Notes under the pieces: generated by a model | Seen by the model: only the letters and a program-made list of their open reading frames with translations | What the model was told of the DNA's origin: nothing | Databases searched by the model: none | Position numbers and translations under genes: made by a program | Assembly: GCA_016206285.1 (NCBI GenBank) | Contig: JACQRW010000013.1 | Span: 1 to 37,052 of the forward strand | Direction: 5' to 3' | Length of the DNA: 37,052 bases | DNA from: Candidatus Sungiibacteriota bacterium | GTDB lineage: Bacteria; Patescibacteriota; Minisyncoccia; Sungbacterales; HO2-52-23 | Shown here: one piece after another, positions 1 through 37,052 of the stretch | How positions within the stretch are numbered: position 1 is the stretch's first letter | Layout of the letters: each line of letters begins with the position of its first letter

Positions 1-48
1 ATTGAGTATAATATCCCTAACACTCAGTTATAATAATATAAAACCATT

Positions 49-978
49 ATGCTTCAGTTTAAAGAAGACTTCCTCTTGAGCATTAAAACAGACAACTACT
101 CCCCCGAAACCGTCTATAATTATGAACGAGACCTTACTGTGTTTGAAAACTTTCTGGAGTCTGACGCGCAGATTCCTTTTGAACAGATTACTAAACGCAC
201 AATAGAATTATATAAAGCCTATCTGACCTCGCGCGACAGAAAGACCGCTCATGATCAAAAGACCTTACAACAGCTTTCCGCCGGTTCAATCAATCGGACG
301 CTCTCAAGTCTGCGGCGGTACCTTAAATATCTCATTCAGATCGATCAGGAGGTGCCGGTGGCTCCTGAGGCCGTGCGGCTGCTCAAGATGCCGCGGCCGC
401 ACGCCCGTGTTGCCGAATTCGATGCCTTGGTCAAGTTGATCGAATCCCCTCTTACATTTGAAAAAAATAAAGAAGTGGCGTTGCGCAATCATGCGATGTT
501 AGAAACTCTGTTTGCAACCGGCATGCGGATTTCCGAATTGATCTCGCTCAATCGCAACCAGATCGATTCGACTGGACGTATTTTTATCCGTGGTAAGGGA
601 AAAAAAGAGCGATTTGTATATCTTACGGATCGCGCTAAAAAATGCATTGACGAATATACGAATCAGCGCACCGACACGTACCCTGCGTTATTCCTTCCCT
701 ACCGCGGCCGCAACAGCGGCACGACCAAGGCCCGCGTCTCGCCGAATTACCTGCAAATGAAAATCAAGCAATATCGCGAGCGTCTCGGCATCAATGTCCC
801 GACCTCCGCCCACTCCCTCCGCCACGGATTTGCAACCTATCTTGCCGAACAAGGAGCCAATCCTGCCGCCATCCAGATTCTCCTGGGCCACGAGTCACTC
901 CAAACCACAACGCGCTATGTGCATGCTTCGGACAAATATGCTGAGAAAACACATAAAGATTTTCATCCTCTGAAATAA
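49..978 (+). CDS. Tyrosine recombinase (XerC/XerD-like integrase)
   Basis: 309-aa ORF; N-terminal SAM-like domain, C-terminal catalytic motifs TGMRISELISL, GKGKKERFVYL, HSLRHGFATYLAEQGA, LLGHESLQTTTRYVH. Confidence 0.93.
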   Translation: MLQFKEDFLLSIKTDNYSPETVYNYERDLTVFENFLESDAQIPFEQITKRTIELYKAYLTSRDRKTAHDQKTLQQLSAGSINRTLSSLRRYLKYLIQIDQEVPVAPEAVRLLKMPRPHARVAEFDALVKLIESPLTFEKNKEVALRNHAMLETLFATGMRISELISLNRNQIDSTGRIFIRGKGKKERFVYLTDRAKKCIDEYTNQRTDTYPALFLPYRGRNSGTTKARVSPNYLQMKIKQYRERLGINVPTSAHSLRHGFATYLAEQGANPAAIQILLGHESLQTTTRYVHASDKYAEKTHKDFHPLK

Positions 979-982
979 GAAA

Positions 983-1016
983 AAACCCGGTCAGATTATA
1001 AAAATCAACTGGGTTT
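983..1016. terminator. Stem-loop between convergent genes, probable bidirectional terminator
   Basis: AAACCCGGT ... ACTGGGTTT inverted repeat with A/T-rich flanks. Confidence 0.6.
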
Positions 1017-1024
1017 CTATGTTT

Positions 1025-1258
1025 TTATACCGGTTCATCAGCAATTTTAAAGACCTCGTCTCGGTACTCTCCCTCGCCTATTCGGAATGCTTGCCATTTG
1101 CTGTCAATAAGTCGGGCAGTGGTGCTTACTTTCCCATTAAATCCATCAAGGCGAATAAACATAAGATAATCCGCTATATCCGTAATGGTTCCTTCTTTTC
1201 TTCGACCCAACCAGTCGTAATAGAATACCCGATCACCAATTCTAAATTGTTGTTCCAC
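1025..1258 (-). CDS. Small hypothetical protein; likely GTG start preceded by AAGGAG
   Basis: ORF track 1025..1312; AAGGAG about 9 nt before GTG at 1258 gives (M)EQQFRIGDRVFYYDWLGRRKEGTITDI... Confidence 0.55.
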   Translation of the reverse strand: MEQQFRIGDRVFYYDWLGRRKEGTITDIADYLMFIRLDGFNGKVSTTARLIDSKWQAFRIGEGEYRDEVFKIADEPV

Positions 1259-1323
1259 TTTAAGATTCTCCTTTTCTCTCTTGAATTTTGACGACAACGA
1301 ACTAACTACCACCCTATCATGTT

Positions 1324-2676
1324 TTACAAATAATTCAACGGGTTCAGATAGCCGGAGATGCCCGATGCCGGGTCGCTGCCGACTACGGGAAGGGTGATAT
1401 TGCGGCGCTTGCCGCAGGTATTGGCCGGGAATGAACTGATCTGCACTGCCTGGGTGATGGCTACCGTTAAGTGAAGATGCGGGCCGGTAGCGTACCCGCT
1501 TCTGCCTGAAAGCCCGATGCGCTGTCCGCGGGTTACGGTTTGGCCTTTTGACACGTCTATACCGGAGAGATGTCCATAAATAGTTGAGAGGTTATTCGTA
1601 TGCCGCACTAAGATCCACTTGCCGTAAGACGCCCGCGGACACTCGGTATCGGTATTCCCTGTGGCCTCTACAACGCCTGCAGCCGCAGCAAACACCGGCG
1701 TGCCGACTAACGCCCGGAAATCCATACCGTTGTGCCCCTTGCCGCTGTAGGCGCCGCTTGCAGCAAACGGGGTATAGCCGAAGAACTGGGTTACGCAATT
1801 TTTCTGGTCTGCAACCAAAGAAGAAGAGCATGTCTGCAGCACCGTATCCGGAAGCGGATAAGCCAGGACTCCGCGCCCGCGCTCAGGCACCAATGACGCA
1901 TTGAGCGTGACTTTAATCTGCCGTTCATAATCGGCAATCTCTTTTTCAAGCTGCGCTTCTTTTTGTTCCTGTTCTTTGATCAACGTCTGATATTTCTTTT
2001 CCTCATTCTTGGTGGCGGCAAGCAGGCTGCCTCGGTCGTTTTTTGCGGCGATCTGTCCTTGTTTCTGTACGGTCAGATTGTTTTCCAGATTTTGAAGCTC
2101 GGCTTTTTTCTCCTCGCTTTCTGATTTTTCCTCTGCGCGTTCGTTTCGCAACTCATGAAGGTTGTCAAGTGCTGCGAGCATCTTCTGCTCCAGAAGCGTT
2201 GCATCATGCATGCTGCGGAAGAATTGGGCGAGAGAGCCTCCTTTGAACAATGCATATATATAGGGTTCCTGTTCGCGTTGCGCAAACGAATTAAGCACGA
2301 TCGCAAGGCCGCTCTTTACCTTCCCGATCGATGCATCCTTTTGGGAGATTTCGATGCCAAGCCGCTGTATCTGCAGCCGTGCCCGCTCTATCTGCCGTTC
2401 GGTCAGGCTGATGTTGTTTGAAATACTTTTGATTGAGTTATCAATATTTGCAATTTCTTGTTTGAGCGTACCGCTTCGCTGCTGGTTTTTCTGAAGTTCC
2501 TGCTGGTACTTTTTTTTCGCCTCCTGCAATTTTTGGATCTCCGCATTTTTTTGCTCAATCCCCTTTTGCAGTTCCTCTATGGTAAGCGCGCGCGCAGGAA
2601 AAACCATAACAAAAAAAGCGAAAATAAAAATCGCTCCCAAAAAATACCTTGGTGGTTGCCGCCTGCCGGAGATCAT
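1324..2676 (-). CDS. Murein hydrolase activator / M23-family peptidase with N-terminal coiled coil (EnvC-like)
   Basis: Signal/TM N-terminus, long coiled coil, C-terminal GHNGMDFRALVGTPVFAAAAGVVEATG...GPHLHLTV (LytM motifs). Confidence 0.9.
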   Translation of the reverse strand: MISGRRQPPRYFLGAIFIFAFFVMVFPARALTIEELQKGIEQKNAEIQKLQEAKKKYQQELQKNQQRSGTLKQEIANIDNSIKSISNNISLTERQIERARLQIQRLGIEISQKDASIGKVKSGLAIVLNSFAQREQEPYIYALFKGGSLAQFFRSMHDATLLEQKMLAALDNLHELRNERAEEKSESEEKKAELQNLENNLTVQKQGQIAAKNDRGSLLAATKNEEKKYQTLIKEQEQKEAQLEKEIADYERQIKVTLNASLVPERGRGVLAYPLPDTVLQTCSSSLVADQKNCVTQFFGYTPFAASGAYSGKGHNGMDFRALVGTPVFAAAAGVVEATGNTDTECPRASYGKWILVRHTNNLSTIYGHLSGIDVSKGQTVTRGQRIGLSGRSGYATGPHLHLTVAITQAVQISSFPANTCGKRRNITLPVVGSDPASGISGYLNPLNYL

Positions 2677-2681
2677 GCTTC

Positions 2682-2709
2682 AGTATACGACAATAAAGAA
2701 CTTTTTCAA
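2682..2709 (-). promoter_or_regulatory. Predicted promoter of the M23 peptidase gene, -10 only 5 nt from ATG
   Basis: Minus strand TTGAAA - 16 - TATACT - gaagc - ATG. Confidence 0.4.
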
Positions 2710-2733
2710 CTCTCAATTTGTGTTATCGAGTCA

Positions 2734-2771
2734 TTAACAAATTATGATACGATCGTAGTATAATTTGTTAA
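2734..2771. repeat. 38-bp near-perfect palindrome between gltX and the M23 gene
   Basis: TTAACAAATTAT-ga-TACGATCGTA-gt-ATAATTTGTTAA, starting 3 nt after the gltX stop. Confidence 0.75.
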
Positions 2772-2774
2772 CAA

Positions 2775-4259
2775 TCAATCTACGGTTAAAGCGGCTTGCG
2801 CGGCTTTGATGCGTTTGAGTGATTCTTCAATACCGAGTATGGCCATGATTTCGAATGGGCCGGGGGAAGCCTTTTTACCCGAGAGCGCCACGCGCAAAGG
2901 CCAGAGGAGCGATCCTTTATCACCCTCCCCTATCGCATCAAGAAATGTTTTCTCAATCACCTCCCGGGAGCTGTCTTGCTCCAGTTCACCGATGATCTTC
3001 TCTGCGCGTTCTAGTGATGCCAACAATTCCGCATCACCCATGTTTTTCCAGTGGAGTAATTCTTTAGCATAGACAGGCGGTTTGAAAAAATATTCCACCC
3101 GCTCCCCTATCTCGGAAAGTTTCTTCAGACGCGATTGTTCAAGCGCGATAATTCTTTCGATGTATTCTTTTTTTGAAAATTGAAAATTGAAAATTGAAAA
3201 TTGCAGTAAGCCGCTTTTTTCCAGAAATGGAGTCGCTAATTCTGCAAGCTCTGAAAGCGGCTTGCGGCGTATATACTCGCCGTTCATCCAGTCGAGTTTT
3301 TGGAAATCGAAAATAGCTCCTGACTTTTGGACTTTTTCAAGAGAGAAGGCGGCGATCAATTCGTCTTTGGTCAGAATTTCACGGTCATCTCCCGGGTTCC
3401 AGCCAAGCAATGCAAGAAAGTTGAAAAGCGCTTCAGGCAAATATCCCTGTTCTCTGTAATCTGTTACTGACATAGCCCCGTGTCTTTTGGAGAGTTTGGA
3501 TCGGTCGGGGCCGAGGATAAGCGGAAGATGGGCAAAATGTGGAGGTTCAACCCCAAATGCCCTAAAGAGAAGTACGTGTTTCGGCGTATTGGGAATATGA
3601 TCTTCTCCGCGAATGACATGCGAAATTTTCATCTCAATGTCATCAACCACGACTGCCAGATGATAGAGAGGAATTGTCGTATCTTTTGCAATAGCAAAGT
3701 CACCAAGAAGATTCGAGTCAAACGAAAGTTCTTCGCGCACCATATCAGTGAACATAATTTTTTCACCGATCGGAGTTTTAAAACGAATTACATATTGTCC
3801 CGTATTTTTGCCGTATTCCTTATCCTTTGCTTCTTTTATGGCTTGTCCCTCGTCATGCGTAAGATTACGATATTCGTCGCACCGATGCGGAGCATATGCG
3901 GCCGGTTGCGTTTCCCGCATCTCTCCTTCTCCGTGAAAACAATAGAATGCCTTACCGGCATCCAAGAGCCGTTGGATGTATTCCTCATATTTTGCAGTTC
4001 GTTCAGTTTGGCGGTACGGCCCGTATAGGCCGCCTTGCTCCGGCCCCTCATCCGGATCAATACCAAGCCACTGGAGACCCTCAAAAATATTTTGCTCATA
4101 TTTTTTATCCGATCGCTCCAGGTCGGTATCCTCGATCCGTAAAATAAAAGTGCCGCCATGGTGTTTGGCGAAAAGATAATTGAAAAGCGCGGCACGCGCG
4201 GTGCCGACATGCAGATTTCCCGTTGGACTTGGCGCTATACGAACGCGAATGTTTGACAT
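2775..4259 (-). CDS. gltX: Glutamyl-tRNA synthetase
   Basis: RIAPSPTGNLHVGTARAALFNYLFAKHHGG (HIGH region) and KLSKRHGA (KMSKS-like); full-length class I GluRS. Confidence 0.95.
   Translation of the reverse strand: MSNIRVRIAPSPTGNLHVGTARAALFNYLFAKHHGGTFILRIEDTDLERSDKKYEQNIFEGLQWLGIDPDEGPEQGGLYGPYRQTERTAKYEEYIQRLLDAGKAFYCFHGEGEMRETQPAAYAPHRCDEYRNLTHDEGQAIKEAKDKEYGKNTGQYVIRFKTPIGEKIMFTDMVREELSFDSNLLGDFAIAKDTTIPLYHLAVVVDDIEMKISHVIRGEDHIPNTPKHVLLFRAFGVEPPHFAHLPLILGPDRSKLSKRHGAMSVTDYREQGYLPEALFNFLALLGWNPGDDREILTKDELIAAFSLEKVQKSGAIFDFQKLDWMNGEYIRRKPLSELAELATPFLEKSGLLQFSIFNFQFSKKEYIERIIALEQSRLKKLSEIGERVEYFFKPPVYAKELLHWKNMGDAELLASLERAEKIIGELEQDSSREVIEKTFLDAIGEGDKGSLLWPLRVALSGKKASPGPFEIMAILGIEESLKRIKAAQAALTVD
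3175..3203. repeat. Tandem heptanucleotide repeat (GAAAATT)x4 inside gltX
   Basis: gaaaattgaaaattgaaaattgaaaattg, translated in gltX as ...QFSIFNFQFS... Confidence 0.9.
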
Positions 4260-4281
4260 AAAAATATCTTTGTGCTATTGA
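4253..4281 (+). promoter_or_regulatory. Predicted sigma70-type promoter for ORF 4327
   Basis: TTGACA (4253-4258) - 17 nt - TATTGA (4276-4281). Confidence 0.45.
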
Positions 4282-4326
4282 TTACATATCTATCAGCATC
4301 GTTGCCTTTACAAAAGGGGGTATAAA

Positions 4327-4545
4327 ATGCCAGAAGGTCGAAAATTGCAACTTCGGGAAGTAATTGGAATGTTATTTTGTGGCGGCGCATTCTTTGCAAC
4401 GATACAAGGCGCTCGGCTCTATGTTCCGTTCATTCTATTGGTCATAGGATTGATTCTATGCTATCTCGACGATATCAGAACATCATCTCTGTACATTACA
4501 GTTATTTCTCATGCAACCCGATTTTTAAAATTTCTCGGGCGATAA
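4327..4545 (+). CDS. Small predicted membrane protein (hypothetical)
   Basis: 72 aa with two hydrophobic segments; AAAGGGGG upstream of ATG; 3' end overlaps murG 3' end convergently. Confidence 0.5.
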   Translation: MPEGRKLQLREVIGMLFCGGAFFATIQGARLYVPFILLVIGLILCYLDDIRTSSLYITVISHATRFLKFLGR

Positions 4546-5626
4546 GTTCGGCGGCATCTATGCGGGAAAACTTTTGGGCGGCGGCACGCATCTTCTGCAA
4601 CAGTTCTGGATTATCCAGAACTTTTTTTATTTCTGCAAACAAGACGTGCGGGCTCAGATTTGGCTCCTCGATCACGATGCACGCGCCTGCCGCGGCGTAT
4701 TCATAAGCGTTTTTCCGCTGATGGTCCTGTGCCGAGTTATGAATCGGGATCAGGATGGACGGCTTGCTCCATGCCGCTATCTCGAAAATAGAGGAAGCGC
4801 CCGAACGGGAAATGATCAGATCTGATGCCACATAAAAATCGCGCATGCCCGCTTCGTCCAGAAACTCAAATGCATGATAACGCTCTTTGTGGCCGAATTC
4901 AAGGATGACGGATGCCTCCTGCATAACATCCTGAAAATTTTTTGGTCCGGTCTGATGGAGTACCTCGTAATGCTCGGTCAGCTCTTTCAGGATGCCAATG
5001 GCGGCGTCATTGAGGCGTGCGGCACCCTGGGATCCGCCGACAATGCCTATGACGGGAAGTTTCGAATATATATCGAGGTTTTCGCGGGCGATATCAAGAT
5101 TGCCTCCCAAAATCCGCTTTCGTATCGGGATACCGACGAGCGCCACTTTTTTCTTCGGGAAAAAGGCTGCCGCGCCTGTAAAAGCAATGCCAATGCGTTT
5201 TGCAAAATGTCCGGCAAATTTGTTGACCTTGCCGGGTACCGCATCTGATTCGTGAATAATCAATGGAATGCGCAGCAGTGCGGCGGCAACAACTGCCGGA
5301 AACGCGCCATACCCGCCTTTGGAAAAAACTACATCCGGCGTGATGAGGAATATATTCCAGATTGCCTGGAAAATGCCCCTGATGACTCTGAAAAAATCTA
5401 TGAAATTTTGAAGAGACGCATACTGGCGCATCTTGCCGGTCATAATCGGGACAGTGATTACGTCTTCCGCGGCCAATTGTTCCTGTCCGAAGTCCTCCGG
5501 TCCCATATAAAAAAGTTCAAGATCCAAAATCCGTTCTTCTTCGGCGATGCGTTTTAATTCACGGATGACCGCGATAATCGGGAACACATGTCCTCCTGTC
5601 CCGCCGGCGGTAAATAGAATGCGCAT
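4502..5626 (-). CDS. murG: UDP-N-acetylglucosamine--N-acetylmuramyl-(pentapeptide) pyrophosphoryl-undecaprenol N-acetylglucosamine transferase
   Basis: MRILFTAGGTGGHVFPIIAV, GGSQGAARLN, VASDLIISRSGASSIFEIAAWSKPSILIPIHNSAQDHQ. Confidence 0.95.
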   Translation of the reverse strand: MRILFTAGGTGGHVFPIIAVIRELKRIAEEERILDLELFYMGPEDFGQEQLAAEDVITVPIMTGKMRQYASLQNFIDFFRVIRGIFQAIWNIFLITPDVVFSKGGYGAFPAVVAAALLRIPLIIHESDAVPGKVNKFAGHFAKRIGIAFTGAAAFFPKKKVALVGIPIRKRILGGNLDIARENLDIYSKLPVIGIVGGSQGAARLNDAAIGILKELTEHYEVLHQTGPKNFQDVMQEASVILEFGHKERYHAFEFLDEAGMRDFYVASDLIISRSGASSIFEIAAWSKPSILIPIHNSAQDHQRKNAYEYAAAGACIVIEEPNLSPHVLFAEIKKVLDNPELLQKMRAAAQKFSRIDAAELIAREILKIGLHEK

Positions 5627-5638
5627 GATAGTGGAACG

Positions 5639-5667
5639 TTAGAAATTAGAGCAATTAGAAATTAGAC
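5639..5667. repeat. AT-rich intergenic direct repeat (TTAGAAATTAGA twice)
   Basis: ttagaaattagagcaattagaaattagac between murG and ftsW. Confidence 0.7.
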
Positions 5668-5672
5668 ATTTT

Positions 5673-6761
5673 TCATCCATACTTCGATATGTTTAACAAT
5701 ACTCCGATGCTTGCCATGGTAATGACCAACGACGTCCCCCCATAGCTTACCATAGGAAGGGGTATTCCGGTAAGCGGGAGAAGTCCGGAAATTGCCGACA
5801 TGTTAATAAATGCCTGGGTTAGAATTCCAGCTGATATGCCTGCCGCGAGCAGTTTGCCAAACATATCAGGCGCGCGTTTTGCGATAAAAAGTCCGCGCCA
5901 GAAAAATGCCGCAAAAAGCGCCAACAAGCCGCATGCGCCGATAAACCCGGTTTCTTCGGCAAAAATCGCAAAGATCGAATCACCCATCGGCTCCGGCAAG
6001 TATGAATATTTTTGCAAACTTTTGCCGAATCCAAGGCCCCAGAATCCGCCCGATCCGATGCCGATGGATGCCTGGTTGATCTGGTATCCGACTCCTTTCG
6101 GATCCGTCTGCGGATGCAGAAAAACAAGAACACGATTCAGCCGGTACGGCTCTATTTGTATGAGCAGAAGCAGCGCGATCAGTCCAAATAAGCCCAGCAT
6201 TGCCATTTGCGAAATCTTGCCTCCGCCGAGGAAGTAAAGAATACCTGCGGTTGCCACGATTACGCCAAGCGTGCCTATATCTTTCTGCATGACAAGAAAG
6301 GTGCCCACAATCGCGATCATGATAGAAAACGGGATCATGCCGTATGAGACGCTTTTGATTTCTTTTCGGCGGGCGTCAAGCCAGCTTGCAAGATAGACCA
6401 GAAAAGAAAATTTGAGCACTTCGGACGGCTGGAAACTGAACGAACCTATATGCAGCCATCGGCGCGCTCCTCCTGCGACATAACTCAATTGAGGCAAAAA
6501 CAGAAGGGCTGCAAGCAAAAAAGACAGTATCATGAGCGGCAGGGCAAAACGCTTCCATACGCGGTACGGCAGCCACTGGGTAAAGGCGAGGACGAGTCCG
6601 CCCAGGATTCCTCCATATAAAAATTGCCGCAAAATATAAAAGGAAATAGTACCGAAGTTTTTTTGCGAGATCACCATGGATGCCGAGGCCAATATCAAAA
6701 GCCCCACGATCAAGATCGCAAGCGAGATAAAAAGCATTGGTTTGTCGAGCGAGTGGGGCAT
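5673..6761 (-). CDS. ftsW: FtsW/RodA/SpoVE family SEDS protein, probable FtsW
   Basis: Multi-TM; GGARRWLHIGSFSFQPSEVLKFSFLVYLASWL, FAEETGFIGA, PLTGIPLPMVSYGGTSL; murD-ftsW-murG order. Confidence 0.93.
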   Translation of the reverse strand: MPHSLDKPMLFISLAILIVGLLILASASMVISQKNFGTISFYILRQFLYGGILGGLVLAFTQWLPYRVWKRFALPLMILSFLLAALLFLPQLSYVAGGARRWLHIGSFSFQPSEVLKFSFLVYLASWLDARRKEIKSVSYGMIPFSIMIAIVGTFLVMQKDIGTLGVIVATAGILYFLGGGKISQMAMLGLFGLIALLLLIQIEPYRLNRVLVFLHPQTDPKGVGYQINQASIGIGSGGFWGLGFGKSLQKYSYLPEPMGDSIFAIFAEETGFIGACGLLALFAAFFWRGLFIAKRAPDMFGKLLAAGISAGILTQAFINMSAISGLLPLTGIPLPMVSYGGTSLVITMASIGVLLNISKYG

Positions 6762-8138
6762 TTATAGTTTTTTCATCTCTTTCACAAACTGGTCTCCGCG
6801 GTCAAATTCATTTACAAATAATCCAAAACTGGCGGCACCGGGGCTCAATACGATCCAATCCCCTTTCACGGCGGCCGCGAATGCGGCAGTTACGGCATCG
6901 GGCATGGATGGCGCTTCATGCCATACTCCTGCGCCCGAGTGTTTTTCTTTTTGCAGCGCTTTCTTCAGTTTTTCGGTTCCGGCGCCCGGGAGCAGAACGA
7001 GATGATCGACATATTTTGCGATGGCAGCCGCCAATGGAGTAAAATTCAAATTTTTATCCGAACCTCCGGCGATAAGGGTAAGACGATGCGGCGGCTTGGC
7101 AAGGCCGCGGAACCTTGTGATTGCCGCAACTGCCGCCTCCGGGATAGTCGCGGTCGTGTCGTTGATTACGCGGATTCCTCGTACTGATGGCAGCTGTTCC
7201 TGGCGCCCTTCAAGGCCGCGGAACCTTTTTAGCACATTGAGTATGCTCTCCGGTCTGATCTGAAAATGCCGGGCAACTGCTATGGCAAGGCCGACAGACG
7301 AGCGGTAATGCGCACCAAGGCGTTTGTCCACTATTGTCCCGTACCGTGGTGCGAGGCGCGGCAACACAATATGCGAACGGGCTTTTGGTACCATAGCGCG
7401 AACTCGTGTATCATCGGGGTTTGCAAACAGGTAATCTTTCGGTTTCTGAAACTTGAAGATGATGCTTTTTGCGGCTGCGTATTCCGCCATAGTCCGGTGC
7501 CAGTTCATGTGATCCGGCATGAAATTCGTTATCACCGCAATCGGAGGACTTACGCGATCAAGCGACAGATCCTGCAGTTGAAAGCTGGAAAGCTCCAGCA
7601 CGATCAAATCGCCTTGTTTGATTTCAGACAGAAATTCAAGCACGGATTTGCGTATATTGCCGCCAAGAAAAACTCGCTTATGTTTAGTTTTCAAAAACTT
7701 CCAAATAAGCCATGCAGTGGTTGACTTGCCCCGTGTGCCCGTAATGCCGATGATGGTGCCCGGACACTCTCGAAAAAAAATCCCCATATCGGTCGTGACT
7801 GGAATTTTATGTTTTGCTGCAAGTGCAAGATATGGAGAAGTCGGCGGCACTCCGGGATTTTTTACGATCAAGTCCGCTTTCAAAAAATCACTCTCCCGGT
7901 GTCTGCCCAGCACATACGTAACGCCTTTTATATCTTTCAGTTTCTCAAGCGACGGCTGCAACACCTTTTTGGTGCGCAAATCCGTAACCGTAACCTTTGC
8001 CCCGCGACTATCCAAAAATCTTACAGTCCCCGCTCCCCCGCCATGCAGCCCAAGACCCATTACCAGTACGCGTTTACCCGCCAAAGCTTTAGCGTCGGCG
8101 GGCTTGCTCGCCAAATCTGATTTTTTGCGATAAACCAT
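6762..8138 (-). CDS. murD: UDP-N-acetylmuramoylalanine--D-glutamate ligase
   Basis: Mur ligase motifs GITGTRGKSTTAWL, ELSSFQLQ, VINDTTATIPEAAVAA, GGSDKN; adjacent ftsW/murG. Confidence 0.95.
   Translation of the reverse strand: MVYRKKSDLASKPADAKALAGKRVLVMGLGLHGGGAGTVRFLDSRGAKVTVTDLRTKKVLQPSLEKLKDIKGVTYVLGRHRESDFLKADLIVKNPGVPPTSPYLALAAKHKIPVTTDMGIFFRECPGTIIGITGTRGKSTTAWLIWKFLKTKHKRVFLGGNIRKSVLEFLSEIKQGDLIVLELSSFQLQDLSLDRVSPPIAVITNFMPDHMNWHRTMAEYAAAKSIIFKFQKPKDYLFANPDDTRVRAMVPKARSHIVLPRLAPRYGTIVDKRLGAHYRSSVGLAIAVARHFQIRPESILNVLKRFRGLEGRQEQLPSVRGIRVINDTTATIPEAAVAAITRFRGLAKPPHRLTLIAGGSDKNLNFTPLAAAIAKYVDHLVLLPGAGTEKLKKALQKEKHSGAGVWHEAPSMPDAVTAAFAAAVKGDWIVLSPGAASFGLFVNEFDRGDQFVKEMKKL
8077..8102. 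repeat. 26-bp GC-rich palindromic repeat within the murD N-terminal coding region
   Basis: CCCGCCaaagctttagcgtcGGCGGG; encodes the PADAKALAG stretch before the KRVLVMGLG Rossmann start. Confidence 0.65.
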
Positions 8139-8174
8139 ACAAAAAGTATAACTGATTTGGGATTAACGAGGAAC

Positions 8175-8203
8175 TTGACGAAAGATATTGTTTATGCTAT
8201 TCT
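8175..8203 (+). promoter_or_regulatory. Predicted sigma70-type promoter with extended -10 for ORF 8253
   Basis: TTGACG - 17 nt - TATTCT with TGC directly upstream of the -10. Confidence 0.6.
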
Positions 8204-8252
8204 TTATATAATTTTCGTACCCTAAATTAACTATGAATAAGGAGGCTTGGAG

Positions 8253-8522
8253 ATGGTGACTGGCAAATTGAGCAGAGAAGATGCAAGAAAATATTTGGAG
8301 GATACTCTCGACGCCGGTGGATATACTGGCGAGCTCCGAGAGGGCGTGAAAAATCTTATTCAACATGGCGAGTGTCAAGAATTTTATCAGGGTGTCGCGA
8401 CTGGAATCAACATACTGGGACAGGCATTCCAGCGTGTGGACGGAAACCCTGAAGCTTTTCTTTATATTCTTGCCGCACTCCTACGAAGGACGTGCGAGCT
8501 TTGGTTAGACAATAGTAAATAA
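8253..8522 (+). CDS. Small hypothetical protein
   Basis: AAGGAGG 7 nt before ATG; own promoter and downstream hairpin; the TTG at 8247 in the ORF track is probably not the start. Confidence 0.7.
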   Translation: MVTGKLSREDARKYLEDTLDAGGYTGELREGVKNLIQHGECQEFYQGVATGINILGQAFQRVDGNPEAFLYILAALLRRTCELWLDNSK

Positions 8523-8529
8523 TAAAAGT

Positions 8530-8557
8530 CCCCCTGAATGCGTGAGTGTTCAGGGGG
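8530..8557 (+). terminator. Strong stem-loop after ORF 8253
   Basis: CCCCCTGAA tgcgtgagtg TTCAGGGGG. Confidence 0.7.
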
Positions 8558-8581
8558 CAAAACATTTTCATCCACCGTATC

Positions 8582-10156
8582 TTATTTTTTCCTCAACACC
8601 TGCCCGGCTCGTTCGCCGGTCAGCGCGCCTTCGCGGAGAGCGAGTTTGCCGTTGACGATAACGGTGCTGAGGCCGACGGGGTAAGCGAAAGGATCGCGGT
8701 AGGTTGCCTGGTCTTTGAAAGTTTTAGGGTCAAAGATGACGATATCGGCATAGTTTCCGACTTTGAGCATGCCGCGTTTTTCAATGCCAAACTTCATGGC
8801 CGGACCCGAAGTGATCTTTTGGATCGCGATTTCTGGCTTGAGTTTTTGTGAATCAGTAACAAAACGGTGCCAGAAATGCGGAAATGCGCCGAACGAACGG
8901 GGGTGTTCCAGATCTCCGCTTGTACGCGCATCCAGGGAAGAAGTCTGTCCGTCCGAGGCAACCAGAGCGTGAGAATCCATTATGGCGGCAGTGACATTTT
9001 TTCCGGAAATCGTGCGTCCGATGATGGATGCCCGGCCTTCAGTGGCGCGTACGGTATTAATAAGCGTCTCTTCCGGAGAAACTCCGGCCTCTGCGGCAAG
9101 CTCGGCAATAGTCCGGCCCACGATCCCCTTTATTTTTGAAGACCGAATGGCTATGCGGTCATAATGAAGCGTATAGCTTTTCAGCTCCTCCACGATTTTG
9201 TTGCGCATAACCGGGTCATCAATATTTTTAAACAATGCTGCAAGTCCGCCTGCGCGCGACCATGACGGCAGGAGCATGTACAGAAGTGATCCGGTGGTCG
9301 CATAGGGCGAAACATCGAAATTAATATCCGCGCCTGATTCGTTTGCATGAGTAATCAGATCCAGTGCGGTTTTAAAAGAATGCCAAGACTTTCTCCCCAC
9401 CGCCTTCATGTGGCTGATCTGCACTGAAACTCCGGTTTCCCGGGCAATACGCACAACCTCGTTTACGCTTCCCAAAAGCCCCACGCCTTCGGAGCGCATA
9501 TGTATTTTTAATGTTGCTTTTGTCCCGGCCAAAATTTTTGCGATGTCTATGATTTCTTCCGTGGTGGAGATACGCTCATGGCCGTAGGAAAGGCCGAACG
9601 ACAATCCGAAACTCCCCTGCTCCATGCTCTCAGTGATCAAGTAGCGCATTGTTTCCCGCTCATCATAGGTAAGCTGCCTGATCTCATCGTCAATCAGGCC
9701 CCGGCGCAAAGTGCCGTAGCCAACCGAGCTTCCAAAATTCACCGCCAAGCGGAGCTTTGCGATTTGCTGCAAAAATTCCTCAAATGTTGTCCAGTTTACG
9801 TTGATCTCCGATGGATCAGCCCATTTGCGGATTGCCTGCAGCGCTTCATGCGATGCCAGAGGCGCCAACGAAGCTCCGCAGTTCCCTCCAAGTACGGTGG
9901 TAACGCCCTGTGAGACAAACGAATCAAATCCCGGATTTTTAAAAAGAGTCAGGTGGGTATCCGAATGATTGGTTACGTCAATAAACCCCGGGGTTACCAA
10001 TGCGTCAAGCGCATTGATCTTGAGCGCCGCATCCGGTGCTCCGAGTTTTCCGATTGCGGCAATCTTGCCGTCTTTCACGCCAATATCTCCTACCTCGGGC
10101 TCGCGTCCGGTTCCGTCAAGAATGGTGCCTGATGTGATTAAAATGTCGTAGGTCAT
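8582..10156 (-). CDS. N-acyl-D-amino-acid deacylase / D-aminoacylase-like amidohydrolase
   Basis: MTYDILITSGTILDGTGREPEVGDIGVKDGKIAAIG...TPGFIDVTNHSDTHL, QISHMKAVGRKSWH, C-terminal G.YADIVIFDP. Confidence 0.88.
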   Translation of the reverse strand: MTYDILITSGTILDGTGREPEVGDIGVKDGKIAAIGKLGAPDAALKINALDALVTPGFIDVTNHSDTHLTLFKNPGFDSFVSQGVTTVLGGNCGASLAPLASHEALQAIRKWADPSEINVNWTTFEEFLQQIAKLRLAVNFGSSVGYGTLRRGLIDDEIRQLTYDERETMRYLITESMEQGSFGLSFGLSYGHERISTTEEIIDIAKILAGTKATLKIHMRSEGVGLLGSVNEVVRIARETGVSVQISHMKAVGRKSWHSFKTALDLITHANESGADINFDVSPYATTGSLLYMLLPSWSRAGGLAALFKNIDDPVMRNKIVEELKSYTLHYDRIAIRSSKIKGIVGRTIAELAAEAGVSPEETLINTVRATEGRASIIGRTISGKNVTAAIMDSHALVASDGQTSSLDARTSGDLEHPRSFGAFPHFWHRFVTDSQKLKPEIAIQKITSGPAMKFGIEKRGMLKVGNYADIVIFDPKTFKDQATYRDPFAYPVGLSTVIVNGKLALREGALTGERAGQVLRKK

Positions 10157-10181
10157 GGTTACTATGTTGTCTAACTTTACG

Positions 10182-10748
10182 TTAGAAAGCAACCTTCACT
10201 GGCTGTTGTGCGATATCATTATCAGCAAGGTCAAACAGATCCTTTTTTGCAAAGCCAAACATGTTTGCAATTATGTTTGAAGGAAAGGACTCAGTCGCGA
10301 TATTGTAGTCGCGGACATTGCCGTTGTAAAATCTGCGGGCAGCCTGGATTTTGTTTTCCGTATCGGCAAGCTCGCGTTGCAAGTCAAGAAAATTCACGTT
10401 CGCTTTCAAATCCGGGTAATTTTCCGAAACGGCAAAAAGAGTTTTGAGGGTACTAGTCAGGGCGTTTTCCGCCTGTGCGTGCTGTTCCGGTGTTTGGGCA
10501 CCCATGGCCTGGGTACGCGCCTGCGTCACGCTGTCCAGTGTTTCGCGCTCATGCGTAGCATACCCCTTGACGGTCTCGATAATATTAGGAATGAGATCAT
10601 ACCTCCGCTTCAATTGCACCTCAATGTCCGACCATGCTTCTGCGATCCTATTTTTGCCGCTTACAAAGCGGTTGTACGCGAATATAAACCAGATTACCAA
10701 AAGTCCGATTATCACAAGAAATATATAAAGTAGTGGAAAAGTATTCAT
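10182..10748 (-). CDS. lemA: LemA family protein
   Basis: N-terminal TM; YNRFVSGKNRIAEAWSDIEVQLKRRYDLIPNIIETVKGYATHE. Confidence 0.95.
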   Translation of the reverse strand: MNTFPLLYIFLVIIGLLVIWFIFAYNRFVSGKNRIAEAWSDIEVQLKRRYDLIPNIIETVKGYATHERETLDSVTQARTQAMGAQTPEQHAQAENALTSTLKTLFAVSENYPDLKANVNFLDLQRELADTENKIQAARRFYNGNVRDYNIATESFPSNIIANMFGFAKKDLFDLADNDIAQQPVKVAF

Positions 10749-10782
10749 AAGTCCATGATACAACAAAAGACTACTATTGCAA

Positions 10783-10810
10783 CCCCGTTAGGGGTTTACC
10801 TCTAACTGGG
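10783..10810. repeat. Small hairpin related to the TIR of the 14031-14110 element
   Basis: CCCCGTTAGGGGTTTACCTCTAACTGGG, imperfect stem. Confidence 0.55.
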
Positions 10811-10914
10811 CAGTCCATATTTTATCTTGATAAAAATAAGAGGATCGTCAGGAAATGAGCAAGATAAAATCCCGCTTGTCTTAATGCAGGTTTTTCTGTT
10901 AGTATGGCATCATT

Positions 10915-11253
10915 ATGCGCCTGACGCCCGATAAAAAGCTGCATTCGCGCGAGCATGTGCTTGCTGAGGACCTTTCGATGGCGCTTGGCGAGCCAAAGCG
11001 TTTTGCCGCATATCTGGGGCTTGCAATGCGCTATCACGAATCCGATCTTCGCGCGCTTAGCCGTTATGTGCTTGAAAAAAAGGACCTGCCCGCGGAGGCA
11101 CGCGGCAAATATTTTTTCGGCTCGCTGAAGGGACTGATCAAAAAACCAACGACAAAGAAAACCATCGCCAAATCAGCCAAGAAAAAAAACCGTAAGATCA
11201 GCCGAACGGCAAAAATAAAAAAGAAAAAGGTAAAATATAGGGCGTACCATTAG
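10915..11253 (+). CDS. Hypothetical protein with very basic C-terminal tail
   Basis: 112 aa; ordered N-terminal ~75 aa then KKPTTKKTIAKSAKKKNRKISRTAKIKKKKVKYR. Confidence 0.7.
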   Translation: MRLTPDKKLHSREHVLAEDLSMALGEPKRFAAYLGLAMRYHESDLRALSRYVLEKKDLPAEARGKYFFGSLKGLIKKPTTKKTIAKSAKKKNRKISRTAKIKKKKVKYRAYH

Positions 11254-11254
11254 A

Positions 11255-11358
11255 ACTTACGCGATTGACTCCTTCCTGTCATTCCCGCGCAGGCGGGAAT
11301 CCAGATTCAGGGATCCTGGATCCCCGATCAAGTCGGGGATGACACCAAATGCGTAAGT
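11255..11358. repeat. MITE-like nested palindromic intergenic element
   Basis: Outer ACTTACGC/GCGTAAGT, inner TGTCAT/ATGACA, internal hairpins ATTCCCGCgcagGCGGGAAT and ATCCCCGAtcaagTCGGGGAT. Confidence 0.75.
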
Positions 11359-11369
11359 CGTAACTAACC

Positions 11370-11960
11370 ATGGCGAACAAAGTCGAACCAAAAACAATGG
11401 AGATTGTGAAAGAACCGGAAAAGGTTCTCCGTAAAAAAGCGGCTGACGTGCCGGTTGCGGATATTGTAAGTCCGCGCATCCGCGGGTTGATTGCGGCCAT
11501 GAAAGAGACATTGAGCCATACGCCGGATGGCGTGGGTTTGGCGGCTCCGCAGGTTGGCGAGTCGCTGCGGATTTTTATTGTCTCGGAAGAGGCCGAGGAA
11601 ATTGATCGTGCGGAAAAAGATGGCTGGAAGCGGCGCAAAGAGGAGAGCCCGGGGAAAAAAGAAAACGAGCCGTACGAGAAGCGCGCGTGGAAGTATTATG
11701 TCTTCATAAATCCGGTCGTGAAAAAGATTTCGCGCAAGATGCTGGAAGATGCTGAGGGCTGCCTTTCGGTGCCGAAAAAGTACGGTATAGTCATGCGCCA
11801 CGAAAAAATCACGGTTGAGGCATATGACGAACATGGAAAAAAAATCACCCGAGGCAGCTCTCGCTTTTTTGCCCGGGTGATGCAGCACGAACTCGATCAC
11901 TTGGAGGGGACATTATTTATAGATAAAATGAAGTCGGAGATCAAGTCCGGTGATCATTAG
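11370..11960 (+). CDS. def: Peptide deformylase
   Basis: GVGLAAPQVGESLRIFIV, EGCLSVP, MQHELDHLEGTLFID. Confidence 0.95.
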   Translation: MANKVEPKTMEIVKEPEKVLRKKAADVPVADIVSPRIRGLIAAMKETLSHTPDGVGLAAPQVGESLRIFIVSEEAEEIDRAEKDGWKRRKEESPGKKENEPYEKRAWKYYVFINPVVKKISRKMLEDAEGCLSVPKKYGIVMRHEKITVEAYDEHGKKITRGSSRFFARVMQHELDHLEGTLFIDKMKSEIKSGDH

Positions 11961-12178
11961 TCATCAAAATCCCGGCATGGATATGCTCGAGTATTGGTGT
12001 GTTCACGAGGCGAAGTATTCCCATCGCGAAAGATTTCTTTCACCTCCGGATGTTCTCTCGTTATCCGATCTATCTCTTCTATACATTTTTCAATCTCTTG
12101 GCGGTTTCCGTGCATCTTTCCCTGCTCGAATGCTTCCTTTATCTCTCGTGCGCGCACTTGGGCTTCTTCCAAAGTCAT
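11957..12178 (-). CDS. Small hypothetical charged protein
   Basis: 73 aa, helical-looking; GGGGAG upstream of ATG; overlaps def end by 4 nt convergently. Confidence 0.55.
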   Translation of the reverse strand: MTLEEAQVRAREIKEAFEQGKMHGNRQEIEKCIEEIDRITREHPEVKEIFRDGNTSPREHTNTRAYPCRDFDD

Positions 12179-12270
12179 GATCGTCTCCCCTTTCTTCCGA
12201 TGTATTCAAAACAAAGAGCTGCCTTTTCTTCAGTCTTGCATCTTGAGAGTTTTTGTCAACACGCAACATC

Positions 12271-13221
12271 ATGAATCACAAGATTTCAATCCTTTTCTTC
12301 GGCACTCCCGGATTCGCGCTTCCGGCGCTTGAGGCGTTGATCGCAGAAAAGTACAACCTTATCGGCGTGGTCACCAACTCTGACGAGCCGGTTGGGAGAA
12401 AAAAAATACTCACTCCCCCGCCCGTAAAGGTGCTGGCTGAAAAATATAACATTCCGGTGTTCCAGCCGGAGCGTTTAGAAATTCAAAATTTTAAGTTCAA
12501 AATTTCACAGGTTGATCTTGCGGTTGTTGCTGCATATGGCAAGATCATACCTAAATCCATTCTCGAAATTCCAAAATTCGGCACGCTCAACATTCACCCC
12601 TCGCTGCTTCCGCGCTGGCGTGGCGCGTCTCCAATCCAGTCTGCAATCCTTGCCGGAGACGTTGATACCGGAGTCACTATCATGCAGCTTGACGAGAAAA
12701 TGGATCACGGCCCCGTTGTGGCGCAGCAGACCACGCCGATTGGCGATCGGAAAGCCGTCTATCCGCAACTCCACGACGAACTTGCCGCGATAGGCGCAAA
12801 ACTCTTGATTGAAACTATACCCGATTATCTTTCTGGCGCAATCATGCCGATTCCGCAAGATGAGAGCAAAGCGACATACTGCAATCCGCTCAAAAAAGAC
12901 GATGGCCGCATAGACTGGAAAAAGCCCGCAGAAGAAATAGAGCGCATGGTACGCGCATACAATCCGTGGCCAAGTACGTGGACTACATGGTCTGATAATG
13001 GCAGTACATTGCGGATTCGCATTGAGCAGGCAGACCTGACACTTGATGAACCGCTTGCCGGCTCTCCCGGCCTCGTATGGAAAAAAGAAGAAGCTCTGCT
13101 CGTACAAACGGGCAAGGGCAGTATTGAGATCAAACGGCTGACACTCGAAGGGAAAAAGACCATAAGCGGAGCAGAACTGCTCCACGGCTACCCGCAATTG
13201 ATCGGAGCAACACTGCTGTGA
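12271..13221 (+). CDS. fmt: Methionyl-tRNA formyltransferase
   Basis: ISILFFGTPGFALPALEAL, VVAAYGKIIPKSILEIPKFGTLNIHPSLLPRWRGASPIQSAILAGD.DTGVTIMQLDEKMDHGPV. Confidence 0.96.
   Translation: MNHKISILFFGTPGFALPALEALIAEKYNLIGVVTNSDEPVGRKKILTPPPVKVLAEKYNIPVFQPERLEIQNFKFKISQVDLAVVAAYGKIIPKSILEIPKFGTLNIHPSLLPRWRGASPIQSAILAGDVDTGVTIMQLDEKMDHGPVVAQQTTPIGDRKAVYPQLHDELAAIGAKLLIETIPDYLSGAIMPIPQDESKATYCNPLKKDDGRIDWKKPAEEIERMVRAYNPWPSTWTTWSDNGSTLRIRIEQADLTLDEPLAGSPGLVWKKEEALLVQTGKGSIEIKRLTLEGKKTISGAELLHGYPQLIGATLL
12478..12507. repeat. AT-rich repeat (TTCAAAATT twice) in the fmt coding region
   Basis: gaaaTTCAAAATTttaagTTCAAAATTtc, translated as EIQNFKFKIS. Confidence 0.55.
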
Positions 13222-13282
13222 GATTTACTAAAGTAAAAGCCGATCGGTTTATACTTAAGCAGTTGATTCCTTAAAAGTTCTT

Positions 13283-13540
13283 TTATTCGGCCTCGTCTTT
13301 TTGAAACAAGTGGTTCAGGTACATGGTGCAGGCCACGACCACGAGCGTGATCAGAATGGCATAAATGATTTTTGCGGAAATCGTATTTTCCTTGAGCGGA
13401 AACATGTATTCAATCAGCGCTTTGACGGCATCGTTCCATGCCAAACCGGCGACAAGTCCGAATGCCGCGATCACATAGCCGAGCGTGCGCTCGCGCACTT
13501 CCTGCCGCAGCTTCTCGAGTTTTGTTCCCTTGCTCTTCAT
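13283..13540 (-). CDS. DUF5654-like small membrane protein
   Basis: 85 aa; RERTLGYVIAAFGLVAGLAWNDAVKALIEYMFP followed by second TM. Confidence 0.7.
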   Translation of the reverse strand: MKSKGTKLEKLRQEVRERTLGYVIAAFGLVAGLAWNDAVKALIEYMFPLKENTISAKIIYAILITLVVVACTMYLNHLFQKDEAE

Positions 13541-13603
13541 GGCGTTATTATATCAGATACGCACATGATGTTCAAATTTTGCGCAGTGCGTTATACTGGG
13601 TAT

Positions 13604-13996
13604 ATGGATGCAACACTGCTGATCGGAGAATATGTTATCTGGCACTATGGGAAAGGCGTGCGGGATTTTTTTGCAGTTTGGGGCAATCTGCTCTGGTTTG
13701 GGTATCATTTTTTCTCCATCAGGCTGCTGGCGCGCACTCTTTTTGCGCCATACAAGCGCTTTCACCAGCAGTACGACTGGAAAAATCTCGATCTTGGCAC
13801 ACTTGGCCAGGATATGTTGCTTAACCTGTTTATGCGTTTTCTCGGCACGGTGCTGCGGCTGTGCGTTATTATCGCAGGTATCGCATATGAAGTTACGATG
13901 GCGATCGCAGGTGCATGTATATTTGTAATCTGGCTGTTGCTCCCGGTTATTATTCCTCTTCTTGGCATTTTGGGAGCAGTGTTGCTCCTGAGCTGA
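13604..13996 (+). CDS. Hypothetical membrane protein immediately upstream of the AAA+ gene
   Basis: Multi-TM; likely start MDATLLIGEYVIWHYGKGVRDFF; ORF track start at 13301 runs antisense through the DUF5654 gene and is too early. Confidence 0.75.
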   Translation: MDATLLIGEYVIWHYGKGVRDFFAVWGNLLWFGYHFFSIRLLARTLFAPYKRFHQQYDWKNLDLGTLGQDMLLNLFMRFLGTVLRLCVIIAGIAYEVTMAIAGACIFVIWLLLPVIIPLLGILGAVLLLS

Positions 13997-14002
13997 TTTT
14001 TT

Positions 14003-16585
14003 ATGGCGTATCTTTTTACATCGCAATTTACCCCGTTAGAGAATGCCCCGCGGCAAGCCGCGGAAACACCAGCACGGGGTTCAACGCCCCACGCGAGTTC
14101 TCTAACGGGGTTTACTGGCGCTTTGGCGCTTGACCGCCTGCTGCCCAAAAAAATAAGGGGCGGAGTTGCCGCAATCGTAAACCTTTTGGTCCTGCTTTTG
14201 TGCGTCGGTATGGTCTATAGTATCTTACGCGCGCAGCTTCCCTTGCCGCCGGATAATGTCCTGCCTCTATTTCCATTTTCATTTGCGCACTTGCTTGGCG
14301 TTCTCTTTCTTTTGGTCGCAGTCCGGCTTTTATTTTTTGCGCTCGAAGGTTTTTATCTTGCGCGAATTTTCGGCAATTCAAGCAAGATGTCCGGAGACAA
14401 CATATTGGATCGGCTCACCTATCCCGCAGCTCATATCTGGTACGGCACGGCAAAGTCGGTCCGAAGCATGGATCGCGTGACCGTTCGCGGCCTTGCCCAC
14501 GCATTTGCGGCAGGAGATTTCGGAAAAAATGCCTTACTCCGGCTTGGTATCAGTTCTGCGGAGTATCATGCGGCAATTTCAGTATCCGGCCAGGATGGCG
14601 CAGTACCGGGAGAACCGGCGATTGTCCGGCTTGAAGCATACATACGCGAGCAGGAAGGAGAGGTCACCATTGCGGACATTCTTGAGTTCCTTTTTGCCGA
14701 AGACAAACCATTCCAAAATTTTATATTAAGCAGGCAAGTTACCAAACAAGACCTTGCCGGAACCGGCGCATGGATCGAACGGACATTTGCTCTTAAGAAT
14801 AAAAAGATCCGTTGGTGGTCGCGGGAAAATCTTGGCCGCATCTCGGGAATCGGCAAGCAGTGGTCTTTCGGCTATACCGTTTTTCTCCGGCAATTCGCCC
14901 AGCCTATCGAATCTGCACAAACTCATGAGCTTGTGGGCAAGCAGCGCGAGATCGAATTACTGGAATCGGCATTGCTCAAAACAAGCGGCGCAAATGTCAT
15001 GATTATCGGCGAGCCCGGAATCGGCAAACATACGGTTCTGCAGGGGTTGGCTCGCATGATTGACGAAGGAAAAGTTTTCCCGGATATCGAACATAAAGAA
15101 GTGCTTGCATTATCCGTCGGGCAAGTGCTTGGTGCCGGCAAGACCAAGGGGGAGACGGAAGCTTTATTGCTTCGAATTTTGGCCGAGGCATCCGCTGCCG
15201 GAAATATTATTTTTGCCATTGATGAGTTTCCCGAATTTATCGAATCTCTTGAAAATCTCGGCATTGCTCCCGGAACGCTCCTTGGCCCGTATCTGGCGCA
15301 CCCCGCCATCCACATAGTGGGGCTTGGAACGTCAGCAAATCTTCGTCGCATCCTTGAGCGCGAAAAAGCTCTTGTGGACGAGTTTGTAACAATCGAACTG
15401 ACGGAGCCATCCCCTGCCGACCTTGTTGAGATCATCCAAGATGCGGTACCCGGTCTTGAAGAGTCTCTCAAACACCGAGTTGTGATCACCTATCCCGCAA
15501 TCGCAGCCATTGCCGAAGGCGTAGAACAATATCTCCTGTCCGGCGGCGGCGCACCGGAACGGGCTGCGAGTCTTTTGGAAGAAGTTGCCCATGAGTGTAT
15601 TGCCGGACGCATTCTGTTTTGCACGCGCGAAATCGTACTTGAGTATCTGGAGAAAAAAACCCGCATCCCGCTTGGCGCCATCACTGCCGATGAAAAAGAA
15701 AAATTACTGCATCTGGAAGATGAGATGCACAAGCGCGTGATCAACCAGAAAGACGCCATTGCAGCCATTGCAAACGCGATCCGCCGCACGCGCGCATCCA
15801 TGAGCGATAGCCGCCGTCCCATTGGCACGTTTCTCTTTCTGGGTCCCACCGGCGTAGGCAAGACCGAAACGGCAAAAGCTTTGGCGGCTGTATATTTTGG
15901 CGATGCGGATGCCATGACGCGCTTTGATATGACCGAATACCAGTCTGAAGACGGCCTCACGCGGCTCATAGGCTCCTCTGCGGCAAACCAACACGGCATG
16001 CTCGCAAGCGCCATGCGCTCGACTCCGTATGCGGTAGTGCTGCTTGATGAATTTGAAAAGTCTCATGCCAAAGTGCAGGACCTGTTTCTGCAGATACTGG
16101 ACGAGGGTTTCTTTACCGACGCATTCGGCGAACGCGTAAGCATGCGAAACTGCATTATCATCGCGACATCCAATGCGGGTTCTATTTTTATCCTCGATGC
16201 CCTGAAGAGAAAAATTCCCTTCAATGAAATGCAGGCGGGCGTAATCTCGCATATCCAGTCAAACGGCATTTTCAAGCCGGAGCTGCTCAACCGTTTTGAC
16301 TCGGTGATCGTATTCACTCCGCTCGGACCGGAAGAACTCAAGCAAGTCAGCCGCCTTATGCTTGAAACGCTGGCGCTTCGCCTCAAAAAACAAAATCTCA
16401 ATCTCGTCATCAGCGATGAACTCATTGCTGCGGTTGCTGCCGGCGGCTACAGCGCCACATTCGGCGCGCGCCCTATGCGCCGCTTCATCCAGGACCGCAT
16501 CGAAAAAATAATAGCCGACAAGATCATCGCCGGCTCGCTCAAAGACGGAGACACAATCTCCCTCACCGCTCAAGACCTTTCATAG
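14003..16585 (+). CDS. Membrane-anchored ClpC/ClpB-like double AAA+ ATPase
   Basis: Two hydrophobic N-terminal segments, Clp_N-like region, Walker A GEPGIGKHT and GPTGVGKTET, VVLLDEFEKSHAKVQDLFLQILDEG, C-terminal GARPMRRFIQDRIE. Confidence 0.92.
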   Translation: MAYLFTSQFTPLENAPRQAAETPARGSTPHASSLTGFTGALALDRLLPKKIRGGVAAIVNLLVLLLCVGMVYSILRAQLPLPPDNVLPLFPFSFAHLLGVLFLLVAVRLLFFALEGFYLARIFGNSSKMSGDNILDRLTYPAAHIWYGTAKSVRSMDRVTVRGLAHAFAAGDFGKNALLRLGISSAEYHAAISVSGQDGAVPGEPAIVRLEAYIREQEGEVTIADILEFLFAEDKPFQNFILSRQVTKQDLAGTGAWIERTFALKNKKIRWWSRENLGRISGIGKQWSFGYTVFLRQFAQPIESAQTHELVGKQREIELLESALLKTSGANVMIIGEPGIGKHTVLQGLARMIDEGKVFPDIEHKEVLALSVGQVLGAGKTKGETEALLLRILAEASAAGNIIFAIDEFPEFIESLENLGIAPGTLLGPYLAHPAIHIVGLGTSANLRRILEREKALVDEFVTIELTEPSPADLVEIIQDAVPGLEESLKHRVVITYPAIAAIAEGVEQYLLSGGGAPERAASLLEEVAHECIAGRILFCTREIVLEYLEKKTRIPLGAITADEKEKLLHLEDEMHKRVINQKDAIAAIANAIRRTRASMSDSRRPIGTFLFLGPTGVGKTETAKALAAVYFGDADAMTRFDMTEYQSEDGLTRLIGSSAANQHGMLASAMRSTPYAVVLLDEFEKSHAKVQDLFLQILDEGFFTDAFGERVSMRNCIIIATSNAGSIFILDALKRKIPFNEMQAGVISHIQSNGIFKPELLNRFDSVIVFTPLGPEELKQVSRLMLETLALRLKKQNLNLVISDELIAAVAAGGYSATFGARPMRRFIQDRIEKIIADKIIAGSLKDGDTISLTAQDLS
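14031..14110. mobile_element. 80-bp MITE-like element with perfect 13-bp TIRs, flanked by TTTA direct repeats, inserted in frame in the AAA+ gene
   Basis: CCCCGTTAGAGAA (14031-14043) / TTCTCTAACGGGG (14098-14110); TTTA at 14027-14030 and 14111-14114. Confidence 0.8.
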
Positions 16586-18349
16586 GAGTGTATATACATG
16601 GAGCGGCTCTGCCCGTCCCTTTACTGATACCTCTCCGAGCGAGCGTAATTCATGCGGTTCCCGGAGTTTGTTTTTTGTATTCTCGCTTATGATAAGCGTG
16701 GTTTTGTGTTCTTTATTCAAGCCCTCCAGACGCGAGGCCACGTTTACGGTGTCGCCGATCAGGGTGTAATCAAAGCGAAATTCGGAGCCGATATTACCGA
16801 CCACCGCACGGCCGGTGTGTATGCCGATCCCGATGGCGATTTCCGGATCTCCGGCCGCAGCGAGCTCTTCATTGAGCTTTTTTAGGGCTGCGATCATGCC
16901 TTTTGCCGCAGCAAGCGCGTGGTCGGCCTGGAGCGGGTCGTCAAGCGGCGCGCCCCAGAATGCCATGATTGCATCACCGATGTATTTATCGAGCACTGCC
17001 TCCCGATTCACAATCTCTGCGCTCATGGCCGAGAAATATTTGTTCAGGATACGCACCAGTTCCTGCGGCGAAGTTTTCTCCGAAAGCGTGGTAAACCCGC
17101 GGATGTCGGAAAAAAGCACGGTCACTTCGCGCTCCTCGCCTCCAAGCGCAACTTTTGCCGGATCCACCAGTATCTCTTCAAGCACGCGCGGTGATACGTA
17201 CTTTCCAAACAGCTTTTTGATTTCTTTCCGCTCCCGCTCCCCGCTCAAATACCGGTAGGCAAACAGAGCCGAAGTTGAAAGCAGCCACGCAAAGTGCGTA
17301 TGGAGCATATTTACCACTATGCCATTCTCAAAAAGAACTGCGATTGCGACCATGTATGCAACGCCTGCAGCCACGCTTGCTGCGAGCGGTTTTAAAGACC
17401 GGGGCCAGAGGAAAAAGAAAAGCGCCGGAAGCAGGGCTGCTGCCAGAATCCACAGATACGCGAGAAAAGGCGCCAGAGGAACAAGCCGATATCCCGATTG
17501 CAGCATGGTCACGATTTGCGCCTGCAGCTCGACCCCGGGCATTTCCGTGCCGCGCGAAAACGGAGTCAGTTTGGTGTCGTGGAGATCCGGGGCGGTCACG
17601 CCAATCAGCACGATCTTATCCCGGAGCATTGTTCCGGTTTCTTCTCCGCCGTCCAGAAGCCGCGAGAACGATATTTTTCTGATCGAACCCGGCAATGCCG
17701 AATACGCGATGCGCGGGATCGCATCAAGTTTTTTCTCATCAGGAATCGCATACCCTCCCTGCTTGAGAATTTCATATCCGAATGCAGCCAGCACGCCCGG
17801 CCGCGCGGACGGATACTGCGTAGCGATCAGGAGCGGAAACTTTCGCACGATCCCGTCCGGATCCAGGATAAAATTCGCGTGTCCCAGTGAGACGCGCTCG
17901 ATGTTGTCAATAAAAAGAGCCAACGGCGTTAAGAGATTTTCCGCGCGGGGTGCTTTATCGGTTTCTGAAAGAACAAGCGGGCTTGCCTCAGCCGGAAAAA
18001 CCACCGGATAGGTTATTCCGGCCAATACCGTGCGCAAAGCCGCATCATCTGCCGCTCCCCTGCCGGATGGCTCGGAAAGCATAATATCAACCCCGACCAC
18101 AGCCGGAGGGTTGTTATTCAAAACAGCAAGAGTACGCGCAAATATTTCCCGCGGCCACGGCCATTGTCCGATTTTTTGAAGTGATGCGTCATCAATGGCA
18201 ATGACCACCACATCCGCACTTGCGGGTTTCGGACGCACCAACAGGTCTTCGAAAAAAAACTCAAGACCCTGAAAAAGGCCGAGCCAAAATGAAACCGCCA
18301 CTATGATGCCTGCACAAAGCGTTATGCCAAATGCGCGTATCTTATCCAT
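16580..18349 (-). CDS. CHASE2-domain adenylate/guanylate cyclase
   Basis: N-terminal CHASE2 (VVVIAIDDASLQKIGQWPWPREIFARTLAVL), three TMs, class III cyclase domain (VTVLFSDIRGFTTLSEK, DKYIGDAIMAFWGAP, GIGIHTGRAVVGNIGS). Confidence 0.95.
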   Translation of the reverse strand: MDKIRAFGITLCAGIIVAVSFWLGLFQGLEFFFEDLLVRPKPASADVVVIAIDDASLQKIGQWPWPREIFARTLAVLNNNPPAVVGVDIMLSEPSGRGAADDAALRTVLAGITYPVVFPAEASPLVLSETDKAPRAENLLTPLALFIDNIERVSLGHANFILDPDGIVRKFPLLIATQYPSARPGVLAAFGYEILKQGGYAIPDEKKLDAIPRIAYSALPGSIRKISFSRLLDGGEETGTMLRDKIVLIGVTAPDLHDTKLTPFSRGTEMPGVELQAQIVTMLQSGYRLVPLAPFLAYLWILAAALLPALFFFLWPRSLKPLAASVAAGVAYMVAIAVLFENGIVVNMLHTHFAWLLSTSALFAYRYLSGERERKEIKKLFGKYVSPRVLEEILVDPAKVALGGEEREVTVLFSDIRGFTTLSEKTSPQELVRILNKYFSAMSAEIVNREAVLDKYIGDAIMAFWGAPLDDPLQADHALAAAKGMIAALKKLNEELAAAGDPEIAIGIGIHTGRAVVGNIGSEFRFDYTLIGDTVNVASRLEGLNKEHKTTLIISENTKNKLREPHELRSLGEVSVKGRAEPLHVYTLL

Positions 18350-19694
18350 CGGTATTGAGTGAATCCTCTACTTTTGCTTCCACGCGAAAGATAGGGCTTT
18401 TGGCAAGCATTGCTTCTCCGGTTTTTGAGTTTCTCCAGATTGCCGTGACCGTTCCTCGAGCCTCGCCAAATTCGGAAACATCGGGTCCGAGTTCGGCAAT
18501 GAAAATGCCGGGGCTCGCCATTCTGCCGATTGAGCCGATTACGGTCCAGCGCACATCGGCGGTTGCATCGCGCGTCTGGCCGTCCGGTCCGGTAAGGATC
18601 GCTTTAAACTGGATGCGGTCTCCTTCAAGTACGTTTTTGAGATCCGCATTAGCGCGTATCACAAGTTCTGCCGCGCGCTGCGGAACAATACTTGCCTGTT
18701 CCGTTGGCTTTGGTTCCGGCACCGGCACCGGTGCCGGTAACGTTTCTTTTTCCGTCCTGTTTTCTTTTATGATTTCGATGCGTTCCGGGACACTAACGTT
18801 ATTTTTATGTTCACTACCTTCAGATATGGGTTTTTCCGACTGTTCCTCGATTTTAAGTTCTTTCCGAATCTTTGTTCGCAGTTCGTCACGAAGTTTTTTT
18901 GCTTCGTCTCCCCGTGCTTTCAATTGCTCGATTTTCTCATCGTATTTTCTGTCTTCATTTTTGGCGCTCCGTATCCATGGATCCGTAAGAATTTTTGCCG
19001 GCACCTTTTCAACGGCCAGTTTTTTCTTCGATTCTTTGATAAGCGCAATGTCCTTTTCCGCAATTTCAACCAACCTGTCAGGATCCACTACCACTTCGTT
19101 GCCCACTGGTCTGCGCGTTTCAGGATCAATAGCCTGCACCGCAACCGCATGCTCCGCTCCTATGATGCTCGTCTTTCCTTTGGCAATAGCCATGCCAAAA
19201 GCGGTTCCGCGCACAGTTGCCACGGCATTTGAAGTTTTGACTTCCCAGAGAGATCCCGGGGTAAGCAGTGCCAGCACCTTTGACCATACCCTCCCGCTTG
19301 CGAGAAAAATACGTGCGCTCAAGCCCTGATTCTCGGAATCCAGCTTTGCTTCATCAAGCACGATTTTGGTGTTTGCATCAAGGCGCAGTACAGATCCGTC
19401 AGGAAAATAAATGTTGGCAATGCCAAATGTGTCCGTCTCGATCATATTGCCAAGTCCGACTTCGTCTCCGGTTTCGAGTATGCGGCTATCTCCACCGTCT
19501 CGTCCGTCGTATTCAACAGCCCGTGCATGGACTACTTCAATCCATGGCGCGGGCGATGCCGTACCGGAAGTCTTCCCAATTTCCACGGGCACGGGTGCAG
19601 GTGCGGAAGCAGGCATTTTTTTAAACGCAAAAAGAGTGCTGCCGGCGGCAACAACAAATCCCACGACCAGAAATGCTGCAATGCGTGTGCTCAT
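18342..19694 (-). CDS. FecR-domain protein
   Basis: TM N-terminus; GDEVGLGNMIETDTFGIANIYFPDGSVLRLDANTKIVL...VKTSNAVATVRGTAFGM; overlaps the cyclase start by 8 nt. Confidence 0.9.
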   Translation of the reverse strand: MSTRIAAFLVVGFVVAAGSTLFAFKKMPASAPAPVPVEIGKTSGTASPAPWIEVVHARAVEYDGRDGGDSRILETGDEVGLGNMIETDTFGIANIYFPDGSVLRLDANTKIVLDEAKLDSENQGLSARIFLASGRVWSKVLALLTPGSLWEVKTSNAVATVRGTAFGMAIAKGKTSIIGAEHAVAVQAIDPETRRPVGNEVVVDPDRLVEIAEKDIALIKESKKKLAVEKVPAKILTDPWIRSAKNEDRKYDEKIEQLKARGDEAKKLRDELRTKIRKELKIEEQSEKPISEGSEHKNNVSVPERIEIIKENRTEKETLPAPVPVPEPKPTEQASIVPQRAAELVIRANADLKNVLEGDRIQFKAILTGPDGQTRDATADVRWTVIGSIGRMASPGIFIAELGPDVSEFGEARGTVTAIWRNSKTGEAMLAKSPIFRVEAKVEDSLNTDG

Positions 19695-19737
19695 ATATAA
19701 TTACAATGGACAAACAATAGCATGTCCGGGGCCATTG

Positions 19738-20493
19738 TCAAAATTTACCCTGCTGGCCGGGCTCCAATACGCGTATTTCTATTCCCATCGGCTCCAGTAT
19801 TTGTTTTGCCAGCCGATGCCCCGTGTCCGGGTTTTTCAGCATGCCATCATGCACCGGAATACAAATTTTTGGTTTTAACTCCGCCGCATAATCCACCGCT
19901 TCCGCGCTGCGCATCCACGGCGCGGTTACCGGTAGTGCCAAAATCTCCACTGGCTTTGGCAGCCCCACTTTTGCGTTCAGAAACGGGTTGTCCCGGGCAT
20001 AATCCGAAAGCGGCATATGTGCAACCGTGCGTTCATATGTTGCCGGGGGTTCTTTTGCCGTCTCCGTTTCCGTCATATACGGCCGCACAAACGCGTCCCC
20101 GGGATAAAAAAACCGTTTTGCGATAAAGAACCCGGTATTTCGTATCACCGGGATAGTCGAGTGTATCATTGCATGGTCGCGCCCAAATGCCTCGATTGGA
20201 ATATTTTTAATCGCTGTGCTTTCTCCATCCTTTATTTCCTGGTACTCTATTCCCTCCCCTGCAAGCATTTTTCCGGCTCCATCGTTTGTCACGATTTTCG
20301 CTTCCGGATTATTACTCAGGATCATTTTCAAAGATTCCAAGTCCAAATGATCCTGATGCTCATGCGTGATCAAAATAACATCCACATTCCGCACGTCATT
20401 TTGCATGGTCGAATACGATCCCGGATCAATCAATATCCGCGCCCCTCCTTCCTCCACCAGCAAACAACTATGCCCGAATTTCGTGATGTACAT
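19738..20493 (-). CDS. MBL-fold metal-dependent hydrolase
   Basis: MYITKFGHSCLLVEEGGARILIDPGSY, VILITHEHQDHLD, IPVHDG. Confidence 0.88.
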   Translation of the reverse strand: MYITKFGHSCLLVEEGGARILIDPGSYSTMQNDVRNVDVILITHEHQDHLDLESLKMILSNNPEAKIVTNDGAGKMLAGEGIEYQEIKDGESTAIKNIPIEAFGRDHAMIHSTIPVIRNTGFFIAKRFFYPGDAFVRPYMTETETAKEPPATYERTVAHMPLSDYARDNPFLNAKVGLPKPVEILALPVTAPWMRSAEAVDYAAELKPKICIPVHDGMLKNPDTGHRLAKQILEPMGIEIRVLEPGQQGKF

Positions 20494-20535
20494 AATATGA
20501 TGTTTGTATTTATTACTCGGCTATGCCCACATATA

Positions 20536-21048
20536 TCAACATGAGATGCTTTTGCTTGTAATGGTATTGATATCTGTACCCAAGTAAGGTTCCGTAGTGC
20601 CGATGCAGTTTGTACCCGGTAGCACGCAGGAGATGTATAGTGACGATCCGGAAAGTACCCCGTCACCGCAACTTGGACCGCGCAGAGTGGTTCTGACTAT
20701 CGTCGGGTTCAATGCCCAATTTTCCCAATCATATCCCCAGCCAGGACAGGGACCTTTGGGCCATACTGAAAGGTACGCGGGTACAAATGTCGGACTATTA
20801 CACCAACTACCATCGGGAGCATATGATCCTCCTTGATTGTCCGCATCCAACTCTGCCGCGACTCTGATTTGGTTAAAATCCGCGAGCACTCTCGCGTATC
20901 GCGCCTTTGACCTGGCAGAGTTAAGCGATGCAAGAACAATACTGGCAAGAAGCGAGATGATCGAGATGACCACTAAAAGCTCAATAAGAGTAAACCCTGA
21001 TATATTGCGATGGGATTTGTTCATTCGGTTTTTGAAAATTCTATACAA
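20536..21048 (-). CDS. Type IV pilin / pseudopilin-like protein
   Basis: Prepilin motif SGFTLIELLVVISIISLLASIVLASLNSARSKAR. Confidence 0.9.
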   Translation of the reverse strand: MYRIFKNRMNKSHRNISGFTLIELLVVISIISLLASIVLASLNSARSKARYARVLADFNQIRVAAELDADNQGGSYAPDGSWCNSPTFVPAYLSVWPKGPCPGWGYDWENWALNPTIVRTTLRGPSCGDGVLSGSSLYISCVLPGTNCIGTTEPYLGTDINTITSKSISC

Positions 21049-21445
21049 TAAGCCCCTTCATCTTCAGATCATCAAAGATCAACTTATCAACGGGAGAGCT
21101 TTTTTCTTTTCCCTCGTACCCGAACCACGCATATTCTTCAATCTCGGCCGCCGGCTGTATGTCTCCGGTGAAGTCGCTTGTATAGCACGTCATTCGCACC
21201 ATGGTCCCCTCGGGCTTGCCATGCGCCTGCGCCTCAAACGTCCCAAAAAGGCTGATAGACTCCGGCACGATATCAATGCTCAACTCCTCCTTGATCTCCC
21301 GTATCAATGCCTGTGCATCAGTCTCGTTCCCCTCCCGCTTGCCGCCTGGAATATACCACGTATCCTTTCCCTGCGACCTCGTACTCAAAATCCTCCCATC
21401 CTTCACATAAATCCACGCAAGCTTATCAATGTAGTTATGTTCCAT
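21041..21445 (-). CDS. NUDIX hydrolase
   Basis: Nudix box GGKREGNETDAQALIREIKEELSID. Confidence 0.93.
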   Translation of the reverse strand: MEHNYIDKLAWIYVKDGRILSTRSQGKDTWYIPGGKREGNETDAQALIREIKEELSIDIVPESISLFGTFEAQAHGKPEGTMVRMTCYTSDFTGDIQPAAEIEEYAWFGYEGKEKSSPVDKLIFDDLKMKGLIV

Positions 21446-21473
21446 ACTTATTTGAGTTATCCACAGGCCACAC

Positions 21474-21501
21474 TTGACTTTTCTCTGTCTTCATGTATAC
21501 T
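21474..21501 (+). promoter_or_regulatory. Predicted promoter directed antisense into the mazF-like gene
   Basis: TTGACT (21474-21479) - 16 nt - TATACT (21496-21501). Confidence 0.4.
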
Positions 21502-21945
21502 TTAATTACTTTTGGGATTACCCACTGATCCAAGGCTTCGGCTTTGGTGATTACTGGAAAGCTCGAGCAATGCCTCGAGTTTTTCTTTTACCTTATCGAA
21601 GTCATTTCGATCAAGTGTCGTAAGGCGTCTCTGGAATCTGTTTGTGCTAAACATTCGTATCTGATGTAAAAGCGCGTATTGCGTTTCGCCGTGAATGGTA
21701 ATGTCGGCGAACCAAGAACCTATTTTCTTCTGAGTAGAAAGGGGAATACCGACACAACCCGTAGCAGAAAGCTTTTTAAGTACAAGAATCGGCCGCCTGA
21801 ATGTGTCTCCCTTACCACATGACTCATTGGATATGTTGAGACCGATAGCACACCACCAAATCTCTCCCTCTTTAAAAAGGAATCTTTCCTGTGCTTTCTC
21901 AAGCTCTTTTTTGCAGCCATTCCATTGATCAAAGTTCTTTTCCAT
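21502..21945 (-). CDS. PemK/MazF-like toxin-fold protein
   Basis: EIWWCAIGLNISNESCGKGDTFRRPILVLKKLSATGCVGIPLST...FADITIHGETQYALLHQIRMFSTNRF; overlaps upstream ALDH end by 17 nt. Confidence 0.82.
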   Translation of the reverse strand: MEKNFDQWNGCKKELEKAQERFLFKEGEIWWCAIGLNISNESCGKGDTFRRPILVLKKLSATGCVGIPLSTQKKIGSWFADITIHGETQYALLHQIRMFSTNRFQRRLTTLDRNDFDKVKEKLEALLELSSNHQSRSLGSVGNPKSN

Positions 21946-23317
21946 GTTTGTTTTTAGTGATAACTTTAATTCGTGTCACTTCTTCGAAGCCGTACTTCCC
22001 GTGTTCTCTTCCGAATCCCGAATTTTTGTAACCGCCAAAGGGATTGAACGGCATGATATAATTTGTGCCGTTAATGCTCACCATGCCGGATTCGATCGCT
22101 TGGGATACCCGCTCCGCTTGTTTCTTATCGCCAGTAAACACGTATGCGCCCAGGCCGTAAGCGGTCCCGTTTGCAAGCTCGATAGCCTCCTCTTCTGTCT
22201 TGAATGTTACGACGGGCAGTACCGGACCGAATACTTCCTCCGTCCAGACCCGCATGTCTTTGGTCACGCCCGTCAGCACAGTGGGTTCAAAAAATGCGCC
22301 GCCAAGTTTTTCTTCAAGCGAATTGCCGCCAGCGACTACTCGCGCGCCTTTCGCTTTGGCATCTTCCACTTGAGCCACGAGCAGATCAAGCTGTCTCTTG
22401 GCAACAAGCGGACCAACTTCTGTAGTTTCCGCTTCCGCATTGCCCAGCTTCTTAGCGATAAAGATAGCAGCGGCCTTCTCGACTACCCTATCAAAAATGC
22501 TTTCATGCACGATCAATCTTTTCAACCCATCGCAGCATTGTCCCTGGTTGAGTAGTCTATTGGCGCATACATTACTTACTGCGAGATCAATATCGGCATC
22601 TTCAAATATGATCCCGGGTGCAGAACCGCCTAACTCCATTACCGCTTTGATGAATTTCTTTCCTGCCAGTTCGTACAGATACCTTCCGGTCTGTGTACTG
22701 CCTGTAAAAGCGATCATGTCGATACTCTGATGAACCAGCATATCGCCCACCTCCCCGGCCCCGTACACTTCATTGAACACTCCTTTTGGCAAATGGCGTG
22801 AAAGCATGTCTTCGATAAATTTGCCGCTCAGAGGGCATTCCTCGGAATGTTTAAAAACAACCGTATTACCTGCAATCAGACTTTGTATCGTACCCCACAC
22901 AAAATTCGCAAAAGGGAAATTCCATGGTACGATCACCGCAGCAACTCCGATCGGTTCCCGAAAAACCTGGTGGATTTCCTGGTCATTCTCGAAAGTGGTT
23001 TCCGGACTCAAATACTTTTCCGCATTATCCAAGTACCAATTCGCATACACAAGACTCGCATCAAAGTCTCCCAGAGCTTCATTGAGCGGCATCCCCATCT
23101 CCCCTGATTCCAAAAGAGCAAATTCCGCTTTTCGATCCTGAAAATCCTGAAGAGCTTTTCGTAAAAGAGATACCCTTCCGCCCACGCCCAACCTCGCCCA
23201 CTCCTGCTGTGCGTTTCGTGCCAGAGCTACTTTGTCTTTGACTTCCTGTTCCGTCGAGACATCAACTGTCCCCAGAACCTCGTAATTCGAAGGATTGATA
23301 GATTGTAATTTGCTCAT
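21929..23317 (-). CDS. NAD(P)-dependent aldehyde dehydrogenase (succinate-semialdehyde dehydrogenase-like)
   Basis: VIVPWNFPFANFVWGTIQSLIAGNTVVFKHSE, MELGGSAPGIIFEDADID, NQGQCCDGLKRL, EEVFGPVLPV. Confidence 0.94.
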   Translation of the reverse strand: MSKLQSINPSNYEVLGTVDVSTEQEVKDKVALARNAQQEWARLGVGGRVSLLRKALQDFQDRKAEFALLESGEMGMPLNEALGDFDASLVYANWYLDNAEKYLSPETTFENDQEIHQVFREPIGVAAVIVPWNFPFANFVWGTIQSLIAGNTVVFKHSEECPLSGKFIEDMLSRHLPKGVFNEVYGAGEVGDMLVHQSIDMIAFTGSTQTGRYLYELAGKKFIKAVMELGGSAPGIIFEDADIDLAVSNVCANRLLNQGQCCDGLKRLIVHESIFDRVVEKAAAIFIAKKLGNAEAETTEVGPLVAKRQLDLLVAQVEDAKAKGARVVAGGNSLEEKLGGAFFEPTVLTGVTKDMRVWTEEVFGPVLPVVTFKTEEEAIELANGTAYGLGAYVFTGDKKQAERVSQAIESGMVSINGTNYIMPFNPFGGYKNSGFGREHGKYGFEEVTRIKVITKNKHGKEL

Positions 23318-23328
23318 ATCTTGTTTTA

Positions 23329-23922
23329 TTAGCCATTTGTAGCGCTCACCATCTTTCTCCGGCGGATCAGCAGCATGGCGGCAAATGAACCGTTGGCTAA
23401 AATAAGCGAAATCGGATAGAGCGCGGTGGTAAGATTGAAAGATTCGAATGCGGCCAGAGCAATGGCAAATTTGATCGAACTGAGCACAAAAGTGCTTGCA
23501 GTCTCTTCATTGGGTTTATCATATGCCTTTCGAAATGTCGGAGCAAATGCGAGCGCATCGGTGATTGTCACAAATATCACTGCCAGCAGCGGATCGTCGG
23601 TCAGCTGCCAAAATAATAGCCCGAGCAATGCCCCGCCAAAGCTGAACCAGTCCGACTTGGTGATCTGCCGCTCTCCATAAAAAAGCGCCAGCGCAGCTAT
23701 AACAGTGCAAATGACTGCCGATGATCCCGTCACCCATGCCCCGGCTCCGCCACCTTTGGCGATTTGCGCAAAAAACGCAATCCCGGTCAGCAATCCCCAT
23801 ACGAACCAAGAAAACACATGCGGCCGCGTCGTCCCCCGAAAAATATCCCGGAAGTACGGCACATACCCGACAAATCCCAATATGGTGGCAATGATCCCCA
23901 GTACTATTTTATAATCGGTCAT
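23329..23922 (-). CDS. Multi-TM protein with PQ-loop-like repeats
   Basis: ILGFVGYVPYFRDIFRGTTRPHVFSWFVWGLLTGIAF and later ALAFAPTFRKAYDKPNEETASTFVLSSIKF. Confidence 0.65.
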   Translation of the reverse strand: MTDYKIVLGIIATILGFVGYVPYFRDIFRGTTRPHVFSWFVWGLLTGIAFFAQIAKGGGAGAWVTGSSAVICTVIAALALFYGERQITKSDWFSFGGALLGLLFWQLTDDPLLAVIFVTITDALAFAPTFRKAYDKPNEETASTFVLSSIKFAIALAAFESFNLTTALYPISLILANGSFAAMLLIRRRKMVSATNG

Positions 23923-23936
23923 GGGATTATATTAAC

Positions 23937-24482
23937 TTATTCTATCTTATACTCCCATCCCGGCCTCCATGCTTTTGTTTTTCTCCAGTCCTCTGCAAAT
24001 GCCTGTTCCCATGTTTTATTTTTGAGTAAGACATCAAGCGCGAGTTGCGGGGCTTTATGGCCGACTATGGCAATACTTTTGCCATCATGCTCTTTTTTCA
24101 AAAACTCAAGAAAGTCTGCGATTCGTGCTTTCACGTCTTCATAGCTCTCTCCTTCAGGAAACCGTTCTGTGATGCGCTGCTCCTGCATTGGCTCCACAAT
24201 GGCCGAAGGTTTGGCATTGTACGTCCCGTAATTGCATTCCCGCAATCTCGCGTCCGGCATGATCGGCGCGCGGCCGTCAAAGGCCAATTTCGCCGAATCT
24301 GCTGCCCGTTTCAGATCCGAACAAAACACCATATCAAATTTTCCGTCCTTGGTCTGCTCTCTCAATTCCCTTGCCTGCTGTACTCCCAATTCCGAAAGCT
24401 CAACATCATACCACCCCGAAGAAATCTCTTTCTCGTTGTCAGTTGTCGTTCCGTGTACAAAATAGGTAATTTTTATGGACAT
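23937..24482 (-). CDS. Histidine phosphatase (phosphoglycerate mutase-like) family protein, atypical RHG motif
   Basis: MSIKITYFVHGTTTDNEKEISSGWYDVELSELGVQQARELRE...VFCSDLKRAADSAKLAF...IAIVGHKAPQLALD; longer ORF start in track is not supported. Confidence 0.85.
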   Translation of the reverse strand: MSIKITYFVHGTTTDNEKEISSGWYDVELSELGVQQARELREQTKDGKFDMVFCSDLKRAADSAKLAFDGRAPIMPDARLRECNYGTYNAKPSAIVEPMQEQRITERFPEGESYEDVKARIADFLEFLKKEHDGKSIAIVGHKAPQLALDVLLKNKTWEQAFAEDWRKTKAWRPGWEYKIE

Positions 24483-24511
24483 AGAAATCTTTAAACAGAC
24501 CGGATAACCTT

Positions 24512-25000
24512 TCAATTCGAAACCTGAAAATATTTCGGGGAGCCGTTCCAGCCGCTGGTTGGGGCTGCAAAAACGCCTTTGCCGCCGTCGGGAGTGGGCG
24601 CGGACATATTGGAGAGCGTTATGGGTTCGGCGTCGTTTTCCAGATTCGCGTACAGGGCGCACTTTCCGTCTGCGGTTACGAGGTATCGGTAAAATGACTG
24701 GACGGAAGTGCCGGGACCGGGATCCCGCGGCGTTTGCGAAAGGATAGTTGCATATTGCGGGTATGCGGCGCGCAATTCCACCAGGAGATCGGCAAGGTCG
24801 TACTCCCCTGCTCCGGCAGCCGGAAGATAGCATGATCCGGAAATAAATCTTCCGATTTGGGAAATTTCCACTTTGCGCTTTGTATCCCGGGCTTTTTTAA
24901 GCGCGGTATTCACCGATACGGCAATCATGGACGCAAGAATCCCGATAATCGCCACAACTACAATAATTTCAATTAACGTAAAACCTTTGCGTTTGTGCAT
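24512..25000 (-). CDS. Type IV pilin / pseudopilin-like protein
   Basis: Prepilin motif KRKGFTLIEIIVVVAIIGILASMIAVSVNTALKKARDTKRK. Confidence 0.9.
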   Translation of the reverse strand: MHKRKGFTLIEIIVVVAIIGILASMIAVSVNTALKKARDTKRKVEISQIGRFISGSCYLPAAGAGEYDLADLLVELRAAYPQYATILSQTPRDPGPGTSVQSFYRYLVTADGKCALYANLENDAEPITLSNMSAPTPDGGKGVFAAPTSGWNGSPKYFQVSN

Positions 25001-25006
25001 ATATCT

Positions 25007-25261
25007 TTAGCAACTGATGCAAAAAATGCAACAACTGGACTTATTGGAATTTGCAATGTGCATTTTTTGCATATTGCTTTTGGAGCTTACTTCTTTTTCT
25101 CGGAAGATACTATTGATATGGCGTGAAATCACTGACTGGTCTTTCTCATATAATGACACAATATCTGCCTGTGTCGCCCAAATCGTATCGCGCGCGACAT
25201 CACCGTGAAGCTCAAGAGCCCCTGATTTTGCCTGATAGATGATGGTGTTTTTCTCTTTCAT
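25007..25261 (-). pseudogene. Truncated RhuM-like (virulence RhuM family) N-terminal fragment
   Basis: NTIIYQAKSGALELHGDVARDTIWATQADIVSLYEKDQSVISRHINSIFREKEVSSKSNMQKMHIANSNK then SSCCIFCISC*; rest of the family domain absent. Confidence 0.72.
25017..25072. repeat. 14-bp perfect inverted repeat at the 3' end of the RhuM fragment
   Basis: ATGCAAAAAATGCA (25017-25030) / TGCATTTTTTGCAT (25059-25072), imperfect extension AGCAA(C)T(G). Confidence 0.85.
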
Positions 25262-25264
25262 AAT

Positions 25265-25693
25265 CTAATCCTTGAATATCTTTTTTCTCACTTCGTATGA
25301 AAAGATCGTTGGAATGAAGTATGTTATCTCCGCGGTCAGTGATCCCAAGAGTATTGCCAGTGAATAATTGGAAATGAAATATGGAAAAGCGGATAGGTAG
25401 AACGGTCTCAGAAGAAAGCTGTCGAAATATTCGGCAGGGCCAAATTCGATGATCATATTTCTGGCCTGTTTGAATAAGTTTGCGATGCCGAAGCGCCTTG
25501 TTTTTAAATCCCGGAATATGATGTATCCGTAAAATGCCAAGTTATCCATCCATGTGGCCGCAATACCGGCGATGATATTGTTTCCCGAGATGGATTTTAT
25601 AACATGCGCCGAAATAAGCGCCGCAAGGGTCGCAAGGACCAAAGGCACGCTATATCTCTTGAACCATTCTTTTATCTTATTTTTTACTTGCAT
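25265..25693 (-). CDS. Hypothetical membrane protein
   Basis: 142 aa, several hydrophobic segments. Confidence 0.65.
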   Translation of the reverse strand: MQVKNKIKEWFKRYSVPLVLATLAALISAHVIKSISGNNIIAGIAATWMDNLAFYGYIIFRDLKTRRFGIANLFKQARNMIIEFGPAEYFDSFLLRPFYLSAFPYFISNYSLAILLGSLTAEITYFIPTIFSYEVRKKIFKD

Positions 25694-25721
25694 AGACCCG
25701 ACCTATTATCTGTTTCGAAGG

Positions 25722-25808
25722 CGGAGGGTGAGAGATTCGAACTCTCGATGGAGTTTCCCCCATACCGCCTTTCCAAGGCGGCGCACTAGGCCACTATGCG
25801 AACCCTCC
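25722..25808 (-). tRNA. tRNA-Ser (anticodon GGA)
   Basis: GGAGGGT...ACCCTCC acceptor, CGCCTTGGAAAGGCG anticodon arm, long variable arm TATGGGGGAAACTCCATC, GAGAGTTCGAATCTCTC T-arm, discriminator G; CCA not encoded. Confidence 0.96.
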
Positions 25809-26048
25809 AAGGTTATATTTCTTTCTTATCTCTTCCCTTCTATATCGTTTTTTGTACTCTTTTTCAAGAATGACCGATTCTTGTTCTGTTGGCACCTCTA
25901 TATTTTCAACCATGACGAAAGGTCTTCTGGATTTTGTCGATGCAACTTTACCGGAATTGTGTTCTTTTATCCGTCTCGCCAAATTATTCGTTCTGCCAAT
26001 ATATAGATTCTTATCTTTGAGACTTTGAAGAATATAGACGTAAAACAT
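25794..26048 (-). CDS. GIY-YIG endonuclease (single-domain), 3' end overlapping tRNA-Ser
   Basis: MFYVYILQSLKDKNLYIGRTNNLARRIKEHNSGKVASTKSRRPF...; last codons GGA GGG TTC GCA TAG are tRNA-Ser nt 1-15. Confidence 0.9.
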   Translation of the reverse strand: MFYVYILQSLKDKNLYIGRTNNLARRIKEHNSGKVASTKSRRPFVMVENIEVPTEQESVILEKEYKKRYRREEIRKKYNLGGFA

Positions 26049-26056
26049 AGCATGTT

Positions 26057-26108
26057 GCACTAGGCCCCTGCCTGCCGGCAGGCAGGGCTATGCGAACCCT
26101 CCAAGGTT
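26057..26108. repeat. Duplicated 5' end of tRNA-Ser (6 nt flank + tRNA nt 1-26), interrupted by a 22-bp palindrome
   Basis: gcactaggcc + cctgcctgccggcaggcaggg + ctatgcgaaccctccaaggtt versus gcactaggcc + a + ctatgcgaaccctccaaggtt at 25783-25814. Confidence 0.93.
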
Positions 26109-26120
26109 GTCTATAAAATA

Positions 26121-27029
26121 TTACCGCTTTTCCTGGAGCGCCAGAATACGATCTTCGATCGGCGGATGCGTGGAGAATAGCTTGACGATCCACGGGGTCT
26201 TCCGCTCGCCGAATTCATGGTCCGCGCCAAACGGATTTTCAAAAAAGAGATGCGCGGTCGCGTTGGTGGCGGTTGCAAGCGGACGCTTGTATGAGCCGAT
26301 TTTTTTCAGCGCGGAGATCAGGCCGTCCGGGTAGCGCGTGAGGAGCGCGCCGGAGGTATCTGCCAGAAACTCCCGCCTGCGCGAGATGGCAAGTTGGATC
26401 AGTGTGGCAAAAATAGGAGCCAGAATTGAGAGCGCGATACCGATAATGAGGAGAACTCCGTTATTGCCGCGCTCGTCATCGCTCCGGCGGCCGCCGAACC
26501 AGAGCGAGCGCATAAACATATCCGACAGGATCGAGACCATGCCGACCAATACGACCGCCACAGTGGAGACCAGCATATCGCGGTTGCCGATGTGCGAGAG
26601 TTCGTGGCTCAATACTCCCTCAAGTTCGGAACGGTCAAGCATGCCCAGCAGACCCTCGGTAACGCATATGACCGCATGATCGGCGTTGCGGCCGGTTGCA
26701 AACGCATTGGGTGCGGCATCCGGGATCACATAGAGCGCCGGCATGGGAATGCCTGCGCTGATGGAGAGATTTTCCAGTATGCGGTACAGCTCCGGATTGT
26801 CTTTTACTTGGACCGGTTTGGCATGGTGAAGCGCGAGTACGATCTTGCCGCTGAACCAATAGCTTACGACGTTCATAGCGATGCTGAATATGACCGCAAC
26901 ATAGAGAATGCCCGGGTTATGGTAGACTTGGCTGAACGCCCACCCGATTGCGATGACCACGCCGAAAAAGCCGGACATGAGCAGCCATGTTTTCCTGATA
27001 TTCGCCGATTTTTGCGTGTAGAGCGTCAT
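26121..27029 (-). CDS. htpX: Zinc metalloprotease HtpX (M48)
   Basis: NAFATGRNADHAVICVTEGLL, ELEGVLSHELSHIGNRDMLVSTVA, REFLADTSGALLTRYPDGLISALKKI, FSTHPPIEDRI. Confidence 0.95.
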   Translation of the reverse strand: MTLYTQKSANIRKTWLLMSGFFGVVIAIGWAFSQVYHNPGILYVAVIFSIAMNVVSYWFSGKIVLALHHAKPVQVKDNPELYRILENLSISAGIPMPALYVIPDAAPNAFATGRNADHAVICVTEGLLGMLDRSELEGVLSHELSHIGNRDMLVSTVAVVLVGMVSILSDMFMRSLWFGGRRSDDERGNNGVLLIIGIALSILAPIFATLIQLAISRRREFLADTSGALLTRYPDGLISALKKIGSYKRPLATATNATAHLFFENPFGADHEFGERKTPWIVKLFSTHPPIEDRILALQEKR

Positions 27030-27078
27030 AAAATAAGGGTATCAAATTTTATCTGCTTGTGCAATTAAGATATGAAAA

Positions 27079-27099
27079 GCCGTCTCTTAAGAGAACGGC
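27079..27099 (-). terminator. Stem-loop after the response regulator gene
   Basis: gccgttctcttaagagacggc followed by TTTT on the minus strand. Confidence 0.6.
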
Positions 27100-27120
27100 G
27101 TTGTCGTGTCTAAAAAATAA

Positions 27121-27510
27121 TTAAGTAGCAGGAGCAAGTGCTTGTTTTACTGCCTGTAAGATTTGATCAAGCTCAAGGGGTTTTCTAATAAATTGAGCGT
27201 TGTAGCTTGAGGCGACTTGAGCTCTGCGCTCGTAGTCTTCCCCGCTCATAATAATGACCGGAATATGAGCAAGTGCCGTATCTTGTCGCAACGTAATAAG
27301 TAATTTCAAACCGTCCATAATCGGCATGTCTACATCTGATATGACCAGATCAGCGGGCTGTTGGCGTAATTTATTCAGAGCGTCTTGACCGTCCAAGGCA
27401 ACAACGACCTCATATTCTCCATAGTGCGGCAGTATTGTCACCAGTAGTCTTCTCATGCCCTCATTATCATCAACAACAAGAATTCTTTTTTTATTCTGCT
27501 CATCGGGCAT
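27121..27510 (-). CDS. Single-domain response regulator (REC)
   Basis: KRILVVDDNEGMRRLLVTIL, DLVISDVDMPIMDGLKLL, IIMSGEDY, FIRKPL. Confidence 0.94.
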   Translation of the reverse strand: MPDEQNKKRILVVDDNEGMRRLLVTILPHYGEYEVVVALDGQDALNKLRQQPADLVISDVDMPIMDGLKLLITLRQDTALAHIPVIIMSGEDYERRAQVASSYNAQFIRKPLELDQILQAVKQALAPAT

Positions 27511-27553
27511 TTTGGCGCCTCCTTCTCTTTTTTAGAAAGATCGTATAACTGAT

Positions 27554-27582
27554 AATATAACATGTCGTACTTAATCAGTCAA
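27554..27582 (-). promoter_or_regulatory. Predicted promoter of the response regulator; -35 overlaps the mraY stop codon
   Basis: TTGACT - 17 nt - TATATT on the minus strand; AAGGAGG upstream of ATG 27510. Confidence 0.6.
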
Positions 27583-28655
27583 CGCCCAATGAGGGCGATG
27601 GCCATGCCGATAATGGCCATAACGGTGCCGACCACCCAGAAGCGCATGGTAACTTTATAAGGCGGCCAGCCGATTGCCTCGAAGTGATGGTGGATGGGGG
27701 CGATAAGAAATATTTTTTTGCCGCGGAAGCGTTTGGAGCAGAATTGGATCACATCGGAAATCACTTCTACCATGAGTATGAATCCGATAACCGGAAGCAT
27801 GATTGCCGAATCAGTGAGAAACGCAACCACTGTAAGCGAAGTGGTGAGACCAAGGATGCCTGATTCGCCCATGTAAAAACGCGCAGGCGGGATATTGTAC
27901 CAAAGAAATGCAAGCAGTGCGCCGATGATAACCGCGCAGAATGCCGCCAGATCTATCTGCCCGCGGAAAAATGCAATGCCGCCGTATGCGGTAAAAATAG
28001 ACGCAAATACTCCGCCGGCAAGGCCGTCTATGCCGTCAATAATGCTTGATGAAAAAAGAACGATCATGGCTGCGATAAAAAGCGGAACATACCAGATGCC
28101 GATGAAGAGATCCCCATAGCCGGGAATATAGATAGTGCGCCAGTCGAGTTTGTAGTAGAACCAGAGTGCTCCGGAAAGTGCGATCAGAAAGATCACGAAA
28201 AGCCGATGGCGGAATTTAATGCCCCCGGACGCTTTTTGCGCTTTTCCTTCGCGCACCTGCAGGAGATCATCGGCAAGTCCGAGCAGTGAAGATGCAAGCA
28301 GAATAAAGAGCGGCAGCCATGTCTGGTTGCGGGAAAGAAAGTTTGCTTTGTCCCAGAAAGAGATTCCGGTAAATTTTGCAACAGCCCAAAGGAGCAGGGC
28401 CAAAGAAACCGTGGTAAGCCAGATTAATACGCCACCCAGGCGCGGCACCGCAGTCTCGCGATCTTTATGAAGCGCCGAAAAGAGAGGGGTTTTGGTGCCA
28501 TCTGGAGACGAGGTGCGCACGTCTTTGCGCCACAGCCGGTACTTGTACATATAGTAAATAAGCGAGGGCGTCAAAAGCATAGCCAAAATAAACGAGACGG
28601 AAAAAAGCCCGAATACTTTGATTGCGTTTGCGATTGCGTCTGTGGTGGGTGGCAT
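27579..28655 (-). CDS. mraY: Phospho-N-acetylmuramoyl-pentapeptide-transferase
   Basis: FSSSIIDGIDGLAGGVFA, NIPPARFYMGESGILGLTTSL, LIAPIHHHFEAIGWPPYKVTMRFWVVG. Confidence 0.94.
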   Translation of the reverse strand: MPPTTDAIANAIKVFGLFSVSFILAMLLTPSLIYYMYKYRLWRKDVRTSSPDGTKTPLFSALHKDRETAVPRLGGVLIWLTTVSLALLLWAVAKFTGISFWDKANFLSRNQTWLPLFILLASSLLGLADDLLQVREGKAQKASGGIKFRHRLFVIFLIALSGALWFYYKLDWRTIYIPGYGDLFIGIWYVPLFIAAMIVLFSSSIIDGIDGLAGGVFASIFTAYGGIAFFRGQIDLAAFCAVIIGALLAFLWYNIPPARFYMGESGILGLTTSLTVVAFLTDSAIMLPVIGFILMVEVISDVIQFCSKRFRGKKIFLIAPIHHHFEAIGWPPYKVTMRFWVVGTVMAIIGMAIALIGR

Positions 28656-28662
28656 ATAAAGT

Positions 28663-29631
28663 TTACTGTCCGCCTTCAGCGGAGAATGAATTCTCAAGCC
28701 ATGTAATTAATTTTCTGCCATCGCCGAAGCGGTCATGCGATCCCATCAATACGATCAGCGCGACATGATTCGGTTTTACCGGATACAGCATGGCAAGCGT
28801 CCCCTGTGCGGCATTGGTAAAACCCGTTTTGCTTCCAAGAATGGCGGGGAATTCTTTCAAAAGGTCGTTGGTGTTTTCAATGGTATGGCTTTTGCGGTTC
28901 ACGGAATAGACTGTTGTTTCAACCGTGCGCGAGATTTCGAAAATATTTTGGTGCGTATAAAAAATATGGTCGAGCAGGCGCGCTACGTCGGCGGCGCTCA
29001 TAAAGTGATCAGGATCGTCAAGTCCGATCGGATTTTGAAAGTGCGAGTCTGTCATGCCAATCCGCGCGGCTTTTTGATTCATGAGGTCTGTAAATGAAGT
29101 GGTGGTTGCGGCTGCCATGGCAGCGCTGCGGCTCCGGTGTTTTTTTTGGATTGTTTCGGCAATCGCATATGCGGCATCGTTTGCCGAGGCGATAACGGCG
29201 AACTTTAACATATCGTCGCGGAGAAAGGATTCTCCTGCGGCAGCGCTGCTTTGGGTCGGGTCTACTTTTTTGGCAATCGCAGAGAAAGTAACAAGGTCCG
29301 AAGAAGCAAGTTCTTCTGCGGCTATGGTCGCGGTCATAAGTTTGGTGAGGCTTGCCGGCGGCATGCGCTTCAATTCCCGCCGGCTCAAGAGGGGCGTTTT
29401 TTCTCCGACAAGGCGCACGACATAGCTTTCGGCATCAATGCCCTCCGGCTCCGGGATTACGGCTGTCGGCCGGATTCTTTTTAATGCGGCAATCTCGCTC
29501 GCCGTCTGTTCCCTGATTGCCGGCGGGGTATCTTCAAACGGCTTGCTGATCTTTGTAAATGCGAAAAATCCCAGAGCAATAACGCCAAGTACAATAACAC
29601 TGTTTTTAATAAAGGGAGATTCGTAGTTCAT
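28663..29631 (-). CDS. Serine-type D-alanyl-D-alanine carboxypeptidase (S11 family)
   Basis: PASLTKLMTA (SxxK), ASANDAAYAIAE (SxN), LGSKTGFTNAAQGTL (KTG). Confidence 0.92.
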   Translation of the reverse strand: MNYESPFIKNSVIVLGVIALGFFAFTKISKPFEDTPPAIREQTASEIAALKRIRPTAVIPEPEGIDAESYVVRLVGEKTPLLSRRELKRMPPASLTKLMTATIAAEELASSDLVTFSAIAKKVDPTQSSAAAGESFLRDDMLKFAVIASANDAAYAIAETIQKKHRSRSAAMAAATTTSFTDLMNQKAARIGMTDSHFQNPIGLDDPDHFMSAADVARLLDHIFYTHQNIFEISRTVETTVYSVNRKSHTIENTNDLLKEFPAILGSKTGFTNAAQGTLAMLYPVKPNHVALIVLMGSHDRFGDGRKLITWLENSFSAEGGQ

Positions 29632-29643
29632 TGGATGTCTTCA

Positions 29644-30219
29644 TTAAAGAGATGCCGCGGGTTGCTGTGTTGCCGGTATTTCTGCTGTCCCAGGCTTTTC
29701 TTCCGCGATTTCTATGGCCTCTTTTTGCAGTGATTCGTATTCCGGAAGCTCTTCCAGTTTGGAAAGTCCGAAATGCTCCAGAAACTGAAAACTGATACGG
29801 TACTGGTATGCCCGAGCATCGCGCGGATGTTCAATCCGTTCGATCAATCCGCGCATCAGCAGATTCCGCAAAGTGAACGATGAATTCACGCCGCGGATAT
29901 AATCTATCTCCGGCCGGGAAAGAGGCCCCTTATATGCCACTATTGCAAGGGTTTCCAGCCCGGAGCGGGACAGTCCTTCGGTAAATTCGCTTTTGACCAA
30001 TTTCTCCACATAGGCATGGGCATCCGGATGCGAGCCGATCTCCACTGCTCCGTCCTTTTGTACGAGCACCAGTCCCCTGTCCGTGTATTCGTGGGCAAGC
30101 TGATGAACACCGTCGCTGATTTCTTCTTCGGACAGTTCAAGAAGCTGTCCGAGCTCTTTGAGCTTCATCGGCTCGCCATGCATAAACAGCAACGCTTCAA
30201 TTATTGACTTGGTCTGCAT
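29644..30219 (-). CDS. scpB: Segregation and condensation protein B
   Basis: IIEALLFMHGEPMKLKELGQLL, LETLAIVAYKGPLSRPEIDYIRGVNSSFTLRNLLMRGLIE. Confidence 0.93.
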   Translation of the reverse strand: MQTKSIIEALLFMHGEPMKLKELGQLLELSEEEISDGVHQLAHEYTDRGLVLVQKDGAVEIGSHPDAHAYVEKLVKSEFTEGLSRSGLETLAIVAYKGPLSRPEIDYIRGVNSSFTLRNLLMRGLIERIEHPRDARAYQYRISFQFLEHFGLSKLEELPEYESLQKEAIEIAEEKPGTAEIPATQQPAASL

Positions 30220-30235
30220 AACGTTAACTTACCAT

Positions 30236-30940
30236 TTATATAATTCTCTTTACTATAATATCCGAAAAAGCGCTTTCCTGCCGCACGTCAACAAGTTTTT
30301 CTTTCGTAAGCTCCAAGATCGCAAGAAAACTGACAATAATATCAACTTTCTCTCGTGATCCCTTCACGATCTCCGAAAAAGCGCGCTCAACCGCATTTTG
30401 CACCAGTGATCTGATCTGTGCCATGCGCTCTTCAAGAGAAACCACCCGCTTCATCTTCTCTTCGATCAGCTTCTCGATTTTTGGCAGCGCCGCGAGGAAT
30501 GTGCGAAATGCTTGTGCAATATCCCCGAGCGCGAGCTGCGGCGGCGGGAAAAAAACAGGGGCAAAAGCAAGATAGGCATCGCGGACAAAAATGGGTTTGC
30601 GCGCCGACTCCAATTTTTTAAGCACTGCCGCCCGATCCCGGAATTTCCGGTATTCGGAGAGGCGAGCCTCGAGTTCTTCAGCCGATTGATCTTCCTCTTC
30701 CGAAACCGGCAGATTTGGCAGAAGCGACCGCGACTTGATCAGCATGAGCTGAGATGCGACAACCAAAAACTCCGCGAGCTGCTCCGGGTCGATCTGCTCA
30801 AGAGAGCGCACATGCGCGATGTACTCCTCTGCCACCCGTGCAAGCGATATCTCCGAGATGGAAAGTCTTTCCTTTTCAATCAGTTCAAGGAGCAGCTCAA
30901 GCGGCCCTTCAAATTTTTCATGTTTGATCTCGAAAACCAC
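30236..30940 (-). CDS. scpA: Segregation and condensation protein A
   Basis: FEGPLELLLELIEKERLSISEISLARVAEEYIAHVRSLEQIDPEQLAEFLVVASQLMLIKSRSLLP. Confidence 0.93.
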   Translation of the reverse strand: MVFEIKHEKFEGPLELLLELIEKERLSISEISLARVAEEYIAHVRSLEQIDPEQLAEFLVVASQLMLIKSRSLLPNLPVSEEEDQSAEELEARLSEYRKFRDRAAVLKKLESARKPIFVRDAYLAFAPVFFPPPQLALGDIAQAFRTFLAALPKIEKLIEEKMKRVVSLEERMAQIRSLVQNAVERAFSEIVKGSREKVDIIVSFLAILELTKEKLVDVRQESAFSDIIVKRII

Positions 30941-31005
30941 ATGTTGAGTGTAACGTTCAAATGGTCAGTTGTAAACAGTGGAAAACTATAGTAACATGGC
31001 TCTAT

Positions 31006-32322
31006 ATGGAACGAACTCATATCGGCGACATCAAACAACATATCGGCGGGCAGGTGACCATTGCCGGGTTTGCCCAGGTGATCCGCAACCAGGGCAGTAT
31101 TCAGTTTATTGTTGTACGCGACATTTCGGGCACCGTACAGGTCGTGGTAACCAAAGATAAGACTGAAGCGCGGCAGATCGTTGATTCGCTCAATCTCGAA
31201 TCCGTGGTGCAAATTTCCGGTTTGGTAAAAGAAGAGAAACAGGCGCCCGGCGGGTTTGAGATCGCTGCGGAAAGCATTGTTGTACTTTCGCTCGCAGAGC
31301 CTGAACTGCCTATTCCCATTATAGAAAAAGGAAGCGACGAAGAAGCCGATCAGTCCATCAGGCTTGACTGGCGCTGGCTTGACTTGCGAAAACCCAAACA
31401 TGCGCTGACCTTCAAAGTGTGGACGCTTATGGAGGCCGCATTCAGGGAATACTGGGTAAGCCGCGACTTTATCGAAATCCACTCTCCGAAGCTGATTGCC
31501 ACACCCAGTGAATCCGGCTCCGAGGTATTTGAGGTAACCTATTTCGAGCGCAAGGCCTATCTTGCCCAGTCTCCCCAATTCTACAAGCAGATGGCCATGG
31601 CAGCCGGGTTTGAGAAAGTATTTGAAGTGGGGCCGGTATTCCGCGCGGAACCGTCTTTTACCTCGCGCCATGCGACCGAATTCACCGGATACGATATGGA
31701 AATGTCATATATCTCGTCTCATGAAGATGTCATGGCCGAGGAGGAAAAAACCATCCAATATGTTTTGCAAAAAGTAAAAGACAAACACGGGGAAGAAATA
31801 CAAACATTGCTTGGGCGCGAAGTGATCGTGCCGTCCCTGCCCTTTCCGAGGATATCCATGCACGAGACCAAACAGATTCTTGCCGGACTTGGCGTACCCA
31901 GCGAAAAAGACGGCGATATCTCGCCCGAGGAGGAGCGCAAGATATCGGAATATGTTCGGGAAAAGCACGGGCATGAATTCGTATTCATCACCGAGTATCC
32001 GGTAAGCGTGAGGCCATTTTACCACATGCGCGATGAGGGCGATCCGTCCCTTACCAAAAGTTTTGATCTGCTCTGGAACGGCTTGGAAGTAACCACCGGC
32101 GCGCAGCGCGAGCATCGCTACGACGTGCTGGTTTCGCAGGCAAAAGAAAAAGGCATGGGTTTGGAGCCGATCCAATTTTATCTCAATTTCTTCAAATACG
32201 GCTGTCCCCCGCACGGCGGATTCGGCATGGGGCCCAACCGCATGATCATGAAGCTGCTCAATATCGAAAACGTCCGCGAGGCATCTTTCCTCTACCGCGG
32301 CGTCAAACGGCTGGAACCGTAA
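31006..32322 (+). CDS. aspS: Aspartate--tRNA ligase, archaeal-type (possibly non-discriminating)
   Basis: MERTHIGDIKQHIGGQVTIAGFAQVIRNQGSIQFIVVRD; VFEVGPVFRAEPSFTSRHATEFTGYDMEMSYI; GFGMGPNRMIMKLLNIENVREASFLYR; no bacterial GAD insertion. Confidence 0.93.
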   Translation: MERTHIGDIKQHIGGQVTIAGFAQVIRNQGSIQFIVVRDISGTVQVVVTKDKTEARQIVDSLNLESVVQISGLVKEEKQAPGGFEIAAESIVVLSLAEPELPIPIIEKGSDEEADQSIRLDWRWLDLRKPKHALTFKVWTLMEAAFREYWVSRDFIEIHSPKLIATPSESGSEVFEVTYFERKAYLAQSPQFYKQMAMAAGFEKVFEVGPVFRAEPSFTSRHATEFTGYDMEMSYISSHEDVMAEEEKTIQYVLQKVKDKHGEEIQTLLGREVIVPSLPFPRISMHETKQILAGLGVPSEKDGDISPEEERKISEYVREKHGHEFVFITEYPVSVRPFYHMRDEGDPSLTKSFDLLWNGLEVTTGAQREHRYDVLVSQAKEKGMGLEPIQFYLNFFKYGCPPHGGFGMGPNRMIMKLLNIENVREASFLYRGVKRLEP

Positions 32323-32334
32323 AAAATAAAGAAG

Positions 32335-32365
32335 ACGGCTGCATCTTTTGTTGTAGCCGTTTTTA
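32335..32365 (+). terminator. Rho-independent terminator after aspS
   Basis: ACGGCTGCA tcttttgt TGTAGCCGT TTTTATT. Confidence 0.8.
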
Positions 32366-32551
32366 TTGATACTCCATGATGGGTTTCGTGTGTATAGATT
32401 AAAAAACGCCAAAATTAATGCGTGATATATTGTACGGGCACTACAGCATCTCTAGGATGCACCAAGAAAGGTTCTTGGATCAAGCCGCTTGCATGTGCCA
32501 TACTTCCTCCAAAACCAAGCAAGGCATCATTTCTAAAAAAATTTTGGAAAA

Positions 32552-33040
32552 TCAAGTAGTTGTTCTCGTTTTTTTCTTATTGAGAAATATTTGAATAGCT
32601 TTCGCAGTGCGGCCAATGGCTTTAATATTTTGCGCTGTCATGTCACCTACTTTATATTGTTTTGAGATTAAGGCAACCGCCTTTGGACCAATTCCGATCT
32701 GGCGGCGAACCGCCGCTGTTCTTGGAAAGACCCAAAAATGAAGATGCCGCACTCCTTCACCGAATTTCAGAATATATACTTTTTGTGCACCAGTAACGAA
32801 ACGAATAGCAGATGTTACTTTTTGTAAAACCATTCCCATTTCTCGCGCTTCAGCCGGATGCAACTCATCCGCCTCTTCAATGTGTCTTTTTGTTTTTAGA
32901 ATAAGAAATCCGGGCAAGCTCATACCGAACGCATGCTCCACGATCCAGTGTTGCGTAGCATAAATCTGTCCCCCTACAGATTGATCTTTTCCTGTTGTGT
33001 AAGAGCACGAGATGCAACTATCATTTATTTTTTTCTCCAT
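32552..33040 (-). CDS. HIT-like family protein, possibly frameshifted at its 3' end
   Basis: CISCSYTTG.D...ILKTKRHIEEADELHPAEAREMG...KFGEGVRHLHFWVFPR; starts at MEKKINDSC. Confidence 0.75.
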   Translation of the reverse strand: MEKKINDSCISCSYTTGKDQSVGGQIYATQHWIVEHAFGMSLPGFLILKTKRHIEEADELHPAEAREMGMVLQKVTSAIRFVTGAQKVYILKFGEGVRHLHFWVFPRTAAVRRQIGIGPKAVALISKQYKVGDMTAQNIKAIGRTAKAIQIFLNKKKTRTTT

Positions 33041-33060
33041 AAAGATATTACCTATTTCTC

Positions 33061-34491
33061 TTAAACGATATTGCCTTTCCGGATTGGTATCTCTACCCAA
33101 AAGGTGCTGCCATTGCCGGGTCCCGGAGATTCAACACCCACCCGGCCGCCGTGATCTTCCACAATACGTTTGGCAAAATAGAGCCCGATGCCGGTGCCAT
33201 TGACTACAAGATTTTTCGCTTCCGGAAGCCGGTTGAATTTCACGAAAAGTTTCGGGATATCCTCTTTTTTAATGCCAAGTCCGTGGTCTTTCACGCTGAA
33301 GCGGAGTGTTTTATCTTTGTCAGCTTCTTCAATCATGACACTGATACTTCCTTCTTTGGAATACTTCATCGCGTTGTCAATGATATTCACCGCAACTTCG
33401 CGCATCTTGTCGGCATCGAACAGAAACGGAGCAAGATTTTCCGCATGGTTTTCAAAGACGAGCTTAAGCCCTTTTTTCTTTGCCGCAGGCGTATATTCTG
33501 TGACAATCCCCTGCATCATTTTTACAAAATCCGCCTCTTTGAATTCATAATGAATTTTTCCGGATTCAATGCGCGAAAGATCAAGCAAATCCGAGACAAG
33601 CTTGACCAGCTGGTCTGTCGAGTTGGCGACAATCTGAAGCGCGTTTTGGAGCTTCTTGTTTTTCCGGGGCGCGCCAAACTCTCCCTCCTGCACCAGCGAA
33701 ATATATCCTTTAATCACCGTAAGCGGGGTGCGCAGCTGGTGTCCGGCAATTGAAACGAATTCCGACTTCTGCGCATCAAGTTCTTTCAGACGCGCGTTTG
33801 CTTCACCAAGCTTGTCGTTCATCACCCGCAGCTGTTCGTATAATTCGGCTTTATCAAGGGCTACGGCAACCACATCGGCAAAGATGGCAAGCGACTCTTT
33901 TTCGTATTCTGCAAGTTCGTCGAATTTTCTGTTTGAAAATAAGATCAATGCGCCGATCACCTTATTGTTGATGATGAGAGGATACCCCAGCGTGGTTTTG
34001 ATATGGACTTCCTTTACGACAAAATTCCGCACATGTTCCGGGATCACGTCTTTCCAGATATGCCCGAGGCCGTCTTTATGATGCGCGGATCTTCCCCTGA
34101 TGATTTCTCTTAAAAAAGGATTCTCCTCGATATTCGAAATCGTGTATTTTTCAAAGGAATGTCCGAATTCAACTTCAATTTTGCGCAGTCTGCCGGATAC
34201 TGCGAAAGCAAGCGGATAGAGAGTCTTATTCTCTTCTCCTGTGGTAAAAATTCCTACCAGTTCGAGTTCAAGGGCCTCTCGCACGATCTTGACCACCTCC
34301 TCCCCGAGCGCCTTTGGCTTGAACGTCTGAATGCTGGTCTGGTAGAGCTGCCGCAAGATAGACAACGTCTTATTTTTTACCACCAGCTCAGAGTTCCGCT
34401 TATACAGCGTTTCCGTAACCTCCTTAAAATTCTCATCCGCCGAAGTTTGCGAAGCGGCCCCTCCGATTTTTCGAGTCAAAAAAGAAAACAT
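33061..34491 (-). CDS. GAF-domain sensor histidine kinase
   Basis: H-box FVSIAGHQLRTPLTVIKGYISL; N/G boxes EVAVNIIDNAMKYSKEG, KDHGLGIKKEDIPKLFVKF, GTGIGLYFAKRIVEDHGG; GAF-like middle region. Confidence 0.94.
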   Translation of the reverse strand: MFSFLTRKIGGAASQTSADENFKEVTETLYKRNSELVVKNKTLSILRQLYQTSIQTFKPKALGEEVVKIVREALELELVGIFTTGEENKTLYPLAFAVSGRLRKIEVEFGHSFEKYTISNIEENPFLREIIRGRSAHHKDGLGHIWKDVIPEHVRNFVVKEVHIKTTLGYPLIINNKVIGALILFSNRKFDELAEYEKESLAIFADVVAVALDKAELYEQLRVMNDKLGEANARLKELDAQKSEFVSIAGHQLRTPLTVIKGYISLVQEGEFGAPRKNKKLQNALQIVANSTDQLVKLVSDLLDLSRIESGKIHYEFKEADFVKMMQGIVTEYTPAAKKKGLKLVFENHAENLAPFLFDADKMREVAVNIIDNAMKYSKEGSISVMIEEADKDKTLRFSVKDHGLGIKKEDIPKLFVKFNRLPEAKNLVVNGTGIGLYFAKRIVEDHGGRVGVESPGPGNGSTFWVEIPIRKGNIV

Positions 34492-34607
34492 ATGGTAAAA
34501 GTATAACAATTTGCCACTAAACTAGCAAATTGTAAAAATGCCTAAAATAATGATGAATTAGGCGGGTTTTATATGGTAATTAATTTCTTCAAATCCCTAT
34601 ATACCGC

Positions 34608-34660
34608 AAACTCTCCGGCACGTCTTCGGGTTTGAGGTCAGCCACGATGGCCGCTGCAGC
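34608..34660 (-). repeat. Duplicated C-terminal coding segment of the small ORF 35478-35627
   Basis: 48/53 nt identical to 35485-35537; in frame with and just after the GNAT stop; encodes AAAAIVADLKPEDVPESL. Confidence 0.8.
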
Positions 34661-34663
34661 ATT

Positions 34664-35407
34664 TTATTGATTCTTCTCTAAAATCAAAATCCAGGGAATG
34701 CTTTCACCCTCAAATTTCGCATCAACTCCGACCCATCCTTCGGAAAACAGTCTTTTTAACTCCTGATAGGAATTCTCATTGATTTCCATTTCCATGTATT
34801 CAGGTTGGACTTTCTCATCCTTGTTTTTCTCTGTTGCCGGTTCGTTTTCTCCAATTTGTTTGAATGCGACAAAATACGGTTCCAATATGCCGGCACCCGG
34901 CTCTTTTATTCCTACCAACGTAAACCCATCTCTTATTTTTGTGTATACGGAAATTGGTCGGGTTATTTCAATCTCGGAGCAAACATATTTCGCGTCATGC
35001 TGTCCTGCCCAGTCGATTCTTTTCTGTGTCAAAATCGAGAATAGTCCTCGCTTTCGGTGGTCTTCCCGGACTGCGGAATACTCCAATAATACTCCGTCCT
35101 TATGCATAAGCTGATTTTTATTTAAACCCAGCCTGTGCTTGTCTTCTTCCCCTAATTTTTTTACTTTTGCACCACCCACAACGTCGCCATTCGCATCCCG
35201 AACCACAAAAATTCTCGTAATATCCGGATGTGCGGCGATATATTCCGGCGTGTATTCGTCCGGCGGCTCCGCTTCGCCCCAGTTCACTTTCAGAATCGGA
35301 TCGGCAAAAGCAAAATAATCCCTTATTTCTTGGGCTGTACCAGCCTCTTTTGCTTCCAATCCCATCTCCGTTTTTTCATCCGGTGAAAAATGATGTTGTT
35401 CGTTCAT
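34664..35407 (-). CDS. GNAT-like acetyltransferase
   Basis: RIFVVRDANGDVVGGAKVKKL...GVLLEYSAVREDHRKRGLFSILTQKRIDWA. Confidence 0.72.
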   Translation of the reverse strand: MNEQHHFSPDEKTEMGLEAKEAGTAQEIRDYFAFADPILKVNWGEAEPPDEYTPEYIAAHPDITRIFVVRDANGDVVGGAKVKKLGEEDKHRLGLNKNQLMHKDGVLLEYSAVREDHRKRGLFSILTQKRIDWAGQHDAKYVCSEIEITRPISVYTKIRDGFTLVGIKEPGAGILEPYFVAFKQIGENEPATEKNKDEKVQPEYMEMEINENSYQELKRLFSEGWVGVDAKFEGESIPWILILEKNQ

Positions 35408-35447
35408 AGCTGACTTTATATATACATCGTACCATACTTACGCAAAA

Positions 35448-35475
35448 CAAAAAGCACCCATGCACTATGGATGCT
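35448..35475 (-). terminator. Rho-independent terminator for the 49-aa ORF
   Basis: Minus strand AGCATCCAT agtgc ATGGGTGCT TTTTG. Confidence 0.7.
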
Positions 35476-35477
35476 TC

Positions 35478-35627
35478 CTACCTCAAACTCACCGGCACGT
35501 CTTCCGGTTTGAGATCAGCCACAATGGCAGCTGCAGCTTCTTTGCATACTTCTATTGATGCTCTTCCAAACAGGCGTTCGTACTGCGCCACGAGCGCATC
35601 TATACTGTCGAGATTTGTTTTTGACAT
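35478..35627 (-). CDS. Small protein (49 aa) missed by the 60-aa ORF cutoff
   Basis: MSKTNLDSIDALVAQYERLFGRASIEVCKEAAAAIVADLKPEDVPVSLR; own terminator; mostly synonymous differences to the duplicated copy at 34608. Confidence 0.65.
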   Translation of the reverse strand: MSKTNLDSIDALVAQYERLFGRASIEVCKEAAAAIVADLKPEDVPVSLR

Positions 35628-35649
35628 TTATCTGCGTACCCTTTATACT
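35621..35649 (+). promoter_or_regulatory. Near-consensus sigma70-type promoter for the HAD nucleotidase gene
   Basis: TTGACA - 17 nt - TATACT. Confidence 0.75.
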
Positions 35650-35683
35650 CTATCGGTAGAGTTCATTAAAATAGGAGGAAATT

Positions 35684-36220
35684 ATGATTTTGCTAGTTGA
35701 TCAAGATGGTTGTATTTCTGATATTGAAAATGGATTTTTGTCGAAATGGAAAGAGATATATCCCGATGAGTTCTATGTTCCAGTCAAGCAGAGAACGACT
35801 CATATGATTATAGATCAGTATCCTTTAGCTCTGAGGCAGAAGGTAAAATCTATATATCACGCTCCCGGTTTCTTTCTTGAATTAAAACCAATGGCTGGCG
35901 CAGTAGAAGCACTGAGGGAGATGGCATCTCTGAATTTAGATGTAAGAATTTGTACAAGCCCACTCTATCATTATCAGAATTGTCTTGTTGAGAAATATAA
36001 ATGGGTAGAGCTGTATTTTGGTTTAGAGTACACTAAAAAGATTATTCTTACACAAGACAAGACCATCGTTCGAGGAAATTATCTCATCGACGATAGTCCA
36101 TATATTTCAGGTATTTGTCTGCCAGAATGGGAGCATATACTATTTGATGCTCCTTATAACAGAGGAGGTGATCTAAAGAGATTGACATGGACAAATTGGA
36201 AACAGGTACTTTCTTTCTAA
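35684..36220 (+). CDS. 5'(3')-deoxyribonucleotidase-like HAD protein
   Basis: MILLVDQDGCISDIENGFL, LDVRICTSPLYHYQNCLVEKYKWVELYFG, NYLIDDSPYISG; AGGAGG upstream. Confidence 0.8.
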   Translation: MILLVDQDGCISDIENGFLSKWKEIYPDEFYVPVKQRTTHMIIDQYPLALRQKVKSIYHAPGFFLELKPMAGAVEALREMASLNLDVRICTSPLYHYQNCLVEKYKWVELYFGLEYTKKIILTQDKTIVRGNYLIDDSPYISGICLPEWEHILFDAPYNRGGDLKRLTWTNWKQVLSF

Positions 36221-36239
36221 AGTAGAACTAAACATAAAA

Positions 36240-36262
36240 GACCGTGTGGATTAAACACGGTC
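36240..36262. terminator. Bidirectional terminator between convergent HAD genes
   Basis: GACCGTGT ggattaa ACACGGTC with AAAA/TTTT flanks. Confidence 0.8.
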
Positions 36263-36281
36263 AATTTTGTAATTCCACAGA

Positions 36282-36968
36282 TTATATATGAGACTGATTC
36301 GTAAAAATTTCCCCTATATGAATTTCATGAAATGTGTCAACAATGACATCTGCAAGATTAAGTTTATCTCTTGCGTGTGTAGTAGTCAGAGCAATACAGA
36401 GCATATCTGCATTTTTTGCAGCAAGTATGCCGTTGGGAGAATCCTCGATTACCACACATTCATCTGGCACAGCACCAACCCGGTGGGCAGCATATAAAAA
36501 TATTGCGGGGTCTGGCTTAGATTTATGCTGTACATCCGCTATAGTGAAGATTTTTCCTCTGAAAATTTCAGATAGTCCTAATTTTCTATCAACAATAGCA
36601 AGTAGTTCATTGTCTGAGGCAGTTGCAATACATGTGCGAATATTTTTTTCTATCAGAGCGGTATGAAATTTTTTAAAGCCCCCCATGAAATCAATCCGTG
36701 TTGCGTACGCTTCCGCAAGAATTTTTCTACGTTCCTCTAGTAACCCCTCGATACTTTCCTTAAGAGTATATATCTTTTTTAATATGGCGGTAGATTCGCG
36801 AAGACCCTTACCTATAACGATTGATATCACTTCCTCGCGTTTATAGTGTATACCCCTCCTATAAAAAAACTCTGTGTCGGCTATATCAAAGATCGCTTCG
36901 CTATTTATGATAACGCCGTCTAAATCAAAGATGGCAACTTTCTTTTTTAAGGATCCGTTTTGAAACAT
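36282..36968 (-). CDS. HAD-superfamily hydrolase (beta-phosphoglucomutase / PGP-like)
   Basis: VAIFDLDGVIINSEAIFD, IRTCIATASDNELL, KPDPAIFLYAAHRVG, CVVIEDSPNGILAAKNADM. Confidence 0.93.
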   Translation of the reverse strand: MFQNGSLKKKVAIFDLDGVIINSEAIFDIADTEFFYRRGIHYKREEVISIVIGKGLRESTAILKKIYTLKESIEGLLEERRKILAEAYATRIDFMGGFKKFHTALIEKNIRTCIATASDNELLAIVDRKLGLSEIFRGKIFTIADVQHKSKPDPAIFLYAAHRVGAVPDECVVIEDSPNGILAAKNADMLCIALTTTHARDKLNLADVIVDTFHEIHIGEIFTNQSHI

Positions 36969-37052
36969 ATCTTATCTCCTTTGTGACAGCTACTCCCGTT
37001 TCTTGGTATATGAGTAGATTTACATAAAAATTACTTTTTGTCAATGTTTTAG

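Follow-up and report, generated by a model that had tools for sequence, protein, structure and literature searches.

The nearest working analogue of the locus described here is SegB of the T-even phages, a free-standing GIY-YIG homing endonuclease encoded in a tRNA gene cluster (PMC13096335, citing Brok-Volchanskaya 2008). SegB cuts inside phage tRNA genes and amplifies segB together with the tRNA in tandem by recombination (PMC13096335). The nearest structural analogues are the mORFs of fungal mitochondria, found in atp6 of Allomyces and in atp6, atp9, cox2, and nad3 of Glomus, in which an endonuclease gene brings a replacement gene end, the native end is displaced beyond the insert, and both occupied and empty relatives occur (PMC3630166). 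MORFFO elements of fern plastids are mobile ORFs whose association with both tRNA genes and palindromes is strong (PMC7338519), and GIY-YIG insertions in rRNA genes of CPR bacteria are ORFs in RNA genes outside known introns, in the same bacterial group as the genome studied here (PMC11270868). Whether GIY-YIG families beyond the known homing and restriction enzymes are molecular parasites was left open in PMC1564403.

We analyzed a stretch of 37,052 nt, hereafter the window, from contig JACQRW010000013.1 (GCA_016206285.1) of a Candidatus Sungiibacteriota bacterium with an assembly of 754 kb. The nuclease of the window resembles SegB in being intron-less and encoded beside a tRNA gene. Whereas SegB is phage-encoded and the excerpted text of PMC13096335 describes no hairpin-disabled displaced tRNA for it, the module reported here is chromosomal, occurs in several bacterial phyla at 19 tRNA isotypes, and has an ORF that overlaps the tRNA. 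Its layout is like that of the mORFs when it is seen as two copies without a native or imported assignment; the mORFs, however, have organellar protein-gene targets, mostly encode LAGLIDADG enzymes, and are described without paired tRNA copies or loop hairpins (PMC3630166). The MORFFO elements are organellar and are likened to the bacterial module by description, and the CPR insertions are sparse and lie inside rRNA, in an account that leaves tRNAs unmentioned. No account of bacterial tRNA-flanking GIY-YIG modules was found in the open-access literature that was searched. Measured against that literature, the GIY-YIG nuclease, homing, and the carrying of a gene end are known, whereas a description of their combination in bacterial chromosomes, together with loop hairpins and a spare tRNA, was not found.

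Results

Structure of the tRNA-Ser locus

On the minus strand, the end of an HtpX-like gene was followed by 12 bases, the displaced tRNA-Ser copy, the GIY-YIG ORF, the hexanucleotide AACCTT, and the intact tRNA-Ser(GGA) (Table 1). The portion repeated in the displaced copy comprised the first 26 nt of tRNA-Ser(GGA) and the six bases upstream, and was detected as two direct repeats, an exact one of 21 nt (25794-25814 and 26088-26108) and GCACTAGGCC (at 25783 and 26057). An exact 21-mer match within +/-700 nt has a chance probability of about 1e-7. The displaced copy reads AACCTT-GGAGGGTTCGCATAG-C-[CCTGCCTGCCGGCAGGCAGG]-GGCCTAGTGC and the intact copy AACCTT-GGAGGGTTCGCATAG-T-GGCCTAGTGC; a single base differs, beside the 20-bp palindrome, and the rest of the leader and of nt 1-26 is identical. 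The repeats are spaced 294 bp from start to start, or 274 bp without the palindrome. An initial annotation of this DNA had placed the ORF between two copies of the tRNA 5' end that differ only where the palindrome meets one base, with a duplication unit of 274 bp without the palindrome, and it was correct on each point. Its proposal that the copy next to the cassette supplies the intact 5' end, with a displaced remnant left upstream, was also supported.

Table 1. Features of the tRNA-Ser locus in the window
Feature	Position	Strand	Evidence
142-aa ORF on the far side of tRNA-Ser, flank only	25265..25693	-	ORF list
Intact tRNA-Ser(GGA)	25720..25808	-	ARAGORN; Rfam RF00005, 54.2 bits
GIY-YIG endonuclease ORF	25794..26048	-	Pfam PF01541, E=1.1e-17
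AACCTT leader, common to both tRNA copies, coding within the GIY-YIG ORF	25809..25814	-	Repeat comparison
Displaced tRNA-Ser 5' part (AACCTT + nt 1-26), split by the palindrome in the D-loop	26057..26108	-	Repeats; alignment of nt 1-15 and 14-26
CCTGCCTGCCGGCAGGCAGG, a perfect palindrome of 20 bp within the displaced copy's D-loop	26067..26086	.	Sequence
HtpX-like M48 peptidase, upstream neighbour and marker for the gene-less site in relatives	26121..27029	-	Profile search

The stop codon of the GIY-YIG ORF (TAG) corresponds to nt 13-15 of tRNA-Ser and thus lies inside the tRNA, and the tRNA together with its leader encodes the C-terminal residues NLGGFA (final codons AACCTTGGAGGGTTCGCATAG). 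The ORF encodes 84 aa from ATG, or 88 aa from an upstream GTG at 26060. The palindrome occurred once in the 754-kb assembly, which ruled out a dispersed repeat as its source, and CTGCCTGCCGGCAGGCAG was likewise unique in the genome. The 142-aa ORF on the far side of the tRNA had no match in Pfam or NCBIfam. Farther along the same strand lie an 84-aa ORF (25007-25261), which presumably resembles the N-terminal part of a RhuM-type protein in apparently truncated form and gave no match in a Pfam search, and a pilin-like protein with an N-terminal methylation motif (24512-25000; PF07963, E=1.5e-9).

The GIY-YIG protein

The window protein scored 64.5 bits against PF01541 (cut-off, 22.6) and contained the GIY and YIG motifs together with the catalytic Arg and Glu, as is characteristic of a single-domain UPF0213-like GIY-YIG nuclease. 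The complete catalytic set of Tyr, Tyr, Gly, Arg, His, Glu, and Lys was present, and in an alignment of 54 members Y5, Y16, G18, R26, H30, E62, and K66 were invariant. The AlphaFold model (pLDDT 95) had UPF0213 1zg2 as its nearest fold, followed by SLX1; in both sequence and fold, the closest proteins were single-domain GIY-YIG proteins of the UPF0213/YhbQ type (PDB 1zg2 and 1ywl) and SLX1. SLX1 is a housekeeping structure-specific nuclease, and we know of no UPF0213/YhbQ-type or SLX1 protein that forms part of a tRNA-borne element. Phage matches were not found at E<=1e-5, and the match to PHROG homing-endonuclease families was weak. Membership in a defence system was rejected, PADLOC having given only weak GIY-YIG domain matches.

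Gene-less sites in relatives

The initial annotation had proposed that the cassette was inserted on the 5' side of tRNA-Ser, and relatives lacking it were sought. Six other family genomes had HtpX followed by tRNA-Ser (GGA in five and CGA in one) with neither the GIY-YIG gene nor the duplication between them, and this upheld the proposal. Since these genomes keep the HtpX/tRNA-Ser order without the gene, the insertion is, judged by sequence comparison, derived. The gap between HtpX and tRNA-Ser was 61 nt in one genome (G006) and 177 nt in another (G002), where apparent broken fragments of a tRNA-Ser 5' end were recognized by eye; in the remaining four it was occupied by other genes. These gene-less sites come from other genera; the sister genome (G001) was dropped as a same-genus gene-less site because HtpX and tRNA-Ser(GGA) were missing from its assembly. 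Occupied and ORF-less alleles of the same site, as expected of a homing element, were found at tRNA-Ser and at a tRNA-Pro site of Flavobacterium.

In one locus (L066), a GGGAGGCGTCGCA fragment stood directly before the 5' end of tRNA-Ser(GGA), similar to the tRNA-Ser 5' ends of other genomes and dissimilar to its own. It is possibly the scar of an earlier insertion.

Association of stand-alone GIY-YIG genes with tRNA genes

All stand-alone GIY-YIG loci found with PF01541 in 23 order-level genomes (106 loci) were collected. In the first 100 nt from the stop codon of the ORF, tRNA genes started on the same strand in 17 instances against 0.27 expected (P ~6e-25), and none lay on the opposite strand; from 500 to 1200 nt beyond the stop, a single tRNA was found in seven bins. 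On the upstream side of the ORF, there were 14 same-strand tRNAs and 0 opposite-strand ones within 200 nt. As a control, UvrC domains from the same searches were examined, and 0 of 8 were near a tRNA, which ruled out UvrC as the origin of the signal. The enrichment of GIY-YIG ORFs at tRNA 5' ends with repeated tRNA fragments, a prediction of the initial annotation, was thus strong across related genomes. About 70% of the order's stand-alone GIY-YIG genes lay away from tRNAs, and the stand-alone family is therefore mixed.

When all samples were taken together, 91 of 259 loci adjoined a tRNA, and in every one of them the strand was shared (103 nearby tRNA genes, 0 opposite); 19 isotypes were represented, with His missing. 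The samples other than the order set were picked by similarity, so that their rates are biased (phylum best hits, 19/29; genome-contig set, 23/48; Flavobacterium, 21/76). In 33 of 47 5'-side cases, the ORF stop fell in a range from 20 nt ahead of the tRNA to 39 nt into it. The arrangement was also present in cultured isolates, which excludes an artefact of metagenome assembly. The tRNA-linked GIY-YIG arrangement spans several bacterial phyla and most kinds of tRNA, and looks like a widespread family of minimal mobile elements that occupy tRNA genes yet leave them whole.

The genome of the window contained a second case, in which the ORF at C11:6136 ended about 10 nt inside tRNA-Lys(UUU). A displaced tRNA-Lys 5' part containing the palindrome TCCGTCGGCTGACGGA lay upstream of it, and a complete pseudo-tRNA-Lys with two further palindromes lay downstream; the sister genome had the same arrangement with two downstream pseudo-copies. 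The tRNA-Lys palindrome, TCCGTC[AG]GC[TC]GACGGA, occurred three times in the window genome and five times in the sister genome, only at that locus. A third GIY-YIG gene of the window genome was not at a tRNA and was flanked by a 32-nt exact repeat (L001, 823-854 and 1766-1797) with the hairpin CCCGCTTTCGCGGG. Elsewhere, two tmRNA genes were preceded on the same strand by stand-alone GIY-YIG ORFs, at distances of 94 nt (L017; ORF 5992-6258, tmRNA 6352-6735) and 132 nt (L243); tmRNA, which is tRNA-like, may be targeted as well.

Displaced copies and the mirror form

A displaced copy was called when the alignment of the adjoining tRNA to the far side of the ORF beat all shuffles. By this measure, 14 of 16 and 12 of 13 5'-side loci in two sets (26/29 together) and 9 of 16 in two later sets had one, usually starting at tRNA nt 1 or 2. 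In a mirror form, the tRNA upstream of the ORF was intact and the copy, which usually extended to the tRNA 3' end, lay downstream. Such 3'-side copies were detected in 17 of 20 Flavobacterium loci against 8 of 23 in the order and genome-contig sets; the 3'-side cases of Patescibacteria were mostly without a detectable displaced copy (detected in 4/13), and the 3' form is accordingly less sure in that group. A lifestyle confined to the tRNA 5' end had been suggested for the element. The 5' form itself stood, but its exclusiveness did not, with the mirror form behind the tRNA 3' end being the main form in Flavobacterium.

Some displaced copies were nearly complete (nt 1-71 in L024 and nt 6-76 in L373), which suggests, at the level of sequence, one basic form in which two tRNA copies surround the gene and one of them decays. 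Because the mirror form exists and a displaced copy can, as in several loci, amount to almost an entire tRNA, two tRNA copies flanking a nuclease gene, one kept and one disabled, are a better description than insertion at the 5' end. In one locus (L105), the D-loop of a displaced tRNA-Val contained a palindrome whose arms enclosed a second tRNA-Val(GAC), which was intact (1770-1842, numbered along the ORF strand).

Hairpins in the displaced copies

The palindrome of the window is not an incidental feature. GC-rich palindromes sat in the tRNA loops of the displaced copy and recurred in most loci, in the D-loop in 5'-side cases (after GGATA in tRNA-Arg) and in the anticodon arm or variable region, sometimes also the T-loop, in 3'-side cases. 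The window palindrome CCTGCCTGCCGGCAGGCAGG was found in Patescibacteria, Bacteroidota, and Omnitrophota, and other loci had unrelated hairpin sequences in the same places. Every motif copy was at the tRNA/GIY-YIG locus in a Flavobacterium genome of 3.9 Mb (G016) and in a genome of 3.4 Mb (G021), and only some copies were so placed in other genomes; genome G013 was left out of this scoring. In one locus (L075), the ORF itself lay between two inverted-repeat arms inside a displaced tRNA-Phe.

The hairpins were individually significant at p<=0.01 in 17 of 39 loci. Folding z-scores below -2 were obtained for 13 of 30 displaced copies of the 5' class versus 3 of 28 controls, and for 10 of 21 of the 3' class versus 4 of 21 controls. 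Since these scores were separated only moderately from the controls, the perfect palindromes and their positions were given more weight than folding. We infer that the hairpin is a device disabling the spare tRNA. A hairpin-bearing tRNA-like fragment beside an intact tRNA-Met, with no GIY-YIG gene nearby (L150, 803-1012; G014 C3:184922), may be a relic or a non-autonomous form.

Arrays, relics, and isotype-specific clades

The trxB/tRNA-Pro locus was conserved in Flavobacterium, and among 27 such loci with the tRNA, 3 had the GIY-YIG gene and 24 had none. The occupied loci consisted of an array of five 350-bp units, a single unit, and one ending at a contig edge. At least 4 of the 24 GIY-YIG-less loci retained pseudo-tRNA-Pro relics with the anticodon arm replaced by a hairpin. 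Other arrays contained two to six units of 350-390 bp, some of them 99% identical. Behind one tRNA-Pro (L357), pseudo-tRNA-Pro units were repeated in tandem at least three times, with no GIY-YIG gene; every unit had a hairpin in the anticodon arm and a terminator-like hairpin of its own.

In a tree of 89 tRNA-linked proteins, based on 85 columns and with many unresolved forks, the tRNA isotype changed 49 times, against at least 61 times in 200 within-phylum shuffles. Within this limited resolution, an Arg(CCT) clade united Bacteroidota and Omnitrophota. Protein clades thus appear to track the tRNA isotype.

Discussion

We consider it likely that the module is an intron-less homing-type GIY-YIG unit with its own tRNA copy and with putative mobility, cleavage activity, and hairpin function. 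The nuclease would cut or structurally attack an uninterrupted tRNA gene of its favoured isotype, and repair from the donor through tRNA homology would install the arrangement found in the genomes, tRNA*-ORF-tRNA or the mirror form tRNA-ORF-tRNA*. The host would be spared by the tRNA copy whose sequence remains intact. The second copy would be disabled by the hairpins present in its D-loop, anticodon arm, variable region, or T-loop, which would remove a second cuttable or tRNA-like target. Further rounds or unequal exchange would produce the tandem arrays observed, and decay the hairpin-bearing pseudo-tRNAs. In the window, tRNA-Ser(GGA) is the intact partner, and the displaced 5' part with CCTGCCTGCCGGCAGGCAGG lies 5' of the ORF. 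A point against this model is that the intact tRNA in an occupied locus should be an expected target too. No carrier phage, virus, or plasmid was found in our searches.

Integrase islands are usually recognized by their tRNA sites and by repeats of the tRNA end, and the locus shares both. An ordinary tRNA-targeted island or a group I intron remnant is nevertheless hardly conceivable: the unit of about 350 bp has no integrase gene and the GIY-YIG ORF is the only one between the repeats, which ruled out an integrase-type island; no full-length relative with an integrase between the same repeats was seen; 5' and 3' ends are duplicated equally often; and the ORF overlaps the mature tRNA. A group I intron-encoded endonuclease was ruled out since no Rfam group I or II intron was found at 25600-26200, and the unit is situated outside a complete tRNA. 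Because tRNA genes are recombination hot spots, a GIY-YIG repair gene resident in the genome might instead have been trapped repeatedly between duplicated tRNA copies, with the nuclease as a passenger rather than the driver. The fold near that of SLX1 would suit such a repair gene, and unequal exchange alone can build unit arrays, but the total strand bias (103 nearby tRNA genes to 0), the matching of tRNA isotype to protein clade, the full conservation of catalytic residues, and the lack of tRNA association of the UvrC GIY-YIG domains speak against passive trapping, which we regard as improbable. That the duplication and amplification of tRNAs by the GIY-YIG enzyme benefit the host, as a spare tRNA against tRNA-cutting toxins or phages, seems very improbable. 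The tandem arrays would agree with it, as would the precedent of phage SegB against Septu (PMC13096335); however, most of the additional tRNA copies carry disabling hairpins, which keeps dosage from rising, and presence among relatives is sporadic.

A further alternative concerns the hairpins only and is compatible with the homing-module explanation. They could be independent REP/RPE-like mobile palindromes that gather in the neutral DNA of pseudo-tRNAs and are unrelated to the GIY-YIG module. Some genomes do have CTGCCNGCMGGCAG at scattered places (about 90 sites in Omnitrophota G019), and in some Bacteroidota it lies away from tRNAs. Against this, the palindrome of the window is single-copy in its genome, that of tRNA-Lys is confined to one locus in two genomes, all copies are at a tRNA/GIY-YIG locus in the two genomes of 3.9 and 3.4 Mb (both Bacteroidota), and elsewhere unrelated hairpin sequences fill the same tRNA loops. 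We regard an independent origin of the hairpins as rather unlikely.

The homing-type module, as we read it, offers a role for the large number of small GIY-YIG proteins that lack an assigned function. It would show that an element can colonise tRNA genes without an integrase or an intron if it supplies a spare copy of its target, and it accounts for the tRNA-like C-termini of annotated proteins and for some of the broken tRNA copies in annotations. Cleavage, spread, and the role of the hairpins are directly testable through the arrays, relics, and isotype-specific clades of cultured Flavobacterium. More tentatively, and with greater doubt than belief on our part, the units of about 350 bp might form a distinct class of element, made of a GIY-YIG gene and a tRNA copy, whose nuclease would be responsible for moving the unit and also for creating or targeting the hairpins. 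If so, it would be one of the smallest self-encoding elements, present at most tRNA isotypes in Patescibacteria, Bacteroidota, and other phyla. It would also reveal a structure-specific nuclease acting on tRNA genes and cruciforms, which might explain the movement of some dispersed palindromes.
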